Shown one piece after another: positions 1 through 64,000 of a DNA stretch of 64,000 nt. A model generated the notes under the pieces. It was given only the letters and a program-made list of their open reading frames with translations, made no database searches and was not told the DNA's origin. The position numbers were made by a program, and so were the translations under genes. The first letter of the stretch is position 1; each line of letters opens with the position of its first letter. The stretch is taken from the NCBI RefSeq assembly GCF_029581575.1, contig NZ_CP089975.1:806001-870000 (forward strand), in the 5' to 3' direction. The DNA comes from Moraxella nasibovis (GTDB lineage: Bacteria; Pseudomonadota; Gammaproteobacteria; Pseudomonadales; Moraxellaceae).

Positions 1-2512
1 ACTCATCATGAGTCGCACTGACGCAGCGCTCGTCTCTCGCATTGATGAAGTGCGTGCGCCCATTGGTTTGGATATTGATGCCGCCGCCAGCCTACCAACG
101 CCCGATGACATCCAAATGGCGAATGCCACTCAAAAGGGTCAGGCAAGTCTCGATCCGACTGCGCACATCCCGCAGTACACCTATGTGCCACAAGAGATGG
201 ATGAACTTGTCGTGCAGACAGATGACATCAAGCAGCCAAACGCCGTCAAAAGACTGTACAATCGACTTTTTAATGACGGTGTGGAGACGGTGGTGCGTGT
301 GGAGACAGCGTTTTATCATGGTGATGGCGCACCTGCCGATGCTGTCTTGGCAAATCAAGTCTCTGTGGATGGGCTTACCAAGATGAGCCGCAGTGAGCTA
401 AAACAAGAGCCAATCGCCAACATCAAAGCCATGCTTGAAGACATGACCGCTCAGAGCGTGACCGATTTTAATAGTGCTTTGCCACGCCTGCGCCAAGCGG
501 TCGATACAGCGGCACGAGCGGTGGGTTATTATGAGCTGGATTTTGGGCTAAGCTATGCAGGTGGTGGCAAAGTCAATGTCATCATCAATGACATCGGCGA
601 GCCAGTACGCATCATCAATCAGGCATTGGAGGTGCGTGGTGAGGGCGAAAATAACCCAGCCTACCAAGCAGCGATTGCTCGGGCGAATTTGACGCCAGAT
701 GATGTGTTTCATCATGGTAATTATGAGGCTGCCAAGTCTGCCATTGTGGATGTCAGCGCTGAGGAAGGGTATTTTGATGGCAGGTGGCTAGACAACTCGG
801 TGGATGTGATTTTACCTGACAATCTGGCGGATGTCAGCTTGGTCTATGACAGTGGCGAGCAGTATTCTTTTGATGATGTGGTGTTTTTCACGGTCGATCC
901 AGAGACAGGGCAGCTCACCACTGATCCAGACAAGCTGCCTGTGAAGTCTGAGCTACTCAAAAAGCTGGTCACCTTTGACATGGGCGACGCCTACAACCGC
1001 ACTGCCGTGCGCAATTTGAGTAGTAATCTGCTCGCCACTGGCTATTTTAATGCCGTGAACACAGAGACGGTGCTGCCTGAGGTGGCGGGCGCACAAGATG
1101 GCGTGGACTTTGAAAGCGGTGATGGTGCAGCAGAGGTCACTGAGACGGTGGATTTGGGCGAGGGCGCGGTCGCTGAGGTGGCACCGATTGAGTTTAGCGC
1201 TTCGCAGGTCGTTCAAGATAAGCTGTCGCTTGTCACCCAAAAAGCGGAGCGACTTTACAACATGCCAGAAGATCGCCTGCTGGTTACTGACACACGCAAG
1301 CAGTCTAGGAGTATTTTAGGGCGCATTTCAGATGCGGTGAGCAGTGTGGCTAAGATGATTTTGCCTGATGAGTCGGGTGATGAATTTCGTGCCGATGGCG
1401 ATGGCGCACTGCCGACATTGGCAGGCCGCAAAAGCGCCCAAGAGGTGCATGCGGACAAGAAAGTGCCGCTGTATGTCTTTGTGATGTCCGACAAGCCAAG
1501 AGATGCGCAGATTGGTCTGGGCTGGGGGTCAGACAGCGGACCACGCCTTGTCACCAAGTTTGAGCATCACCTGATCAATAAAAGCGGCTATCAGGCAGGG
1601 GCAGACATGCGCTTATCTGGCGACAGAAAAGGCGTGAGTCTGTATGCCACCAAGCCGATGAGCCACCCTTTAAATGACAAGCTGCGTGCGTCTTTGAGCT
1701 ATGATGAGGAGACCATCGGCAGCGGCGAGGGTACTTTTGATTTAAGCAGTCGCACCCTTCAACAAAGCCTAAGCCGAAACATCATCAACGACTCTGGCTG
1801 GAACCGAAGCTACTCGCTGCGCTACCGACTCGATGAGCTTGAAACAGGTGCGCCTGCTGAGTCTTGGGAAGATTTGCCAGTGCGTTTCATCGATGGTAAG
1901 CCAACTCAAGAGGCGCTGTTGGCAGGCTTTGCCATCAGTAAAACCGATGCCGACAACCCTGTCGATCCGATGCGTGGCTACCGCCAAAGCTACTCGCTAG
2001 AAGCAGGCGCAAAAGGTGTGGTCACGGACACCAACATGGCGATCGCCCGTGTCGGACTTGGCGGTGTGTACAGTTTTGGCGACAACGCCTACGGCAAAGA
2101 CCGCGCGCATCAGCTGGTTGGTAGTGTCAATTTGGGCTATCTGTGGGCGGATGATTTTGATGCCGTGCCTTATAAACTGCGCTTTTTCGCTGGCGGCGAC
2201 CAAAGCATTCGTGGCTACAATTACGAAAGTCTTTCGCCCATCTCGGACAAGGGCTATCTGACAGGTGGGCAGGCGCTGGCAGTGGCAAGCGCTGAGTACA
2301 ACTATGAAGTGATGAATGGTCTGCGTTTGGCGGCATTTGCTGATGTGGGCAATGCGTATGACAAACACTTCAAAAATGACACCAAAATCGGCGCAGGCGT
2401 CGGCATTCGCTATTCATCACCTGTGGGGCAGGTGCGTGTCGATGTGGCGACTGGCGTCAAAGAGGACAAACATGCCATCAAACTGCACTTTTTCATTGGT
2501 ACGCCATTTTAG
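1..2512 (+). CDS. tamA: TamA, outer-membrane Omp85-family assembly protein (5' end outside window)
   Basis: TamA is the outer-membrane half of the translocation and assembly module, which helps insert autotransporters and other beta-barrel proteins. The frame is open to the window edge. The first ATG (position 8) is followed by polar sequence with no signal peptide, so the true start lies upstream and the protein is partial. POTRA-like sequence occupies about residues 130-370. An acidic, low-complexity stretch follows (about 370-400). The C-terminal beta-barrel begins near residue 495 (GLGWGSDSGPRLVT) and carries the Omp85 family loop motif RFFAGGDQSIRGYNYES. The visible 834 residues already exceed the E. 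coli protein (577), so this is a long variant. tamB follows 172 bases downstream on the same strand, the usual partner arrangement. The family call is secure. Confidence 0.93.
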   Translation, partial: LIMSRTDAALVSRIDEVRAPIGLDIDAAASLPTPDDIQMANATQKGQASLDPTAHIPQYTYVPQEMDELVVQTDDIKQPNAVKRLYNRLFNDGVETVVRVETAFYHGDGAPADAVLANQVSVDGLTKMSRSELKQEPIANIKAMLEDMTAQSVTDFNSALPRLRQAVDTAARAVGYYELDFGLSYAGGGKVNVIINDIGEPVRIINQALEVRGEGENNPAYQAAIARANLTPDDVFHHGNYEAAKSAIVDVSAEEGYFDGRWLDNSVDVILPDNLADVSLVYDSGEQYSFDDVVFFTVDPETGQLTTDPDKLPVKSELLKKLVTFDMGDAYNRTAVRNLSSNLLATGYFNAVNTETVLPEVAGAQDGVDFESGDGAAEVTETVDLGEGAVAEVAPIEFSASQVVQDKLSLVTQKAERLYNMPEDRLLVTDTRKQSRSILGRISDAVSSVAKMILPDESGDEFRADGDGALPTLAGRKSAQEVHADKKVPLYVFVMSDKPRDAQIGLGWGSDSGPRLVTKFEHHLINKSGYQAGADMRLSGDRKGVSLYATKPMSHPLNDKLRASLSYDEETIGSGEGTFDLSSRTLQQSLSRNIINDSGWNRSYSLRYRLDELETGAPAESWEDLPVRFIDGKPTQEALLAGFAISKTDADNPVDPMRGYRQSYSLEAGAKGVVTDTNMAIARVGLGGVYSFGDNAYGKDRAHQLVGSVNLGYLWADDFDAVPYKLRFFAGGDQSIRGYNYESLSPISDKGYLTGGQALAVASAEYNYEVMNGLRLAAFADVGNAYDKHFKNDTKIGAGVGIRYSSPVGQVRVDVATGVKEDKHAIKLHFFIGTPF

Positions 2513-2684
2513 TCATTTTAGGTTTAATAACCAAAACTAAGGCTTGTCAGACAAATTAAGCTTGATATTTGCCTTGATGATGGCATTTTAATGCATTTGG
2601 TAGCCCCGACTTTTAACGACTTTATTTTTAACGACTTTTATTATTGTCATATTCATCACATTCATAAACACCATCAATCCAGAC

Positions 2685-5600
2685 ATGAATGATCAAACCA
2701 ATAAAACCAATCGTCCAAGCAGCCAAAATCACTCACAGGAAGTGAGTGTGTCGCTGCGCCATTTGGATCAGTCGCCAAAGACTGACCAAGATGCCAAGCC
2801 TAACACGGATGATGGCTCGCCCAATCAAACACCTAATCAAACGCCCAATCACTCGCCAAAAGGCAATCATCCTAAGTGGCTGGTGTATCTGCTGCGTGCG
2901 GTGATGGTGTTTTTGGTGGCGATGGCGCTCATGCTGGTGCTGCTGTTTTATGCGATGGGAACGCAAGGCGGCACGAAGTTTTTATTGGAGAAAATCGCCC
3001 TTGAAACAGGTACGAGCCTAAAATACGCAGAGGGCAATCTTCGAGATGGCGTGTGGGTGTCTGAGGTAAAAATCGCTCAGGGCGAGAATATTGAAATTCG
3101 CATTGACCGAGCCTATGTGCAGCTTGGCTGGCGAGCGGTGCTGGCACGCCAAGTGCATCTGGTGGACACGCAGATCAACCAAGTGGAGGTCATCAATAAA
3201 AAACCGCCCACAGGCGAGCCTTTTGATTATGCCACCATCGATTTGCCTGTAACGATCAAGCTTGAAAATACTCATGCTAAGCAGATCGTTTATCGTCAGG
3301 CGACCAAAGAGCCAGTCCATCTGCACGACATCCACATCAAAGATGGGCTGTGGTCAGGCACAAGCGTCACCCTAAACGGTGCAAATATCCGCTACAATGA
3401 TGCTGTGACGGTCAGTAATATTGACGGCAGTATTGACTTGACGGGTGATTATCCACTAGATGTCAAGGCAGATGTGGCAGTGTCTGCCATCACAAAAGTG
3501 TATTTTGGGACGCTGCACACGCACGCCACAGGCACACTAAAACGCACGGTAGGCACGATTCGTAGCAAATATAACGACCACGACATCAAGGGAGAGTTTG
3601 TCGCACAAGGCTTAGATGACAATTCGCCATTTAGCGCACGGCTGGATTTTGATAAAGTAATCCTACCTTATGCTGCCGAGCAAAACATCACCCTAAGCGA
3701 TGGCACCATCACCGCAGATGGCGTGGTGTCAAACATTGAGCTGCGCATCAACAGCGATTTGACCGCCAAAGACATTCCTTCTGGACGCTACCGTGGGCGT
3801 GGCGTGGTGCGTGATGGCGGCATGGACATTCCTTTTTTGCGTGCAGACACACCAAGTGGCACTTTGTTTGCTAGGGGTGAGATGTCTTGGGCGGACGAAT
3901 TTGAGCTGCAAGCGACTCTAAGTGGCGATGGCTATCGGGTGCGTGAGGCGCTGCCGATAGAATATCGTGATTATGAGGCGTATTTACCGCAGACTTTGAC
4001 GGGTGATTTGAGTGTTCATTACTATTATTTGGATGGCAATAACGACACTCGTTTTGAGTTTGATCTCAATCAAAAAGATGGTGAGATGATCAGCGCCACG
4101 CTTGCCCAGTCCCAAGATGACCCAGATGCCCCTTGGCGTATCGATGCCAGCTGGCGCAATCTGATTCGCACCAATGTGCCAAATCTGGACCGTATTCATT
4201 CTACACATGGCACAGCGAGCATTCGCCTTGAAGAGGGTCGTACTTATGTCGATGCACAAGGACACATCCAGTCTTTGTCTGCGGCACCTGCTGGCGACTA
4301 TGTCATCAAGGCAAATATTGAAAAAGGCGAGCGCATTCATCTGACAGACTTTAAGTATGATGGCATGATGGGCGACTTGTCAGGCACAGGGCGCATTGAC
4401 TTGGCGACCATGCAGCAGCCTTTGACTTGGCAATTTGATTTAACTACAAACAAACTTTACCCAAACGCTTATTTTGATGTGCCAAACAAAACGCCGTTTC
4501 AGACGGTGTCAGGGCGTATTTTGGCGACAGGCAGAATGCGCAGCGGCACAGATGATACAGATGTGCATGACATTGACATCAAAGATGCTGATCTAAACGC
4601 CACTTTGACGGCGGGACAAAGCGCCGCCATCAAGGGGCTTGGGCGTGCCAGTGTGCGCCTGCATTCGGGCAATGTGCGCCATTTTGATGCATCATTTGAC
4701 GGTAGGGCGACGCAGTCTTTTGCACCTGATGTGGGCGAGGTGCTGCTTGGTGTTGATGTGTCTGGCGACATGAATGCCATCAATATCCAAAGACTCACCG
4801 CAGACACCGACTCCGGCAAGCTGAATGCGACAGGCAAGCTTGATCTGAGCGATGGCGTTGCTTGGGACATCAAGGCAAGGCTTGATGAAGTTGATACCAA
4901 ACAATTTGCCGCAGACAACGCCAATCTCATCGCTGTGATTACAGGTGATTTGACGACAAGTGGGCGCTATCGCAACGACACGCTGTCTGATGTGACGGCG
5001 GTGTTTGATGGCCGTGTGGCGCATGATAAGCTGCCAGAGGGGCATCTGGCGCTGGATGTCAAAGGCAGTGGTCAAAAATATCACATCAATCATCTGAATT
5101 ATCAAGGTGCGGCAGGCAAGCTTCACGCCCAAGGCTTTGTGGCGCTTTCTGATGGTGTGGCATGGGATATGGCGGCGGACATGAGTGGCTTTAATGTCGG
5201 TGCGTTCATCGATGATGTGCCTAGCGACTTGACGGGCGATGTCAAGGTGCGGGGTCATTGGCAAAAAAATACTCAGCTTGTCACGGTTGACCGCCTAAAT
5301 CTGCACGGCACGCTGCGCAATCAGCCCTTTGATGCCAAAGGGTCTTTGGTGGCGGATTTGGCGCTGCCTGATGATTTGAGTGCTTATTTTGCACAGCTAA
5401 AAACGCACACACCAAGCAATGTCGATGAGCTTTTGGCTTTGCGTGGGCAGATTGATGCGAGCGCTCGCCGCACCCAAAACATCATCAGACGGCTTGATGC
5501 TGACAACCTGACCCTAAGACTGGGTGACAATCATCTGCGCATTGATGGCGACAAATCGGAGCTTACCGCCAGTGTCATGGTTACAGATTTAAGTCAGATC

Positions 5601-7775
5601 ATGCCAAGTGCGACTGGCGCCATCAAAGGCGGCGTGATTTTAATGGATGATGGCAATTCACTACCGACCTTGTACATTGACATGGCGGCAGGCGGTGTAC
5701 GCACGGCAAATATGGTGGCGCAAGAGGCTCGCATCTTGGGTAAGATTGTCAATCTGGGCAATGCTGAGAGTCAAATGCTCATCGATGTCAAAGACATCAT
5801 CGCCATGGGGCGGGTGGTGAAGGCGGCGAGGCTTGATTTTCAAGGAACAGAACAAAAGCACACGCTGGCTTTAAGCAGCGAATCCACCGAAAATCAGGTC
5901 AATGCGAAGGTTGAGGGCAGTCTGGATCGAGCGTCTGGGCGTTATCGTGGGGTGCTAAGTGATGCGGCACTTCGCTCGAAATTTGGGCTGTTGACCCAGG
6001 CGCAGCCGACCGAATTTAGCTATGGTCTGAATGATGGCGCTGTGGCGGTGGCGGCGCACTGCTGGCAAAGCACCAGCGCCAATCAGACCGATGCAGGTAC
6101 CATCTGCCTGCAAGACACCTTGCGCTATGCCCAAAACTTAGGTCATGTCAATCTGGTGGTGCAAAATCTAGATACCGCAGTGTTTACGGCGGTATTGCCA
6201 AAAGACATTCGCTGGCAGTCCACCCTAAACGGACACATCAAAGCCGCTTGGCAACAAAGCCAAAAGCCCACCATCAATGCAGTCTTGTATTCTGATAATG
6301 GTCGGATCGGTCTGGATCAAAATGGCGCATATGTACAAATGCCTTATGAGCGTGTCTCTGTCATCGCCCAAAGCGTCAGTAGTGGCTTAAAGCTGCGTGC
6401 TGATGTCGCAGGCTCGGTGGCTCGTGGTCATGCCGATGTGGTGTTAGATCCGTATGGCGAGGGTAAACCGATTGATGGCACTTTGCAGATTGATGACATC
6501 AATTTGGCGGTCATTCGACCATTTTTGTCCAATTTTCAGACCTTGGCGGGCAATGCAAAAGTGGCAGGGCGTGTGGGCGGCACCTTGCAGCGACCATTGT
6601 TTTATGGCGATGCCAGTTTGAATAATGGGGCGCTTGCACTTGTGGGTGTGCCTTTGAATCTAAATAACATCAACGCCGACATCACGGTTGATGGTACCAA
6701 TGCCAAGCTTGATGGTGAATTCATGGCAGGGGCTGGGGCAGGCGAGATTGGCGGTGAATTTGACTGGTCGCAAGCACTGTGGGCGCGCCTACGCTTGTCG
6801 GGTGAAAATCTTGACATCAGTCATCCGCCGATGTTGGTGGCGCAAATGACGCCTGACATTGAGGTGCTTGTCAAGCCTTTTGAACAATATGTGGACATTC
6901 AAGGTGTGGTGTCTGTGCCAAGCGCCACCATTCGTCCGCCAGAATCCACCGCCAACATCACCACCGAGTCGCCTGATGTGACCGTGCTTGATCGCCGAGC
7001 CATTGGCAACATCGATCAAGTGCTTAGAGTGGTGCAGCCTTGGAGTATCAATGCCAGCATCGGTCTGGACTTGGGCGATGAGGTGATGTTCCGTGGGCTT
7101 GGGGCGGAGCTGCCCTTGGCTGGGGCGCTGCATTTGACGCAGCAAGGTCAAGGCAGTATGCGAGCAAAAGGTGTGATTCAGGTCGCTGAGCGTACGACGG
7201 TTGATGGCATCGGGCAGAATTTAGAGCTAAACTATGCACAAATTCGCTTTAATGGCGACCTGTTAAACCCCCGCCTATCCATCGAAGGCGAAAAGCAAAT
7301 CGAAGGTCGTACGGTGGGTGTGCGTGTCAAAGGCACGGTAAACAATCCTGAGATCACCGTCTTTAATGATGCAGGTCTCACCGAACAACAAGCGATGAAT
7401 GCACTTGTCACAGGGCGCATCAGTGAGGCGGCAGACAGTCAGATCTCTGAGCAGGGTTTCCGTTCGCAAGTGACCAACAATCTGGCGGCGGCAGGTCTAA
7501 ACTTGGGCTTTGCAGGCACTCGCAACATCACCAATCAGATCGGCGAGGCATTTGGTCTTGAAAGTCTTACCATCGACGCTTCGGGCAATTCGGACGACAC
7601 CAGTGTGAGCGTGACAGGCTACATCAGCCCAGATTTATACATTCGCTATGGCGTGGGGCTGTTCAATGCCGAATCCACGCTCTCCATGCGCTATCAGCTG
7701 ACCCGCCGCATTTATGTGGAGGCGGCACGAGCCACAGAAAATACGGTGGACATGATTTATCGCTGGAAGTTTTAA
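2685..7775 (+). CDS. tamB: TamB, inner-membrane-anchored translocation and assembly protein
   Basis: TamB spans the periplasm as a long beta-rich tube and works with TamA. The 1696-residue protein starts with about 60 polar, Asn/Pro/Gln-rich residues, followed by one transmembrane anchor (about residues 64-90, WLVYLLRAVMVFLVAMALML). A very long repetitive beta-strand region with many D-G-x-x turns follows. The C-terminal TamB/DUF490 domain ends in a barrel-like tail (YIRYGVGLFNAESTLSMRY...). The cytoplasmic polar tail before the anchor is longer than in E. coli TamB (1259 aa). The start at 2685 is the only ATG ahead of the anchor that gives an orderly N-terminus, but its ribosome site is weak. 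Only 172 bases separate it from tamA, so the two are probably co-transcribed. Confidence 0.93.
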   Translation: MNDQTNKTNRPSSQNHSQEVSVSLRHLDQSPKTDQDAKPNTDDGSPNQTPNQTPNHSPKGNHPKWLVYLLRAVMVFLVAMALMLVLLFYAMGTQGGTKFLLEKIALETGTSLKYAEGNLRDGVWVSEVKIAQGENIEIRIDRAYVQLGWRAVLARQVHLVDTQINQVEVINKKPPTGEPFDYATIDLPVTIKLENTHAKQIVYRQATKEPVHLHDIHIKDGLWSGTSVTLNGANIRYNDAVTVSNIDGSIDLTGDYPLDVKADVAVSAITKVYFGTLHTHATGTLKRTVGTIRSKYNDHDIKGEFVAQGLDDNSPFSARLDFDKVILPYAAEQNITLSDGTITADGVVSNIELRINSDLTAKDIPSGRYRGRGVVRDGGMDIPFLRADTPSGTLFARGEMSWADEFELQATLSGDGYRVREALPIEYRDYEAYLPQTLTGDLSVHYYYLDGNNDTRFEFDLNQKDGEMISATLAQSQDDPDAPWRIDASWRNLIRTNVPNLDRIHSTHGTASIRLEEGRTYVDAQGHIQSLSAAPAGDYVIKANIEKGERIHLTDFKYDGMMGDLSGTGRIDLATMQQPLTWQFDLTTNKLYPNAYFDVPNKTPFQTVSGRILATGRMRSGTDDTDVHDIDIKDADLNATLTAGQSAAIKGLGRASVRLHSGNVRHFDASFDGRATQSFAPDVGEVLLGVDVSGDMNAINIQRLTADTDSGKLNATGKLDLSDGVAWDIKARLDEVDTKQFAADNANLIAVITGDLTTSGRYRNDTLSDVTAVFDGRVAHDKLPEGHLALDVKGSGQKYHINHLNYQGAAGKLHAQGFVALSDGVAWDMAADMSGFNVGAFIDDVPSDLTGDVKVRGHWQKNTQLVTVDRLNLHGTLRNQPFDAKGSLVADLALPDDLSAYFAQLKTHTPSNVDELLALRGQIDASARRTQNIIRRLDADNLTLRLGDNHLRIDGDKSELTASVMVTDLSQIMPSATGAIKGGVILMDDGNSLPTLYIDMAAGGVRTANMVAQEARILGKIVNLGNAESQMLIDVKDIIAMGRVVKAARLDFQGTEQKHTLALSSESTENQVNAKVEGSLDRASGRYRGVLSDAALRSKFGLLTQAQPTEFSYGLNDGAVAVAAHCWQSTSANQTDAGTICLQDTLRYAQNLGHVNLVVQNLDTAVFTAVLPKDIRWQSTLNGHIKAAWQQSQKPTINAVLYSDNGRIGLDQNGAYVQMPYERVSVIAQSVSSGLKLRADVAGSVARGHADVVLDPYGEGKPIDGTLQIDDINLAVIRPFLSNFQTLAGNAKVAGRVGGTLQRPLFYGDASLNNGALALVGVPLNLNNINADITVDGTNAKLDGEFMAGAGAGEIGGEFDWSQALWARLRLSGENLDISHPPMLVAQMTPDIEVLVKPFEQYVDIQGVVSVPSATIRPPESTANITTESPDVTVLDRRAIGNIDQVLRVVQPWSINASIGLDLGDEVMFRGLGAELPLAGALHLTQQGQGSMRAKGVIQVAERTTVDGIGQNLELNYAQIRFNGDLLNPRLSIEGEKQIEGRTVGVRVKGTVNNPEITVFNDAGLTEQQAMNALVTGRISEAADSQISEQGFRSQVTNNLAAAGLNLGFAGTRNITNQIGEAFGLESLTIDASGNSDDTSVSVTGYISPDLYIRYGVGLFNAESTLSMRYQLTRRIYVEAARATENTVDMIYRWKF

Positions 7776-7822
7776 TGCTTTTTTGACAATTCATTCGGCT
7801 TATTTAAGTCTTATTTTGGCAA

Positions 7823-7856
7823 TAAAAAAACCATCAACACTAAGCGTGCTGATGGT
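7823..7856 (-). terminator. Rho-independent terminator of hemP
   Basis: On the minus strand a 10-bp stem (7846-7855 with 7831-7840, one wobble pair, five-base loop) is followed by seven T residues. It lies downstream of hemP and could also stop read-through from tamB, though it has no T run on the plus side. The rest of 7776-8046 shows no convincing gene. Confidence 0.7.
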
Positions 7857-8046
7857 GTGGAGAAAGTCTTTGGTGATGTCTATGAGCAAGATGACAGGCG
7901 AGATTGGGTGGTAGAAACCTAAAACGGTGTGTCAAGCAGGCGGTATGTAAATATGCGCCTTACTTGTTGGCGTTGCCACCTAGATTGTGCCAGCTGGATT
8001 TGTCATTTGATTTTGCTCATCGTCATCTGGTGTTTGGACTTGTTTC

Positions 8047-8214
8047 TTATTTGGTCAAAATCAATCTGTTGTTGCGAGTCAGACGCAAGCGGTACTCTTC
8101 GCCCTGATGTTCGATGCGCACTTCCTTGGTGAGGGCGAACAGGTTTTGCGAATGCAAGGTGGGCAGGCGAGTGGCTTCACGGTTGCTAAAATAGCGAGCG
8201 ATTGTCATAGTCAT
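8047..8214 (-). CDS. hemP: Hemin uptake protein HemP
   Basis: A 55-residue protein whose C-terminal half fits the HemP family: HSQNLFALTKEVRIEHQGEE followed by YRLRLTRNNRLILTK. Members lie in heme and iron uptake loci and are linked to expression or use of heme receptors; the molecular role is still unclear. The start at 8214 is chosen because AAGGA lies eight bases upstream. The reading frame could be extended to 8262 but without a ribosome site. The gene stands alone here, with no heme receptor or TonB gene in the window. The upstream AT-rich region carries two Fur-box-like stretches, which fits iron control. Confidence 0.85.
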   Translation of the reverse strand: MTMTIARYFSNREATRLPTLHSQNLFALTKEVRIEHQGEEYRLRLTRNNRLILTK

Positions 8215-8293
8215 GGCGATTTTCCTTTTGGTTGGTGGGTTGCGGGTGTTTTCCCGAGCCACTTTTGGCTTAAACTTTGAACAAAAACGCTTG

Positions 8294-8309
8294 ATTGACT
8301 CATGTCAAT
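8294..8309. promoter_or_regulatory. Short palindrome upstream of hemP
   Basis: ATTGAC-TCAT-GTCAAT has perfect six-base arms and lies about 80 bases upstream of the hemP start. It contains a TTGACA-like element on the minus strand. It could be a regulator site or part of the promoter, but I see no good -10 at the right distance. Confidence 0.3.
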
Positions 8310-8319
8310 TTCCAAAGCG

Positions 8320-8338
8320 TAAAATGATAATTCATCTA
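8320..8338. promoter_or_regulatory. Possible Fur box (proximal to hemP)
   Basis: The stretch contains an intact TGATAAT core and matches 12 of 19 positions of the Fur consensus GATAATGATAATCATTATC by eye. Its position upstream of hemP supports the reading, but the second half is poor. Confidence 0.35.
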
Positions 8339-8374
8339 AATTTGCTTTAAGATTTCATTTGTCATTTATTATTA

Positions 8375-8393
8375 AATAACAATAATTATCATT
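8375..8393. promoter_or_regulatory. Possible Fur box between hemP and the Nudix gene
   Basis: AATAACAATAATTATCATT matches 13 of 19 positions of the Fur consensus by eye and sits in the divergent region between hemP (minus) and the Nudix-family gene (plus). It could control either. The AT-rich background makes chance matches likely. Confidence 0.4.
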
Positions 8394-8486
8394 TGTTGTT
8401 ATCATAGCAAATTTTTCAAAGATTGCAAATATAAATGACAAAATTTGAGAATTTTTATCAATTTTCTGATAAAAGGTATAAAAACA

Positions 8487-9536
8487 ATGACAAACGGTAA
8501 TGTTAATGATGAATTGCAGGGCTGTCTGACGGCTCGTGGCGTGCCAACTGTGCCTGCCAAAGTCGTGCAAGTGGCGGTCGCTGTCATCAAATATGAGCAG
8601 GCAGGCGTGGCAAAATACCTGCTTGCCACTCGTCATGCCCATCAACATCAGGGCGGTAAATTGGAATTTGTCGGTGGTAAGATTGATCCAAATGAATCTG
8701 CCAAAACCGCACTCATTCGTGAAGTGTCTGAGGAGCTGGGGCTAGATATTTGTCAAAATCTTATTACCAAAATGGGCAAGATTCATCATGATTATGCGGA
8801 CAAATCGGTGTGTCTGCACATTTATCAGGTGCTACTAAATGATGTGCAATACCTTGATTTTAAAGATAAAACAGTCGGTCTGGACGGTCAGGCGATTGGC
8901 TTTTATGATTTGGCGTTTATTTTGTCGCACAAAGCGTGTTTTCCGTCGGCGAATGCACCGATTTTAACTTGGCTGACTTTGCCAAAGCAGTTGGTTATTA
9001 GCCATGAATTGGCGTTTTTTAATGAACAAACCGACTGGTTGGATTGTTATAAAAAATTACCCGCAGGCAGTACGCTACTCATCCGTACCTTGGCAGATAC
9101 CAAGACCAATGCTGAGCTGATGGAACAGTTGTCCGATGGGGGTGATGTGCAGTTTGTGGTGTCTTGTCAGGATGCGGTGGTGTGGTTGGAGTCGGTGCTG
9201 GCGGTGCGACTGACTCAAAATGAGCTGATGGCATTGGATTTGGCGAAGTTGACGCTACCAAGTTATCCTGTCATCGTCAGCTGTCATGACGAGGCGAGCA
9301 TTTTCAAGGCGAATGAATTGGCGAAAATGCACCCTGTCATGGCGATTTTGTTGTCGCCTGTACTGCCGACGCTGACGCACCCTGAAGCACCCAGTCTGGG
9401 CTGGGAAGAGTTTGCCAGACTGTCCAAGCTGTCTTTTGTGCCAGTGGTGGCTTTGGGTGGGGTAAATGCGGCAGATTTGCCAAAGGCATTGGCACACGGT
9501 GCGGTGGCGGTGGCAGGCATTCGTGGATTTATTTAA
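8487..9536 (+). CDS. Nudix hydrolase (MutT-like) fused to a thiamine-phosphate-synthase-like domain
   Basis: The N-terminal half is a Nudix pyrophosphohydrolase. The complete box reads GGKIDPNESAKTALIREVSE then ELGLDI (G-x5-E-x7-REVSEELGL), placing it with MutT-type enzymes that remove oxidised nucleotides such as 8-oxo-dGTP. The C-terminal half ends in a TIM-barrel phosphate-binding motif (VVALGGVNAADLPKALAHGA) like thiamine phosphate synthase. Fusions of this type are known in gammaproteobacteria; whether the C-terminal part is catalytic is not clear. The start at 8487 (349 aa) is preferred over an in-frame codon at 8445 because AAAAGG lies ten bases before it. The gene stands alone between hemP and gap. 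Confidence 0.85.
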   Translation: MTNGNVNDELQGCLTARGVPTVPAKVVQVAVAVIKYEQAGVAKYLLATRHAHQHQGGKLEFVGGKIDPNESAKTALIREVSEELGLDICQNLITKMGKIHHDYADKSVCLHIYQVLLNDVQYLDFKDKTVGLDGQAIGFYDLAFILSHKACFPSANAPILTWLTLPKQLVISHELAFFNEQTDWLDCYKKLPAGSTLLIRTLADTKTNAELMEQLSDGGDVQFVVSCQDAVVWLESVLAVRLTQNELMALDLAKLTLPSYPVIVSCHDEASIFKANELAKMHPVMAILLSPVLPTLTHPEAPSLGWEEFARLSKLSFVPVVALGGVNAADLPKALAHGAVAVAGIRGFI

Positions 9537-9659
9537 AAAATAACCCCATTTCAAAAATAAATAATTATAGACAGAAAGGTTATTTTATTTTAAAATCGCA
9601 TCATTTGTTAGGATGTATATTCCATTCATTTATCCATTCATTGATACAAGGAAATAGCC

Positions 9660-10997
9660 ATGAGTATTTATCAAGACCATCTTTCTAAGCGTCAAGCCCA
9701 AGAAAACTCAGCTGTTGAGCTGATTGTTGCCCTTGCCAAGCTACACGCCAATCAGGTGAATGTATTGTTCTTTGGTGAGCGTGTCAGTCTGTCTGTGGCG
9801 GATATTTTAACCAAGCACGCCAATGCAGGACTGAATGTGGCGGATACTTTGGCGCTGGCACAGTCATTGACAGTGGCGAACACGACTGTGGATTTGGGTC
9901 AGGCGGTCAAAGCCGGCAAGACGGCGGCGGATTTTGCCGATGGTCAAGAAGTGCCAGCAACAGATGTGGTGCTATATGGTTTTGGTCGCATTGGTCGTAT
10001 TTTGGCACGCCTACTCATGAGCCGTCCTGCGTCTGATAAGGGCTTACAACTAAAAGCCATCGTGGTGCGTCCAGCAGGCGAGGGCGATCTTGCCAAGCGT
10101 GGTAGCTTACTTGAGCGTGATTCGGTGCATGGTTGGTTTGATGGTAGCGTAGAGATTGATACTGCCAATAACGGCATCATCGCAGGCGGTCGCTTTATCA
10201 AGGTCATCTATGCGTCTGACCCATCAGAAGTGGATTATACCGCTCACGGCATTGATAACGCCATCGTGATTGACAACACTGGCAAATGGAAAGATGAAGT
10301 AGGTCTGGGTAAGCATTTGGCAAGTCGTGGCGTGGCAAAAGTACTACTGACTGCCCCAGCCAAAGGCGACATCAAAAATGTAGTCTATGGCGTAAACCAC
10401 AAAACCATCGGTACTGACAAAATCGTTTCGGCAGCGTCTTGCACCACCAACGCCATCACGCCAACGCTTAAAGTATTGCACGATGAATTTGGTATCGTAA
10501 ATGGTCATATGGAGACGGTACACGCCTTTACCAATGACCAAAATTTGGTGGACAACCACCACAAGGCAGACCGCCGTGGTCGTGCTGCCCCGCTAAACAT
10601 GGTGATGACTTCAACAGGTGCAGCATCTGCGGTTGCCAAAGCCATTCCTGAATTAAAAGGCAAACTGTCTGGCAATGCAATCCGTGTGCCAACGCCAAAT
10701 GTTTCTTTGGCAATCTTGAACCTAAACTTTGAAAAAGCAGTGGGTACGGCTGATGAGCTAAATGCTTTTATCAAGGCGAAATCGCAAAGCATCGAATGGC
10801 AAGAACAAATCGACTATTCAGACAGCCCAGAAGCGGTATCAACTGACTTCGTTGGTTCTGAAAAAGTGGCGATTTTTGATGCCAAAGCGACCATCGCCAG
10901 CGATAACCGTGCCACGATGTATGTATGGTATGACAACGAAATGGGTTATAGCACCCAAGTGATTCGTGTTGCCGAAGAGATGGCGGCAAATGGTTGA
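9660..10997 (+). CDS. gap: Glyceraldehyde-3-phosphate dehydrogenase, long form
   Basis: Interconverts glyceraldehyde-3-phosphate and 1,3-bisphosphoglycerate in the cytosol. The 445-residue protein has an N-terminal extension of about 100 residues before the NAD-binding Rossmann motif LYGFGRIGRILARLL. The catalytic cysteine lies in SAASCTTNAITPTLK, and the later signatures NHHKADRRGRAAPLNM and VPTPNVSLAIL are intact. This long subtype resembles the larger GAPDH of Pseudomonas and Acinetobacter rather than the 330-residue glycolytic form. In bacteria lacking phosphofructokinase it is thought to serve gluconeogenesis, but that role is inference here. AAGGAAATAGCC precedes the ATG. A strong terminator follows. 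Confidence 0.92.
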   Translation: MSIYQDHLSKRQAQENSAVELIVALAKLHANQVNVLFFGERVSLSVADILTKHANAGLNVADTLALAQSLTVANTTVDLGQAVKAGKTAADFADGQEVPATDVVLYGFGRIGRILARLLMSRPASDKGLQLKAIVVRPAGEGDLAKRGSLLERDSVHGWFDGSVEIDTANNGIIAGGRFIKVIYASDPSEVDYTAHGIDNAIVIDNTGKWKDEVGLGKHLASRGVAKVLLTAPAKGDIKNVVYGVNHKTIGTDKIVSAASCTTNAITPTLKVLHDEFGIVNGHMETVHAFTNDQNLVDNHHKADRRGRAAPLNMVMTSTGAASAVAKAIPELKGKLSGNAIRVPTPNVSLAILNLNFEKAVGTADELNAFIKAKSQSIEWQEQIDYSDSPEAVSTDFVGSEKVAIFDAKATIASDNRATMYVWYDNEMGYSTQVIRVAEEMAANG

Positions 10998-11017
10998 TTG
11001 CTTTTTATCGTGATGAT

Positions 11018-11056
11018 AAAAACCACCAAACGGTTTGGGCTGTTTGGTGGTTTTTT
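11018..11056 (+). terminator. Rho-independent terminator after gap
   Basis: A perfect ten-base stem (ACCACCAAAC with GTTTGGTGGT, 11022-11031 and 11042-11051) is followed by six T residues. Confidence 0.9.
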
Positions 11057-11064
11057 GTGAAAGC

Positions 11065-11125
11065 TTAACAAAATCAATGGGTTGTATTATAAATGTTGGG
11101 TTTTGCATTCGCTCAATCTAATTTA
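11065..11125. repeat. Degenerate copy of the dispersed GTTGGGTTT palindromic repeat
   Basis: Contains CAATGGGTTGTATTATAAATG, then TTGGGTTTTGCATTCGCTCAA, similar to other copies in the window (for example 50808-50840). It runs directly into the reading frame of the gene remnant that follows. Confidence 0.55.
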
Positions 11126-11144
11126 CTGTGCTGACCCAAATCCA

Positions 11145-11234
11145 ATGAGTGATGAAGAGCGTGAAATCTTTGAGTGGGAGAAGGATAAAATCAAGGCATG
11201 TCAAGAAATAATGGGTGATGATTGTTGTGTTTAA
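11145..11234 (+). pseudogene. C-terminal remnant of a small gene
   Basis: An open frame continues from the upstream repeat and encodes IYCADPNPMSDEEREIFEWE then KDKIKACQEIMGDDCCV. It is polar and protein-like, with no ribosome site ahead of the only ATG (11145). Its upstream part is replaced by repeat sequence, so it is probably the tail of a decayed gene. Its stop overlaps (TAATG) another 21-codon frame (11234-11299, MAKILEHQAGLKYNLEIMVFV), possibly a second fragment. I do not recognise the family. Confidence 0.35.
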
Positions 11235-11309
11235 TGGCAAAAATCCTTGAACATCAAGCTGGTTTAAAATATAATTTGGAAATTATGGTATTTGTGTAGA
11301 GTGCATGGA

Positions 11310-11474
11310 ATGTTAATGCTGCTTTGTTTTTTCATTGCAATCATGATTGTATTATGCTTAGCCATTCCTTTTGTCGGTATTCCTTTGTTGATAATGGGGG
11401 TAATTTTGTACAGCTTTACTATCGGGTTTGTTGGTTCAATGTGGGAATCTTACAAAGAACATCAAAAAACTTAA
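11310..11474 (+). CDS. Small hydrophobic membrane protein of unknown function
   Basis: A 54-residue protein made almost wholly of two membrane segments (about residues 1-18 and 20-42), with a short charged tail ending SYKEHQKT. The ATG at 11310 has only a weak GGA ahead of it; an in-frame TTG at 11292 is an alternative. It lies between gene remnants and repeat copies in a small accessory pocket. The sequence does not identify a family, and it may itself be part of a broken larger gene. Confidence 0.4.
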   Translation: MLMLLCFFIAIMIVLCLAIPFVGIPLLIMGVILYSFTIGFVGSMWESYKEHQKT

Positions 11475-11502
11475 TCTGATGCCTGCTTTTTTATCATAAG
11501 TC

Positions 11503-11591
11503 CGTAGGGCGGGTTGAGGTACGAAACCCAACAAATTCAATGAGTTACACCATAATGCTGGGTTGCGCTGTCGCCAACCCAGCCTATGGGA
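11503..11591. repeat. Dispersed palindromic repeat copy (about 90 bp)
   Basis: Begins CGTAGGGCGGGTTGAGGT, contains ACGAAACCCAACAAATTCAA, and ends GCCAACCCAGCCTATGGGA. The outer arms are imperfect inverted repeats. The same pattern, with diverged loops, recurs at 51239-51330, 54208-54325 and 55888-55998. It directly flanks the barstar-like gene. Confidence 0.75.
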
Positions 11592-11598
11592 TCCGACT

Positions 11599-12018
11599 TT
11601 AAGTCAGTAATATGTATATATTTGGTTTTTTATCTCTGGCTGCCTCTAATAATTGATGGATTGATGTATTGGTTTCTTCACATATCATCATTTGGATTTC
11701 ACTGGATATGCTCGCAAGGTAAGCCTCGATTATTAAAGTTAAAATTTGTTGTGATAAAATTGGATTTTTTCTAGAAAATTCAGACCAATTATAGATATGA
11801 ATATCATGCCAATTCATCCAATTTTCATTAAAAAAATCACACACAACATCAAACAGTGCGTCAAAGCTACGCCCGCTTACAAGGCTTGGGCTTTCCCTGC
11901 CTTTTAGTTTTTGTGAAACACGCAAAATAGCATTTTCTTTACCAGAGCAATCTTGAAAATCAATCATGATTTTTTTATTGCTTTTTGGTAATTCGCTCTT
12001 TTTGCAAAAAGTAATCAT
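11599..12018 (-). CDS. Barstar-like protein, possible orphan immunity protein
   Basis: The 139-residue protein resembles the barstar family of small RNase inhibitors. It begins with a beta strand (IMIDFQDCSGKENAILRVSQ), then the segment SGRSFDALFDVVCDFF, which parallels the conserved GENLDALWDCL helix of barstar, then a conserved-type strand ending IHIYNWSEF. A long helix follows and the end is strand-like (NIYILLT). The start at 12018 has GGGAG six bases upstream. No barnase-type nuclease or larger polymorphic toxin gene is adjacent. The gene is AT-rich compared with its neighbours and is bordered by a repeat, so it looks acquired. Similarity is judged by eye; family membership is likely, the partner unknown. 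Confidence 0.6.
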   Translation of the reverse strand: MITFCKKSELPKSNKKIMIDFQDCSGKENAILRVSQKLKGRESPSLVSGRSFDALFDVVCDFFNENWMNWHDIHIYNWSEFSRKNPILSQQILTLIIEAYLASISSEIQMMICEETNTSIHQLLEAARDKKPNIYILLT

Positions 12019-12153
12019 TTTATTCTCCCAAAAGGCTTTTTTGTCAGCCCATAGGTTGGACTTCTCTTTCTAAAACCCATCCCATCAGAATGATTTTGGC
12101 TCTCATCGCCCACGCCACACAGATTTTAATATTGTACATTATACATTCTATCA

Positions 12154-13430
<1,277 letters not shown>

Positions 13431-13456
13431 TGGCGTAAATAATCAAGGTTAATTGC

Positions 13457-14593
13457 ATGGATAATGTCATGGAAAATCAGCTCAAACGCCCAAAACGAGT
13501 CGTCGTCAAAATTGGCTCATCGCTTTTGACCAACAACGGTCGAGGGCTTGACCGCACCGCCATTTATGAATGGGCGAGGCAAATTGCCACAGTCCATGCT
13601 CGTGGTATCGAGGTGGTGCTGGTGTCTAGCGGAGCCATCGCAGAGGGCGTGGTGCGTATGAATTTGCCCGAACGCCCAAAAAAACTCCCTGCCTTGCAAG
13701 CCTGTGCGTCCATTGGGCAGATGGGGCTGATTGAAACATGGTGGCAAGCCTTAATCCAAAAGGGCGTGCAGTCATCGCAGATTTTGCTCACGCATGACGA
13801 CCTTGCCCATCGTTCTCGCTATTTAAACATCAGCCAGACCATGAATCAGCTCATTGATTGGCGTGTCGTGCCTGTGGTGAATGAAAATGACACGGTGAGC
13901 TTTGGCGAGATTAAATTTGGCGACAATGACACGCTGGGGGCGATGAGTGCCACGCTCGTGGGGGCGGATTTGTACATCATTTTGACCGACCAAGAGGGCG
14001 TATTTACTGACAATCCACGCACCAATCCTGATGCCAAACTTATTCAAAGCGAGCGAGCGATGGCGGATTATTTGTTTGAGGTGGCGGGTGATGGCGGTAA
14101 ATGGGGATCTGGCGGTATGCTGACCAAAATCCGTGCGGCGCGACTGGCTGCGATGGCAAATTGTCCGACCGTGATTGCTAATGGTAAGGTAGAGAATGTC
14201 ATTACTCGCTTGGTTGATGGCGAGAGTATTGGCACACGCCTGACCACCGACCATGCCGACCGCCTGATTGCCAAAAAACAATGGCTTGCCACACACATTC
14301 GAGTGGCAGGTACGCTCATCATTGATGAAGGGGCGGCAGGTGCCATCACTGAGCAGGGCAAATCTTTGCTGCCTGTGGGTGTGGTGGAAGTGCAGGGCGA
14401 TTTTGATGCAGGCGATGTGGTGGAAATCGTCAGCCGTCAAAAGGTGCGTCTGGCGGTGGGGCAAGTGGGCTTTGATAGCAGTCAGGCCAAGCAAATTACC
14501 CAAAAGCACACCGATGAAGTGTTGCAAATTCTTGGTTTAACGGACGATGACAAAGTGGTGATGGTGCATCGTGATGAGATGGCGCTGCTGTGA
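13457..14593 (+). CDS. proB: Glutamate 5-kinase
   Basis: Catalyses the first step of proline synthesis, ATP-dependent phosphorylation of glutamate. The amino-acid-kinase domain begins RVVVKIGSSLLTNNG and includes VSSGAIAEG, NENDTVSFGEIKFGDNDTLG and GGMLTKIRAA. A C-terminal PUA domain follows from about residue 285. Length (378 aa) is usual for the family. Two in-frame ATGs (13457 and 13469) are possible; AAGG lies before the first. The gene follows obgE closely. proA is not in the window. Confidence 0.96.
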   Translation: MDNVMENQLKRPKRVVVKIGSSLLTNNGRGLDRTAIYEWARQIATVHARGIEVVLVSSGAIAEGVVRMNLPERPKKLPALQACASIGQMGLIETWWQALIQKGVQSSQILLTHDDLAHRSRYLNISQTMNQLIDWRVVPVVNENDTVSFGEIKFGDNDTLGAMSATLVGADLYIILTDQEGVFTDNPRTNPDAKLIQSERAMADYLFEVAGDGGKWGSGGMLTKIRAARLAAMANCPTVIANGKVENVITRLVDGESIGTRLTTDHADRLIAKKQWLATHIRVAGTLIIDEGAAGAITEQGKSLLPVGVVEVQGDFDAGDVVEIVSRQKVRLAVGQVGFDSSQAKQITQKHTDEVLQILGLTDDDKVVMVHRDEMALL

Positions 14594-14629
14594 GCGATGA
14601 ATCGCACTCATCACAAATAAGCTTATGAT

Positions 14630-15349
14630 ATGAATAACAACGCATCGACAGGCACGCCACTACTCATCGCCGACCGTCTGTGCCATCAAGATGGGCAAAG
14701 ACTACTCTTAAACCAAGTGTCTTTTTCGCTCATGGCAGGTCAGAAAGTGGCGCTGCTGGGGCGCTCAGGCTCTGGTAAGTCGCTCTTGTTGCACGCATTG
14801 GCAGATTTATTGCCATTGCAGTCGGGCGAGATCTATCTGAATGACTCTTTTGGCTTAACTCATCATCCCCTAGCACCCATCAGCACAATCGACCCTAAAA
14901 TGTATCGAAGTCGGGTGGTTTTATTACACCAAATGCCAAGCCTGACGGAAGGCGCGGTGCTTGATAATCTGACATTGCCTTTTTCTTTTAAACATCATCA
15001 AGACAAAGCCTTTGATAAAGACTGGCATTTGTCGTGCTTGCAGGTTTTGGGTCGAGATGAGAGCTTTTTGAGTCGCTCGGCAGATCAGCTGTCAGGTGGT
15101 GAACGGCAGATTGTCAATTTTTTACGAAGTTTGCAGTTTGACCCTAGTATCGCATTGTTTGATGAAATCACTTCCGCCTTGGATGGTGAGACGGCTGATG
15201 CATTGATTCGCTTGACACTTGATTGGTATGGTGATGGGCTGGACAAGGCGATGATGTGGGTGACGCACACACCAGATGAGGCGGCGAAACTCTCAGCGCA
15301 GGTGTGGCATATGGACAATGGCGCCTTGAATGACGGACGGCGTGTATGA
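14630..15349 (+). CDS. fetA: ABC transporter ATP-binding protein, FetA-like
   Basis: The 239-residue ATPase has Walker A GRSGSGKS (about residues 44-51), signature LSGGERQ, Walker B SIALFDEITSALD and the H-loop WVTH. It pairs with the following UPF0014 membrane protein, so it matches E. coli FetAB (YbbLM), reported as an iron exporter protecting against oxidative stress. The substrate is inferred from that similarity only. The stop codon overlaps the next start (ATGA), indicating translational coupling. Confidence 0.82.
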   Translation: MNNNASTGTPLLIADRLCHQDGQRLLLNQVSFSLMAGQKVALLGRSGSGKSLLLHALADLLPLQSGEIYLNDSFGLTHHPLAPISTIDPKMYRSRVVLLHQMPSLTEGAVLDNLTLPFSFKHHQDKAFDKDWHLSCLQVLGRDESFLSRSADQLSGGERQIVNFLRSLQFDPSIALFDEITSALDGETADALIRLTLDWYGDGLDKAMMWVTHTPDEAAKLSAQVWHMDNGALNDGRRV

Positions 15350-16131
15350 CAACAATCACGCTAAATCTGATGGATGTTGCCCTAGCCAGTATGCTGCTGC
15401 TCGTCACGGTGGGGGTGTCGGCTTATCTAAAATTGGGATTGGTCAAGACGCTCATCATGGCAGGCGTGCGCACGGTGGTGCAGCTGTCGCTGATTGGGCT
15501 GATTTTGGCATGGGTATTTGCTCGTGAGAGTCTGTCGCAGGTCTTGACCATCTTGACCATCATGACGCTTATCGCCAGTATTTCGGTGCGTCAGCGCATC
15601 AAGCGACCTTATCAAGGGCTGCTATTTGACAGCATTGTTTCGCTAGGCTTTGCCACAGGGCTGATGACAATGATAGCCATGACGATGATTATCAAGGTGT
15701 CGCCTTGGTATCTGCCACAGTACATCATACCGATTTTGGGCTTGATTTTGGGGAATTCTTTAACCGCCATCAGCCTTACGACCAACGATTTGATCAACGC
15801 CTTGCATGATAAGCAGTCTTTGATTAAATCGCATTTATCGCTGTCTGCCACGCCCTTTGAGGCGGTGCATTTGCTTGTCAAATCAGCCGTGCTCAGCGGG
15901 CTGACACCCACCATCAACTCCATGCTTGTCGTGGGCTTGGTCAGCTTGCCGGGTATGATGACAGGTCAGATATTGGCAGGTGCCAATCCTACGCAGGCGG
16001 TGCGTTATCAGATCATCACGATGTTTTTGATCTGTGCAGGCAGTACGCTGTCTTGTGCCATTTCAGCGCTGCTCATCGTCCGCAGGTTTTTTGATGAGCG
16101 AGGCAGATTTGTGCTGCCACCGTCGGCATAG
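15346..16131 (+). CDS. fetB: UPF0014 (FetB-like) ABC transporter permease
   Basis: A 261-residue integral membrane protein with about seven hydrophobic segments. The conserved core is LGLILGNSLTAISLTTNDLI followed by a cytoplasmic loop and LVVGLVSLPGMMTGQILAGA. These are hallmarks of the UPF0014/FetB family. It overlaps the ATPase gene by four bases. Together they form a two-gene exporter unit, probably for iron by analogy with E. coli. Confidence 0.87.
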   Translation: MTTITLNLMDVALASMLLLVTVGVSAYLKLGLVKTLIMAGVRTVVQLSLIGLILAWVFARESLSQVLTILTIMTLIASISVRQRIKRPYQGLLFDSIVSLGFATGLMTMIAMTMIIKVSPWYLPQYIIPILGLILGNSLTAISLTTNDLINALHDKQSLIKSHLSLSATPFEAVHLLVKSAVLSGLTPTINSMLVVGLVSLPGMMTGQILAGANPTQAVRYQIITMFLICAGSTLSCAISALLIVRRFFDERGRFVLPPSA

Positions 16132-16200
16132 AGTGATGAAACTTGTTGAAGTCTGCCATCGTCTTGTCAGATTGGCTTTATAAAAGCACTCTTAGGTGGA

Positions 16201-16230
16201 TTGGGCTTGTTGATGGTGATGTGTTATAGT
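16201..16230 (+). promoter_or_regulatory. Likely hemE promoter
   Basis: TTGGGC (16201-16206), an 18-base spacer and TATAGT (16225-16230) preceded by TG. It lies about 110 bases upstream of hemE. Confidence 0.45.
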
Positions 16231-16342
16231 ACAATGATGCCTAAACTGCCAGATGTATTTTATTGGTTAATTTTTTAATGATTTTCAATGATTTATTGAA
16301 ATTGGCTGACTATTTTTAAATCAATTATTTTTTGGAATAATC

Positions 16343-17407
16343 ATGACAACAACTTTCCCAACCCTAAAAAACGACCGCCTACTGCGTGCTTTGCGTTTTG
16401 AGCCTGTGGACACCACGCCTGTGTGGATGATGCGTCAGGCGGGGCGATATTTGCCAGAGTACAAGGCGACTCGTGCGGAGGCGGGCGATTTTTTGAGTTT
16501 GTGCAAAGACACGGCTCGTGCCACCGAGGTAACTTTGCAGCCATTACGCCGTTTTGAGCTGGATGCGGCGATTTTGTTCAGCGACATTTTGACCGTGCCT
16601 GATGCCTTGGATTTGGGATTGTATTTTGAGGCAGGCGAGGGTCCAAGATTTCAAAAAACCGTCCGCACTGAAAGCGATATTGCCAATTTGCCAACGCTTA
16701 ACATGGCGGATTTGAGCTATGTGACTGATGCAGTGACGAGTATTCGCCATGCGTTGGGCGGACAAGTGCCGTTGTTTGGTTTTAGTGGCAGTCCTTGGAC
16801 GCTGGCGACTTATATGATTGAAGGTGGTAGCTCCAAGGAGTATCGCCATGCCAAAGAAATGATGTATGCTCGCCCAGAGTTGCTGCATGCTTTGCTTGGC
16901 AAAATCGCAGAGGCGGTAACAGAATATCTGGACGCTCAGATTGTTGCAGGGGCGGATTTGGTGCAGATTTTTGACAGTTGGGGTGGGGCGCTGGGTCATC
17001 GCCAATTTGCCGAATTCAGCCATCAGTACAACCGCCAAATCATCGCCAATCTCAAAGCCAAGCACCCAACCGTGCCAGTGGTGATGTTTACCAAAGGTGG
17101 TGGGCTGTGGGTGGATGTACAAGCTGACAGCCGAGCGGACGCACTGGGCTTTGACTGGACCATGCCACTGGATAAGGCTCGTGCGGTGCTGGGTAAGGAT
17201 AAGGCGATTCAGGGCAACCTAGACCCTGCCACGCTTTATGGTACGACCGACAGCATTCGCACGGCGGTACAAAATATGCTGACTGATGTTTATGGCTCTG
17301 GCATTCATACAGGCTATGTGGCAAACTTTGGTCATGGCATCACTCAGTGGGCAAATCCTGATCACGCCAAAGCATTTGTCGATGCGGTGCATGAGTTTAA
17401 ATTATAA
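16343..17407 (+). CDS. hemE: Uroporphyrinogen III decarboxylase
   Basis: Converts uroporphyrinogen III to coproporphyrinogen III in heme synthesis. The 354-residue protein has both family signatures: [19 protein letters not shown] near the N-terminus and the glycine-rich [20 protein letters not shown] in the middle. The catalytic aspartate lies in [18 protein letters not shown]. Length is normal. It is monocistronic, with its own promoter-like sequence and a downstream terminator. Confidence 0.97.
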
Positions 17408-17413
17408 CATCAA

Positions 17414-17446
17414 AAAAACCATCCTCCAAAGAAGGGTGGTTTTTTA
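17414..17446 (+). terminator. Terminator after hemE
   Basis: An imperfect stem (ACCATCCT with AGGGTGGT, one wobble) with flanking A and T runs. Confidence 0.75.
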
Positions 17447-17494
17447 TAAAAAAGTTTACAGTTGTACTATTTTTTGGCTATTTTTAAAAAATCG

Positions 17495-17503
17495 TGCTAT
17501 AAT
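17495..17503 (+). promoter_or_regulatory. Extended -10 promoter of fabI
   Basis: TGCTATAAT lies about 32 bases upstream of the fabI start codon, giving a very short leader. Confidence 0.65.
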
Positions 17504-17534
17504 TTGGCAAATTCTACCAAACATGGGGTGTATG

Positions 17535-18356
17535 ATGTTATTAAAAGGTCAGCGTTTTGTGGTTACGGGCATTGCCAGTAAGCTTTCTATCGCTTGGGCG
17601 ATTGCCGAGTGCTTGCACCGTGAGGGGGCTGAGCTGATTTTGACTTATCCAAACGATAAAATCAAAAAGCGTGTGGATATGGCGGCAGAGGCATTTGGGG
17701 CGGTTGCCGTGCTTGAGTGCGATGTGGGTTCGGACGATTCTATCACAGCGTGCTTTGATGAAATCAACAAAATCTGGGGCGTGGGCGACGATAAAGGTGT
17801 CAATGGCATCGTCCATGCGATTGGTTTTGCCCCTGCTGACCAGCTTGATGGCGATTTCACCACCGCCACCACGCGTGAGGGCAGTCAGATTGCTCACGAC
17901 ATTTCTAGCTACAGCTTTGTGGCACTTGCCAAGGCAGGGCGTGAGCTGCTTGCCGCTCGTCAAGGTTCGCTATTGACTTTGACCTATGAGGGCAGTATTT
18001 CGGTACTACCAAACTACAATGTGATGGGTATGGCAAAAGCAAGCCTTGAAGCGTCTGTGCGTTATTTGGCAAGCTCACTGGGCGGACAGGGCATTCGTGT
18101 CAATGCCATCAGTGCAGGTCCGATTCGCACATTGGCAGCAAGTGGCATCAAATCATTCCGCCGTATGCTGGATGTCAGTGAAAAAATCGCACCGCTACAA
18201 CGCAATGTCAGCCAAGAAGAAGTGGGTAACGCTGCCTTGTTCCTGCTATCGCCTTGGGCAAGTGGCGTCACGGGCGAGATTTTGTTTGTAGATGCTGGCT
18301 TTAACACCGTTGCCATCAGCGAGCAGATCATGGCGATGGCAGGCGATGATGAATAA
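17535..18356 (+). CDS. fabI: Enoyl-ACP reductase (NADH)
   Basis: Reduces trans-2-enoyl-ACP in the last step of each fatty-acid elongation cycle; target of triclosan. The Rossmann start is [20 protein letters not shown]. The catalytic Tyr/Lys pair is in [19 protein letters not shown] (Y-x6-K), and the second tyrosine is in LTYEGS. The open frame extends upstream to 17286 through the hemE end, but GGGG at 17525-17528 and the close -10 support 17535 (273 aa) or the adjacent ATG at 17532. Expected size is about 262 aa. Confidence 0.95.
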
Positions 18357-18386
18357 ATCCATGGACTGACTTGCCAGTCAAAGGCG

Positions 18387-18418
18387 CAAAATCTTTAGGG
18401 TTTTGCGCTTTTATTTTT
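18387..18418 (+). terminator. Terminator after fabI
   Basis: GCGCAAAA and TTTTGCGC form an eight-base perfect stem with a nine-base loop, followed by a T-rich tail. Confidence 0.8.
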
Positions 18419-18492
18419 GCCAAAAAATGATTAAAATGGCGGTTTGTGAATAGATTTTTAAATATTTTAATCAGTAAAATCAAATCAATAAC

Positions 18493-19221
18493 ATGGATAA
18501 GATTCCTAATTGGGTGCTGTGTGGGGCGGTGGTGCTGGCGTTTTGTGCTGGCATATTAAACACGACTGCCTTGATGGGCTTTACGCATGTGTCGGCATCG
18601 CATGTGACGGGCAATGTCAGCTCGCTGGCGGTGTCGGTGCTGTCTGGCGACTGGCTGAACACGAAGCTGTTTTTGATGTCCATTGCGTCATTTTGGGTGG
18701 GTTCGGTGCTAAGCGGTATGCTCATCGGTGGCAGTGAATTGCACATCAATCGTAATTATGGCTATGCGATGTATTTGGAATTTGTCTTACTGCTTGCCAG
18801 TCTTGTGCTATACATGAACGACAGTGACTTTGGGCAGATGATGATTGCGATGGCGTGCGGACTGCAAAACTCAATGGTGGCGACCTATAACGGCACGGTG
18901 GTGCGTACCACGCATTTGACAGGGACGACTTCTGATTTGGGGGCGATGGTGGGTAATTGGCTGGCTGGCAGACGGCTGGTCATGCACAAGGTGGTGCTAC
19001 AAAGTGCCTTGTGGTGGGGATTTTTTGTGGGTGGCTTTGTGGCGGTGGTGTTGTACCGTGAAGTGGGGTATTTTTCCATGCTGTTGCCGATGGCGATCAT
19101 TTTGCTGGCGGCGGTGAGTTATCAGCACATGGCTGGGTGGTATGAGCGGTGCTGGGGCTGGCTGTGCCAGTGCGGTATCGCAAAAGCGCCAGATGAAAAG
19201 TGTGATGATATAGAAAAATAA
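18493..19221 (+). CDS. DUF1275 (YoaK-like) membrane protein
   Basis: A 242-residue inner-membrane protein with about six transmembrane segments. The family features are the N-terminal FCAGILNTTALMGFTHVSAS HVTGN segment and the central CGLQNSMVATYNGTVVRTTH LTGTTSDLG motif. DUF1275 proteins have no settled function; a transport role is often assumed. The ORF begins 16 bases after an AATCAAATC stretch without a strong ribosome site. It is flanked by terminators on both sides, so it is a single transcription unit. Confidence 0.88.
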   Translation: MDKIPNWVLCGAVVLAFCAGILNTTALMGFTHVSASHVTGNVSSLAVSVLSGDWLNTKLFLMSIASFWVGSVLSGMLIGGSELHINRNYGYAMYLEFVLLLASLVLYMNDSDFGQMMIAMACGLQNSMVATYNGTVVRTTHLTGTTSDLGAMVGNWLAGRRLVMHKVVLQSALWWGFFVGGFVAVVLYREVGYFSMLLPMAIILLAAVSYQHMAGWYERCWGWLCQCGIAKAPDEKCDDIEK

Positions 19222-19222
19222 A

Positions 19223-19250
19223 GCACCCAAGATGGGGTGCTTTTTTGTGC
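19223..19250. terminator. Bidirectional terminator between the DUF1275 gene and tgt
   Basis: AAGCACCC and GGGTGCTT form a perfect stem with A and T tracts on both sides, serving the two convergent genes. Confidence 0.88.
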
Positions 19251-19264
19251 TTAAATGCTGTCAA

Positions 19265-20442
<1,178 letters not shown>

Positions 20443-20545
20443 GATTTGCGATGGTGGGTAAAAGGATTTTCATCATGGGCTTGTGGCTGCCTGATGAGAT
20501 AAATGAAGATGTCTGATACGACAAATCTGATTCTGCAAAAGCGTG

Positions 20546-20574
20546 TTGAGTTTTTAAGTGTTTTGGATTATATT
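20546..20574 (+). promoter_or_regulatory. Promoter of the RTX lipase gene
   Basis: TTGAGT (20546-20551), a 17-base spacer and TATATT (20569-20574). The predicted start of transcription falls on the operator-like palindrome just downstream. Confidence 0.5.
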
Positions 20575-20581
20575 ATAAACT

Positions 20582-20593
20582 CACCGGTCGGTG
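20582..20593. promoter_or_regulatory. Operator-like palindrome CACCG-GT-CGGTG
   Basis: Perfect five-base inverted arms around GT, inside TATAAACTCACCGGTCGGTG, placed at the expected transcription start of the lipase gene. The ACCGGTCGGT core resembles TetR-family operators. No TetR gene occurs in the window, so the regulator would act in trans. Confidence 0.5.
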
Positions 20594-20621
20594 TGTCTCA
20601 TTTATTTTCAAAGGATTGATT

Positions 20622-22472
20622 ATGACCATGTTTAATTATCGTGATTTTGATGCCAAGACTTCTATTGAACTGATGCATACAAGCGCTCATTTGGCTCAGC
20701 ATGCCAATTTGGCAGGCATTTCAACTTTCGTCCCGAGTTTTTTAAAGGGTATTAACAAGTCGTTATCGTTACCCGCAGGTTGGCGTGCCTTAACGCCTGA
20801 TGAGCTGGGTCTGCCAAAATCGGCGCTGGATTTGTTTGGCTATTATACCATCAGTAGTAGCGTAACGGGCGATAGACCTATAAATGGCTCAGGACCTCAG
20901 TTGGTTTTGTCTGGCAAGTTTAATGATGCAGGCAAGCTGACACGCATTGGCATCAGCTGGGCAGGGACGAATGATTTGCTGGATGTGGCGGATTATTTTC
21001 ATCTTAATGAGGGTAAAATCGCCCCTAAGATGGCGCCGATTTTACAGACGGTCAAAGAATACGCCATCGCTCAGGGTCTAAGCGGTGAGGATGTGATTGT
21101 AACAGGTTATAGTCTGGGCGGTGGTTTCACCAACATCATGGCAAAGTACCGTGAGAGCTTGGCGGATGGCTTTTATAATGATGCCATCTACATCGCACAC
21201 GCCACACCTGTCATTTATGACGATGCCCGTGTGATTTTGAATATGGGCTATGAAGATGATGCTGTGTATCGCATCGCAGGACCGTATGAGACGATTGCTC
21301 AGGCGGTCGCTGGCGGTGGTCCGATCCTCTCTAATGTGGATGCCAACTATGAATCAAGTATTGATAATGTTGTGTTGTTTACAGGGGCTTATGGGTCGAT
21401 TTTCTGGGATGTGAAAAATCCGTTTGTATCATCGCTCATCAACCTGCCACAAGGTTGGGCGGCGCACATTGCACCTGTTGGTCAAGACACTCTAGATCGC
21501 ATTGCTAATTCGGTATTTTATGACTTTATGCAGCGTGATAGCCGTGTGGTGGTCGATCAGCTCAATACTTTAGAGCGATTGGTTTTTTGGGTGCAGGATA
21601 AGAGTCTGACTGCCAAAAATACTGGCAGTTTTCTCATCGGCTCGGCGCATGCTAATTTGATTCAAAGTGGCGTGCAAGGCGACTATATTGATGCAGGTGC
21701 AGGCAATGATAAAATCCGCCTAAATGCAGGCGCTGACCGTGTTGATGGTGGTGCTGGTACAGATGTGGTTATCTTAGAGGGTAAGAGTGATGCGTGGCAG
21801 GCGTATCGACTGTCTGACGGTACGGTATTTATGAATGCCAAAGATGGCAGCGGTTTAAAACAACTTGAAGGGGTTGAAAAAATCAGTTTCGCTGATGAAT
21901 CGTTTACCCAGCTGCGTCCTTATGACATCAAAGAGGAAGGTCTGATTTCAAACCGCTATTTGATAAAAAGTCGTAATGTCAATATGAAATATCAAGACCA
22001 CAGCGAAGGGAGCGAGGGTCATGATGTCATGATGGGTTCGACGGTATTTGCCAAAGAAGGCGATGATTTGGTATTCGCCCTGCAAGGTGTGAGTAGCTTG
22101 TTACACGGTGGCGAAGGGGCTGATCGCTTGTTTGGACATGATGGCAATGACAGTCTCTATGGCGCTGAGGGCAATGATTTCTTATATGGCGGTGCTGGCA
22201 ACGACATTTTATTTGGCGGTCTTGGCAGTGATGTGTTCGCTTTTGATGCCAACAGTGCAGGCGTCAATATCATCCGTGATTTTAACAGCCATGTGGGCGA
22301 CTCGGATAGAATTTTGGTGAGTCATGACTTGTTTTCTGGCGTTGATAAGCTGCGTTTGGCGACCAAAAGCTTTGGACAAGATGTCCGCATTGCTCATCAC
22401 GACCTACAAATCATCATTCAAAATACCACAGTGGATGAAGTGCTAAACAGCGTTTATATCGCTGGCGTATAG
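20622..22472 (+). CDS. Secreted RTX lipase (family I.3-like)
   Basis: A 616-residue protein resembling the type I-secreted lipases of Serratia and Pseudomonas (about 613 aa). The N-terminal alpha/beta hydrolase part has the nucleophile elbow VIVTGYSLGGGFTNIMA (GYSLGG, serine near residue 171). The C-terminal half has calcium-binding RTX nonapeptides: an isolated cluster GDYIDAGAGNDKIRLNAGADR and a block GGEGADRLFGHDGNDSLYGA, EGNDFLYGGAGNDILFGG, LGSDVFAFD. There is no Sec signal peptide, and the C-terminus is suited to ABC-type export. No ABC/MFP/TolC exporter genes lie nearby. The start at 20622 has AAAGGA seven bases upstream. It could act on host lipids; the substrate is not shown. Confidence 0.85.
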   Translation: MTMFNYRDFDAKTSIELMHTSAHLAQHANLAGISTFVPSFLKGINKSLSLPAGWRALTPDELGLPKSALDLFGYYTISSSVTGDRPINGSGPQLVLSGKFNDAGKLTRIGISWAGTNDLLDVADYFHLNEGKIAPKMAPILQTVKEYAIAQGLSGEDVIVTGYSLGGGFTNIMAKYRESLADGFYNDAIYIAHATPVIYDDARVILNMGYEDDAVYRIAGPYETIAQAVAGGGPILSNVDANYESSIDNVVLFTGAYGSIFWDVKNPFVSSLINLPQGWAAHIAPVGQDTLDRIANSVFYDFMQRDSRVVVDQLNTLERLVFWVQDKSLTAKNTGSFLIGSAHANLIQSGVQGDYIDAGAGNDKIRLNAGADRVDGGAGTDVVILEGKSDAWQAYRLSDGTVFMNAKDGSGLKQLEGVEKISFADESFTQLRPYDIKEEGLISNRYLIKSRNVNMKYQDHSEGSEGHDVMMGSTVFAKEGDDLVFALQGVSSLLHGGEGADRLFGHDGNDSLYGAEGNDFLYGGAGNDILFGGLGSDVFAFDANSAGVNIIRDFNSHVGDSDRILVSHDLFSGVDKLRLATKSFGQDVRIAHHDLQIIIQNTTVDEVLNSVYIAGV

Positions 22473-22482
22473 TCTTATTGCC

Positions 22483-22520
22483 AAAAAACACCACCAAGAG
22501 CAGTCTTTGTGGTGTTTTTT
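22483..22520 (+). terminator. Terminator after the RTX lipase
   Basis: AAAAAACACCAC and GTGGTGTTTTTT form a perfect twelve-base stem around a 14-base loop. Confidence 0.9.
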
Positions 22521-22622
22521 GTGCTTTTAAGGTCTCCTGCCTTTGTTGATATTTGTGTGGCGATGATGTCATTTAAGATAGGTTGTCTGTCTTGTTATAT
22601 CATATTTCCTGATGGCTTGGAT

Positions 22623-23468
22623 TTATGGTTGCTGAACGCTTGTCAATAAATCCGCCAAGGCTTGTCCTGCATCATCGGTTTTCATGAATTGTTCGCCGAT
22701 GAGAAAATGATGAATGTTGTTTTGTTGCATCAAATGGATGTCGTTGGCATCGTTAATGCCACTTTCAGACACCACCAAAGCGTCATCGCCCAGCGTGTCA
22801 AATAACTGCTGACAAAGGCGAATGCTGTGTGCCAAATCTACCTTAAAAGTGTTCAAATCTCGGTTGTTGATGCCGTAAATGTTGTGCGTGCTTTTTGGTA
22901 ATTGCAAGGCACGATTAAGCTCATCTTGGGTATGAATCTCAATGAGTACATCCATGCCAAGCGTGATGGCAAGTGCGTGCAGGCGCGCCACCGTTTCATC
23001 ATCAAGGCACGCCATGATGAGCAAAATGCAGTCTGCTCCCAAAGCACGAGACTCGATGATGTGATAATCATCCACCATAAAATCTTTACGCAGTACGGGC
23101 AAATCACACGCCTCACGGGCGGCAAGCAGATAGTCATCATGTCCCAAAAAATATTCACGGTCGGTCAGAACAGACAGGCAAGTCGCCCCAGCTTTGGCGT
23201 AGCCTTGGGCGGCAGCGGTGGGGTTGAAATTTTGGCAAATCACGCCTTTTGATGGGCTGGCTTTTTTGATTTCGCTGATGACGCCGATGTTGCCTTCTGC
23301 GGTCTTAACGGCACGCAAGGCATTGGCAAAGCCGCGTGGGGTGTCGTTGTTTTGTTTGATGATGGCAAGCAGTTCATCTTGGCTGACTTTGGCTTTGACG
23401 GCTTGGATTTCTTGGTGTTTGGTTAGGACGATTTTTTGTAAAATGCTGGGCGTATTGCTTTGGGTCAT
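22623..23468 (-). CDS. trpC: Indole-3-glycerol phosphate synthase
   Basis: Closes the indole ring in tryptophan synthesis. The 281-residue TIM barrel shows VISEIKKASPSKGVICQNFN, LRKDFMVDDYHIIESRALGA, GINNRDLNTFKVDL and VSESGIND, with catalytic lysines and glutamates in place. It is monofunctional, without the TrpF domain of enteric TrpC. It is the last gene of the trpG-trpD-trpC cluster, 60 bases after trpD. Confidence 0.97.
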   Translation of the reverse strand: MTQSNTPSILQKIVLTKHQEIQAVKAKVSQDELLAIIKQNNDTPRGFANALRAVKTAEGNIGVISEIKKASPSKGVICQNFNPTAAAQGYAKAGATCLSVLTDREYFLGHDDYLLAAREACDLPVLRKDFMVDDYHIIESRALGADCILLIMACLDDETVARLHALAITLGMDVLIEIHTQDELNRALQLPKSTHNIYGINNRDLNTFKVDLAHSIRLCQQLFDTLGDDALVVSESGINDANDIHLMQQNNIHHFLIGEQFMKTDDAGQALADLLTSVQQP

Positions 23469-23528
23469 GATAAATCCTTGTTGTTGTTTTTAAGTGCCAA
23501 TTAAGGCATGGCTTGGAATTTGTGCTGT

Positions 23529-24623
23529 TTAAGCCTGTGCTTTGATGGTTTGGGTAAATGTGGCAAAATCTTGCATTTTTTGTAAGGCTTGACCGCCGTT
23601 AATGATGGCTTTGGCAAGTGCCACGCCGTCTTTGATGGTGTCTGCTTGCCCTGCCACATAAATCGCTGCCCCTGCATTAAAGGCGATCATTGCTTGGGCT
23701 TTTTGAATGCGTAAGTCGTCTGATGAGCCAGCCAAAGCGGTTTTGATGAGTGTTAGGCTGTCGTCTGACGAGACAACCCCCAAGCCTTGTAAATCTTGAC
23801 ACGCCAATCCAACATCGGTAGGGCTGATGGTATAAGAGCGTACCACGCCGTCTTTTAATTCGCTGACGAAATTATCGCCTGCAATGCTAAGCTCATCCAA
23901 GCCATCTACCGAATGCACGACTAAGGCATGGCGACTGCCTAAGTTTTTTAGCACGCACGCCAACGGCTCGCATAAAGATTGGTCAAACACGCCAATGACT
24001 TGATTGATGACACCAGCAGGATTGGTCAAAGGTCCTAAGACATTAAAAATGGTGCGTGCTTTTAATTGGCTGCGCACACCGATGGCGTGTTTCATGGCTT
24101 TGTGATGATTGGGGGCGAATAAAAACCCTAATTTTTGTTCGTTTAGGCACGCAAGCAGTTCGTTATTATTCAAATCCAGTCGCACGCCAGCGGTTTGTAA
24201 TAAATCTGATGAGCCTGATTTGGTAGAAACGCCACGATTGCCGTGTTTGGCGACCGTTGCACCACTACTTGCCACGACAAAGGCGGCTGCGGTGGAGACA
24301 TTGAATAAATTTGCCCCATCGCCCCCTGTGCCGACAATATCCACCGCGTGTGTTAAATCGGGCAAGCTGACACCATCGGCAAGCGTTCGCATGACGGCAG
24401 CGGCGGCAGTGATTTCGTCAATGCTCTCGCCTTTGCAACGCAGTGCCACCAAAATCGCTCCCATCAGTGCGTCAGGACAGCGTCCGTGCATGATGGCAAG
24501 CATGACCGCCTGCATGGTGCTGGAGTCTAGATCGTTGCCTTGTAGTAGGGTGTTTAGGCTATGGCTTAAAAATTGCCCAATATCTTCATCGCTTACTGTT
24601 TGGATATTATCAAGAGTAATCAT
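23529..24623 (-). CDS. trpD: Anthranilate phosphoribosyltransferase
   Basis: Transfers phosphoribosyl from PRPP to anthranilate. The 364-residue protein contains the PRPP loop DIVGTGGDGANLFNVSTAAA, the KHGNRGVSTKSGSSDLL segment and the anthranilate region FNVLGPLTNPA. Length is typical, slightly extended at both ends. It lies 44 bases after trpG in the usual trpGDC order of Pseudomonas and Acinetobacter relatives. Confidence 0.97.
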   Translation of the reverse strand: MITLDNIQTVSDEDIGQFLSHSLNTLLQGNDLDSSTMQAVMLAIMHGRCPDALMGAILVALRCKGESIDEITAAAAVMRTLADGVSLPDLTHAVDIVGTGGDGANLFNVSTAAAFVVASSGATVAKHGNRGVSTKSGSSDLLQTAGVRLDLNNNELLACLNEQKLGFLFAPNHHKAMKHAIGVRSQLKARTIFNVLGPLTNPAGVINQVIGVFDQSLCEPLACVLKNLGSRHALVVHSVDGLDELSIAGDNFVSELKDGVVRSYTISPTDVGLACQDLQGLGVVSSDDSLTLIKTALAGSSDDLRIQKAQAMIAFNAGAAIYVAGQADTIKDGVALAKAIINGGQALQKMQDFATFTQTIKAQA

Positions 24624-24667
24624 GGCTTTGTGTTGGGTTGGTGGTTTTGCTTGGTTTTTGGTGGCTC

Positions 24668-25291
24668 TTAGGCGACTTCTGGCAGATTGGCATTGTCCAA
24701 TTTGGCAAGTCCGTGGCGCGCCAGAAAATTATTAAAAATCTGATAGCCATGCTCACTTAAGATGGATTCTGGGTGAAATTGTACGCCTTCTACCGCCAAA
24801 GTCTTGTGGCGTACGCCCATGATTTCTTCCATGGAGCCATCAGGGCGCTGTGTCCATGCGGTGATTTCTAGGCAGTCTGGCAGGGTGTTTTTGTCAATCA
24901 CAAGAGAATGATAACGAGTGGCGTTAAACGGCTGTGGCAGGTCGCTAAAAACGCCCACGCCATGATGATAAACCGCCGACAGTCTGCCATGCATGACTTC
25001 GCCAGCTCGCACCACCTGACCGCCGAACGCCTGCCCAATCGCCTGATGACCCAGACACACGCCCAAGATGGGAATGCTGCCTGACAATTCTTGTAAAATT
25101 GGCAGGGTAACGCCAGCTTCGGTGGGGCTACACGGACCAGGTCCTAAAATGATGGCTTTTGGCGAGAGTTTTTTGATGTCGTCTAAGCTGGTTTCGTCAT
25201 TGCGAAGGACTTCGATGTCTTGTTGCAGCTCGCCAAAATACTGCACGATGTTGTAAGTGAAGCTGCAGTAGTTGTCTATCATTAAGATCAT
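24668..25291 (-). CDS. trpG: Anthranilate synthase glutamine amidotransferase component
   Basis: Supplies ammonia from glutamine to TrpE (and in some species to PabB). The class I amidotransferase triad is visible: Cys in [18 protein letters not shown], His-Glu in [10 protein letters not shown]; the oxyanion loop is [12 protein letters not shown]. The start at 25291 (207 aa) has AAGGA seven bases upstream. An upstream in-frame codon at 25333 has none. trpE is not in the window. It heads trpGDC. Confidence 0.95.
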
Positions 25292-25369
25292 GAAATATTC
25301 CTTATTTTTCAAATTTTTTGCAGGCATTATCAAAGAAGTTTAAAATGATACAAATTTACACTAAGTAGG

Positions 25370-25387
25370 GGCGAATTGCAATTCGCC
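25370..25387. repeat. Perfect 18-bp palindrome between trpG and rimO
   Basis: GGCGAATTG followed directly by CAATTCGCC, preceded by GTAGG. It is in the leader of trpG, about 80 bases upstream of its start. It could be a dispersed repeat unit or a protein site. Confidence 0.6.
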
Positions 25388-25467
25388 TGATATTAAATGT
25401 CTGGGTGTTTCAAATAAAATCATTGTACCACTTTCATGGGGCTTTGTTAAGGCAAAAATCGCCAAGA

Positions 25468-25498
25468 AAAATCCCCTAAAATAAATTTAGGGGATTTC
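25468..25498 (-). terminator. Terminator after rimO
   Basis: AATCCCCTAAA and TTTAGGGGATT form an eleven-base perfect stem with a five-base loop and a T-rich minus-strand tail. It separates rimO from trpG. Confidence 0.9.
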
Positions 25499-25500
25499 CA

Positions 25501-26991
25501 TTAGCTACCAAAACTTGCAAACAAATCGTATTCGCTCGCCTCATCGATGGTTACGGTCAAAAACTCGCCAACTTTGACGCTGCCATCAATATTATCCACA
25601 TAGACATGACCATCAATCTCTGGTGCGTCTGCGTAACTACGGCAGATGGCGATGTTTTCATCAAAATCAATCTCATCAACCAGTACGACCATTTTTTTGC
25701 CGACTTTTTCTTGTAATTTTTCTTCGCTGATGGCTTGGGCGACCGCCATAAATCGCTCATATCGTTCTTGTTTGACCGCCTCTGGCACAGGATTTGGTAA
25801 GTCATTCGCCACCGCACCTTCAATCTCTGAATAAGTAAAGCAGCCGACACGATCAAGGCGAGCTTGTTTTAGCCAGTCCAGAAGGTATTCAAAATCTTCT
25901 TCGGTTTCCCCTGGAAAGCCCACCACAAAAGTAGAGCGAATGACGATCTCTGGGCAGATTTCACGCCACGCACGAATCCGCTCAAGGGTGTCTTCGCTCA
26001 TCGCAGGGCGTTTCATCGCTTTTAGTACATTTGGGCTTGCGTGCTGAAATGGGATGTCTAGGTAAGGCAGTAGTCCGCCTGTGCCGCCCGACTTTGCCAT
26101 ACTGTCCGCCATAATCTGCACCACATTATCCACATGCGGATAAGGATACACATAGTGCAGACGCACCCAGATGCCAAGTTTCGCCATCGCCTCGCACATG
26201 TCAAAAAACTTGGTTTTTAAAGGCATTCCGTCCCAAAAAGTGGTTTTGTATTTTAGATCCACGCCATAGGCAGAAGTGTCTTGGCTGATGATGAGCAGTT
26301 CTTTGACGCCAGAATTTTTAAGAGCGACCGCTTCTTTCATCACGCTGTCAATGGTGCGAGAAACCAAGTCGCCACGCAATGACGGAATGATACAAAAAGT
26401 ACAGCGATGATTGCAGCCCTCTGAGATTTTGAGATAAGCATAATGCTTGGGGGTGAGCTTAATGCCAGCGTCATTGATTAGGTCGATTTTTGGGTCGTAA
26501 GTCTTGGTTTTGACAGGTTTTGGTACATGGTGCGTTACCGCTTGCACGACTTCTTCATAAGCGTGAGCTCCAGTAACGGCAAGCACGGCGGGGTGCATGG
26601 TGCGGATTTTGTCGGCATCTTTGCCAAGACAACCTGTCACGATGACGCGCCCATTTTGGTTGATCGCCTCGCCGATGGCGTCTAGGGATTCTTGGACGGC
26701 AGATTCGATAAAACCACAGGTATTGACCACCACCAAGTCAGCCCCGTCATAGTCTTTGGCGACTTCATAACCCTCACGGCTAAGTTCAGTGATAATGCGC
26801 TCAGAATCTACCAGTGCTTTTGGGCAGCCAAGCGAAACAAAGCCGATTTTTGGGGCTGTGCCAGCTGTGTGAAGCTGTGTGGCAATCTGGGCGGCGTCTT
26901 CAATACTGCGGTTTTGGTTGTGATTGGCTTTGTGATGATAGCCTGTGTCGGCAGGGTTTGGTTGTTTTGGATCAAAGGTCTGAACGGTCAT
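25501..26991 (-). CDS. rimO: Ribosomal protein S12 methylthiotransferase
   Basis: A radical-SAM enzyme that methylthiolates Asp-88 of ribosomal protein S12. The N-terminal UPF0004 domain has cysteines in [23 protein letters not shown] and [11 protein letters not shown]. The radical-SAM cluster is in [20 protein letters not shown] (CxxxCxxC), and a TRAM domain ends the protein. The start at 26991 gives 496 residues, with about 50 more at the N-terminus than E. coli RimO (441). The frame remains open to 27066, but that part overlaps the promoter. The ribosome site is weak. Confidence 0.94.
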
Positions 26992-27024
26992 GTTAGCTGT
27001 CTTTATTGATGGCTTAAAAGGGTT

Positions 27025-27033
27025 ATTATAGCA
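27025..27033 (-). promoter_or_regulatory. Extended -10 promoter of rimO
   Basis: TGCTATAAT on the minus strand, 33 bases upstream of the rimO start. Confidence 0.6.
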
Positions 27034-27070
27034 TAAATCTACAAATACTGATAAAGGGCTAGGCAAATAA

Positions 27071-27100
27071 AAAGTCCCAAATCATCAGATTTAGGACTTC
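27071..27100 (-). terminator. Terminator of the tRNA-Val/tRNA-Asp transcript
   Basis: AAGTCC(T)AAAT pairs with ATTT(G)GGACTT across a six-base loop, followed on the minus strand by TTTTTA. Confidence 0.8.
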
Positions 27101-27108
27101 TTGAATAG

Positions 27109-27185
27109 TGGCGCAGCGGACGGGACTCGAACCCGCGACCCCCGGCGTGACAGGCCGGTATTCTAACCAACTGAACTACCGCTGC
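27109..27185 (-). tRNA. tRNA-Asp (GTC)
   Basis: Full 77-nt cloverleaf on the minus strand. The acceptor stem pairs GCAGCGG with CCGCTGC. The D-arm is TAGTTCAGTTGGTTAGA, the anticodon loop CTGTCAC with GTC, and the T-arm GCGGGTTCGAGTCCCGT. The CCA end is encoded. It lies five bases downstream of tRNA-Val in one transcript. Confidence 0.97.
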
Positions 27186-27190
27186 GAACA

Positions 27191-27266
27191 TGGTGGGCGG
27201 TAACGGATTCGAACCGCTGACCCTCTGCTTGTAAGGCAGACGCTCTACCAACTGAGCTAACCGCCC
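27191..27266 (-). tRNA. tRNA-Val (TAC)
   Basis: Full 76-nt cloverleaf: acceptor GGGCGGT with ACCGCCC, anticodon loop CTTACAA giving TAC, T-arm with GGTTCGAAT, encoded ACCA end. First of a two-tRNA transcript. Confidence 0.97.
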
Positions 27267-27326
27267 ATGTTCTTTAAACTTGGCAAACTCGATAATTCGT
27301 TATCGTGTTCGTTCGTTGTGCTGCGT

Positions 27327-27354
27327 ATTATATAGATTTTTGATTGAGTGTCAA
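27327..27354 (-). promoter_or_regulatory. Consensus sigma-70 promoter of the tRNA-Val/Asp unit
   Basis: On the minus strand TTGACA (27349-27354), a 16-base spacer and TATAAT (27327-27332). The downstream CGCAGCACAACG stretch is GC-rich, suggesting a stringent-type discriminator. The rest of 27355-27510 is AT-rich and shows no gene. Confidence 0.8.
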
Positions 27355-27513
27355 ATGTTTTTTTCAAAAAAAATTTAAATAATTTATAAATATATGATTT
27401 AATTCATAATTTTTTATGATTATTTCATACCTTCTTTATTAAACATGGATTTACTGGGTGGGATTTGTATTGATGTCAATGCGTCTGAGTAAAAATGTGT
27501 CTGAGTAAGTTTG

Positions 27514-27540
27514 ACAAAAAACGCCCATTTTCATGGACGC
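27514..27540 (-). terminator. Terminator after the glutathione peroxidase gene
   Basis: GCGTCCAT-GAAA-ATGGGCGT (two wobble pairs, GNRA loop) followed by six T residues on the minus strand. Confidence 0.75.
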
Positions 27541-27572
27541 TTAGATTTTTAATGAACGCTTGGATGGTCAAA

Positions 27573-28055
27573 TCAGGCAGCAAGTGCCTTGACGATGTCG
27601 CCTTCAAGGTCTTTTGGCTTGGTGATGGGTGCGTAGCGACTGATGACCTTGCCATCTTTGCCAAGCAGAAATTTGCTAAAATTCCATTTGATGTCATCGG
27701 TGATGAGTCCGCCTTTTTGGCGTTTTAGCCATTGATAAATGGGGTGGGTGTTGTCGCCATTGACCTCAATTTTTTCCATCATCAAAAATTCTACGCCATA
27801 GTTTTTTTGACAAAATTCACCGATTTTGACGCCGTCATTAGGTTCTTGCTTGCCAAATTGATTGCACGGAAAGCCGATGACGACCAAGCCTTCTTTGTGG
27901 TATTTTTTATGTAAGGCTTGCAACCCTTCAAATTGAGGTGTAAATCCGCATTCACTGGCGGTGTTAACGATGAGCAAAACCTTGCCTGTAAATGATTGAA
28001 AATCAACGACTTTTCCAGTCAAATCATTGGCAGAAAATTGATAAATGGCGGTCAT
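27573..28055 (-). CDS. Glutathione peroxidase family protein (cysteine type)
   Basis: Reduces hydrogen peroxide and organic hydroperoxides using thiols. The 160-residue protein has the peroxidatic cysteine in VNTASECGFTPQFEGL (cysteine rather than selenocysteine), the glutamine in GFPCNQFGKQEP and the tryptophan in IKWNFSKFLLG, together the usual catalytic tetrad. A further cysteine in FCQKNYG may be the resolving one. Bacterial members often use thioredoxin instead of glutathione. It lies 31 bases after msrB on the same strand, suggesting a small antioxidant operon. Confidence 0.93.
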   Translation of the reverse strand: MTAIYQFSANDLTGKVVDFQSFTGKVLLIVNTASECGFTPQFEGLQALHKKYHKEGLVVIGFPCNQFGKQEPNDGVKIGEFCQKNYGVEFLMMEKIEVNGDNTHPIYQWLKRQKGGLITDDIKWNFSKFLLGKDGKVISRYAPITKPKDLEGDIVKALAA

Positions 28056-28086
28056 TTTTTATCCTTAAATAAAATTGATGGGCGTG

Positions 28087-28512
28087 TTATGTCCGTGGCT
28101 CAAAATCGATGGCGACTGAGTTGATGCAGTAGCGAAGCCCTGTGCCTGTGACGAAATTGTCATCAAAGACATGACCCAAATGCCCGCCGCAGTTGGTGCA
28201 AGTAACTTCAATGCGGCGCATACCATGCGACAAATCCAGCGTCTCGGTCAGGGCATGGTCATTGATGGTCTGGTCAAAACTTGGCCAGCCGCAGCCTGAA
28301 TGAAACTTGCTTTTGCTGTCAAACAGCTTGGCATGACAGCCTTGACAGCGATAAATGCCATCGTCTTTGCTGTCGGTATAAATGCCTGTAAAAGGGCGTT
28401 CGGTGCCTTTTTGGCGTAGCACATAATACGCCTCATCGCTTAGGCGTGCTTGCCAGTCGGCATCACTCATGGCGGCGATTTGTTCAGGGGTTAATACTTG
28501 ATTGGCTGGCAT
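28087..28512 (-). CDS. msrB: Peptide-methionine (R)-S-oxide reductase
   Basis: Repairs methionine-R-sulfoxide in proteins. The 141-residue protein has two zinc-binding CxxC pairs (CQGCHAKLFD and CTNCGGHLGHVFDD) and the catalytic cysteine in GLRYCINSVAIDF. The motif FHSGCGWPSF is also intact. There is no signal peptide, so it is cytosolic. The ATG at 28512 follows AAGGAGC closely. It is followed by the glutathione peroxidase gene, another oxidative-damage function. Confidence 0.96.
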   Translation of the reverse strand: MPANQVLTPEQIAAMSDADWQARLSDEAYYVLRQKGTERPFTGIYTDSKDDGIYRCQGCHAKLFDSKSKFHSGCGWPSFDQTINDHALTETLDLSHGMRRIEVTCTNCGGHLGHVFDDNFVTGTGLRYCINSVAIDFEPRT

Positions 28513-28629
28513 GATGGCTCCTTGATTTATTTGGTGATGTCAAGTCAGATGGTTGGGTCAAATTGGATTTACCCAAATTAGATGGTTGCGATGGTGCAAA
28601 TTACAAGGCAGTGAAAAGGAAATTTAAAA

Positions 28630-28648
28630 ATGCAAGTATATCTTGCAT
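28630..28648. promoter_or_regulatory. Inverted repeat ATGCAAG-TATAT-CTTGCAT upstream of the HTH-aminotransferase gene
   Basis: Perfect seven-base arms with a five-base spacer. The half-site recurs as CTTGCAA (28703-28709), CGCAAG (28736-28741) and TTGCAAG (28763-28769, just before the start codon). The arrangement fits an operator array for the downstream XRE-domain protein; binding is inference. Confidence 0.5.
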
Positions 28649-28775
28649 ATTTTATCGCATATTTTGGTGAATTTTAAAAAATCGCCAATTTTTAAAAAAT
28701 AACTTGCAAAAATTATTGTATTTTTTTAAAATTACCGCAAGTTTTGCTTATCTTTTGAAAAATTGCAAGTTTATC

Positions 28776-30359
28776 ATGACGAATTATGCCACCCATTCTG
28801 CAAATACCAGCGACCAACAAAAAATGCAAGGCATTCGCCTAAAACAGCTGCGCAAGTCTTTGGGGCTGTCGGCGCAAAAGCTCGCCCAAAAGCTTAGCGA
28901 GCAGGGCGCTCAGGTGAGCCGTGGGGCGATCGCCAACTGGGAATGTGGCAAAAATGGCATCGCCAGCAACAAATTATCCATCTTGGCAAGCGTGCTAAAC
29001 ACCACTGAAAGCTATCTGTTGACGGGGCGACATCAGCTTGTAAATGACAAGCAAGTCATTGAAAAAAAAGACAATTTTAATATCATTTCAAACTCAAATT
29101 CTAAGGCGGACGACATGAGCCAAGTCAATCAACCCCTAAAAAAATCCAACAAACTTGCCAATGTCTGCTACGACATTCGTGGCGAGCTTTTGCAGACGGC
29201 AAGTCGCATGGAGGCAGAAGGGCAGCGCATCATCAAGCTGAACATCGGCAACCCTGAGCCATTTGGTCTGCTGCCGCCTGATGAGATCGTGCAAGATGTG
29301 GCGATGAACCTTCATCAGGCGTCTGGATATTCGGATTCTAAGGGGATTTTTGCTGCTCGTAAGGCTGTTTTGCAGTATTATCAAGGCAAGGGTCTTTTGA
29401 GTGCCACCGATGTCAGTGATGTGTTCATTGGCAATGGTGTCAGTGAGCTGATCGTCATGGTAATGCAAGCACTGCTTGACGATGGCGATGAGGTGCTGAT
29501 CCCGATGCCTGACTATCCGCTATGGACAGCGGCGGCAAATCTGGCAGGCGGTCGAGCGGTGCATTATCGCTGTGTCGAGGAAAATGACTGGCAGCCTGAC
29601 TTGGCAGACATTGAGAGTAAAATCACGCCACGCACCAAAGGCATTGTCGTCATCAACCCAAACAACCCAACAGGGGCGCTGTACTCAGATGAGGTGCTAA
29701 AAAGCATTGCTGATTTGGCGGTCAAATACGGCTTGGTGCTGATGGCGGATGAGATTTATGACCGCATTTTGTATGATGGGGCGGTGCATACGCCGATGTG
29801 CACGATCACCGATCAGACTTTGGTACTGACATTTAATGGGCTGTCAAAGTCGCACCGCATCGCAGGCTATCGCTCAGGCTGGGTGATGATCTCTGGTAAA
29901 AAGGACCATGCGACAGACTTCATTGAAGGCTTGACCATGCTTGCCAGTATGCGCCTGTGTGCCAATGTGCCAGCGCAGTACGCCATTCAAACTTCGATGG
30001 GCGGCTATCAGTCCATGCAGGCGCTGACCGCACCAAATGGGCGACTGTGCAAGCAAAGAGATCTGGCGGTGTCTCGCCTAAATGCCATCAAGGGCATCAG
30101 CTGCACCGTACCAAAAGGAGCGTTTTATTGCTTTGCCAAGATTGACCGTGAAGTATATCCAATTGATAATGACATGCAGTTTATGATGGATTTGCTCGTG
30201 CAAGAAAAGGTGCTGATGGTGCAAGGTACGGGTTTTAACTGGGATCAGCCTGATCATTTTCGTGTTGTGTTTTTGCCAAATCTTATTGATTTGGAAGATG
30301 CGATGGACAGATTGGACAGATTTTTTGCCAATAAACGCAAGGAATTTGGGACGGAGTGA
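28776..30359 (+). CDS. XRE-type HTH domain fused to an AlaA-like alanine aminotransferase
   Basis: A 527-residue two-part protein. Residues about 20-85 form a Cro/C1-type helix-turn-helix (MQGIRLKQLRKSLGLSAQKL, VSRGAIANWECGKNGIASN, YLLTG). After a polar Asn/Ser/Lys linker, residues from about 114 align along their whole length with E. coli AlaA: KLANVCYDIRGELLQTASRM, GNGVSELIVMVMQALLDDGD, IVVINPNNPTGALYSDEVL. The PLP lysine lies in TFNGLSKSHRIAGYRSGW. AlaA makes alanine from pyruvate and glutamate. Without the HTH part the enzyme would be of normal size; an in-frame ATG at 29115 could start it alone. The start at 28776 is used because translation before it is Phe/Lys-rich and reads through the putative operators. 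The fusion suggests a metabolic enzyme that may control its own gene. Confidence 0.85.
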   Translation: MTNYATHSANTSDQQKMQGIRLKQLRKSLGLSAQKLAQKLSEQGAQVSRGAIANWECGKNGIASNKLSILASVLNTTESYLLTGRHQLVNDKQVIEKKDNFNIISNSNSKADDMSQVNQPLKKSNKLANVCYDIRGELLQTASRMEAEGQRIIKLNIGNPEPFGLLPPDEIVQDVAMNLHQASGYSDSKGIFAARKAVLQYYQGKGLLSATDVSDVFIGNGVSELIVMVMQALLDDGDEVLIPMPDYPLWTAAANLAGGRAVHYRCVEENDWQPDLADIESKITPRTKGIVVINPNNPTGALYSDEVLKSIADLAVKYGLVLMADEIYDRILYDGAVHTPMCTITDQTLVLTFNGLSKSHRIAGYRSGWVMISGKKDHATDFIEGLTMLASMRLCANVPAQYAIQTSMGGYQSMQALTAPNGRLCKQRDLAVSRLNAIKGISCTVPKGAFYCFAKIDREVYPIDNDMQFMMDLLVQEKVLMVQGTGFNWDQPDHFRVVFLPNLIDLEDAMDRLDRFFANKRKEFGTE

Positions 30360-30392
30360 CCCGAGTGCTTGTCAGCCCTTACAACGGTCTTA

Positions 30393-30420
30393 AAAAAGCT
30401 TGCCTATGGCAGGCTTTTTG
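30393..30420 (+). terminator. Terminator after the HTH-aminotransferase gene
   Basis: AAGCTTGCC-TAT-GGCAGGCTT with one mismatched or wobble position, followed by TTTTTG. The remaining 30421-30630 is AT-rich and contains no gene. Confidence 0.75.
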
Positions 30421-30630
30421 TGCTTTTATAATACTTTAAATGACGATGCCTTGATGGTGGCTTTGGTGTTGAGTTGGTGCAGTTGACAAGCAACCTTAAA
30501 TATGCCTAAATTCTCTATCTATATGCCATTTTTGAATTTTAATTTTTGCCATGAAATGCTTAATATGGCAGCTTAACAAATTACCTATCATTACATCATC
30601 TAGCCTGAGCCGAACGCCAAAGGAAAAAAT

Positions 30631-32307
30631 ATGTATCAATATTCTTATACTGACCAAAAAATCGTCGATGAGCGCGTGGCGCAATTTCGTGATCAGACGC
30701 AGCGCTATTTGGCGGGTGAGTTGCCAGAAGAGCAGTTTTTGCCATTAAGATTACAAAACGGACTTTATATTCAGCGTCATGCACCGATGCTGCGTATCGC
30801 CATTCCTTATGGGCTTATGGCAAGCCATCAGCTGCGTGTGCTTGCTGAGATTGCTCGTGATTATGATAAGGGCTATGCGCATTTCACCACACGCACCAAT
30901 TTGCAGCTCAACTGGGTGAAACTTGAAGAAGTGCCAGACATTTTGGCAAAGCTTGCCAGTCATCAGATGCACGCCATTCAGACTTCGGGTAACTGCATTC
31001 GCAATACCACCACCGACCCTTATGCGGGCATTCATAGTGAAGAAGTGGTTGATCCTCGTCCGTATTGTGAAATCATTCGTCAGTGGAGTACTTTTCATCC
31101 TGAGTTTGCTTATTTGCCTCGTAAATTTAAGATTGCGGTGATCGGCACGAAGACAGACCGAGCCGCCACGCAGGTGCATGACATTGGTCTGCATGTGGTA
31201 AAAAAAGACGGTCAGATTGGCTTTGAAGTCATCGTGGGTGGCGGTCTTGGGCGTACACCGATCATTGGTAAGGTCATCAATGAATTTTTGCCACGAGAGC
31301 ATCTTTTGAGCTATTTGGATGCGATTTTGCGAGTGTATAATTTGGAAGGTCGCCGTGACAACAAATACAAAGCTCGTATCAAGATTTTGGTGGAAAGCTT
31401 GGGCAAGGAAGTCTTTGCGCAGAAGGTGGAAGAAGAGTGGCAGCACATCAAAGATGGTGAGCTGACTTTGACGGATGCTCATTTTGCCAAAGCGGAGAGC
31501 TATTTTACCACGCCAAATTATGAAGCCATCGATGCTTTGGCAGCGCACAGCCAGCTACAAGAACACTTGGCGGATGGCGAGTTTGCCAAATGGTATGAGC
31601 ATAATACCGTGGCGCATAAGGTAGCAGGCTATCGTGCGGTGGTCATTTCGCTAAAAGCGGGCATTGTAAATGGTAAATATGTCCCATCGGGCGACATGAC
31701 AGATGCGCAGATGTTTGCCTTGGCGGATTTGGCGGATGAATACAGCTTGGGCGAGATTCGTGCCACGCATCATCAAAATCTCGTTTTGGGTGATGTCAAA
31801 ATCACCGATTTGTATGCCCTTTGGCAAAAATTAAGCGCGCTGAATTTGGCTCGTGCCAACATCGGTACACTCACCGACATGACGGTCTGCCCAGGCTTTG
31901 ATTATTGTGCTTTGGCAAATGCGACCACGCATAATATTGCCGAGAGCATCGAAAGAAAATTTGACGATTTGGATTATTTGTATGATTTGGGCGACATTCG
32001 CCTGAACATGTCTGGCTGTATGAATGCCTGTGCGCATCACCATGTGGGCGACATCGGCATCTTGGGTGTGGACAAAAAAGGCGAGCATTGGTATCAAATC
32101 AGCCTTGGTGGAAGTTCTAGTGAAAATGCCAAATTGGGACAAATCTTGGGGCGTGCGGTGGCGGCTGATGAAGTGGCGGACACCATCGACATCATCGCCA
32201 AGGTCTATCAAGATGAGCGCATCGCCACCGATGAGCATGTAGAGAGCTTTGCACAGGTAGTGGAGCGTGTCGGCATCGCCCCATTTAAGGCTGCTGTGTA
32301 CGCCTAA
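30631..32307 (+). CDS. cysI: Nitrite/sulfite reductase, siroheme hemoprotein (probable assimilatory sulfite reductase)
   Basis: A 558-residue siroheme/4Fe-4S reductase with two ferredoxin-like half-domains. The first carries TTRTNLQLNWVKLEEVPDIL and TSGNCIRNTTTDPYAG. The cluster ligands are in TVCPGFDYCALA and LNMSGCMNACAHHHVGDIGI (C-x3-C). The family includes both sulfite and nitrite reductases. The next gene (DUF934, tied to sulfite reduction) and cysG favour sulfite to sulfide in cysteine synthesis. AAAGGAAAAAAT precedes the ATG. Confidence 0.9.
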   Translation: MYQYSYTDQKIVDERVAQFRDQTQRYLAGELPEEQFLPLRLQNGLYIQRHAPMLRIAIPYGLMASHQLRVLAEIARDYDKGYAHFTTRTNLQLNWVKLEEVPDILAKLASHQMHAIQTSGNCIRNTTTDPYAGIHSEEVVDPRPYCEIIRQWSTFHPEFAYLPRKFKIAVIGTKTDRAATQVHDIGLHVVKKDGQIGFEVIVGGGLGRTPIIGKVINEFLPREHLLSYLDAILRVYNLEGRRDNKYKARIKILVESLGKEVFAQKVEEEWQHIKDGELTLTDAHFAKAESYFTTPNYEAIDALAAHSQLQEHLADGEFAKWYEHNTVAHKVAGYRAVVISLKAGIVNGKYVPSGDMTDAQMFALADLADEYSLGEIRATHHQNLVLGDVKITDLYALWQKLSALNLARANIGTLTDMTVCPGFDYCALANATTHNIAESIERKFDDLDYLYDLGDIRLNMSGCMNACAHHHVGDIGILGVDKKGEHWYQISLGGSSSENAKLGQILGRAVAADEVADTIDIIAKVYQDERIATDEHVESFAQVVERVGIAPFKAAVYA

Positions 32308-32346
32308 TCTTTGCCAAATAGTAATCAGAGATATCAAGGAATCATC

Positions 32347-32859
32347 ATGACAACTCAAATCATCAGTCTAGACAGTGACGCAAACCTTCATGAAAGCGTG
32401 GGCGAGTTTTTTTTGATCACGAGTGCTGAGGAGGCGCCAGAATATGCAGGCTTTGACATCGGTGTCATTAAGGCGCGCAGTCAGGGCGACAGCACGCTGC
32501 TTAGCACTCCCAATGACTATCATGACACTCGTGGGCTGCTCTTGACGGCAGACAGTACTGTAAGCGAGGTGCAAGCGGTGCTTGATCAGGCGCTGGTCAA
32601 TTTGTTTGTGATTTATGTCGCTGATTTTAAAGATGGGCGTGTGTTCAGTTTGGTGCGTCAGCTTAGAAAAATCAGCGAGCAGGCAGAAATCATCATCGCG
32701 GGCGAGTTTGGGGTGGATCAGGCGGCGTATTTTTATAAGTCAGGCGCCAATGGCTTTGCAGTGTCGTCTGACAAGGTCGTCACGCTCAAAAGCACTTTGG
32801 ACGACCTAAAAACGGCACACGCAGGCACATCTGCTGGCGCACTGCCGATGTTTCGCTGA
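32347..32859 (+). CDS. DUF934 protein linked to sulfite reduction
   Basis: A 170-residue protein with a variable N-terminal half and the conserved DUF934 core: LVNLFVIYVADFKDGRVFSL VRQLR, then GEFGVDQAAYFYKSGANGF. Members are almost always next to this type of sulfite reductase and are thought to assist it, possibly in electron supply. The mechanism is unknown. AAGGA lies eight bases before the ATG at 32347. It sits 39 bases after cysI and 31 before cysG. Confidence 0.88.
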   Translation: MTTQIISLDSDANLHESVGEFFLITSAEEAPEYAGFDIGVIKARSQGDSTLLSTPNDYHDTRGLLLTADSTVSEVQAVLDQALVNLFVIYVADFKDGRVFSLVRQLRKISEQAEIIIAGEFGVDQAAYFYKSGANGFAVSSDKVVTLKSTLDDLKTAHAGTSAGALPMFR

Positions 32860-32890
32860 TGATTTATTGGGATGTCATGGCTGGGTCATC

Positions 32891-34264
32891 ATGAATACTT
32901 TACCGCTATTTTTTAATCTGCAACATCGCTCCGTGCTGATCATCGGTGGGGGTGATGTTGCCATTCGTAAAGCCACCTTGATAAAATCGGCAGGGGCAAA
33001 TATTACCATCATCGCCAAACATATTGATGATGAATTAAAAGCCTTATTAAAAGATAATAATCATCGGTTAATTATCAAAGAATACGATAAAGCGGATTTG
33101 AATGCTGATTTTGCGTTTTGTATTGTGGCGACCGATGATAATGACTTAAATCGGCAAATTTATCACGATTGCAAAAGTTTAAACTTGGCGGTGAATGTCG
33201 TAGATACGCCAGACTTGTGCGATTTTATTTTTCCTGCGATTGTGGATAGAAATCCGATTACCATTGGCGTATCTAGTAATGGCAATTCGCCAGTGCTGGC
33301 AAGATTATTGCGAGCCAAAATAGAAAGCGTGATCCCCAATAATATTGGCAAATTGGCACAAGTGGCGGGCGAATTTAGAGAAACGATTAAAAACCGCTTG
33401 CCCAATGTGAATAGTCGGCGTAAGTTTTGGGAGAGTATTTTTGGCGATAATTTAAATGGCGTGGGCGTATTTTCGCATAATGACAATATCAATTTGACAG
33501 CATTGGAAAAAGAGTTGTCCCGCTTTGAAAAATCCAATCAACACCAAGGCGAGGTTTATATTGTCGGTACAGGGGCGGGCAATCCTGATTTATTAACTTT
33601 TAAGGCGCTGCGTTTAATGCAGCAAGCCGATGTGGTATTATATGACGCATTGGTGTCTGATGAGATTTTGGATTTGTGTCGCCGTGATAGCGATAAAATC
33701 TTTGTTGGCAAAAAGCGCTCGTGCCACGCCAAAAGCCAAGATGAAATCAACCAACTGCTTGTGGATCTTGCCAAACAAGGCAAACGAGTGCTGAGACTCA
33801 AAGGTGGAGACCCCTTTATTTTTGGGCGTGGGGGCGAGGAAATGCTCTCTTGTCAGGCGGCTGGTGTACCCTATCAAATCGTCTCTGGTATCACGGCAAG
33901 CCTAGCAGGGGCAAGCGGTGCAGGCATTCCGCTCACGCATAGAGGCGTGGCAACTTCGGTGCGGTTTTTGACAGGGTGCTATCAGACGGGCGAGAATTTT
34001 AACGGCTTAAAAAGCACTTACCAGACCGACGAAACACTCGTATTTTATATGGGTTTGCACGCCCTTGAAAAAGTGGTGGTAAGTTTAACCGCTGATTTGC
34101 CAAGCGATACGCCTGTGGCGATTGTGTCTAATGCCAGTCTGCCAAATCAAAAAGTCTTGATTGGCGATTTGACAAATATCGTAGAAAAACAAGAACAAGC
34201 CCAGTTGCCAGCGCCTGCAATCATCATCGTGGGTAAGGTGGTGAATCTTTATCAGCATCACTGA
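32891..34264 (+). CDS. cysG: Siroheme synthase (multifunctional)
   Basis: Makes siroheme from uroporphyrinogen III. The N-terminal precorrin-2 dehydrogenase/ferrochelatase part has VLIIGGGDVAIRKATLIKSA and GVSSNGNSPVLARLLRAKIE. The C-terminal SAM methyltransferase begins VYIVGTGAGNPDLLTFKALR and includes VLRLKGGDPFIFGRGGEEML and ITASLAGASGAGIPLTHRGV. With the ATG at 32891 it is exactly 457 aa, the E. coli length. It supplies the cofactor for the reductase two genes upstream, so the three genes form a functional operon. Confidence 0.95.
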   Translation: MNTLPLFFNLQHRSVLIIGGGDVAIRKATLIKSAGANITIIAKHIDDELKALLKDNNHRLIIKEYDKADLNADFAFCIVATDDNDLNRQIYHDCKSLNLAVNVVDTPDLCDFIFPAIVDRNPITIGVSSNGNSPVLARLLRAKIESVIPNNIGKLAQVAGEFRETIKNRLPNVNSRRKFWESIFGDNLNGVGVFSHNDNINLTALEKELSRFEKSNQHQGEVYIVGTGAGNPDLLTFKALRLMQQADVVLYDALVSDEILDLCRRDSDKIFVGKKRSCHAKSQDEINQLLVDLAKQGKRVLRLKGGDPFIFGRGGEEMLSCQAAGVPYQIVSGITASLAGASGAGIPLTHRGVATSVRFLTGCYQTGENFNGLKSTYQTDETLVFYMGLHALEKVVVSLTADLPSDTPVAIVSNASLPNQKVLIGDLTNIVEKQEQAQLPAPAIIIVGKVVNLYQHH

Positions 34265-34288
34265 ATGAAAGTAAGTCAAATCACCTAA

Positions 34289-34318
34289 AAAGCGCAGGAT
34301 TCTGCGTTTTTTTTATTT
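34289..34318 (+). terminator. Terminator after cysG
   Basis: CGCAG-GATT-CTGCG stem followed by eight T residues. Confidence 0.8.
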
Positions 34319-34410
34319 TGGGTTTGGGTGTCTTGTGGTGTGGATGGATGAATTTTGGGTAAAAATAAGATACAATAACGATTTTTGATTTGTAGTGAGT
34401 AACGATTGAC

Positions 34411-35460
34411 ATGACAGAGCAAGTAACCAGGCCAGCAGGCGGCGAGGCGGTGGCAAATGCTGCCGAAGAGGTACGTAGGGCTGCCGAAGAAGTGCGACAG
34501 GTGGCGGAATCCACGAAAGAAGTCGCCAAAGAGGTGACGAATGCGACCGTCGATGGGCTAGAAAGTGGCACCAATCATGCGCTTGAATTTTTGGGTGTGC
34601 CGATTGACATCGCAAGTCTGATTCAAAATAGCGTCACGCTGATGGTGAATCTCATCTTGGCACTGCTCATATTTTTTGTGGGCAAATGGGTGGGTAAGCG
34701 CATATTGGCAGTCATTAACCGTGTGCTTGAAAGAACGAATCTGGATCGGACCGTACTAAATTTCCTAAACAATCTTTTGTACGGTCTGATGCTGGTGACT
34801 GTCACTTTGGCGGCATTGAATAAGCTGGGTGTTAATACCAACTCTTTCGTTGCGGTACTGGGTGCGGCGGCGGTGGCGATCGGTATGGCGCTAAAAGATC
34901 AGCTTTCCAATCTGGCAGCGGGCGTGATGATTGTGATTTTTCGTCCCTTTGGTCGAGGTGATTATGTTGAGATTGGCGGTCAGATGGGTACGGTGCTTGA
35001 CATCACACTTGTCAATACACGCATCAAGACTGCCGCCAACCACGAAATCATCATTCCAAATGGCGACATCATGACCAGCTCCAGCACCAATTTCACCTCG
35101 CTACCGACTCGCCGTGTCGATGTGGTGGTGGGTATTGGCTATCATAACGACATCAAAAAAGCGCGTGAATTGATGCTGATGATCGCTGATGCGCATGAGC
35201 TGATTTTGGCGGAGCCTGAGCCTGTGGTGCGGGTGACGGCTTTGTCGGAAAGCTCGGTGGATTTGACTTTGTATGTCTGGACGGAAAATGACGACTGGTT
35301 CAGTGTGCAGTGCGATCTGCTTGAACGCATCAAGTACGCCTTTGATGAGCATGGCGTGGACATTCCATTTCCAAACCGTACGCTGCACCTAGATGCACTC
35401 GATGAGCTCAATCGGCTGTTAAAAGAGCAGCGCAGCGACTGGACGCATTTGCCAAAATAA
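34411..35460 (+). CDS. MscS-family mechanosensitive channel with N-terminal helical extension
   Basis: A 349-residue small-conductance channel-type protein that would relieve turgor on osmotic downshift. Residues about 10-55 are an amphipathic Ala/Glu/Val-rich helix (EEVRRAAEEVRQVAESTKEV) not found in E. coli MscS (286 aa). Then come TM1 and TM2, and the pore helix VAVLGAAAVAIGMALKDQLS NLAAG. The beta domain has FRPFGRGDYVEIGGQMGTVL and IIIPNGDIMTSS, and the C-terminal alpha-beta domain follows. It is monocistronic between terminators. Confidence 0.9.
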   Translation: MTEQVTRPAGGEAVANAAEEVRRAAEEVRQVAESTKEVAKEVTNATVDGLESGTNHALEFLGVPIDIASLIQNSVTLMVNLILALLIFFVGKWVGKRILAVINRVLERTNLDRTVLNFLNNLLYGLMLVTVTLAALNKLGVNTNSFVAVLGAAAVAIGMALKDQLSNLAAGVMIVIFRPFGRGDYVEIGGQMGTVLDITLVNTRIKTAANHEIIIPNGDIMTSSSTNFTSLPTRRVDVVVGIGYHNDIKKARELMLMIADAHELILAEPEPVVRVTALSESSVDLTLYVWTENDDWFSVQCDLLERIKYAFDEHGVDIPFPNRTLHLDALDELNRLLKEQRSDWTHLPK

Positions 35461-35644
35461 CGCTTGTCTGATGGTGCTGTACTCACCGAACCAATAAAAC
35501 AATACAGCTTTTTAGGTTGGCAAAGCCAAGCATAACCCAATATTTTTTGATTAACTTATTGATTTTTTTTTAGTTTTTGAAATCAGCCCAAGCTACGAAA
35601 TCAAACCTTTTTATGGTAATTTTACTATTTAGTAGCTATAAACA

Positions 35645-35684
35645 TAAAAAAGGACCTCAAAATGAATTGAGGTCTTTTTTTTAT
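35645..35684. terminator. Bidirectional terminator between the MscS gene and sthA
   Basis: GACCTCA (35653-35659) and TGAGGTC (35668-35674) with T runs on both strands. The rest of 35461-35644 has no recognisable feature. Confidence 0.88.
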
Positions 35685-35691
35685 GGATGGA

Positions 35692-37272
35692 TTAGAAAAT
35701 ACGGTTCAAGCCGTTGAGTGCTGCCACACGGTAGGCTTCTGCCATCGTCGGATAGTTGAAGGTGGTGGTGATGAAATATTCTAGCGTATGACCGCATTTC
35801 ATCACAGCTTGCCCGATGTGAATGATCTCTGAGGCGTGATTGCCGTAGCAGTGAATGCCTAGGATTTCTAAGGTTTCACGGTGGAATAGGATTTTTAAGA
35901 CGCCAGAGCGTTCACCGATGATTTGCGCACGAGCCAGATGCTTAAAGAACGCCTGCCCGACTTCATAAGGAATCTTATCCCGTGTCAGGTCTTCCTCGGT
36001 GGCACCGATGCTTGAAATCTCAGGAATGGTATAGATTCCAGTCGGTACGCTGTCGATGAACTCAGCCTGCTTATCGCCCACCATAAAGCCTGCGGCATTA
36101 CGCCCTTGGTCGTAAGCGGCAGAGGCAAGCGATGGCCAGCCGATGACATCGCCCACAGCGTAGATGTTTGGTGCGCTAGTGCGGTAGGTTTTATCAACTT
36201 CCAGCTGACCACGACTGTTGGCTTTTAGACCGACTGCTTCTAGATTTAAGCTGTCGGTGTTGCCCGAGCGCCCATTACACCAAAGAATGGCATCGGATTT
36301 GATTTTCTTACCGCTTTTTAGGTGTAAGACCACGCAGTCATCGTGTGTTTCTAGGTGGTCAATCTCTTCGTTGTTGCGAATGCGCACGCCAAATTGACGG
36401 AAGTCATGAGACAATGCGTCCGAGATTTCATCGTCCAGATAGCTAAGCAGCTGGTCTTTATTGTTAATCAAATCAACGACATAGCCAAGACCTGTAAAAA
36501 TCGAGGCATACTCACAGCCAATCACGCCAGCGCCGTAGATGATGATTTTGCGGGCGACATAATCCATCTGCAAAATCTTGTCCGAGTCAAAGACACGAGG
36601 GTGGTCAAAGTCCAAAATATCAGGGCGATAAGGGCGTGAACCGACAGCGATGACCGCCTGATCAAAGGTGAGGGTTTTTTTGATGCCGTCTTCGGAGGAT
36701 TCAACTTGTAGTGTGTGCGAGTCCAAAAAGCTGCCCCAGCCTTGAATGACTTCAATGCGATTGCGCTCATAAAATAGGCGATGCGTATTGACTTGGCTTA
36801 GAATGACTCGGCGTGCTTTGCTTAATACTTTGTTGAGCGGTACTTGAAAATTGTCAGTAAAAGAGCTGAACATCGGGTCACGGCGCATGCCGATGATGTT
36901 AAACACAGACTGACGCAGCGCCTTACTTGGGATGGTGCCGACATGAGCGCAGTTGCCACCGACTTGATCTCGTGGGTCGATGACAGCGACTTTCAAGCCT
37001 GATTTGGCAAGTTTCATCGCCGCCGCTTCGCCAGCAGGACCTGCACCCAGCACGATGGCGTCATACTCATAGCCGTGTTTGCGGCGTTCTTTGGTGGGCG
37101 CTTCTTGAAGCTCGATGCGCTGACCGTCCAGTGGGCTGATGAGCGCCTGATGAATGAGGTCGGTGTCTGCCTGCTCGTACAGCTGCTCAGGAATCTCGCT
37201 TAGAATGTCTAGGTCATCGTCTTGATCTGTGCCGATGACTTCTGGCTGTGGCATAGGGGTTTTTTTACTCAT
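35692..37272 (-). CDS. sthA: Soluble pyridine nucleotide transhydrogenase
   Basis: An FAD flavoprotein exchanging reducing equivalents between NADPH and NAD+. The FAD-binding motif is [20 protein letters not shown]. The active-site stretch [20 protein letters not shown] has only one cysteine, as in SthA and unlike disulfide reductases. The NAD(P) motif is [20 protein letters not shown]. At 526 aa it has about 65 extra N-terminal residues, acidic and proline-rich ([16 protein letters not shown]), compared with E. coli (466). That extension has no recognised domain; a shorter translation from a downstream codon cannot be excluded. Confidence 0.93.
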
Positions 37273-37358
37273 GTATTTGCCTTAGTTTTAAATTTAAATA
37301 AATAAATAAAAGTGTGGTTGGTTAAAATTTACCAAATCAGCGCCTTAAAACCCCACGC

Positions 37359-38237
37359 TCAGCCAATGCGTCTGGCAAGCCCTGTAACCTGTAAGATGCG
37401 TGTGGCAATTTCTTCAACGCTCATCTCAGACACATTCAGATTTGGGATCTTTTGGGCGGTGTAGATGGCTTGAATGGCTCGCTGTTCTTCTTGGCACTGG
37501 GCAAGCGACGCATAGCGACTGCCTGCTTTTCGTTCTTGGCGAATGCGTACCAAGCGCTCGGTGTCGATGGTTAGACCAAATAATTTGTGGCGATAAGGCT
37601 GTAAGACTTTGGGGAGATTGCTCGTATCCAAGTCGTCTTCGGTCAAAGGATAGTTGGCAGCACGAATGCCAAATTGCAAGGCAAGATACAACGAAGTCGG
37701 CGTTTTGCCTGAGCGAGACAGACCTACCAAGATGATGTCGGCGCCGTCGTAGTGGTTGGTGCGTGCGCCGTCGTCATTGTCAAGCGCATAATGCACTGCA
37801 TCAATGCGTGCTTTATAGTCCTCAGAATCGACATCGCCGTGCGCCATGCCTGCGTGCGGATCGGGAATCTCGTTGATTTCGTTGGCGATGCGATGGATCA
37901 GACCTTCATAGATGTCTAGGTTGGTGGCGTCGGCGCCGTTGATGATCGTACGAATCTCATCGCTGACGATGGTATCAAATACCAGTGGCTTAAGTCCTGA
38001 TAGGCGATGCGCTTCATTGATGCGAGACACTGCCTGATGCGCAAGCTCAGTGGTATCCACATAGGGGATGATTTTGATGTCAAATTTCACATTGCCAAAT
38101 TGGCTTAGCAGCGAGCGACCCAAAGTCTCAGCGGTGATCGCCGTACCATCAGAGATGAAAAACGCACTGCGCAGTGTTGGTTTTTCGGCAGTGTCGTTTT
38201 GGGGTTCTTGGCTTGGCGTGGGGGTGTGAACATACAT
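37359..38237 (-). CDS. ppsR: Phosphoenolpyruvate synthase regulatory protein (bifunctional kinase/phosphorylase)
   Basis: Inactivates and reactivates PEP synthase by ADP-dependent phosphorylation and phosphate-dependent dephosphorylation. The DUF299 family begins with FISDGTAITAETLGRSLLSQF, and the P-loop is ILVGLSRSGKTPTSLYLALQ. The C-terminal part includes KLFGLTIDTERLVRIRQERK. The start at 38237 (292 aa) has AAGGA seven bases upstream; an ORF extension to 38336 lacks one. It is divergent from its target gene ppsA. Confidence 0.94.
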   Translation of the reverse strand: MYVHTPTPSQEPQNDTAEKPTLRSAFFISDGTAITAETLGRSLLSQFGNVKFDIKIIPYVDTTELAHQAVSRINEAHRLSGLKPLVFDTIVSDEIRTIINGADATNLDIYEGLIHRIANEINEIPDPHAGMAHGDVDSEDYKARIDAVHYALDNDDGARTNHYDGADIILVGLSRSGKTPTSLYLALQFGIRAANYPLTEDDLDTSNLPKVLQPYRHKLFGLTIDTERLVRIRQERKAGSRYASLAQCQEEQRAIQAIYTAQKIPNLNVSEMSVEEIATRILQVTGLARRIG

Positions 38238-38492
38238 GGCTTGTTCCTTGTCCTTGTTGATGCACCAAATTTGAATAAATCTTGGTAAGTATAGCATAAA
38301 AACGCCTAATTTTGAGCGATATTTATCAAACTTCACGACATTTGCTTTGGATTTGGCTTAATTGTGTCCAAGTGGTTTTTTAATAGGTGGCTTTTTACAA
38401 GCGTTTGGCGAATAGGCGCTATAAAAAAAGACGGGTGAGGCAAGGATTTTTATTTATTTAATAAATATAACATATTTTTATAAAAAATAACA

Positions 38493-38521
38493 TTGAGTAT
38501 TGGCAAATTTGTCGCTATAAT
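38493..38521 (+). promoter_or_regulatory. Promoter of ppsA
   Basis: TTGAGT (38493-38498), a 17-base spacer and TATAAT (38516-38521), 35 bases upstream of ppsA. The 318-base ppsR-ppsA divergent region also carries TGCTATACT on the minus strand near 38290-38298 for ppsR. I see no other operator. Confidence 0.65.
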
Positions 38522-38555
38522 TTAACGAAATTTTAGTCAATTTGGGGATGGTTTT

Positions 38556-40916
38556 ATGACGCAAGTCATCGCATTTAATAAACTTGGCAAAGAAGATGTC
38601 GAGCTGGTTGGCGGTAAAAACGCTTCGCTGGGCGAGATGATCAGCAATCTGGCAAATGTGGGTGTGTCCGTGCCGAATGGCTTTGCGACCACTGCCGATG
38701 CGTTCAACCGCTTTTTGAATGAAACAGGTCTTTTGGACAAAATCAACGCCGAGCTTAAAGGCTTGGATGTTGATGATGTTGAAAAGCTCGCCGAAGTCGG
38801 CGCCAAAGTGCGTGGCTGGGTCATCGCTCAAGAATTGCCAAAAGATTTGGAAAATGAAATCCGTGATGCCTTTAATGACTTGACAGGCGGTCAAGATGTC
38901 GCTGTGGCGGTGCGTTCATCGGCAACGGCAGAGGATTTGCCAGATGCGTCATTTGCAGGTCAGCAAGAGACTTTCTTGAACATTCGTGGCATTGACAATG
39001 TGCTGATTGCCATCAAAGAGGTATTCGCTTCACTTTATAATGACCGTGCGATTGCTTATCGTGTGCATAAAGGCTTTGAACACGCAGGGGTGGCACTCTC
39101 GGCGGGTGTTCAGCGCATGGTGCGCTCTGAGACTGGCACATCTGGCGTGATGTTTACGCTGGATACCGAAAGCGGCTTTAATGATGTGGTGTTCATCACC
39201 GCAAGCTATGGCTTGGGCGAGATGGTCGTACAAGGGGCGGTGAATCCTGACGAGTTTTATTTATCCAAGAAGCTCCTTGCAGAAAATCGCCCTGCGGTGG
39301 TCCGCCGTAATCTAGGCTCAAAACACATCAAGATGGTCTATGGCGATGAAGGCTCAACCAAACGCTCAACTAAGATTGTCGATGTGGACAAAGCCGACCG
39401 CAATCAATTTGCCTTGACGACAGACGAGCTGACTCGCCTTGCTAAACAAGCCTTGATTATTGAAAAACACTATGGCTGCCCGATGGACATCGAGTGGGCG
39501 AAAGACGGCGACACAGGCGAGCTGTTCATCGTGCAAGCTCGTCCAGAGACGGTCAAATCTCGCCAAGATAAGACCAGTATGGAGCGCTATGTCATCAATT
39601 CTAAGGGTGCAAAAGTGCTGTGCGAAGGTCGTTCTATCGGTCAGCGTGTGGGCGCAGGCAAAGTGCGCATCGTCACTTCACTTGCCGAGATGAGCAAAGT
39701 CGAAGAAGGCGATGTGCTGGTGTCTGACATGACCGACCCAGACTGGGAACCTGTGATGAAACGAGCGTCTGCCATCATCACAAACCGTGGCGGTCGTACT
39801 TGCCATGCGGCGATTATCGCTCGTGAGCTTGGTGTGCCTGCGATTGTCGGCTGTGGTAATGCCACCGAGCTACTCACAGACGGTCAAGAAGTCACCGTAT
39901 CTTGTGCAGAAGGTGATACAGGCTTTATTTATGATGGCGTGCTTGGCTTTGAAGTGCAAAAAAATTCCATCAGCACCATGCCAGAGCTTGCCTTTAAAGT
40001 GATGATGAATGTCGGCAACCCTGACCGTGCCTTTGACTTTGCCCAAATTCCAAATGAAGGCGTGGGCTTGGCTCGCTTAGAGTTCATCATCAACCGCATG
40101 ATTGGCGTGCATCCTAAGGCGTTGCTTAATGTGGATAGCCTGCCACAAGAGACCCGCTTGCAGGTTCTTGAGCGTATCTCAGGCTATAATTCGCCAGTAG
40201 AATTTTATATCAATAAGCTCATCGAAGGCATCTCCACACTTGCCGTCGCCTTTAAAGATAAGCCTGTCATCGTGCGTATGAGTGATTTTAAATCCAACGA
40301 ATACGCCAACCTTATCGGCGGTAAATTGTACGAGCCGCACGAAGAAAACCCAATGCTTGGTTTCCGTGGGGCGAGTCGTTATGTGTCGGATAATTTCCGT
40401 GATTGCTTTGAGCTTGAATGCCGTGCATTAAAATATGTGCGTGATGACATGGGGCTAACCAATGTCAAAATCATGATTCCGTTTGTGCGTACCACAGGCG
40501 AGGCAGCACAAGTGATTGAATTACTTGAAAAAAATGGCTTAAAGCGTGGTCAAAATGGTCTGGAAATCATCATGATGTGCGAGCTGCCAACCAATGCCTT
40601 GCTTGCTGATGAATTTTTGCAATACTTTGATGGTTTCTCCATCGGCTCAAACGACCTAACCCAGTTAACGCTTGGTCTGGACCGTGATAGTGGCATCGTC
40701 TCGCACTTGTTTGATGAGCGAGACCCTGCGGTCAAAAAACTGCTTAGCATGGCGATTGAAGCCTGTCGCAAGCAAGGCAAATATGTCGGCATTTGTGGTC
40801 AAGGACCATCCGACCACCCAGACCTTGCCAAATGGCTGATGGAGCAGGGCATTTCATCGGTATCACTAAACCCAGACACCGTGCTGGATACTTGGCTGTT
40901 CTTGGCAGATGAGTGA
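38556..40916 (+). CDS. ppsA: Phosphoenolpyruvate synthase
   Basis: Converts pyruvate and ATP to PEP, AMP and phosphate for gluconeogenesis. The N-terminal nucleotide-binding domain begins [20 protein letters not shown]. The swivelling phosphohistidine is in [20 protein letters not shown]. The C-terminal barrel has [20 protein letters not shown] and the proton-donor region [19 protein letters not shown]. Length (786) matches the family. GGGGATGG precedes the ATG. Confidence 0.96.
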
Positions 40917-40952
40917 TTGAATCTTTGATAATCATCTTTGATGATAATCTTT

Positions 40953-40989
40953 AATAATAAGGCGATCTGATGATTGCCTTATTTTTTTG
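40953..40989 (+). terminator. Terminator after ppsA
   Basis: AATAAGGCGAT and ATTGCCTTATT pair with one mismatch, followed by seven T residues. Confidence 0.82.
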
Positions 40990-41085
40990 TGATGATTTGG
41001 ACGGTGGGCTGACAAATCCGCCTTGTATTGTTAAAGTCTTTTGGTTACAATAGCTCAATTTGACCAACGATTTGACTTAATTTTT

Positions 41086-41994
41086 ATGAAAATTTACTTA
41101 GCAAGAAATAATGTTCAGGCAGGACCTTACACGCTAGATGAGCTTAATGTCATGCTGACCACAGGCAGTGTCGTCCTTGACGATCTGATGTGGCACTCTG
41201 GCATGGCAAATTGGCAAAAGATTGGCGAGGTGACGGGCGGTCAGCTGGTGTATCAGCCGACTCATATCCCTAGCGTCTCTGAGCCAACAGCCACCCAGAT
41301 CACCCAAGCTCAGCAGGGCTTTGGTGATAATGTTGAATTAAAATCAGAAAAAAGTCAGCGAGTTAGCGTCGCTGATTTGTATGGTCGTAAGCCTAGCCAG
41401 ACTGACGCAAAGGCGCCCACCGTGCAAGCAAGCCAACCGACATCATCAGATGAGTTGGTGTATGCGTCTGTGGGCAGTCGTTTTTTGGCGTTGGCGATTA
41501 ACATGACTTTGTTCATTGTGGCGTTCATGCCTTTTGTTTCGGGGCTGATGAAACTCAATCCCGACCAACAAAAAATGACCACAGGCACTTTTGAAGCTCG
41601 CATGGCGTACGCACAGACACTGGCGGAGCAGCTACCAAGCCAAGTGACGACGATGACCTTGATGCTGTTGGGCGGCTTTGTGCTTATTCAGCTGCTTTTG
41701 ATCATCATGCGTGGGCAGTCTTTTGGTAAGCTCGTTACTGGTATTCGTGCGGTAGATGAGACGACAGGAAAGGTGCCGCCAGTTGGTCGTTTGCTTGGTG
41801 TGCGGACGATTTTGCTGCTTGTGATTTATTGGTTGGCGTCTGCCATGCCGTTTAATATTGCTTTTTTGTTGGTGGGGGTGCATTATTTTATGGCGACCAC
41901 CAATCCAAAAAAACAAGGCTGGCATGATCGCCTTGCCAAGACGGTGGTGGTCAAAGCACAGCCAAGCCAGCTTAAAAAAATCAAGTTAAAATAG
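41086..41994 (+). CDS. Membrane protein with GYF_2 and RDD domains
   Basis: A 302-residue protein. Residues 1-60 are a GYF_2-type domain ([36 protein letters not shown]). A polar linker follows. The RDD membrane domain has [40 protein letters not shown] and [12 protein letters not shown], with about four membrane segments. Such proteins are common but without assigned function. The ATG at 41086 matches the usual start of the GYF_2 domain; the frame is open further to 41041. ung follows five bases later. Confidence 0.85.
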
Positions 41995-41999
41995 GTCTT

Positions 42000-42731
42000 A
42001 TGATGGAAAATTTGATGCCTAATTTGACACAAGAACAGCTTGCTGTGCTACAAAAAGCGCAGCTGCCTGACGATTGGAAAATGGCACTTACCCCCATGCT
42101 ATTAAGCGATACGATGACATCACTGCGTGAATTTTTACGCCAAGAGTACGCACAAGGCAAGACGATTTATCCACCCAAGGATAAGATTTTTAATGCGTTG
42201 AATACCACGCCATTATCCAAAGTTAAGGTAGTGATTTTGGGTCAAGACCCCTATCATGGGGCAGGTCAGGCGATGGGCTTGTCATTTAGCGTGCCAAAAA
42301 TCATCCCTAAACCGCCAAGCCTACAAAACATCTTAAAAGAGCTGGCGGCGGACTTGGGCATTCCTGTGTCGGCTCACGGGGATTTGACGCATTGGGCAAA
42401 CCAAGGCGTGCTACTGCTGAATGCGACTTTGACCGTAGAAAATGGGCAGGCAGGCAGTCATCAAAATCGTGGCTGGGAAGAGTTTACCGATGCGGTGATT
42501 GATGTCATCAATAAACAAACCGAACGGACGGTTTTTATTCTGTGGGGCAGTTATGCCAAGAAAAAAGGGCGGTTCATTGATATCAGTCGCCATCTGATTT
42601 TGACCGCCAACCACCCATCGCCATTGTCGGCAAATCGTGGCGGATTTTTTGGTAGTCGTCCGTTTTCACAGACGAACGCTTATTTGATGAAATTTGGCAA
42701 AACGCCGATTGATTGGGCTTTGCCACAGTAA
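42000..42731 (+). CDS. ung: Uracil-DNA glycosylase
   Basis: Removes uracil from DNA as the first step of base excision repair. The 243-residue family 1 enzyme has the water-activating motif [22 protein letters not shown], the uracil-binding [12 protein letters not shown] and the leucine-loop [19 protein letters not shown]. All catalytic parts are intact. Two adjacent ATGs (42000 and 42003) can serve as start. It is closely spaced with the genes on both sides. Confidence 0.97.
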
Positions 42732-42743
42732 TGGTGTCATCTG

Positions 42744-43421
42744 ATGTGTGAATTGTGTGGCTGTCCAAATCAAACGCATGGCGAAATCCTTGAATATCCG
42801 CCAAGGCAGTCGTTGTCGCCTGTGCAAAATACCAAGCCGTCTGTGCTATCAAAGGTTGAGCCACCTTTGATGGTGCAATCTTCCCAAAAAAACAATTTTT
42901 TAAAGCACAAAAGCCGAATGACCATCAAGGCGGATGATGGCTTTGATGAGCAGGATCGTAGGTTTATGGCGATAGCGTTGGATTTGGCAAGGCAGGCAGG
43001 CGAGCTTGGTGAAGTGCCTGTGGGGGCGGTGATTGTCCTTGATGGGCAAATCATTGGACAAGGCTTGAATTGCCCCATTAGCCAAAAAGACAGCACCGCC
43101 CATGCCGAAATGGTTGCCATTCGTCAGGCGTGTGAAAATTTGGATAATTATCGACTGATGGGGGCGACTTTGTATGTAACGCTTGAACCGTGTACTATGT
43201 GTTTAGGGGCGATTGTCCATTCACGGATTAGCCGTGTGATATTTGGAGCAAGCGAGCCAAAGTCGGGGGTTGTTATCAGTCAAGAAAACTTTGCCGAAAA
43301 ACGCTATTTTAACCATTATCTCACCATTGAAGGTGGGTTATTTGCCGAGCAGTCAAAGGCGATATTGCAGGGGTTTTTTAAAAGTAGGCGATTGGCAAAA
43401 AAAGATAAAAATTTATCCTAA
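42744..43421 (+). CDS. tadA: tRNA adenosine(34) deaminase TadA, with N-terminal extension
   Basis: Deaminates A34 to inosine in tRNA-Arg (ACG). The deaminase domain (from about residue 68) has the zinc motifs STAHAEMVAIRQAC (HAE) and VTLEPCTMCLGAIVHSRISR (PCxxC). The first 60 residues are unusual for TadA: MCELCGCPNQTHGEILEYPP, then low-complexity polar sequence. Translation from an internal ATG at 42918 would give a normal-size protein (167 aa, as in E. coli). Neither start has a strong ribosome site, so the true N-terminus is uncertain. It lies 12 bases after ung. Confidence 0.9.
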   Translation: MCELCGCPNQTHGEILEYPPRQSLSPVQNTKPSVLSKVEPPLMVQSSQKNNFLKHKSRMTIKADDGFDEQDRRFMAIALDLARQAGELGEVPVGAVIVLDGQIIGQGLNCPISQKDSTAHAEMVAIRQACENLDNYRLMGATLYVTLEPCTMCLGAIVHSRISRVIFGASEPKSGVVISQENFAEKRYFNHYLTIEGGLFAEQSKAILQGFFKSRRLAKKDKNLS

Positions 43422-43488
43422 GGTGCATGTCATCTATCGCTTAATTTTAATCTAGCAGCATAACACTTTACATTAACTTTTAAAAATA

Positions 43489-44115
43489 ATGAATAAACGC
43501 ACAGCACCGACACGCTATCAAGATTTATGGGATTGGCAAAAAGCAACCCATATTAGCGTTAGTTGCCCAAAATGCCAAAAAGAAGCCATTGTTTATTATG
43601 GGCGTTATTATTGGAGGCATGATGACGACTTAATAGAAGTGCGTTGTCATCATTGCGATTTTTCCAAAAAATTAGAGAGTATTATTTATTATCAAATAGA
43701 AGTTTCTTTAAATTGTCCAAATTGTGGTAATAAAATGACTTATTTTCAAGATGACTTAAAACAAGTGCCAAGCCTTGTAAAAATAAAATGCGAACATTGT
43801 CATCATCAATTGGAAACTGCACCAAAATATCAACCTTATCATAAAAAGCTCACCAAACCCAATCGCTTAAAATGCGATGATGTGTTTGGGTTGCCATTGT
43901 ATTATCAAACCAACATCAAAGGCAATTTATTTTGGGCGTACAATCAAGCCCACGCCCAAGAAATATTGGCATTTGTGTCGGCGGATTTGCGTGAGCGGGC
44001 AGGAGTTGGCGTCAAAATGACCATGATCGCAAAATTACCCACCTTTATCAAATCCGCCAAAAACAAAGCGGCAATTGTCAAAATTTTGCAAAAATGGGCA
44101 GATGGTAATCATTAA
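43489..44115 (+). CDS. Double zinc-ribbon protein of unknown function
   Basis: A 208-residue protein with four CxxC pairs (CPKC, CHHC, CPNC, CEHC) spaced as two zinc ribbons in residues 25-110. A basic C-terminal region follows (GVGVKMTMIAKLPTFIKSAK). It resembles uncharacterised TFIIB-type zinc-ribbon proteins of gammaproteobacteria. A nucleic acid-binding role is possible but not shown. It has no clear ribosome site and lies between tadA and cmk. Confidence 0.7.
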   Translation: MNKRTAPTRYQDLWDWQKATHISVSCPKCQKEAIVYYGRYYWRHDDDLIEVRCHHCDFSKKLESIIYYQIEVSLNCPNCGNKMTYFQDDLKQVPSLVKIKCEHCHHQLETAPKYQPYHKKLTKPNRLKCDDVFGLPLYYQTNIKGNLFWAYNQAHAQEILAFVSADLRERAGVGVKMTMIAKLPTFIKSAKNKAAIVKILQKWADGNH

Positions 44116-44171
44116 CAATTATTTTCCCCTGATTTGTGCTAAAATAGCTCAAACAATCACGAGTAAGACAC

Positions 44172-44858
44172 ATGACACACCCCATTATTACCATAGACGG
44201 CCCAAGCGGTGCAGGCAAAGGCACGGTGGCGTATCGTTTGGCCGAGCATTTTGGCTTTGAACTGCTTGATAGCGGTGCGTTGTATCGCATTGTGGGTTTG
44301 ATGGCGTTCAAGCAGGGGCTTTTGGACGCAGGCAGGGCTGATGAAAATGAGCTTGCGAATCTGACAGCGTCGCTCAATCTGTCTTTTCGTCCTAACACTG
44401 CTACAAAAACGGTGGAAATTTTGATTGATGACAAGCCTTTGACTGATGACATTCGTAATGAGACGGTGGGTGGCTATGCGTCCAAAGTGGCGGTATTTCC
44501 AAAGGTGAGAACGGCTTTATTGGATTTGCAAAGAAACATCGCCCACGGCAAAAAAGGCTTGGTGGCGGACGGTCGAGACATGGGGACGGTGATTTTCCCC
44601 GATGCCCCTGTTAAGGTATTTTTGACCGCAAGTGCCAAAGCTCGTGCCGACAGACGGGTGTTGCAATTACAAACAGCGGGCAAAGTGGCGGATTATGAAG
44701 CGATTTTGGCGGACATTATCGAGCGAGACAAGCGAGACGAAAATCGCAGTGTTGCCCCAAGTCGCCCTGCTGCAGACGCTCTTGTGATTGACAGTTCGGA
44801 CAAATCGGCAGATGTGGTGTTTGATGAGATTTTGGCATTTGCACAGGGTAGGCTATGA
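44172..44858 (+). CDS. cmk: Cytidylate kinase
   Basis: Phosphorylates CMP and dCMP. The P-loop is ITIDGPSGAGKGTVAYRLAE. The CMP-binding motifs LLDSGALYRIVG and VADGRDMGTVIFPDAPVKVF and the lid ERDKRDENR are present. Length is 228 aa, as usual. Its end overlaps the following acetyltransferase start by four bases. rpsA follows, the conserved cmk-rpsA neighbourhood with one gene inserted. Confidence 0.96.
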   Translation: MTHPIITIDGPSGAGKGTVAYRLAEHFGFELLDSGALYRIVGLMAFKQGLLDAGRADENELANLTASLNLSFRPNTATKTVEILIDDKPLTDDIRNETVGGYASKVAVFPKVRTALLDLQRNIAHGKKGLVADGRDMGTVIFPDAPVKVFLTASAKARADRRVLQLQTAGKVADYEAILADIIERDKRDENRSVAPSRPAADALVIDSSDKSADVVFDEILAFAQGRL

Positions 44859-45343
44859 TAACGCTTACCCCACTTAGCACCATGCACCAAGATGAGCTGT
44901 CTTATGCGTTAAGTGATGAACAAATGCAGTTTACTGCCTTGCCAAAAGACTGGTTTGATGATGAGTGTGAGGATGCTTATAAGGTGGTGATTTTGGACGA
45001 TGAGTTATGTCGGGCAATGGGATTTTTTGTGCTGGATTTTGGGCAGGACAAATACCGCTACACCGACAACCCCAATGCCGTCCTGCTTCGCTCCATGTCT
45101 ATGAATCCTGCTTTTCAAGGTAAAGGCTACGCCAAAAATGCACTAAATTTCAAATGCTTACAAGAATTTTGTAAAACGCACATTCCCCTTTGTCATGAGG
45201 TTGTGCTTGGGGTAAATCACGCCAATGTGTCCGCCCAAAGACTTTATGAAAAGGTAGGTTTTATAAGGCAAGCACGAACCGTTATGGGTCAAAAAGGCGA
45301 GCAATGGGTATATTGTCTTAAAATAAATCGCTATCTATTTTAA
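44855..45343 (+). CDS. GNAT-family N-acetyltransferase
   Basis: A 162-residue acetyltransferase with the acetyl-CoA loop MSMNPAFQGKGYAKNALNFK and the later segment LGVNHANVSAQRLYEKVGFI. The acceptor is unknown. It overlaps cmk (ATGA), so it is translationally coupled, and sits between cmk and rpsA where most relatives have nothing. This suggests an inserted gene. Confidence 0.85.
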   Translation: MITLTPLSTMHQDELSYALSDEQMQFTALPKDWFDDECEDAYKVVILDDELCRAMGFFVLDFGQDKYRYTDNPNAVLLRSMSMNPAFQGKGYAKNALNFKCLQEFCKTHIPLCHEVVLGVNHANVSAQRLYEKVGFIRQARTVMGQKGEQWVYCLKINRYLF

Positions 45344-45351
45344 TAATTATC

Positions 45352-45360
45352 TGATATAAT
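45352..45360 (+). promoter_or_regulatory. Extended -10 promoter of rpsA
   Basis: TGATATAAT lies 120 bases upstream of rpsA, leaving a leader long enough for autoregulation, as known for S1 in E. coli. Confidence 0.5.
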
Positions 45361-45479
45361 TGTCGGGTTTATCATATTTTTGTGCTGCCATTTGAGTCAA
45401 AACCAGCATCTCTCAATGGCACACATCACTTGAACCGTACTGTGCTGGACAGGCTACGGCTAATTTTAAGGTATTACTA

Positions 45480-47153
45480 ATGAGTTTATCATTTGCTGAA
45501 CTGTTTGAACAAAGCAACGCCAACGAAATCAAAGTTGAAATCGGTGCCGTTATTTCTGGTACTGTTGTTGCCATCGACAATGAGCGTATCACTGTTGATA
45601 CTGGTCTTAAGTCAGAAGGCTTCATCGCGCGTTCAGAGTTCTTGAACGAAGCTGGCGAGCTTGAAGTTGCTATCGGCGACAAAGTAGACGTAGTTGTTGA
45701 GAAAGTCGACAACGGCATGGGCGAAACTGTTCTTTCTCGTGAAAAAGCGAAGCGTGAAGAAAGCTGGCGTGCGCTTGAACAGCTTCATGAAAATGACGAA
45801 ATCGTTACTGGTCTTATCTCTTCTAAAGTTAAAGGCGGCTTTACTGTTGAGATCGGTTCTGTGCGTGCGTTCCTACCAGGTTCATTGGTAGATGTTCGTC
45901 CAGTGCGTGAAACTACTCACCTAGAAGGCAAAGAGCTAGAATTTAAAGTCATTAAGATTGACAAGCAACGCAATAACATCGTTGTTTCTCGTCGTGCTGT
46001 TATGGAAGCTGAAAACTCAGCTGAGCGTGATGAGCTACTTGCCAAGCTAGAAGAAGGCATGGAAGTTAATGGTATCGTTAAGAACCTAACTGACTACGGT
46101 GCGTTCGTTGATCTGGGCGGTATCGATGGTCTATTGCACATCACTGACATGGCTTGGAAGCGTATCAAGCACCCATCAGAAGCGGTAGAAGTCGGTCAAG
46201 ACCTTAAAGTGAAAGTATTGAAGTTTGACCGTGAGCGTAACCGTGTTTCTCTAGGTCTAAAACAGCTTGGTTCTGATCCATGGGGCGAAGTTGAGAAAAC
46301 TTACCCAGTTGGCACAATCACCAAAGCTCGTGTTACCAACCTAACTGACTACGGCTGCTTTGCTGAAATCGCAGAAGGCATTGAAGGTCTGGTGCATGTG
46401 TCTGAAATGGACCACACCAATAAGAACATCCACCCATCTAAAGTTGTTCAAGTGGGCGACGAAGTAGATGTGATGGTTCTTGAGATTGACGGTGAGCGTC
46501 GTCGTATCAGCCTAGGTATCAAGCAAACCATGCCAAACCCATGGGCTGAGTTTGACAAAAACCACGCTAAAGGCGATAAAATCTCTGGTACCATCAAGTC
46601 AATCACTGACTTTGGTCTGTTCATCGGTCTAGAAGGTGGTATCGATGGTCTGGTGCATCTGTCAGACATCTCTTGGACTGAGTCTGGTGAAGAAGCCATC
46701 CGTAGCTACACCAAAGGCGATACCGTAGAAGCTGTTGTACTACAAGTAGATGCAGAAGCAAACCGTATCAGCCTAGGTATCAAACAACTTAACTCTGATC
46801 CATTCAACGAGTACCTACTGGCTAACGACCGTGGTGCAATCGTTAAAGGCTCAGTAAAAGAAGTAGATGCAAAAGGTGCGGTAATCACTTTGGCTGACGA
46901 AGTAGAAGGCTACCTAGCTGCTGCTGACATCGCTCGTGAGCGTACCGAAGATGCTTCTAAAGTTCTAAGCGTAGGCGATGAAGTAGAAGCGAAAATCGTT
47001 CGTGTAGATCGTAAATCTCGTGGCATCACTTTGTCTGTAAAAGCTAAAGACGAAGCTGATGAGCGTCAAGCGATCAAAGAGCTGTCAAATGCGGCAGCTG
47101 AAAATCAGCCTAAGACTCTAGGCGACATTTTTGCTGATCAGCTAAAAGGCTAA
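45480..47153 (+). CDS. rpsA: 30S ribosomal protein S1
   Basis: Binds mRNA and docks it on the 30S subunit. The 557-residue protein consists of six S1 domains; domains 3-6 share the recurring [20 protein letters not shown] type of sequence and the RISLGIKQ end. Length equals E. coli S1 (557). Codon choice differs from the neighbours (many CGT, GTT, GAA), typical of a highly expressed gene. It is followed by a strong terminator. Confidence 0.98.
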
Positions 47154-47175
47154 TCCAAGCAAAATGCAAAAAAAA

Positions 47176-47203
47176 AGGGCGGTGATTTACCGCTCTTTTT
47201 TAT
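47176..47203 (+). terminator. Terminator after rpsA
   Basis: GGGCGGT-GATTT-ACCGCTC (one wobble) preceded by an A tract and followed by six T residues. The AT-rich 250 bases that follow, up to ihfB, contain no gene. Confidence 0.88.
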
Positions 47204-47456
47204 TGAATCAATGGATGGGTTTTTGATACTTTTGTAAGTTTTGTGCATCAATTAGAACAAGTTTTGTAAATTATGGTAAAATATCCGCTAAATTGATGAA
47301 AATTAACAAAAAATTCATTCACATTTGCTGATTTTTCCGTTATCATTACACTTAACGAAAATCTTACAAAAAGATTGTGTTTTTGTTAAACGAACCAATT
47401 AAAATCCAAAAATCCAGTCGTGATTTTTGTCCGCTTATGGACTTAGGGTGGGATGT

Positions 47457-47765
47457 ATGCAGCAGATACAGCAAGTGATGAACAAATCTGACCTTATTTC
47501 AAATTTAGCATCGTCGTGTGACGGCATTGAAGAGCCGGTGGTAGATGAGGCGGTGCGTGAGATCATTGGGCTTATGGTGGACTGCCTGTCGCATGATGGG
47601 CGTGTGGAGGTGCGTGGTTTTGGTAGTTTTTGCCTACATCACCGTGAGGCGAGAAACGCCAGAAATCCACGCACGGGCGAGACCGTCGCCGTTAAGGCAA
47701 AGGCAGTGCCGCATTTTAAGCCTGGCAAAGCATTAAGAGAGGCAGTGAACGCCATCAATGATTAA
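47457..47765 (+). CDS. ihfB: Integration host factor beta subunit
   Basis: A DNA-bending HU/IHF-fold protein that pairs with IhfA. The core runs MNKSDLISNLASSCDGIEEP, VEVRGFGSFCLHHREARNAR NPRTGETV and KAVPHFKPGKALREAVNAI. The arm proline and RNPRTG tip are intact. The start at 47457 (102 aa) has AGGGTGGG upstream; the ATG at 47478 would give the E. coli-like 95 residues but has no ribosome site. Order rpsA-ihfB is conserved in gammaproteobacteria. Confidence 0.95.
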   Translation: MQQIQQVMNKSDLISNLASSCDGIEEPVVDEAVREIIGLMVDCLSHDGRVEVRGFGSFCLHHREARNARNPRTGETVAVKAKAVPHFKPGKALREAVNAIND

Positions 47766-47859
47766 GACCGATGGTCTGATTCTAAGCGTTGATTGAGCTT
47801 TTGGTGTTTATCGGCCGTTTTAGCATTTTATTAAAATTGTCATTAAGAAAGAGTAAACC

Positions 47860-48240
47860 ATGCATATTGTATTGATTGTTTTATTGGTTTTGGCGTTTGC
47901 TTATTCCACTGCGTTAGTTTTTTTGAATAACGGCGTGGTTAATGATGTGAATTTGCTGTTTGGTACATTGATTCCAATGCCTTTGGGTCAGCTGTTGGTA
48001 GCGACCATTGTGCTTGGCGTATTGATTGGCATTTTGCTGTCTTTGCTATTGTTCCGAGTTTTTCAAAATAAATGGGAAATTCACCGCCTTAACAAAGAGC
48101 TTAAACTGACTCAGTCGCAGCTGACTGAGGCAAACATCAAGCTTGCACAACAAGCTGAGTCACGCCCTGTGCAAACGGTGGTGGTAGAAGAGGTTGCCAG
48201 TGGCACTCATCACACCAACAACCCACACACCAATCTATAA
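47860..48240 (+). CDS. lapA: LapA-family inner-membrane protein
   Basis: A 126-residue DUF1049 protein with two membrane helices (IVLIVLLVLAFAYSTALVFL and GQLLVATIVLGVLIGILLSL LLF), then a coiled coil (INRLNKELKLTQSQLTEANI-like; here HRLNKELKLTQSQLTEANIK). In E. coli LapA with LapB tunes LPS synthesis. No lapB follows; pyrF comes next. AAGAAAGAGTAAACC precedes the ATG. Confidence 0.9.
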   Translation: MHIVLIVLLVLAFAYSTALVFLNNGVVNDVNLLFGTLIPMPLGQLLVATIVLGVLIGILLSLLLFRVFQNKWEIHRLNKELKLTQSQLTEANIKLAQQAESRPVQTVVVEEVASGTHHTNNPHTNL

Positions 48241-48276
48241 GCCAGTAAACCATTTGCAAGAATCTTGGAGAAAGTG

Positions 48277-48963
48277 ATGAAATCCCCAATCATCGTCGCT
48301 GTCGATAAGCACAATCTCAATGACGCATTGGCTTTGGCGGATATGCTAGACCCAAACCTGTGTCGTTTAAAAGTAGGCAAGGAGCTGTTTACCGCTTGTG
48401 GTACACAGGTTGTTTCGGAGTTTCATCAGCGTGGTTTTGAAGTGTTTTTGGATTTAAAATTCCATGACATTCCCAATACCACCGCCCAAGCGGTCTTGTC
48501 AGCTGCCGATATGGGCGTATGGATGACCAATATTCATGCCAGTGTCGGGCTTGATGCGATGCGTCTGTGTAAGCAGAGATTGGCGGATGCAGGGCATAAT
48601 ACGCTGTTGATCGCCGTCACAGTGCTGACCTCAATGACTGATGATAATCTGCGTGAGCTTGGTATCATGCGTACAGCAAAAGAGCAGGTCTTGCATTTGG
48701 CAAATTTAACCAAAGAAGCAGGGCTTGATGGTGTGGTGTGTTCTGCCCAAGAAGCACAGGCGTTAAAAGCTCAACTTGGTGCGGATTTTAAATTAGTAAC
48801 ACCAGGCATTCGTTTGTCGGACGATAGTAGCGATGACCAGCAGCGGATTTGCACGCCAAAAGACGCTTTGGTAAATGGCTCGGATTATTTGGTGATTGGT
48901 CGCTCAATCACAGGTGCTGCCAATCCAAACGAAAAGCTCAAGCTGATCTTATCACAGATCTGA
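48277..48963 (+). CDS. pyrF: Orotidine 5'-phosphate decarboxylase
   Basis: Last step of UMP synthesis. The 228-residue barrel has [20 protein letters not shown], the catalytic [18 protein letters not shown] (DxKxxDIPNT), [20 protein letters not shown] and [11 protein letters not shown]. The start at 48277 has GGAG seven bases upstream; the upstream in-frame TTG at 48265 would overlap that site. Confidence 0.96.
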
Positions 48964-49002
48964 TTTTTGCTTTTCTCTATTGGATTTGGCTGTTAAATAT
49001 AG

Positions 49003-49031
49003 ACCCTGTGAGTGTTCGCAGGGTTTTTTTT
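49003..49031 (+). terminator. Terminator after pyrF
   Basis: ACCCTG and CAGGGT stem with a ten-base loop, followed by eight T residues. Confidence 0.85.
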
Positions 49032-49071
49032 GCAGTTTTGACCAATCTAACTTGCATTGAGATCGTGGATA

Positions 49072-49431
49072 ATGACCGCCGTTAAATTATGCCCTGTTTT
49101 TTGTCTGTTGAAAGATGTGCAAATAGATGATTATTGCGAAATGATAGATTGGGCTTATAAAAATAAGGATGAAAAAACCGTTCTTATCCTAGATGAGAAT
49201 GATGTTTGGCTTTATCAAACCAAAGGACTGTGGGAAGTCATAGCCAATGAAACAGGAAATCATTTATTTGGGCTTTATGAAGATGATTGGATTTTTGATT
49301 TTAATGTCATGCAAAATATAATTAATTCAATTTCCAGAAGTGATTTGTTGGTTGATGAAAATATTGGCAAAATATTATTTATATTAAATTATGCAATCAC
49401 GAATAAAAAGTCCGTTGTTTTTCATTTGTGA
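49072..49431 (+). CDS. Unassigned 119-residue protein, immunity-like context
   Basis: A soluble, acidic, AT-rich gene product (TVLILDENDVWLYQTKGLWE, LFGLYEDDWIFDFNVMQNII). I do not recognise the family. Size, acidity and position beside dispersed repeats and other orphan small genes resemble immunity proteins of polymorphic toxin systems, but no toxin is present. The ATG at 49072 has a weak ribosome site. A repeat copy starts about 30 bases after its stop. Confidence 0.5.
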   Translation: MTAVKLCPVFCLLKDVQIDDYCEMIDWAYKNKDEKTVLILDENDVWLYQTKGLWEVIANETGNHLFGLYEDDWIFDFNVMQNIINSISRSDLLVDENIGKILFILNYAITNKKSVVFHL

Positions 49432-49459
49432 TTATAACCGCCGTAACGACAAAGCTTGT

Positions 49460-49559
49460 GGTTGGGTCGGCATGGTGGGCTGGTTGAACGAATGTAAAAT
49501 CCAACATTTTAAATGTAACTTATTGAATTTGTTGGGTTTCGTTGCACTCAACCCAACCT
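49460..49559. repeat. Dispersed palindromic repeat, left part, interrupted by IS110
   Basis: Runs from GGTTGGGTCGGCATGGTGGG through TTGTTGGGTTTCGTTGCACT to CAACCCAACCT and stops where the insertion begins. Its missing end (ACGGGCT) is found at 50801 on the other side of the element. Confidence 0.75.
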
Positions 49560-49767
49560 TGTATCTCACCACCAAGACTAGCTATCTTGGTGATGGCATG
49601 GTAGATTATACCATCACCCTAAGTTACTTGGTAGTTTCTACCCAACCTGAGTACTTTGATGCTGTCTCGTAGATTAAACCCAAGTAGCTTTCTTATCATC
49701 GTACAATCTGAATGGTATCCAAGCGCTTGATTGATTTTCAATCATGACGCTGAATGAACAAGGCTAG
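49560..49767 (+). ncRNA. Predicted IS110 bridge RNA
   Basis: The noncoding left end can be folded as a bridge RNA. (1) A 5' hairpin: CACCAAGA (49570-49577) with TCTTGGTG (49585-49592). (2) A target loop closed by TACTTGG (49625-49631) with CCAAGTA (49680-49686). It holds ACCCAACCT (49640-49648), identical to the left target at 49551-49559, and CTCGTAG (49666-49672), which pairs with the right target CTACGGG at 50799-50805 with one G-U pair. (3) A donor loop with ATGGTATC (49712-49719), identical to the element's right end at 50792-50799, and ACAAG (49758-49762), complementary to CTTGT at the left end (49558-49562). These two flank a hairpin, TGATTG-ATTTT-CAATCA. The exact RNA ends are unknown. 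Confidence 0.75.
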
Positions 49768-50775
49768 ATGACAATGACTTATTATGTTGGTATTGATGTT
49801 AGCAAGCACAAGCTGGATGTGGCTTGGCTTAAAGAGTTAAGTACAATGAAAGTCAAAACCAAAGTCTTTAATAATCACTTTGATGACTTTGAACACATCA
49901 TTCATTGGCTTAAAACCAATCTTGGTGCAAGTGTCAGCTTTAACGACATTCATCTTATTATGGAAGCCACAGGGGTATATCACGAACCTTTGGCGTATTA
50001 TTTACACGATTTAGGCTTTAAAGTCTCTATCATCAATCCTGCCTTTGTCAAACACTATGCGGACAGTTTAGGCGTAAGACAAAAGACAGATAAAAAAGAC
50101 AGTATTGTCCTTGCCAGATATGGCAGAGCCACCCACCCTGATGCTTGGATTGCCCCAAGTATTGAAGCTCGTCATTTAAAGTCTTTGCTTTCTCGTCTTG
50201 ATGCTCTAAATGAAGACTTACAGCGAGAAGAAAACCGCAAAGAAAAAGCAGAAGTGGCAGACACAACCCCCATTGTTAAACAATCCATTGACGAGATGAT
50301 TGTGGCATTAAAATTGGCAATCAGCAAATTAAACGATGACATTGACACTCATATCAACAACCACCCCAAACTTAAAGAAGAGCAAACACTCTTACAAAGC
50401 ATCAAAGGAGTGGGACAGGTGGTGTCAAGACAAATGCTTAGTTTGTTTAATACCAAACAATTTAACAATGCCAAACAAGTCTCTGCTTTTTTAGGGTTGA
50501 TTCCCAAACAACAAGAATCAGGATTGTTTAAAGGCAGATCAAGACTTGCCAAAACAGGCAATGCTCAATTAAGAGCTAAGCTGTATATGGCAGCAGTCGT
50601 TGCCACCAAGTACAATCCAGACATTAAAGACCAATACGAACGCTTACAACAAAATGGCAAATGCAAAATGCAAGCTTTATGTGCTTGTATGCGTAAATTG
50701 GTGCAAATCTGCTTTGGTGTGATCAAACACCAAACTCCCTACACCCCACAAGTTAGGATAGATAATATGGCTTGA
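49768..50775 (+). CDS. IS110-family recombinase (transposase)
   Basis: A 335-residue DEDD recombinase. The N-terminal RuvC-like domain has Asp in YYVGIDVSKHKLDVAW, Glu in LIMEATGVYHEPL and the Asp pair in GVRQKTDKKDSIVLARYGRA. A coiled coil (about residues 150-210) links to the C-terminal transposase_20 domain: LLQSIKGVGQVVSRQMLSLF, VSAFLGLIPKQQESG and RLAKTGNAQLRAKLYMAAVV, which includes the serine/threonine region used for catalysis. It appears complete. The Moraxella pilin invertase Piv belongs to the same superfamily, but there is no pilin gene here and the element has IS-type boundaries, so I call it a transposase. Confidence 0.95.
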   Translation: MTMTYYVGIDVSKHKLDVAWLKELSTMKVKTKVFNNHFDDFEHIIHWLKTNLGASVSFNDIHLIMEATGVYHEPLAYYLHDLGFKVSIINPAFVKHYADSLGVRQKTDKKDSIVLARYGRATHPDAWIAPSIEARHLKSLLSRLDALNEDLQREENRKEKAEVADTTPIVKQSIDEMIVALKLAISKLNDDIDTHINNHPKLKEEQTLLQSIKGVGQVVSRQMLSLFNTKQFNNAKQVSAFLGLIPKQQESGLFKGRSRLAKTGNAQLRAKLYMAAVVATKYNPDIKDQYERLQQNGKCKMQALCACMRKLVQICFGVIKHQTPYTPQVRIDNMA

Positions 50776-50800
50776 CAAGGGGTGGGGAGAGATGGTATCT

Positions 50801-50850
50801 ACGGGCTAAAATGTTGGGTTTTGTGCCTCAACCTAATCTACGGGCTGTTA
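50801..50850. repeat. Dispersed palindromic repeat, right part, with a second partial copy
   Basis: ACGGGCT continues the repeat cut at 49559. It is followed by AATGTTGGGTTTTGTGCCTC, then AACCTAATCTACGGGCT, a second, shorter copy resembling 11093-11125. Confidence 0.65.
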
Positions 50851-50907
50851 TTGTTATTGACAAACATTCTAACATCATCTTTATTATTAAAAAAAAGGAG
50901 AGTAGTC

Positions 50908-51225
50908 ATGGCGATTAGCTTATTTTGTTATACCTCAAAAGAAATAAATGAAATTTTAGCAATTAACCAACAAATTGCTGAGCGTGAAATTTTATTTATA
51001 GAAAATAGGTTTTTATTATACAGTCCAAAAATTGTGAGCGACATACACCTAGAAATCACTGCGGAGTTTGATTTTTATCCTAAAAATATATTTTTAATCG
51101 CCTTAAATGACAAAGATTATTCTAGCAATATCCGAGACATCGCCAATCTGTTTTTTGAAGCCTATGGCAATGATATATTGATATTATTTGAAAATGAGAC
51201 TAAGATAGAAAAAGGAAAATGGTAA
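50908..51225 (+). CDS. Unassigned 105-residue protein
   Basis: A soluble, acidic, AT-rich protein (MAISLFCYTSKEINEILAIN, HLEITAEFDFYPKNIFLIAL, IRDIANLFFEAYGNDILILF). I do not recognise the family. A strong AAAGGAG seven bases before the ATG argues that it is a real gene; the open frame further upstream comes from the IS end and repeat. It lies between two repeat copies, which fits an acquired immunity-type cassette, but this is inference. Confidence 0.5.
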   Translation: MAISLFCYTSKEINEILAINQQIAEREILFIENRFLLYSPKIVSDIHLEITAEFDFYPKNIFLIALNDKDYSSNIRDIANLFFEAYGNDILILFENETKIEKGKW

Positions 51226-51238
51226 GTAAATAGCTTGA

Positions 51239-51330
51239 TAGGTTGGGTTGAACGCATGTAAAACCCAACATTTTTAGATGTAAACCATTGATTTTGTTGG
51301 GTTTCGCAAGCTCAACCCAACCTACGGGCT
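51239..51330. repeat. Intact dispersed palindromic repeat copy
   Basis: Starts TAGGTTGGGTTGAACGCATG and ends CGCAAGCTCAACCCAACCTA. Terminal arms (GGTTGGGTTGA / TCAACCCAACC) are perfect inverted repeats around a diverged centre that itself contains AAACCCAACA and TGTTGGGTTT. It shows the uninterrupted form of the IS110 target. Confidence 0.8.
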
Positions 51331-51376
51331 AAAGGTAGTAAACAAGATGGCAAAACATACAAGAGAGAAGAGTAAT

Positions 51377-52321
51377 ATGAATGTTTTCCGATTAAAATCT
51401 CATTTATTGAAAAATCAAGATAATCGTTGGTTTTTACAAAATCAACCTTATACAGGGATTGTATTTTTTGATAAAGATAATTTTCAACTTGATGTGTTTG
51501 AAGTAGAAGACGGTTATGTTACCAAGCCTTATATATCTCCATGCCAAAAAACATTAACAGATATCTTGCAATCTCCAATTTCTATTGACAGCTCTTCATT
51601 CAGTAATGAAGAAGAAGATATTTATGGTTGTGGAACAATTCCGCAGATGTACCAAAATTCCATTTACCAAGGAATGTCTTATAATTTTAGAAATGGGAAA
51701 TGTATTTATGAGGGATATAGTAATGAAGATGGTATTACAGAAAGCAAAATTCATTGGTCTTACAATCCCAATAATCCAATGCTGGATGATTTAAAGCAAT
51801 TTGAATTGCAAAACCATGACACAAAACTCCCAAAGTCTTTCTATTACTATTATCGTTCAAATAATAATTTCTCATATTATCTTTGGGATGATAAGGATTA
51901 TCATGAGCATATTAGTATTTCTTACTTTCCTGATTCAGGTATGATAAAATCCCTATTTTTGCAAGGAGATGTATTAAAAACAAAATCATACTTAAATTGC
52001 CCAATACAATTACCAGAAATATTTGGTATAATAGAAAATCATCATAATTTCATTTTTTGTGATAAAGTTGGTCATTTAGTTCTACGCATAGACAAAAGTT
52101 ATATTCAGCAACTTTTTGATACATGGCTTAAAAATAATTCCTTCAAAAATATAAAATCTCTCAGCATTGGAGGTGTTGAAGGACTGGAGGACTTGTCAAT
52201 TTTTAGTAATAAGAAATATTTTAGAAGTTTGGCAGAGCTTGCTGTAGATGAAACATTGGACAAGTCGGTCATTCACGATTTAAAAATTAAAAATCCAAAT
52301 TTAATTATAAGATTATATTAA
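51377..52321 (+). CDS. Unassigned 314-residue protein with MORN/YwqK-like stretch
   Basis: A soluble, aromatic-rich, AT-rich protein. Near the N-terminus LQNQPYTGIVFFDKDNFQLD and later QGMSYNFRNGKCIYEGYSNE resemble the repeats of YwqK/MORN-type proteins, some of which are listed as antitoxins. The central block (FYYYYRSNNNFSYYLWDDKD) and the C-terminal part are not recognisable. The ATG at 51377 is preferred; an in-frame ATG at 51347 adds ten hydrophilic residues. It follows a repeat copy and closes the accessory island. Confidence 0.5.
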   Translation: MNVFRLKSHLLKNQDNRWFLQNQPYTGIVFFDKDNFQLDVFEVEDGYVTKPYISPCQKTLTDILQSPISIDSSSFSNEEEDIYGCGTIPQMYQNSIYQGMSYNFRNGKCIYEGYSNEDGITESKIHWSYNPNNPMLDDLKQFELQNHDTKLPKSFYYYYRSNNNFSYYLWDDKDYHEHISISYFPDSGMIKSLFLQGDVLKTKSYLNCPIQLPEIFGIIENHHNFIFCDKVGHLVLRIDKSYIQQLFDTWLKNNSFKNIKSLSIGGVEGLEDLSIFSNKKYFRSLAELAVDETLDKSVIHDLKIKNPNLIIRLY

Positions 52322-52333
52322 TAGGAGAGTGTT

Positions 52334-52441
52334 TTGATTTATCTTATTTTGGATGCTTATTATCATGATATTAATGGTAAAACTACAGCAAATGTTTCAG
52401 CAATTAGATTTACTGGTATTGATATGATCTATAAATGGTGA
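52334..52441 (+). pseudogene. Short TTG-started reading frame, probable 5' remnant
   Basis: GGAGAG precedes a TTG codon opening 35 codons (MIYLILDAYYHDINGKTTAN, ending GIDMIYKW). The good ribosome site and protein-like start suggest the head of a gene whose remainder is lost. It may resemble the start of endonuclease V-like immunity-context proteins, but that is a weak impression. Confidence 0.3.
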
Positions 52442-52481
52442 ACAAAGCCTACGCTACACATAAAACTACAAAAGGTGGATT

Positions 52482-53051
52482 TTAAAAATCCGTTTTATAA
52501 GGATTATCAATCCCCAACGCTGCTAAAATCTCAATCTCAAAACCTTCCATCTCGTCAGCATCGGCATCACTGATTTCGTGGTCAAAGCCGAGCAGGTGCA
52601 AGATGCCATGCACAATCAAGTGCGTCAGATGATGTTCAAAGGATTTGCCTTGTTCGGCAGCTTCTTTTGCCACCACTTCATCGCACAAAATCAGCTCGCC
52701 CAGACTGATCTGCGGTAGAATCTGCACAATCTCGCTCGGTAAATCAGCAGGGTAGGACAGCACATTGGTGGCGTAGTCCTTGCCACGAGCGTCCAAATTA
52801 AGCTGCCTGCCTTCGGTGCTGTCTGTGATGTAGATGTCCAGCGATTTTGGCTTATGCCAGTAGCTGTCCGCATCATCAAAATAAGCAAGCGCCAAACCCT
52901 GTGCGTGTTTTTGGTTCATCACGCTCATCGTCTGGGCAAAGGCGGTACGAATCAGCTGTTCATTGTAAGCGCTCTGCCTATCTTCTGTCAGTGTATCTGC
53001 AAACGATAAGGACAGCTCATCTGCCATATTGGGCGTGATTTTAGTTGTCAT
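52482..53051 (-). CDS. ybeY: Endoribonuclease YbeY (rRNA maturation)
   Basis: A metal-dependent RNase for 16S rRNA 3' processing and ribosome quality control. The 189-residue protein has the zinc motif HLIVHGILHLLGFDHEISDA (HGxLHLxGxDH) and the upstream TNVLSYPAD segment. The ATG at 53051 overlaps the stop of the PhoH-like gene by 11 bases and has GGAG upstream; a GTG at 53063 is less likely. The ybeZ-ybeY pair is conserved. Confidence 0.95.
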   Translation of the reverse strand: MTTKITPNMADELSLSFADTLTEDRQSAYNEQLIRTAFAQTMSVMNQKHAQGLALAYFDDADSYWHKPKSLDIYITDSTEGRQLNLDARGKDYATNVLSYPADLPSEIVQILPQISLGELILCDEVVAKEAAEQGKSFEHHLTHLIVHGILHLLGFDHEISDADADEMEGFEIEILAALGIDNPYKTDF

Positions 53052-54111
53052 TGCTCGCTCCACTTTCTGCCTGATGATTGGCTTGCTGAGCCAGTTTTTC
53101 GGCTTCTTTCTCAGCTAGGCGTGCGGCTTTGCGTTCGGCGGCAAGTTTTTCTTGCTCGTCATCAAAGGCGTCATAAGCCTGAACGATTTTTTGTACCAGA
53201 TGATGACGCACCACATCTTTGCTATCAAAGCGAGTGATGTGAATTTCATCAATCTTGGAGAGAATTTGCAGAGCTTGAGCCAGACCTGATTTATGCCCAC
53301 GAGGCAAATCCACCTGCGTCATATCGCCTGTGATGACCGCACGAGAGCCAAAGCCCAGACGAGTTAGGAACATTTTCATCTGCTCTGGCGTGGTGTTTTG
53401 GGCTTCATCAAGAATCACAAAGCTGTTATTCAGCGTCCGCCCACGCATATAGGCAAGCGGGGCAACTTCAATCACTTGGCGTTCAAGCAATTTGCCGACT
53501 TTTTCAAAGCCGAGCATTTCGTACAAAGCATCATAAAGCGGACGCAAATAAGGATCAATTTTTTGGGTCAAATCCCCCGGCAAAAATCCCAATTTTTCGC
53601 CAGCTTCCACCGCAGGACGCACCAACAAAATCCGCTCAATCTCGCCACGCTCGAGCATATCCACCGCACACGCCACCGCCAGATAAGTCTTGCCTGTACC
53701 AGCAGGACCAACACCGAACGACACATCAGAGACGAGAATTTTTTTGACATAGGTCTGCTGATTTGCCCCACGAGGGGTGATTTTGCCTTTGCGAGTGCGT
53801 AGCGAAATGTCGGCATAGGGCGCAGTCGGCGCTTTTGGCGTGTCGGCATCACGAGCTAGGCTGGATTGAATAATGAGATGTAGCTCTTCGCTGCCGATGT
53901 CGTCATCAGCAATGTCGGCAAGTTTATTTAGGATAAATTCGCCACGCTCCACAGCGATCAGATCGCCTGTGAGAACAAAGGTGTTTTGGCGTTGAATGAT
54001 TTGAATTTCTAGGCGTTCTTGGAGATATTTTAGGTGTTTGTTGTATTCGCCAGCCAAATTGCGTAGGGCAGCGGCATCAATATTGAGAGTAAGCGTACGA
54101 GTAATGCTCAA
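53041..54111 (-). CDS. ybeZ: PhoH-like ATPase (YbeZ)
   Basis: A P-loop ATPase functionally tied to YbeY in RNA metabolism. The 356-residue protein has the N-terminal KH-like region, Walker A in FGVGPAGTGKTYLAVACAVD, and Walker B FVILDEAQNTTPEQMKMFLT. The tail is rich in Lys/Ala/Glu (AAERKAARLAEKEAEKLAQQ). The start codon is TTG (54109-54111), supported by AAGGAAA seven bases upstream; no ATG precedes the conserved part. It overlaps ybeY. Confidence 0.94.
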   Translation of the reverse strand: MSITRTLTLNIDAAALRNLAGEYNKHLKYLQERLEIQIIQRQNTFVLTGDLIAVERGEFILNKLADIADDDIGSEELHLIIQSSLARDADTPKAPTAPYADISLRTRKGKITPRGANQQTYVKKILVSDVSFGVGPAGTGKTYLAVACAVDMLERGEIERILLVRPAVEAGEKLGFLPGDLTQKIDPYLRPLYDALYEMLGFEKVGKLLERQVIEVAPLAYMRGRTLNNSFVILDEAQNTTPEQMKMFLTRLGFGSRAVITGDMTQVDLPRGHKSGLAQALQILSKIDEIHITRFDSKDVVRHHLVQKIVQAYDAFDDEQEKLAAERKAARLAEKEAEKLAQQANHQAESGASNDN

Positions 54112-54207
54112 GAAAGTTTCCTTTTTAAAATCAATAAAATGTAAAAATATTGCTCAGCAAACCCAAAAACTTTGATGGTTTTGGTGTTTAATGATATACC
54201 TGACGAA

Positions 54208-54325
54208 TGGTAAAATTACCACAAAATCATGTGAAGTCGTAGGTTGGTTTGAGTGAAACGAAACCCAACAAATTCAAAGGTTTGTAATAAAATATTGGGT
54301 TACACTCAGCCCCTCAACCTAATAG
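54208..54325. repeat. Dispersed palindromic repeat copy with 5' extension
   Basis: Contains CGTAGGTTGGTTTGAGTGAA, ACGAAACCCAACAAATTCAA and ATTGGGTTACACTCAGCCCC TCAACCTA. It is preceded by GGTAAAATTACCACAAAATCA, a stretch also found ahead of the copy at 55888, so the repeating unit may be about 120 bp. Confidence 0.7.
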
Positions 54326-54425
54326 TCTTACTTTATCAATTCGTTAGGTATCTGATGTATTTTGGGATTGATGTTATAATAAGGATTGATTATGCGATTT
54401 TCAAGACTTTGTTTATCACAAAAAC

Positions 54426-54456
54426 AAAAAAGCCTTTCATATAGAAAGGCTTTTTT
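54426..54456. terminator. Bidirectional terminator downstream of tRNA-Asn
   Basis: AAAAAGCCTTTC-ATATA-GAAAGGCTTTTT forms a perfect twelve-base stem with T runs on both strands. It ends the tRNA-Asn transcript on the minus strand. Confidence 0.9.
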
Positions 54457-54478
54457 TATTGCTATCTCTAGCAGAATA

Positions 54479-54554
54479 TGGCTCCCCAACCTGGGCTCGA
54501 ACCAGGGACACACGGATTAACAGTCCGATGCTCTACCGACTGAGCTATTGGGGA
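54479..54554 (-). tRNA. tRNA-Asn (GTT)
   Basis: Full 76-nt cloverleaf on the minus strand: acceptor TCCCCAA with TTGGGGA, D-arm AGCTCAGTCGGTAGAGC, anticodon loop CTGTTAA giving GTT, T-arm CCTGGTTCGAGCCCAGG, encoded GCCA end. Confidence 0.97.
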
Positions 54555-54584
54555 ATATCTAGCAAGTCGCTTAAGATGGTGCGT

Positions 54585-54612
54585 ATTATAGCAGGTTTTT
54601 TATGCGTGTCAA
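54585..54612 (-). promoter_or_regulatory. Consensus promoter of tRNA-Asn
   Basis: On the minus strand TTGACA (54607-54612), a 16-base spacer and TATAAT (54585-54590) with an extended TGC. Confidence 0.85.
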
Positions 54613-54657
54613 TAAAAATTTTAAAAAAATCTTAACTTTTTTAAAAAACATAAAAAA

Positions 54658-54842
54658 ACCAAAGTGCCGCTGCAAAGGGGTGACCATGAACCGTGAAGTT
54701 CAAGGCGGAGCTGCATCACTATTTATTACGGCTTCCTGATACATCACAAGGATGCAGGCCTGCTCAACAAAATAGTAGGAATGCGCCCCTAAGATAAGAT
54801 TATCGGCTCAGGAATACGCTTTGCTGGCGAACACTTCAGTGG
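54658..54842 (-). ncRNA. ssrS: 6S RNA
   Basis: Binds sigma-70 RNA polymerase in stationary phase. The minus-strand sequence shares ordered blocks with E. coli 6S: GTGTTCGCCAGC, the conserved CCTGAGCCGATA, GAAGCCGTAA, then CGCCTTGAACTTCACGGTTC ATGG and GCAGCGGC. The ends pair (CCA..AAGTG with CACTT..TGG) to close the long hairpin around the central bubble. A good promoter sits just upstream. It lies between tRNA-Asn and folE, not next to the usual ygfA homologue. Confidence 0.9.
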
Positions 54843-54847
54843 GGCTT

Positions 54848-54875
54848 ATTATAGCATCTTTGGGAAAAATTTCAA
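54848..54875 (-). promoter_or_regulatory. Promoter of 6S RNA
   Basis: On the minus strand TTGAAA (54870-54875), a 16-base spacer and TATAAT (54848-54853) preceded by TGC. Predicted transcription start is near 54841. Confidence 0.8.
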
Positions 54876-54937
54876 GGCTTTTGGCAAAGATTTTTTTGAT
54901 AACTGATTGATTTATCAGTTATTTTTTATTGCGCTAT

Positions 54938-54968
54938 TAAAAAAAATCCACACCAAGTGGCGTGGATT
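54938..54968 (-). terminator. Terminator after folE
   Basis: AATCCACGCC-ACTTG-GTGTGGATT (one wobble) followed by T residues on the minus strand. Confidence 0.85.
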
Positions 54969-54982
54969 GCCATGCTGAATGA

Positions 54983-55588
54983 TTAGCCAAACGCAGGCGT
55001 TCTTTTTGGAATGGCGTCCAAAAATTCACTGCGTGCTTGGTTGTTGGTGGTAAATTCGCCAAGCATGCTCACCGTGCGAGTGGTGGATTGTTGTTTGGCG
55101 ACGCCACGCATCATCATGCACATGTGGCTTGCGTCCATCACCACCGCCACGCCACGACAGCCCGTCAAGCTCTCAATCGCTTGGGCGACTTGCTTGGTGA
55201 GATTTTCTTGGATTTGTAGGCGGCGAGCGTACATATCCACAATGCGAGCGACTTTTGATAAGCCCAAAACCTTGCCATCTGGCAGATAGCCGACATGAGC
55301 CACGCCATAAAACGGCAATAAATGATGCTCGCACAGCGAATAAAATTCGATGTTTTGCACCAGCACAAGCTCTGGATTATCCGATGGAAAAATGGCATCG
55401 TTCGCCACCACTTCAAGCGACTGATGATAGCCACGAGTCAGATGACCAAAGGCTTTGGCGGCGCGCATGGGTGTATCTAGCAGACCTTCACGGCTCAAAT
55501 CTTCGCCACTGCTTTTGATGACGCTGGCATAATGAGCGGCAAGATTTTCATAATCTGGAATAAAATCAATGTGATCAGAATTTGACAT
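54983..55588 (-). CDS. folE: GTP cyclohydrolase I
   Basis: Converts GTP to dihydroneopterin triphosphate, the first step of folate synthesis. The 201-residue protein has the zinc/active-site motifs [20 protein letters not shown] and [23 protein letters not shown], plus [11 protein letters not shown]. The start at 55588 is preferred over a longer frame to 55618 that begins with a hydrophobic stretch. It is followed by a terminator and then 6S RNA. Confidence 0.96.
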
Positions 55589-55618
55589 GATAAGCGGTAC
55601 AATAAAAGAAATAAACAA

Positions 55619-55887
55619 TATAGCTTAACTCAAATTTTGATTTTATCAAGTCAAAAGTGCAAAAATTTGCAAAAATTTGCTAAATTTTCTCAAAAAAGCG
55701 CTTTTAAAATGGGCTAAATGCCAAATCGACGCCAAAAACACGGTAAATCTGGCTAAAAATTGGCAAAAAAATATAAAAAATCATGTAAAAATTGGCAAAA
55801 TTTGTTATATTTTCAAGTTAGAACAAGTTGGAATAAAGTACTTTTTGACTAAAAATTGTTTTTAAATTTGGTTTATACTTGTAGAGC
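55619..55887. other. AT-rich intergenic stretch without a gene
   Basis: Contains runs such as GCAAAAATTTGCAAAAATTT and two AAAAATTGGCAAAA segments. It is probably the folE promoter region. An open frame here has no ribosome site and a low-complexity Lys/Asn composition, so I do not call it. Confidence 0.5.
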
Positions 55888-55998
55888 GGTAAAGTTACCA
55901 AAAAATCAGGCGGTCATGTAGGGTGGGCTTAGCCTACCGTTTTTTTGATATAACTATTTGAATTTGTTGGGTTTCGTTGCACTCAACCCAACCTACGA
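55888..55998. repeat. Dispersed palindromic repeat copy with 5' extension
   Basis: Starts with GGTAAAGTTACCAAAAAATC, then GTAGGGTGGGCTTAGCCTAC, TTGTTGGGTTTCGTTGCACT and CAACCCAACCTACGACA. It shares its right half almost exactly with the IS110-interrupted copy. Confidence 0.75.
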
Positions 55999-56076
55999 CA
56001 TCACTAAAAGTTGCTTTTAAATTTGGTCTAAAAGTGATATTAATGGTGTTTTTGTATTAAATTGATGGAGAAAAAA

Positions 56077-57135
56077 ATGTCGCAAATCAAAGTGGGTATC
56101 GTGGGTGGTACAGGCTATACTGGTGTTGAGCTGATTCGTCTTTTGAGCAATCACCCAAAGGCAACAATCGTCATGCTGACTTCTCGCAGTGAAGCTGGCA
56201 AAAAGGCAAGCGAGATTTTTCCAAGTTTGCGTGGTGTGTCTGATGTGGTGTTTAGCGATGCGGACGATGAAGCACTTGCCAAGTGCGATGTGGTGTTTTT
56301 TGCCACGCCACATGGGGTTGCGATGAAGTCGGCGGCGTTTTTGGGCAGTCGTGGTGTGAAAGTGATTGATTTGGCGGCAGATTTTCGCTTGCAGGATTTG
56401 AGTGCCTTTGAAAAATGGTACGGCATGACGCACGATTGTCCAGAGATTTTAAAGGCGGCGGCGTACGGCTTGCCTGAAATTAACCGTGCAGCCATCAAAA
56501 ACGCACAGGTGGTGGGCAATCCTGGGTGTTATCCGACCACGGCGATTTTGGGCTTGTCAGCAGTGATTGCTGAGCAAAATCGCCAAGATTGTCCGCTCAT
56601 TGACGAAAAAATCATCATTGATGCCAAATCAGGCATTTCTGGGGCAGGTCGCAGTGCTAAGCTGGATTTGATTTTTAGCGAGACTTCGGATAATTTTAGT
56701 GCTTATGGCGTGGCAGGTCATCGTCATTTGCCTGAGATTGAGCAAGGCGTGCATGAGCTTTTGGAGTCAAAATTTCCCCATAAAATCCGCTTTGTACCGC
56801 ACCTTGTGCCGATGATTCGTGGTATGTTTAGCACCATTCATCTTAGCCTGACAGCTAAGGGTCAAGCGGTGGATTGGCAGAGTGTGTTTGAAAATCAATT
56901 TAAAGATGAGTATTTTGTGGATGTGCTGCCTAAGGGGTTGTTGCCACAGACCAGATACACTCGTGCGTCTAATTTTTTAAAAATTGGCGTGCATCAAGAC
57001 GGCGAGACACTCACGGTGCTGGTGGTGCAGGACAATTTGGTCAAAGGGGCGGCAGGGCAAGCGGTGCAAAACATGAATATTTTGTTTGGACTGGATGAAA
57101 AATTGGGGCTGGAAGTCGTGCCTGTCGTGCCTTGA
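56077..57135 (+). CDS. argC: N-acetyl-gamma-glutamyl-phosphate reductase
   Basis: Third step of arginine synthesis. The 352-residue protein has the NADP motif VGIVGGTGYTGVELIRLLSN, the catalytic cysteine in VGNPGCYPTTAILGLS, and HRHLPEIEQGVHEL. The last lines KGAAGQAVQNMNILFGLDE are also diagnostic. The start at 56077 has GGAG six bases upstream; the longer frame from 56062 begins inside that site. Confidence 0.96.
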   Translation: MSQIKVGIVGGTGYTGVELIRLLSNHPKATIVMLTSRSEAGKKASEIFPSLRGVSDVVFSDADDEALAKCDVVFFATPHGVAMKSAAFLGSRGVKVIDLAADFRLQDLSAFEKWYGMTHDCPEILKAAAYGLPEINRAAIKNAQVVGNPGCYPTTAILGLSAVIAEQNRQDCPLIDEKIIIDAKSGISGAGRSAKLDLIFSETSDNFSAYGVAGHRHLPEIEQGVHELLESKFPHKIRFVPHLVPMIRGMFSTIHLSLTAKGQAVDWQSVFENQFKDEYFVDVLPKGLLPQTRYTRASNFLKIGVHQDGETLTVLVVQDNLVKGAAGQAVQNMNILFGLDEKLGLEVVPVVP

Positions 57136-57195
57136 TGGGCGGTGATGGTGGTATTTTTGTAACCGTGCTTGTGCTTGGCTGTGGGCTGTGTTAAA

Positions 57196-57248
57196 GTTGG
57201 GGTGGTTGGGGTGGTTGGGGTGGTTGGGGTGGTTGGGGTGGTTGGGGT
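57196..57248. repeat. 9-bp G-rich tandem repeat (GGTTGGGGT), about six copies
   Basis: Five full and one eight-base copy in an uninterrupted tract, 107 bases upstream of the copper chaperone gene. The unit can form G-quadruplex-type structures and is prone to slippage. Confidence 0.9.
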
Positions 57249-57354
57249 GAATGATGGCTTTGGAAATCTTAATATTTTAAATGAATATTTCGCATTGCCA
57301 TAAGATTATCAAAAACATAAACTGTCAAAAGACTGTTAAAAAAAGGAGAGTGTG

Positions 57355-57567
57355 ATGAGTATTGATACTTTGACATTAAAAGTGTATGGCATGACCTGTG
57401 AGGGCTGCGAGACCAGTGTGCATAATGCGCTGAACGGGCTGGCTGGCGTGCAGGATGTGGAGGTAAACCGTCCACTTCAGCAGGCGGTGGTGACTTATGA
57501 CGATGAGCTGCTGGATAAAATTGAAATCATCAATGCGGTAGAAGGGGCTGGATTTAGCACCACTTGA
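57355..57567 (+). CDS. copZ: Copper chaperone (HMA domain), CopZ-like
   Basis: A 70-residue single heavy-metal-associated domain with VYGMTCEGCETSVHNALNGL (GMTCxxC) and the closing pattern INAVEGAGFS. It would deliver Cu(I) to the ATPase encoded next. AAAGGAGAG precedes the ATG. A terminator separates it from copA, so the two may be separately expressed. Confidence 0.9.
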   Translation: MSIDTLTLKVYGMTCEGCETSVHNALNGLAGVQDVEVNRPLQQAVVTYDDELLDKIEIINAVEGAGFSTT

Positions 57568-57641
57568 TTTTATGATATTTTTATCATATTTTGTCATGAT
57601 GTTTTTGTCAATCATGGCAAAAATACGCACCAATGTGCCGA

Positions 57642-57674
57642 AAAACCGAATGCCAACCGTTCGGTTTTTTTTGT
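57642..57674 (+). terminator. Terminator after copZ
   Basis: AACCGAA and TTCGGTT with flanking A and T runs (nine paired bases with the A/T extensions). Confidence 0.85.
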
Positions 57675-57697
57675 TTTTTAAGATTTTTTTGGGTGTG

Positions 57698-57733
57698 ATT
57701 GGTGTGATTGATGATAAATTGGTGTGATTGATG
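57698..57733. promoter_or_regulatory. Direct repeat ATTGGTGTGATTGATG, 20-bp period, upstream of copA
   Basis: Two identical 16-base copies (57698-57713 and 57718-57733), in phase on the helix, 44 bases before copA. They could be binding sites; no CueR-type dyad is visible. Confidence 0.4.
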
Positions 57734-57776
57734 GTAAGATGTGATTTTGGGTTTGTGTGGTTGGTGAGTTAAGTTT

Positions 57777-59990
57777 ATGAATCAAAAAGACAGTCAGGTT
57801 GGTGTGCAGCAGCAATTTGCCATCAAAGGCATGACCTGTCAAGCCTGCGCCAGCCGCCTTGAAAAGGTGCTGCAAAAAAATCCTGCCGTTGAGTCAGCGC
57901 AGGTGAACTTTGCCACAGAGACACTCAGCATTCGTCATCGTGGTGGCGATACAGAGGAGGTGCTTGCATGGATTAAGAAGGTCGGCTTTGAAGGGCGGCT
58001 GGTCGGAGAAGAATCGACGCATGAGCAAGGTGTGCCTTATTCGCTATGGCTGCTGTGGCTTTTGAGTGTGCCGTTTTGGCTGGGTATGCTTGGCATGATG
58101 GTTGGCAGCCATGCGCTGATGCCTGTGCTTTGGGTGCAGTTTGTGCTGGCAAGCGTGGTGCAGTTTGTGTTTGGTTGGCGGTTTTATCAAGGGGCTTGGG
58201 CATCTTTGCGTGGCGGGCTTGCCAATATGGATGTCTTGGTGGCGCTAGGTACGACGGCGATCTGGGCGTATTCGACTTATGTGTGGCTCACTGAGGGTGG
58301 TCTGGGCGCTCATGGTGCCGTGTATTTTGAGGCGTCGGTGATGATCATCGCCTTTGTCAGTCTTGGAAAATATTTGGAGCGTCGTACTAAGCAAGAGAGT
58401 CTGGATGGACTGTCGGCGTTGATGGATTTGGTGCCGCAGACGGTGCTACGGCAGTCAAGTGTAGGCTGGCAAAAGACGGATCTTAGGCAGGTTCGGGTGG
58501 GCGATGTGCTTTTGGCAAGGGTTGGTGAGCGCATTGCTGTGGATGGTGTACTGACGGCAGGCAAAGGCATGCTTGATGAGGCGCATCTTACTGGTGAAAG
58601 TGCGCATCTTTTTAAGGATGTGGGCGACACGGTGCTGGCAGGCAGCATTGTGACCGATGGTGGCTTTGAGTATCAAGCAAGGCTGACGGGTGACGAGACG
58701 GCGCTGTCTGAGATGATCTCTGCGCTTCATGAGGCACAAGGCTCAAAGGCGGACATTGCTCGGTTGGCAGATCGGGTGTCGGCGGTTTTTGTGCCTGTGG
58801 TGGTGTCGCTTGCTGTGGCTGTATTTTTGGTGAATTGGCTGTGGCTTGGATCATTTGAGATGGCGCTCATGCGGGCGGTGTCGGTGCTGGTCATCGCCTG
58901 CCCCTGTGCGCTTGGACTTGCCACGCCAGCTGCCATCATGGCGGGCATGGGTCTGGCGGCAAAGCATGGCATTCGCTTTAAAGATGCGCCAAGCTTGGAG
59001 GTGGCAGGTTGTGTTGATGTGATGGCATTTGATAAGACGGGCACGCTGACGCTTGGGAGACCCATCATCCGTGCTTCATGGGTGGCAGACGGATGGCGTG
59101 ATGATGAGGTGCTAGCCATTGCTGCAAGTGTCGAGCAGCACGCCACTCATCCGCTTGCCGCAAGCATTGTCAAAAAAGCCTTGGATAAAGGGCTGTCCTT
59201 GTACCCTGTGCATGAGGTCGACACCGTCGTCGGTCAGGGGCTATCAGGCGTGATAGAGGGTGTGGGCGTGGTGAAAGTGGGGTCGCCTGCATTTGTCAGT
59301 GCGGATGAGATGGCGCTGATGGCAAGCCTTCTGTCTGGCTATGAGCGTAGCCAGACAGATGGTGATGTGCATTTGGAGAGCTGGCAGGCGTGTAGTGTCG
59401 TCGCTGTCTTGGTGGATAATGCGCTGATCGCCGCCTATGCACTTTCCGACGCACCAAAGCGTGACGCCAAAGAAGTGGTGAGCCGACTGCAAACACTGGG
59501 CGCAAAGGTGATGATATTAAGCGGAGCTCGTCAGGCGGTGGTCGATGCGGTGGCGGCGGATTTGGGCGTGTCTTGGGCGTATGGTGGTCTTTCCCCTAAA
59601 GATAAAGCACTAAAAATCAATGAGTTAAAAGAAAAAGGCAGTATTGTTGCCATGATTGGTGATGGTGTCAATGATGCACCAGCGATGGCGGCAGCGCAGG
59701 CAAGTTTTTCGGTGCATGACGCCTCAGGTGTTGCCAAATACGCCGCCTCTGCCGAGCTGATGGGGGATTCGCTGCTTGGTGCTTATCATGCGCACCTCAT
59801 CGCCAAAGCCACTTTGACGACCATCAAGCAAAACTTATTTTTCGCCTTTATTTACAATGTCTTTGGCATAGGTCTGGCGGCAGTGGGGCTGCTTAGCCCC
59901 ATCATTGCGGCGGCAGCGATGGCGCTAAGCTCAATGTGCGTGCTTGGCAATGCACTGCGACTAAAACGCTTATCGCTGACGGACGCTTGA
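57777..59990 (+). CDS. copA: Copper-exporting P1B-type ATPase
   Basis: Pumps Cu(I) out of the cytoplasm. The 737-residue protein has one N-terminal HMA domain (IKGMTCQACASRLEKVL), the membrane CPC motif in VLVIACPCALGLATPAAIMA, the phosphorylation site FDKTGTLTLGRP, the HP motif (ATHPLAASI) and the hinge MIGDGVNDAPAMAAAQ. TGES appears as LTGESAHL. All key parts are intact. Together with copZ it forms a copper-resistance locus; no CueR gene is adjacent. Confidence 0.95.
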   Translation: MNQKDSQVGVQQQFAIKGMTCQACASRLEKVLQKNPAVESAQVNFATETLSIRHRGGDTEEVLAWIKKVGFEGRLVGEESTHEQGVPYSLWLLWLLSVPFWLGMLGMMVGSHALMPVLWVQFVLASVVQFVFGWRFYQGAWASLRGGLANMDVLVALGTTAIWAYSTYVWLTEGGLGAHGAVYFEASVMIIAFVSLGKYLERRTKQESLDGLSALMDLVPQTVLRQSSVGWQKTDLRQVRVGDVLLARVGERIAVDGVLTAGKGMLDEAHLTGESAHLFKDVGDTVLAGSIVTDGGFEYQARLTGDETALSEMISALHEAQGSKADIARLADRVSAVFVPVVVSLAVAVFLVNWLWLGSFEMALMRAVSVLVIACPCALGLATPAAIMAGMGLAAKHGIRFKDAPSLEVAGCVDVMAFDKTGTLTLGRPIIRASWVADGWRDDEVLAIAASVEQHATHPLAASIVKKALDKGLSLYPVHEVDTVVGQGLSGVIEGVGVVKVGSPAFVSADEMALMASLLSGYERSQTDGDVHLESWQACSVVAVLVDNALIAAYALSDAPKRDAKEVVSRLQTLGAKVMILSGARQAVVDAVAADLGVSWAYGGLSPKDKALKINELKEKGSIVAMIGDGVNDAPAMAAAQASFSVHDASGVAKYAASAELMGDSLLGAYHAHLIAKATLTTIKQNLFFAFIYNVFGIGLAAVGLLSPIIAAAAMALSSMCVLGNALRLKRLSLTDA

Positions 59991-60068
59991 TTTGTGATTT
60001 GGTTGTGTGATGATGAATGGTGTGGTTTGAATTTTTTATAAATTTTTGCAAAAATGCCACGAATATTG

Positions 60069-60077
60069 GTCAGATAT
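60069..60077 (+). promoter_or_regulatory. Extended -10 promoter of the gene at 60126
   Basis: TGCTATAAT lies 49 bases upstream of the start codon. Confidence 0.6.
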
Positions 60078-60125
60078 TTGCTATAATAACCAAATTTCTT
60101 TTGCTTATTTTTCATTTTTAAAATT

Positions 60126-60896
60126 ATGTCAAAAATAACCACTTCATTTCGTCCTGCTCGTGCGTCGTCACATGCGCATCAGCAGGGCACGACGGCGCAG
60201 ATTTTGGCGCTGTTTTTGGCAGCGCTCATCTTTACGGCGCTTGTGGTCGCATTCATCGGCTATCAGGTTGGGCACCGTCAAGGCGTACACGCCACCCAAG
60301 ATGCCATCACAGATCAGGCAGCAAGTGCTGACCAAAGTGCATTGGCGGCGCAAAGTGCCAAGATGCAGGCACAAATCGACGCCATCACCAAAGAGCGTGA
60401 CATCAGCTTGGGTAATCTTGAGCGCCTAAATGCTGAGCAAAAAGCCTTAGAAACCAAGAACTTGCAGCTACAACAGGTGAATGATTTGCTAAAATCATCA
60501 GTGGCTGAGCAAGGTGGTGTGGCGCTAAAAGTCATCGCTTCTGAGATCGGTTCACTGCCAGAAAATACTTTTGAATATCGCTTTGATGTGGCGATGATCG
60601 ATGTGTCTGGCAAGGCGGTGCGCATGACACCACGACTCACACTGCTCAATGCCACGAGCATGGTGGAGATTCCGCTGGAGCCTGCCAGCTATGAGATCGA
60701 TGGCGTGGCGAACATCCGTGGGCGCTTTGTGATGCCAGAAGGCTTTGTGCCACAGCAGATGAAACTTGATCTTGTCGCAGGCGATCAAAAAGTGCAGCAA
60801 CTTTATAACTGGCAAGTTGGTCGAGTCATCACCGATGCGCCGACTTCGCTGTCGGAGGCAGGCAGTACGGACAATCGACCCATTGGCAGTCAGTGA
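60126..60896 (+). CDS. Single-pass membrane protein with periplasmic coiled coil (DUF6776-like)
   Basis: A 256-residue protein: a basic N-terminus, one membrane helix (about residues 24-47, AQILALFLAALIFTALVVAF), and a coiled coil (about 55-130, SAKMQAQIDAITKERDISLG and LEKN-type leucine heptads). A beta-rich domain follows (NTFEYRFDVAMIDVSGKAVR). The layout matches the DUF6776 family of gammaproteobacterial proteins, whose function is unknown. Family assignment is by general layout and short motifs only. It is monocistronic. Confidence 0.65.
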   Translation: MSKITTSFRPARASSHAHQQGTTAQILALFLAALIFTALVVAFIGYQVGHRQGVHATQDAITDQAASADQSALAAQSAKMQAQIDAITKERDISLGNLERLNAEQKALETKNLQLQQVNDLLKSSVAEQGGVALKVIASEIGSLPENTFEYRFDVAMIDVSGKAVRMTPRLTLLNATSMVEIPLEPASYEIDGVANIRGRFVMPEGFVPQQMKLDLVAGDQKVQQLYNWQVGRVITDAPTSLSEAGSTDNRPIGSQ

Positions 60897-61114
60897 TTCA
60901 TAAAAGTCGGGCATGCGCTCGGCTTTTTGTTTGGCTGATGTTTTGATTGCATGAATTTGCCTAATTTGTATGGATTTGCATTGGTTGTTGGCGGTGATGG
61001 TTTTGACAAGTGGGTTAAAACTCATGAAAATATTGCAAGTTGGGTGAGGTATTTGCGCCCATTTATTTTATTTAAGCATGAATTATTTAAGAATAATTTA
61101 AGAGAGTGTTAATT

Positions 61115-61468
61115 ATGAATAAAATGACGAGTTTGACTGTGACTTGCCAAGAGGGCGATGATGAATTTCATGAGATGGAGGCTGATGTGGCGGTGCTCAA
61201 CAAAGCAGAGCAAGCTTATGCACCGATGTATGCGGTCGTCATGCATAATGATGATTATACGACGATGGATTTTGTGGTGTATGTGCTGATGGAGATTTTT
61301 CATCATACGCCAGAGCGTGCGGTGGAGCTGATGTATGCCATTCATGAGACGGGGCGTGCGGTGGTGGCGATTTTGCCTTATGAGATTGGCGAGATGAAAG
61401 TGGCGCAGGTGACGGAGCTTGCCGAAGAGATGGAATATCCGCTTTTGACCACGCTTGAAAAGCAGTGA
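61115..61468 (+). CDS. clpS: ATP-dependent Clp protease adaptor ClpS
   Basis: Delivers N-degron substrates to ClpAP. The 117-residue protein has the core YAVVMHNDDYTTMDFVVYVL with the Asn-Asp-Asp gate residues and the later HETGRAVVAILPYEIGEMK (canonical H-x-x-G). The start at 61115 has AAGAGAG upstream. clpA follows 78 bases downstream, the conserved order. Confidence 0.95.
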   Translation: MNKMTSLTVTCQEGDDEFHEMEADVAVLNKAEQAYAPMYAVVMHNDDYTTMDFVVYVLMEIFHHTPERAVELMYAIHETGRAVVAILPYEIGEMKVAQVTELAEEMEYPLLTTLEKQ

Positions 61469-61546
61469 TGATGACAGCATTTAAAGCAAATATTAATCAA
61501 AATGCTTCATCGATGATGAATTGCTAAGAACGATTTTGGGGGAGTT

Positions 61547-63901
61547 ATGTTTAGCGCAGAATTTGAAACGGTGCGTCAGCGCATTGAAAATTATACCAAA
61601 AACCACCGCCACGAATACATCACTGTCGAACATCTTTTGCTTGGGCTTTTAAGTGATGAGTCGGTGAGTCAGATGCTCGGCGACTTTGGGGTGGATGTCG
61701 GTGCGCTGAGTGATGAGCTGAAGGCTTATTTGTCTGAGTACATGCCAAAGACCAGCAATGATCTTGCACGCATCAAACCCACCAAATCGTGCGAGCGAGT
61801 GCTACAACGAGCCATCTGGCATCAGCAGTCGGCTGGCACGGAGCGACTGATTGACTGTACAGATGTACTGGTGGCGATTTTTAATGAAAAAGATTCGCAG
61901 TCGGTCTATCTGCTACAAAATCGTGATGTCAATAAACTGCGAGTATTGCGTTATTTATCGCACAATCAGCAAGATAAATATGCACCAAGTGATGACACGG
62001 GCGAGCAAGACACGCCCAAAAAAAGTGGAAAATCTGCCAAAGCCAGTAAAGATCCACTGGCGGAATTTGCGGTGAATTTAAATGAGCGAGCCAAAGATGC
62101 ACACATTGATCCTTTGGTTGGGCGTGAGGCTGAGATTGAGCGTACTGCCCAAGTGCTGTGCCGCCGCCGCAAAAATAACCCCTTGCTTGTGGGCGAGGCA
62201 GGCGTGGGCAAGACCGCCATTGCTGAGGGCTTGGCATGGCTGATTGTCAATGGCAAAGCACCCAGCGCCTTAAAAGACATGGTGATTTATAGCCTTGATT
62301 TGGGGGCGTTGGTGGCAGGGACGAAATTTCGTGGCGACTTTGAAAATCGCATGAAAGCGCTTTTGACCGCCCTAAAAAATCAGCCCAATGCGGTGCTTTT
62401 TATTGATGAAATTCATACCGTCATCGGTGCAGGCTCTACCATGAACAGCACGATGGATGTCTCCAATCTGCTAAAGCCTGCCTTGTCCAGTGGCGAGCTT
62501 CGCTGCATCGGCTCAACCACTTTTAATGAGCATCGGCAGATTTTTGAAAAAGATCACGCACTGTCTCGCCGTTTTCAAAAAATTGATGTCACCGAGCCGT
62601 CTGTGGCGGATACGGTGGCGATTTTACAGGGCTTAAAGCAATATTACGAATCTCATCATCAGGTGCGTTATACCGATGAGGCACTGACAGCGGCGGCGGA
62701 TTTGTCGGCACGCTACATTCAGGATAGATTTTTGCCTGACAAGGCGATTGATGTGATGGACGAAGCTGGGGCGGCAGTTAGATTGCTAGGGCTAAATGCT
62801 GATGATGGCGATGATGAGCCTGCTGTGATTGATGTTGCCATGATTGAGGAAGTGGTGGCAAAAATTGCCCGCATTCCACCAAAATCTGTCTCCAAAGACG
62901 ACAAAGACACCCTAAAAAATCTTGAGCGCAATCTAAAACATGTCATTTTTGGGCAAGATGAGGCGATTGAGAGTGTGTCATCGGCGATCAAATTGGCACG
63001 AGCTGGACTAAAACCTGCCAACAAGCCCATCGGTGCGTTCATGTTCGCAGGTCCGACAGGGGTGGGTAAGACAGAAGTGTGCAAACAGCTTGCCTTTGCT
63101 TTGGGTGTGGAGTTTGTGCGTTTTGACATGAGTGAGTACATGGAGGCTCATACCGCATCTCGTCTGATTGGTTCGCCACCCGGTTATGTGGGCTTTGATC
63201 AAGGCGGGCTTTTGACCGAAAAAATCCACAAACACCCGCACTCGGTGCTACTACTTGATGAGATTGAAAAAGCTCACCCAGATGTGTTTAACTTGCTACT
63301 GCAAGTCATGGATCATGGCACGCTGACGGACAATAATGGACGCTCGGTGTCGTTTAAGCAGGTTATTTTGATCATGACGACCAATGTCGGTGCAGAAAGT
63401 ATCAGCCGTGCGTCTATGGGCTTTACTCATCAGGATCATTCTGCCGACCATACAGACGCACTAAAACGCACTTTTACGCCAGAATTTCGCAATCGCCTAG
63501 ATGCCATTGTCAATTTTGCACCGCTTGATGAGCGTGTGATGGCATCTGTGGTGGATAAATTCATCGTGGAGCTACAAACTCAGCTGGATGAAAAAAATGT
63601 CGTGCTAGACATTGATGATGAGGCACGAGCATATCTTGCCAAAAAAGGCTATGATCGGCTGATGGGAGCAAGACCGATGGCAAGACTGATCCAAAACGAA
63701 CTCAAAAAACCGTTGGCGGAGATGATTTTGTTTGGCGAGCTGGCAGGCGGTGGTGTGGTGCAGATTTCGCTGATGGCAAGTGATGATTTGTCGTTTGATG
63801 GACGAGATGATAATCAGGCTGATAAGCAAATTGAAAAGCAAAATCTGACAAAATTACGCTTTAATGTGATACAATCTACCACAGAAAAATCTGATGATTA
63901 A
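61547..63901 (+). CDS. clpA: ATP-dependent Clp protease ATP-binding subunit ClpA
   Basis: An AAA+ unfoldase that works with ClpP. The N-domain (residues 1-145) starts [21 protein letters not shown]1 Walker A is [16 protein letters not shown], and D2 Walker A is [20 protein letters not shown]. The ClpP-docking IGL-type loop falls near SMGFTHQ. The 784-residue length compares with 758 in E. coli, with a C-terminal Asp/Lys/Gln-rich tail. GGGGGAG precedes the ATG. Confidence 0.96.
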
Positions 63902-64000
63902 GCATCGGATTGAATGGTTTTTTATAGACTTTTTGAGCGACTGTAAGTCATGACTTGTGGTTGCTCGGCTTTATTTTGGTTTTTCATTTTTAAGGAATGG
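63902..64000. other. Downstream end of window, no gene seen
   Basis: About 100 bases after clpA. GAGCGACTG...GGTTGCTCGGC could form a weak stem followed by TTTATTTTGG, a possible terminator. No coding sequence can be supported. Confidence 0.3.

Follow-up and report, generated by a model that had tools for sequence, protein, structure and literature searches.

The IS110-group element and its target repeat

The 64,000-nucleotide stretch of the Moraxella nasibovis genome analysed here (the window) contains an insertion element of 1,239 bp at positions 49560-50798. Its boundaries were placed by sequence and flank comparison, and it is flanked by a CT core on either side. The recombinase gene is intact (Table 1), and the protein has the DEDD residues D10, E66, D108 and D111 as well as a serine, S251, which in our mapping aligns to S241 of IS621. 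All five residues are invariant in an alignment of eight sequences. Two relatives with solved structures were found by sequence, IS621 (8wt6, E-value 4.1e-54) and ISCro4 (9t56).

The noncoding ends of the element are long on the left (208 bp) and short on the right (23 bp), which is the pattern of the IS110 group. In the IS1111 group these lengths are reversed and there are subterminal inverted repeats of 7-17 bp, whereas no inverted repeat joining the two ends of the window element is present among the 25 longest of the 76 inverted pairs listed. Judged by its sequence, the element is a member of the IS110 group within the IS110 family. A BLASTN comparison with plasmids gave only partial matches in two records, covering 13% and 9% of the query with 68% and 73% identity. 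The window also carries a 6S RNA (54652-54845) and a tRNA (54482-54554), both on the reverse strand.

Table 1. Features of the element, its leader and its target sites (window positions)
Feature	Position	Strand	Details
Element left end, predicted bridge RNA leader	49560..49767	+	208 bp; closing helix may take in the first few coding bases
5' stem-loop	49570..49592	+	CACCAAGA/TCTTGGTG; from sequence, inverted arms
Second small hairpin	49598-49614	+	ATGGTA/TACCAT; from sequence, inverted arms
Target-binding loop	49621..49690	+	outer stem AAGTTACTTGG/CCAAGTAGCTT, 49621-49631/49680-49690, 11 bp; left guide ACCCAACCT 49640-49648, right guide CTCGTAG 49666-49672
Target-loop inner hairpin	49650-49653/49660-49663	+	covaries in 20 relatives
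Donor-binding loop	49712..49762	+	left guide ATGGTATC 49712-49719, right guide ACAAG 49758-49762; inner hairpin 49722-49751; guides match element ends
Recombinase	49768..50775	+	335 aa, intact; PF01548 (E 1.2e-22), PF02371 (E 4.7e-22)
Element right end	50772..50798	+	carries TTGACA 50772-50777 and TAT 50796-50798
Left part of target repeat	49531..49559	+	hairpin GTTGGGTT 49531-49538/AACCCAAC 49550-49557, then core CT 49558-49559
Right part of target	50799..50806	+	core CT, then ACGGGC
Unoccupied target copy	51318..51328	+	CAACCTACGGG; repeat/flank comparison
Other unoccupied target copy	55989	+	repeat/flank comparison
Other unoccupied target copy	54246	-	repeat/flank comparison
Intact target site			CAACCCAACCTACGGG

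The genome contains nine copies of the element, 100% identical across 1,239 bp, and flank comparison places each of them at CCCAACCT^AC in a dispersed hairpin repeat. The left flank CCCAACCT and the right flank CTAC are found in 9 of 9 copies; past CTAC the right flank varies (CTACGG in six copies, CTACAA in two and CTACGC in one). The element is inserted at the short CT core and there is no longer target duplication: CT stands at both junctions, and the unoccupied repeat reads AACCTACGGG. Exact CAACCCAACCTAC sites that lack the element occur 35 times in the genome, and the reversed control sequence does not occur at all.

An 8-bp hairpin is possible in the target repeat and ends directly before CTAC. 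The foot-stem score at the left flank of the window element is 20, a value matched by none of 100 shuffles, and the fold energy of the hairpin was equalled or beaten in 9 of 200 shuffles. Two Y1_Tnp (RAYT-like) genes are present in the genome (genome positions 917338-917634 and 1434865-1435161). Because each of them lies about 225 bp from a CAACCCAACCTAC site, we suggest that the target repeat is REP-like: a dispersed hairpin in a genome that also encodes a Y1 (RAYT-like) transposase. One copy of the element (genome positions 915916-917154) is 184 bp away from one of the Y1_Tnp genes.

Guide segments in the leader

The original prediction was made from the sequence of the window and read the leader as a bridge RNA with four guide segments. 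All four are found exactly to the base where it had placed them. The target-binding loop comes before the donor-binding loop, and each is composed of a left guide, a hairpin and a right guide. The left target guide is identical to the left flank (49551-49559), and the right target guide pairs with CTACGGG of the right flank (50799-50805), including one G-U pair. The left donor guide equals the right end of the element plus the first core base (50792-50799), and the right donor guide is complementary to CTTGT at the left junction (49558-49562). In 5,000 dinucleotide shuffles of the leader, a target-guide pair matching at 15 of 15 positions with bridge-RNA spacing never occurred, and one matching at 14 or more occurred in seven. 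The 8-nt left donor guide was found in 26 of these shuffles, in none of them together with the target pair.

Predicted fold of the leader

The stem TACTTGG/CCAAGTA, originally predicted to close the target loop, is present but is only part of a longer stem of 11 bp. As had been proposed as a check, a covariance model was applied to the leader. It was built from 20 related leaders, with the window element and its relatives in the genome G012 left out, and it matched positions 49560-49787 with 96.6 bits (E-value 4e-20); the only other match listed in the 64-kb window has 7.6 bits. A 25-nt stretch in the region of the 5' stem-loop is an insertion relative to the model. In the 20 leaders, 10 of the 13 consensus pairs show a compensatory change in at least one sequence, and segments resembling the donor loop are present in related leaders too.

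The RNAalifold consensus of a MAFFT alignment missed the outer stems, so these were assessed by swapping their arms between the 33 distinct loops of the first element set described below. For the target-loop outer stem, own arms scored 25.0 against a permuted maximum of 17.8, and for the donor-loop outer stem 15.3 against 14.2. The target-loop outer stem is thus element-specific; for the donor-loop outer stem the effect is weaker. In the window element the donor-loop outer stem is weak: the best-scoring pairing is implausible, and when the fold is constrained a short ATCT/AGAT helix is predicted. The unconstrained minimum free energy fold of the leader is moderately better than that of shuffles (z -2.89), pairs some of the guide bases and, at 49570-49592, favours a different pairing from the 5' stem-loop. 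No Rfam family, whether of bridge RNAs or of other RNAs, matches the leader at the gathering threshold.

Guides and flanks across related elements

An unchanged target loop in unrelated targets, which the original prediction had named as evidence against itself, does not occur in the element's own genome, where nine identical loops lie in nine copies of one target. Since the guides are identical in all nine copies, nothing covaries inside this genome. Across related elements, the target-loop segments follow the flanks and the donor guides stay constant, as had been expected.

The first set of elements started from 61 sequences, including one of the nine own copies and 2 of the 28 copies read from the genome G011. 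For nine sequences no ends were found. Of the remaining 52, 48 were used; L118, L125 and L099 were dropped for untrusted ends and L139 because it had no donor-guide match. The 48 elements collapse to 33 distinct target loops. Guides fitted their own flanks at 13.00 of 15 positions on average, compared with a permuted mean of 10.47 and a permuted maximum of 11.36, and none of 20,000 permutations reached the observed value. The guides of the window element fit their own flanks at 15 of 15 positions, a score that none of the 32 other flanks reached.

A scan of genome contigs with a single protein found no relative; with an alignment as query there were 393 candidates, and the analysis went on with the top 80. 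The second set, from named genomes, comprises 46 of 80 loci (30 lacked ends, L224 lacked a donor guide and three were cut short) with 43 distinct loops. It overlaps the first set, with six identical and two nearly identical loops. For these 43 loops, including the eight common or near-common ones, the own fit was 12.77 and the permuted maximum 11.12, again with 0 of 20,000 permutations as high. The permutation tests of both sets leave the kinship among the elements in place.

Several elements fit poorly, as seen from the number of other flanks that suit their guides as well as their own do. In the first set (of 32 other flanks) these are L097 (31), L092 (18), L124 (11), L098 (9) and L091 (8). 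In the second set (of 42) they are L194 (42, left flank missing), L193 (40), L170 (38), L188 (33, Ns in the flank), L166 (31), L150 (15), L200 (14), L197 (12) and L173 (10). L092 has a target loop identical to that of L150 from Psychrobacter, and L144 one identical to that of L225 from Acinetobacter variabilis, which places the family in Moraxellaceae.

Two other genomes of the same genus illustrate how guides and targets change together. G012 has two copies with 81% protein identity, whose leader reads CGCACCCT and which are inserted at CGCACCCT^ACGCA and, with one mismatch, at CACACCCT^ACGCA. G011 has 34 matches at 55% protein identity, of which 28 were read. All 28 have one leader with the guides GTTCGCCCT and GCTCAG, and all are inserted at TTCGCCCT^GAGC, the right flank being GAGCC in four and GAGCT in the rest. 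The donor guides TGAATGGTATC and AACAAGG and the element ends TGTAT and ATGGTAT are common to the window, G012 and G011 elements. This is natural redirection inside a genus: the target guides are altered to match new targets and the donor guides are constant.

For a survey of flank hairpins, 66 of 76 left flanks were kept after short, N-bearing and duplicate flanks had been dropped. CTAC stands on the right side in 43 of the 66 elements. A hairpin that was equalled in no more than 5 of 100 shuffles closes the left flank in 23 of these 43, compared with 2 of the 23 elements without right-side CTAC (Mann-Whitney p 1e-5, uncorrected for kinship). It looks as if REP or hairpin feet were a common target of the relatives with right-side CTAC. 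RAYTs recognise a GTAG foot.

Predicted junction promoter and proposed insertion cycle

Joining the right end, the CT core and the left end (RE-CT-LE) creates TTGACA-18-TATCTT, a sigma-70-like promoter sequence. Scored by consensus match only, the circle junction reaches 10 of 12, compared with 6 for the intact left end and 9 for the intact right end. By the same measure, 25 of 33 elements have a junction that outscores their intact left end, and none has a junction that scores below it; compared with the intact right end, the junction is ahead in 22 and behind in one. The predicted -35 box of the window element overlaps the stop codon of the recombinase.

In the proposed cycle, the recombinase would excise the element as a circle with its ends abutted, and the junction would serve as the promoter for transcription of the leader. 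The RNA would fold into the 5' hairpins, the target-binding loop and the donor-binding loop. In either loop, the left guide would bind the bottom strand of the DNA and the right guide the top strand, and all guides would meet at the CT core. Because the target loop appears to spell the REP-like host repeat at its foot (ACCCAACCT/CTACGGG), the circle would be inserted at that foot and no longer target duplication would arise. We are highly confident that the leader codes for a bridge RNA of the IS621 type, which would guide the circle into the host repeat. This reading builds on the anatomy of the element, the guide identities, the fit to own flanks across elements, the model match and the nine occupied repeats. 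Transcription of the leader, a ribonucleoprotein with the recombinase and present activity would follow from it, and that the bridge RNA is a working one we infer from the sequence.

Alternative explanations

The element could be a bridge-RNA element by descent that has lost its function and persists as an old passenger. Its activity is indeed predicted only from sequence, but the nine copies do not differ over their whole length, the reading frame is open with the DEDD and serine residues kept, and the guides fit without a mismatch, so we regard an inactive passenger as very unlikely. The leader might instead be mainly a regulatory 5'-UTR that limits translation of the recombinase, as has been proposed for ISPpu9, with the protein alone selecting the target and the guide matches arising as by-products. 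The right donor guide of the window element overlaps AAGG, a likely Shine-Dalgarno sequence. However, in both element sets the guide-flank fit goes with the flanks that belong to the element, and the start region of the window element is predicted to be comparatively open: when the upstream sequence was shuffled, 24 of 25 shuffles gave an equal or lower openness. This leaves the explanation a very slim chance. Spread of the copies by homologous recombination between element-bearing repeats, which would make the uniform targets uninformative about guidance and which agrees with the identity of all copies and their guides, is hardly credible, as the DNA immediately outside the repeat differs between the nine copies (45 left and 30 right bases compared) and relatives in different targets have different, matching guides.

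Under the bridge RNA reading, one further idea concerns members with short leaders, where the closing helix of the donor loop would enter or abut the start codon of the recombinase. A given transcript could then act as a guide or be translated, but could not do the two together. We consider this improbable as a general feature of such members. A start codon was called for 27 loops; in 10 of them it lies within the best-scoring 3' arm, and the window element is not among these ten. Seven of the ten share TCATCTT/AAGATGA, and the others are L126 (CATCTCG/CGAGATG), IS621 and L147; in L116 the arm touches the start codon by one base. The start region of IS621 is less open than in 25 of 25 shuffles. 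The IS621 RNA has 177 nt, and in our mapping the numbering in PMC11208158 puts its end one base before the ATG. A literature search on the IS621 bridge RNA and the start codon found no paper. Strong sequestration of the start codon in the window element was tested by folding and is unsupported, given its predicted open start region.

Comparison with known systems

IS621 of Escherichia coli (PMC11208160, PMC11208158) also has a DEDD/Ser recombinase, which is 38% identical to that of the window element. Like the window element, IS621 (DNA from CP061233.1) has a leader RNA with the target loop before the donor loop and a CT core, and is inserted where a REP hairpin has its foot, at CTAC. A promoter at its circle junction has been described, as predicted here. 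The target guides of the two elements are different and the donor guide is partly different. The step from left to right target guide is 23 nt in IS621 and 25 nt in the window element, and the left guide matches at 7 of 8 positions in the IS621 copy and at 8 of 8 in the window. The window element has an extra 5' hairpin and a longer leader (208 compared with 191 nt).

For ISEc21 and ISMch6, an upstream non-coding RNA, the seekRNA, sets the target, and for ISMch6 natural redirection via changed guide bases has already been reported (PMC11187229). As described there, both differ from the window element: they belong to a separate IS110 cluster whose transposases are longer (345-385 aa), and short seekRNA forms occur. 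ISPpu9, ISPpu10, ISPa11 and ISRm19 are IS110-family elements in host REP sequences, according to a 2006 genome survey (PMC1525189), with hosts and REP sequences different from those of the window element. Natural redirection (ISMch6) and REP targeting (IS621 and others) are therefore already known.

A Piv-like leader and implications

A Piv-like pilin invertase gene in the genome G005 also has a leader of interest (locus L230, 2951-3066). The invertase is 33% identical to the window recombinase; its leader has one bridge-like loop and occurs likewise in G002 (L231). The loop contains GGTATCCT and, 23 nt further, AAGCTAG. It fits at 14 of 15 positions a sequence that occurs in two inverted copies, one at 4041 (+) and one, inside a pilin-like gene, at 6214 (-). 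Such a fit was matched in 3 of 1,000 mononucleotide shuffles, with six candidate cores tried. One matching site was found in L231, in the 6,000 of 10,458 bases examined, and the four Piv-like genes read are 98-100% identical. The loop suggests that Piv may be guided by a one-loop RNA; a literature search found no paper stating RNA guidance of Piv.

The elements described here form a clean natural series of predicted bridge RNAs in one genus, with guide segments that can be read directly from genomic sequence. Their natural guide-target pairs would be useful to test specificity rules. The CTAC-flanked relatives at hairpin feet fit a repeated tuning of the guides to the REP repeats of their hosts.
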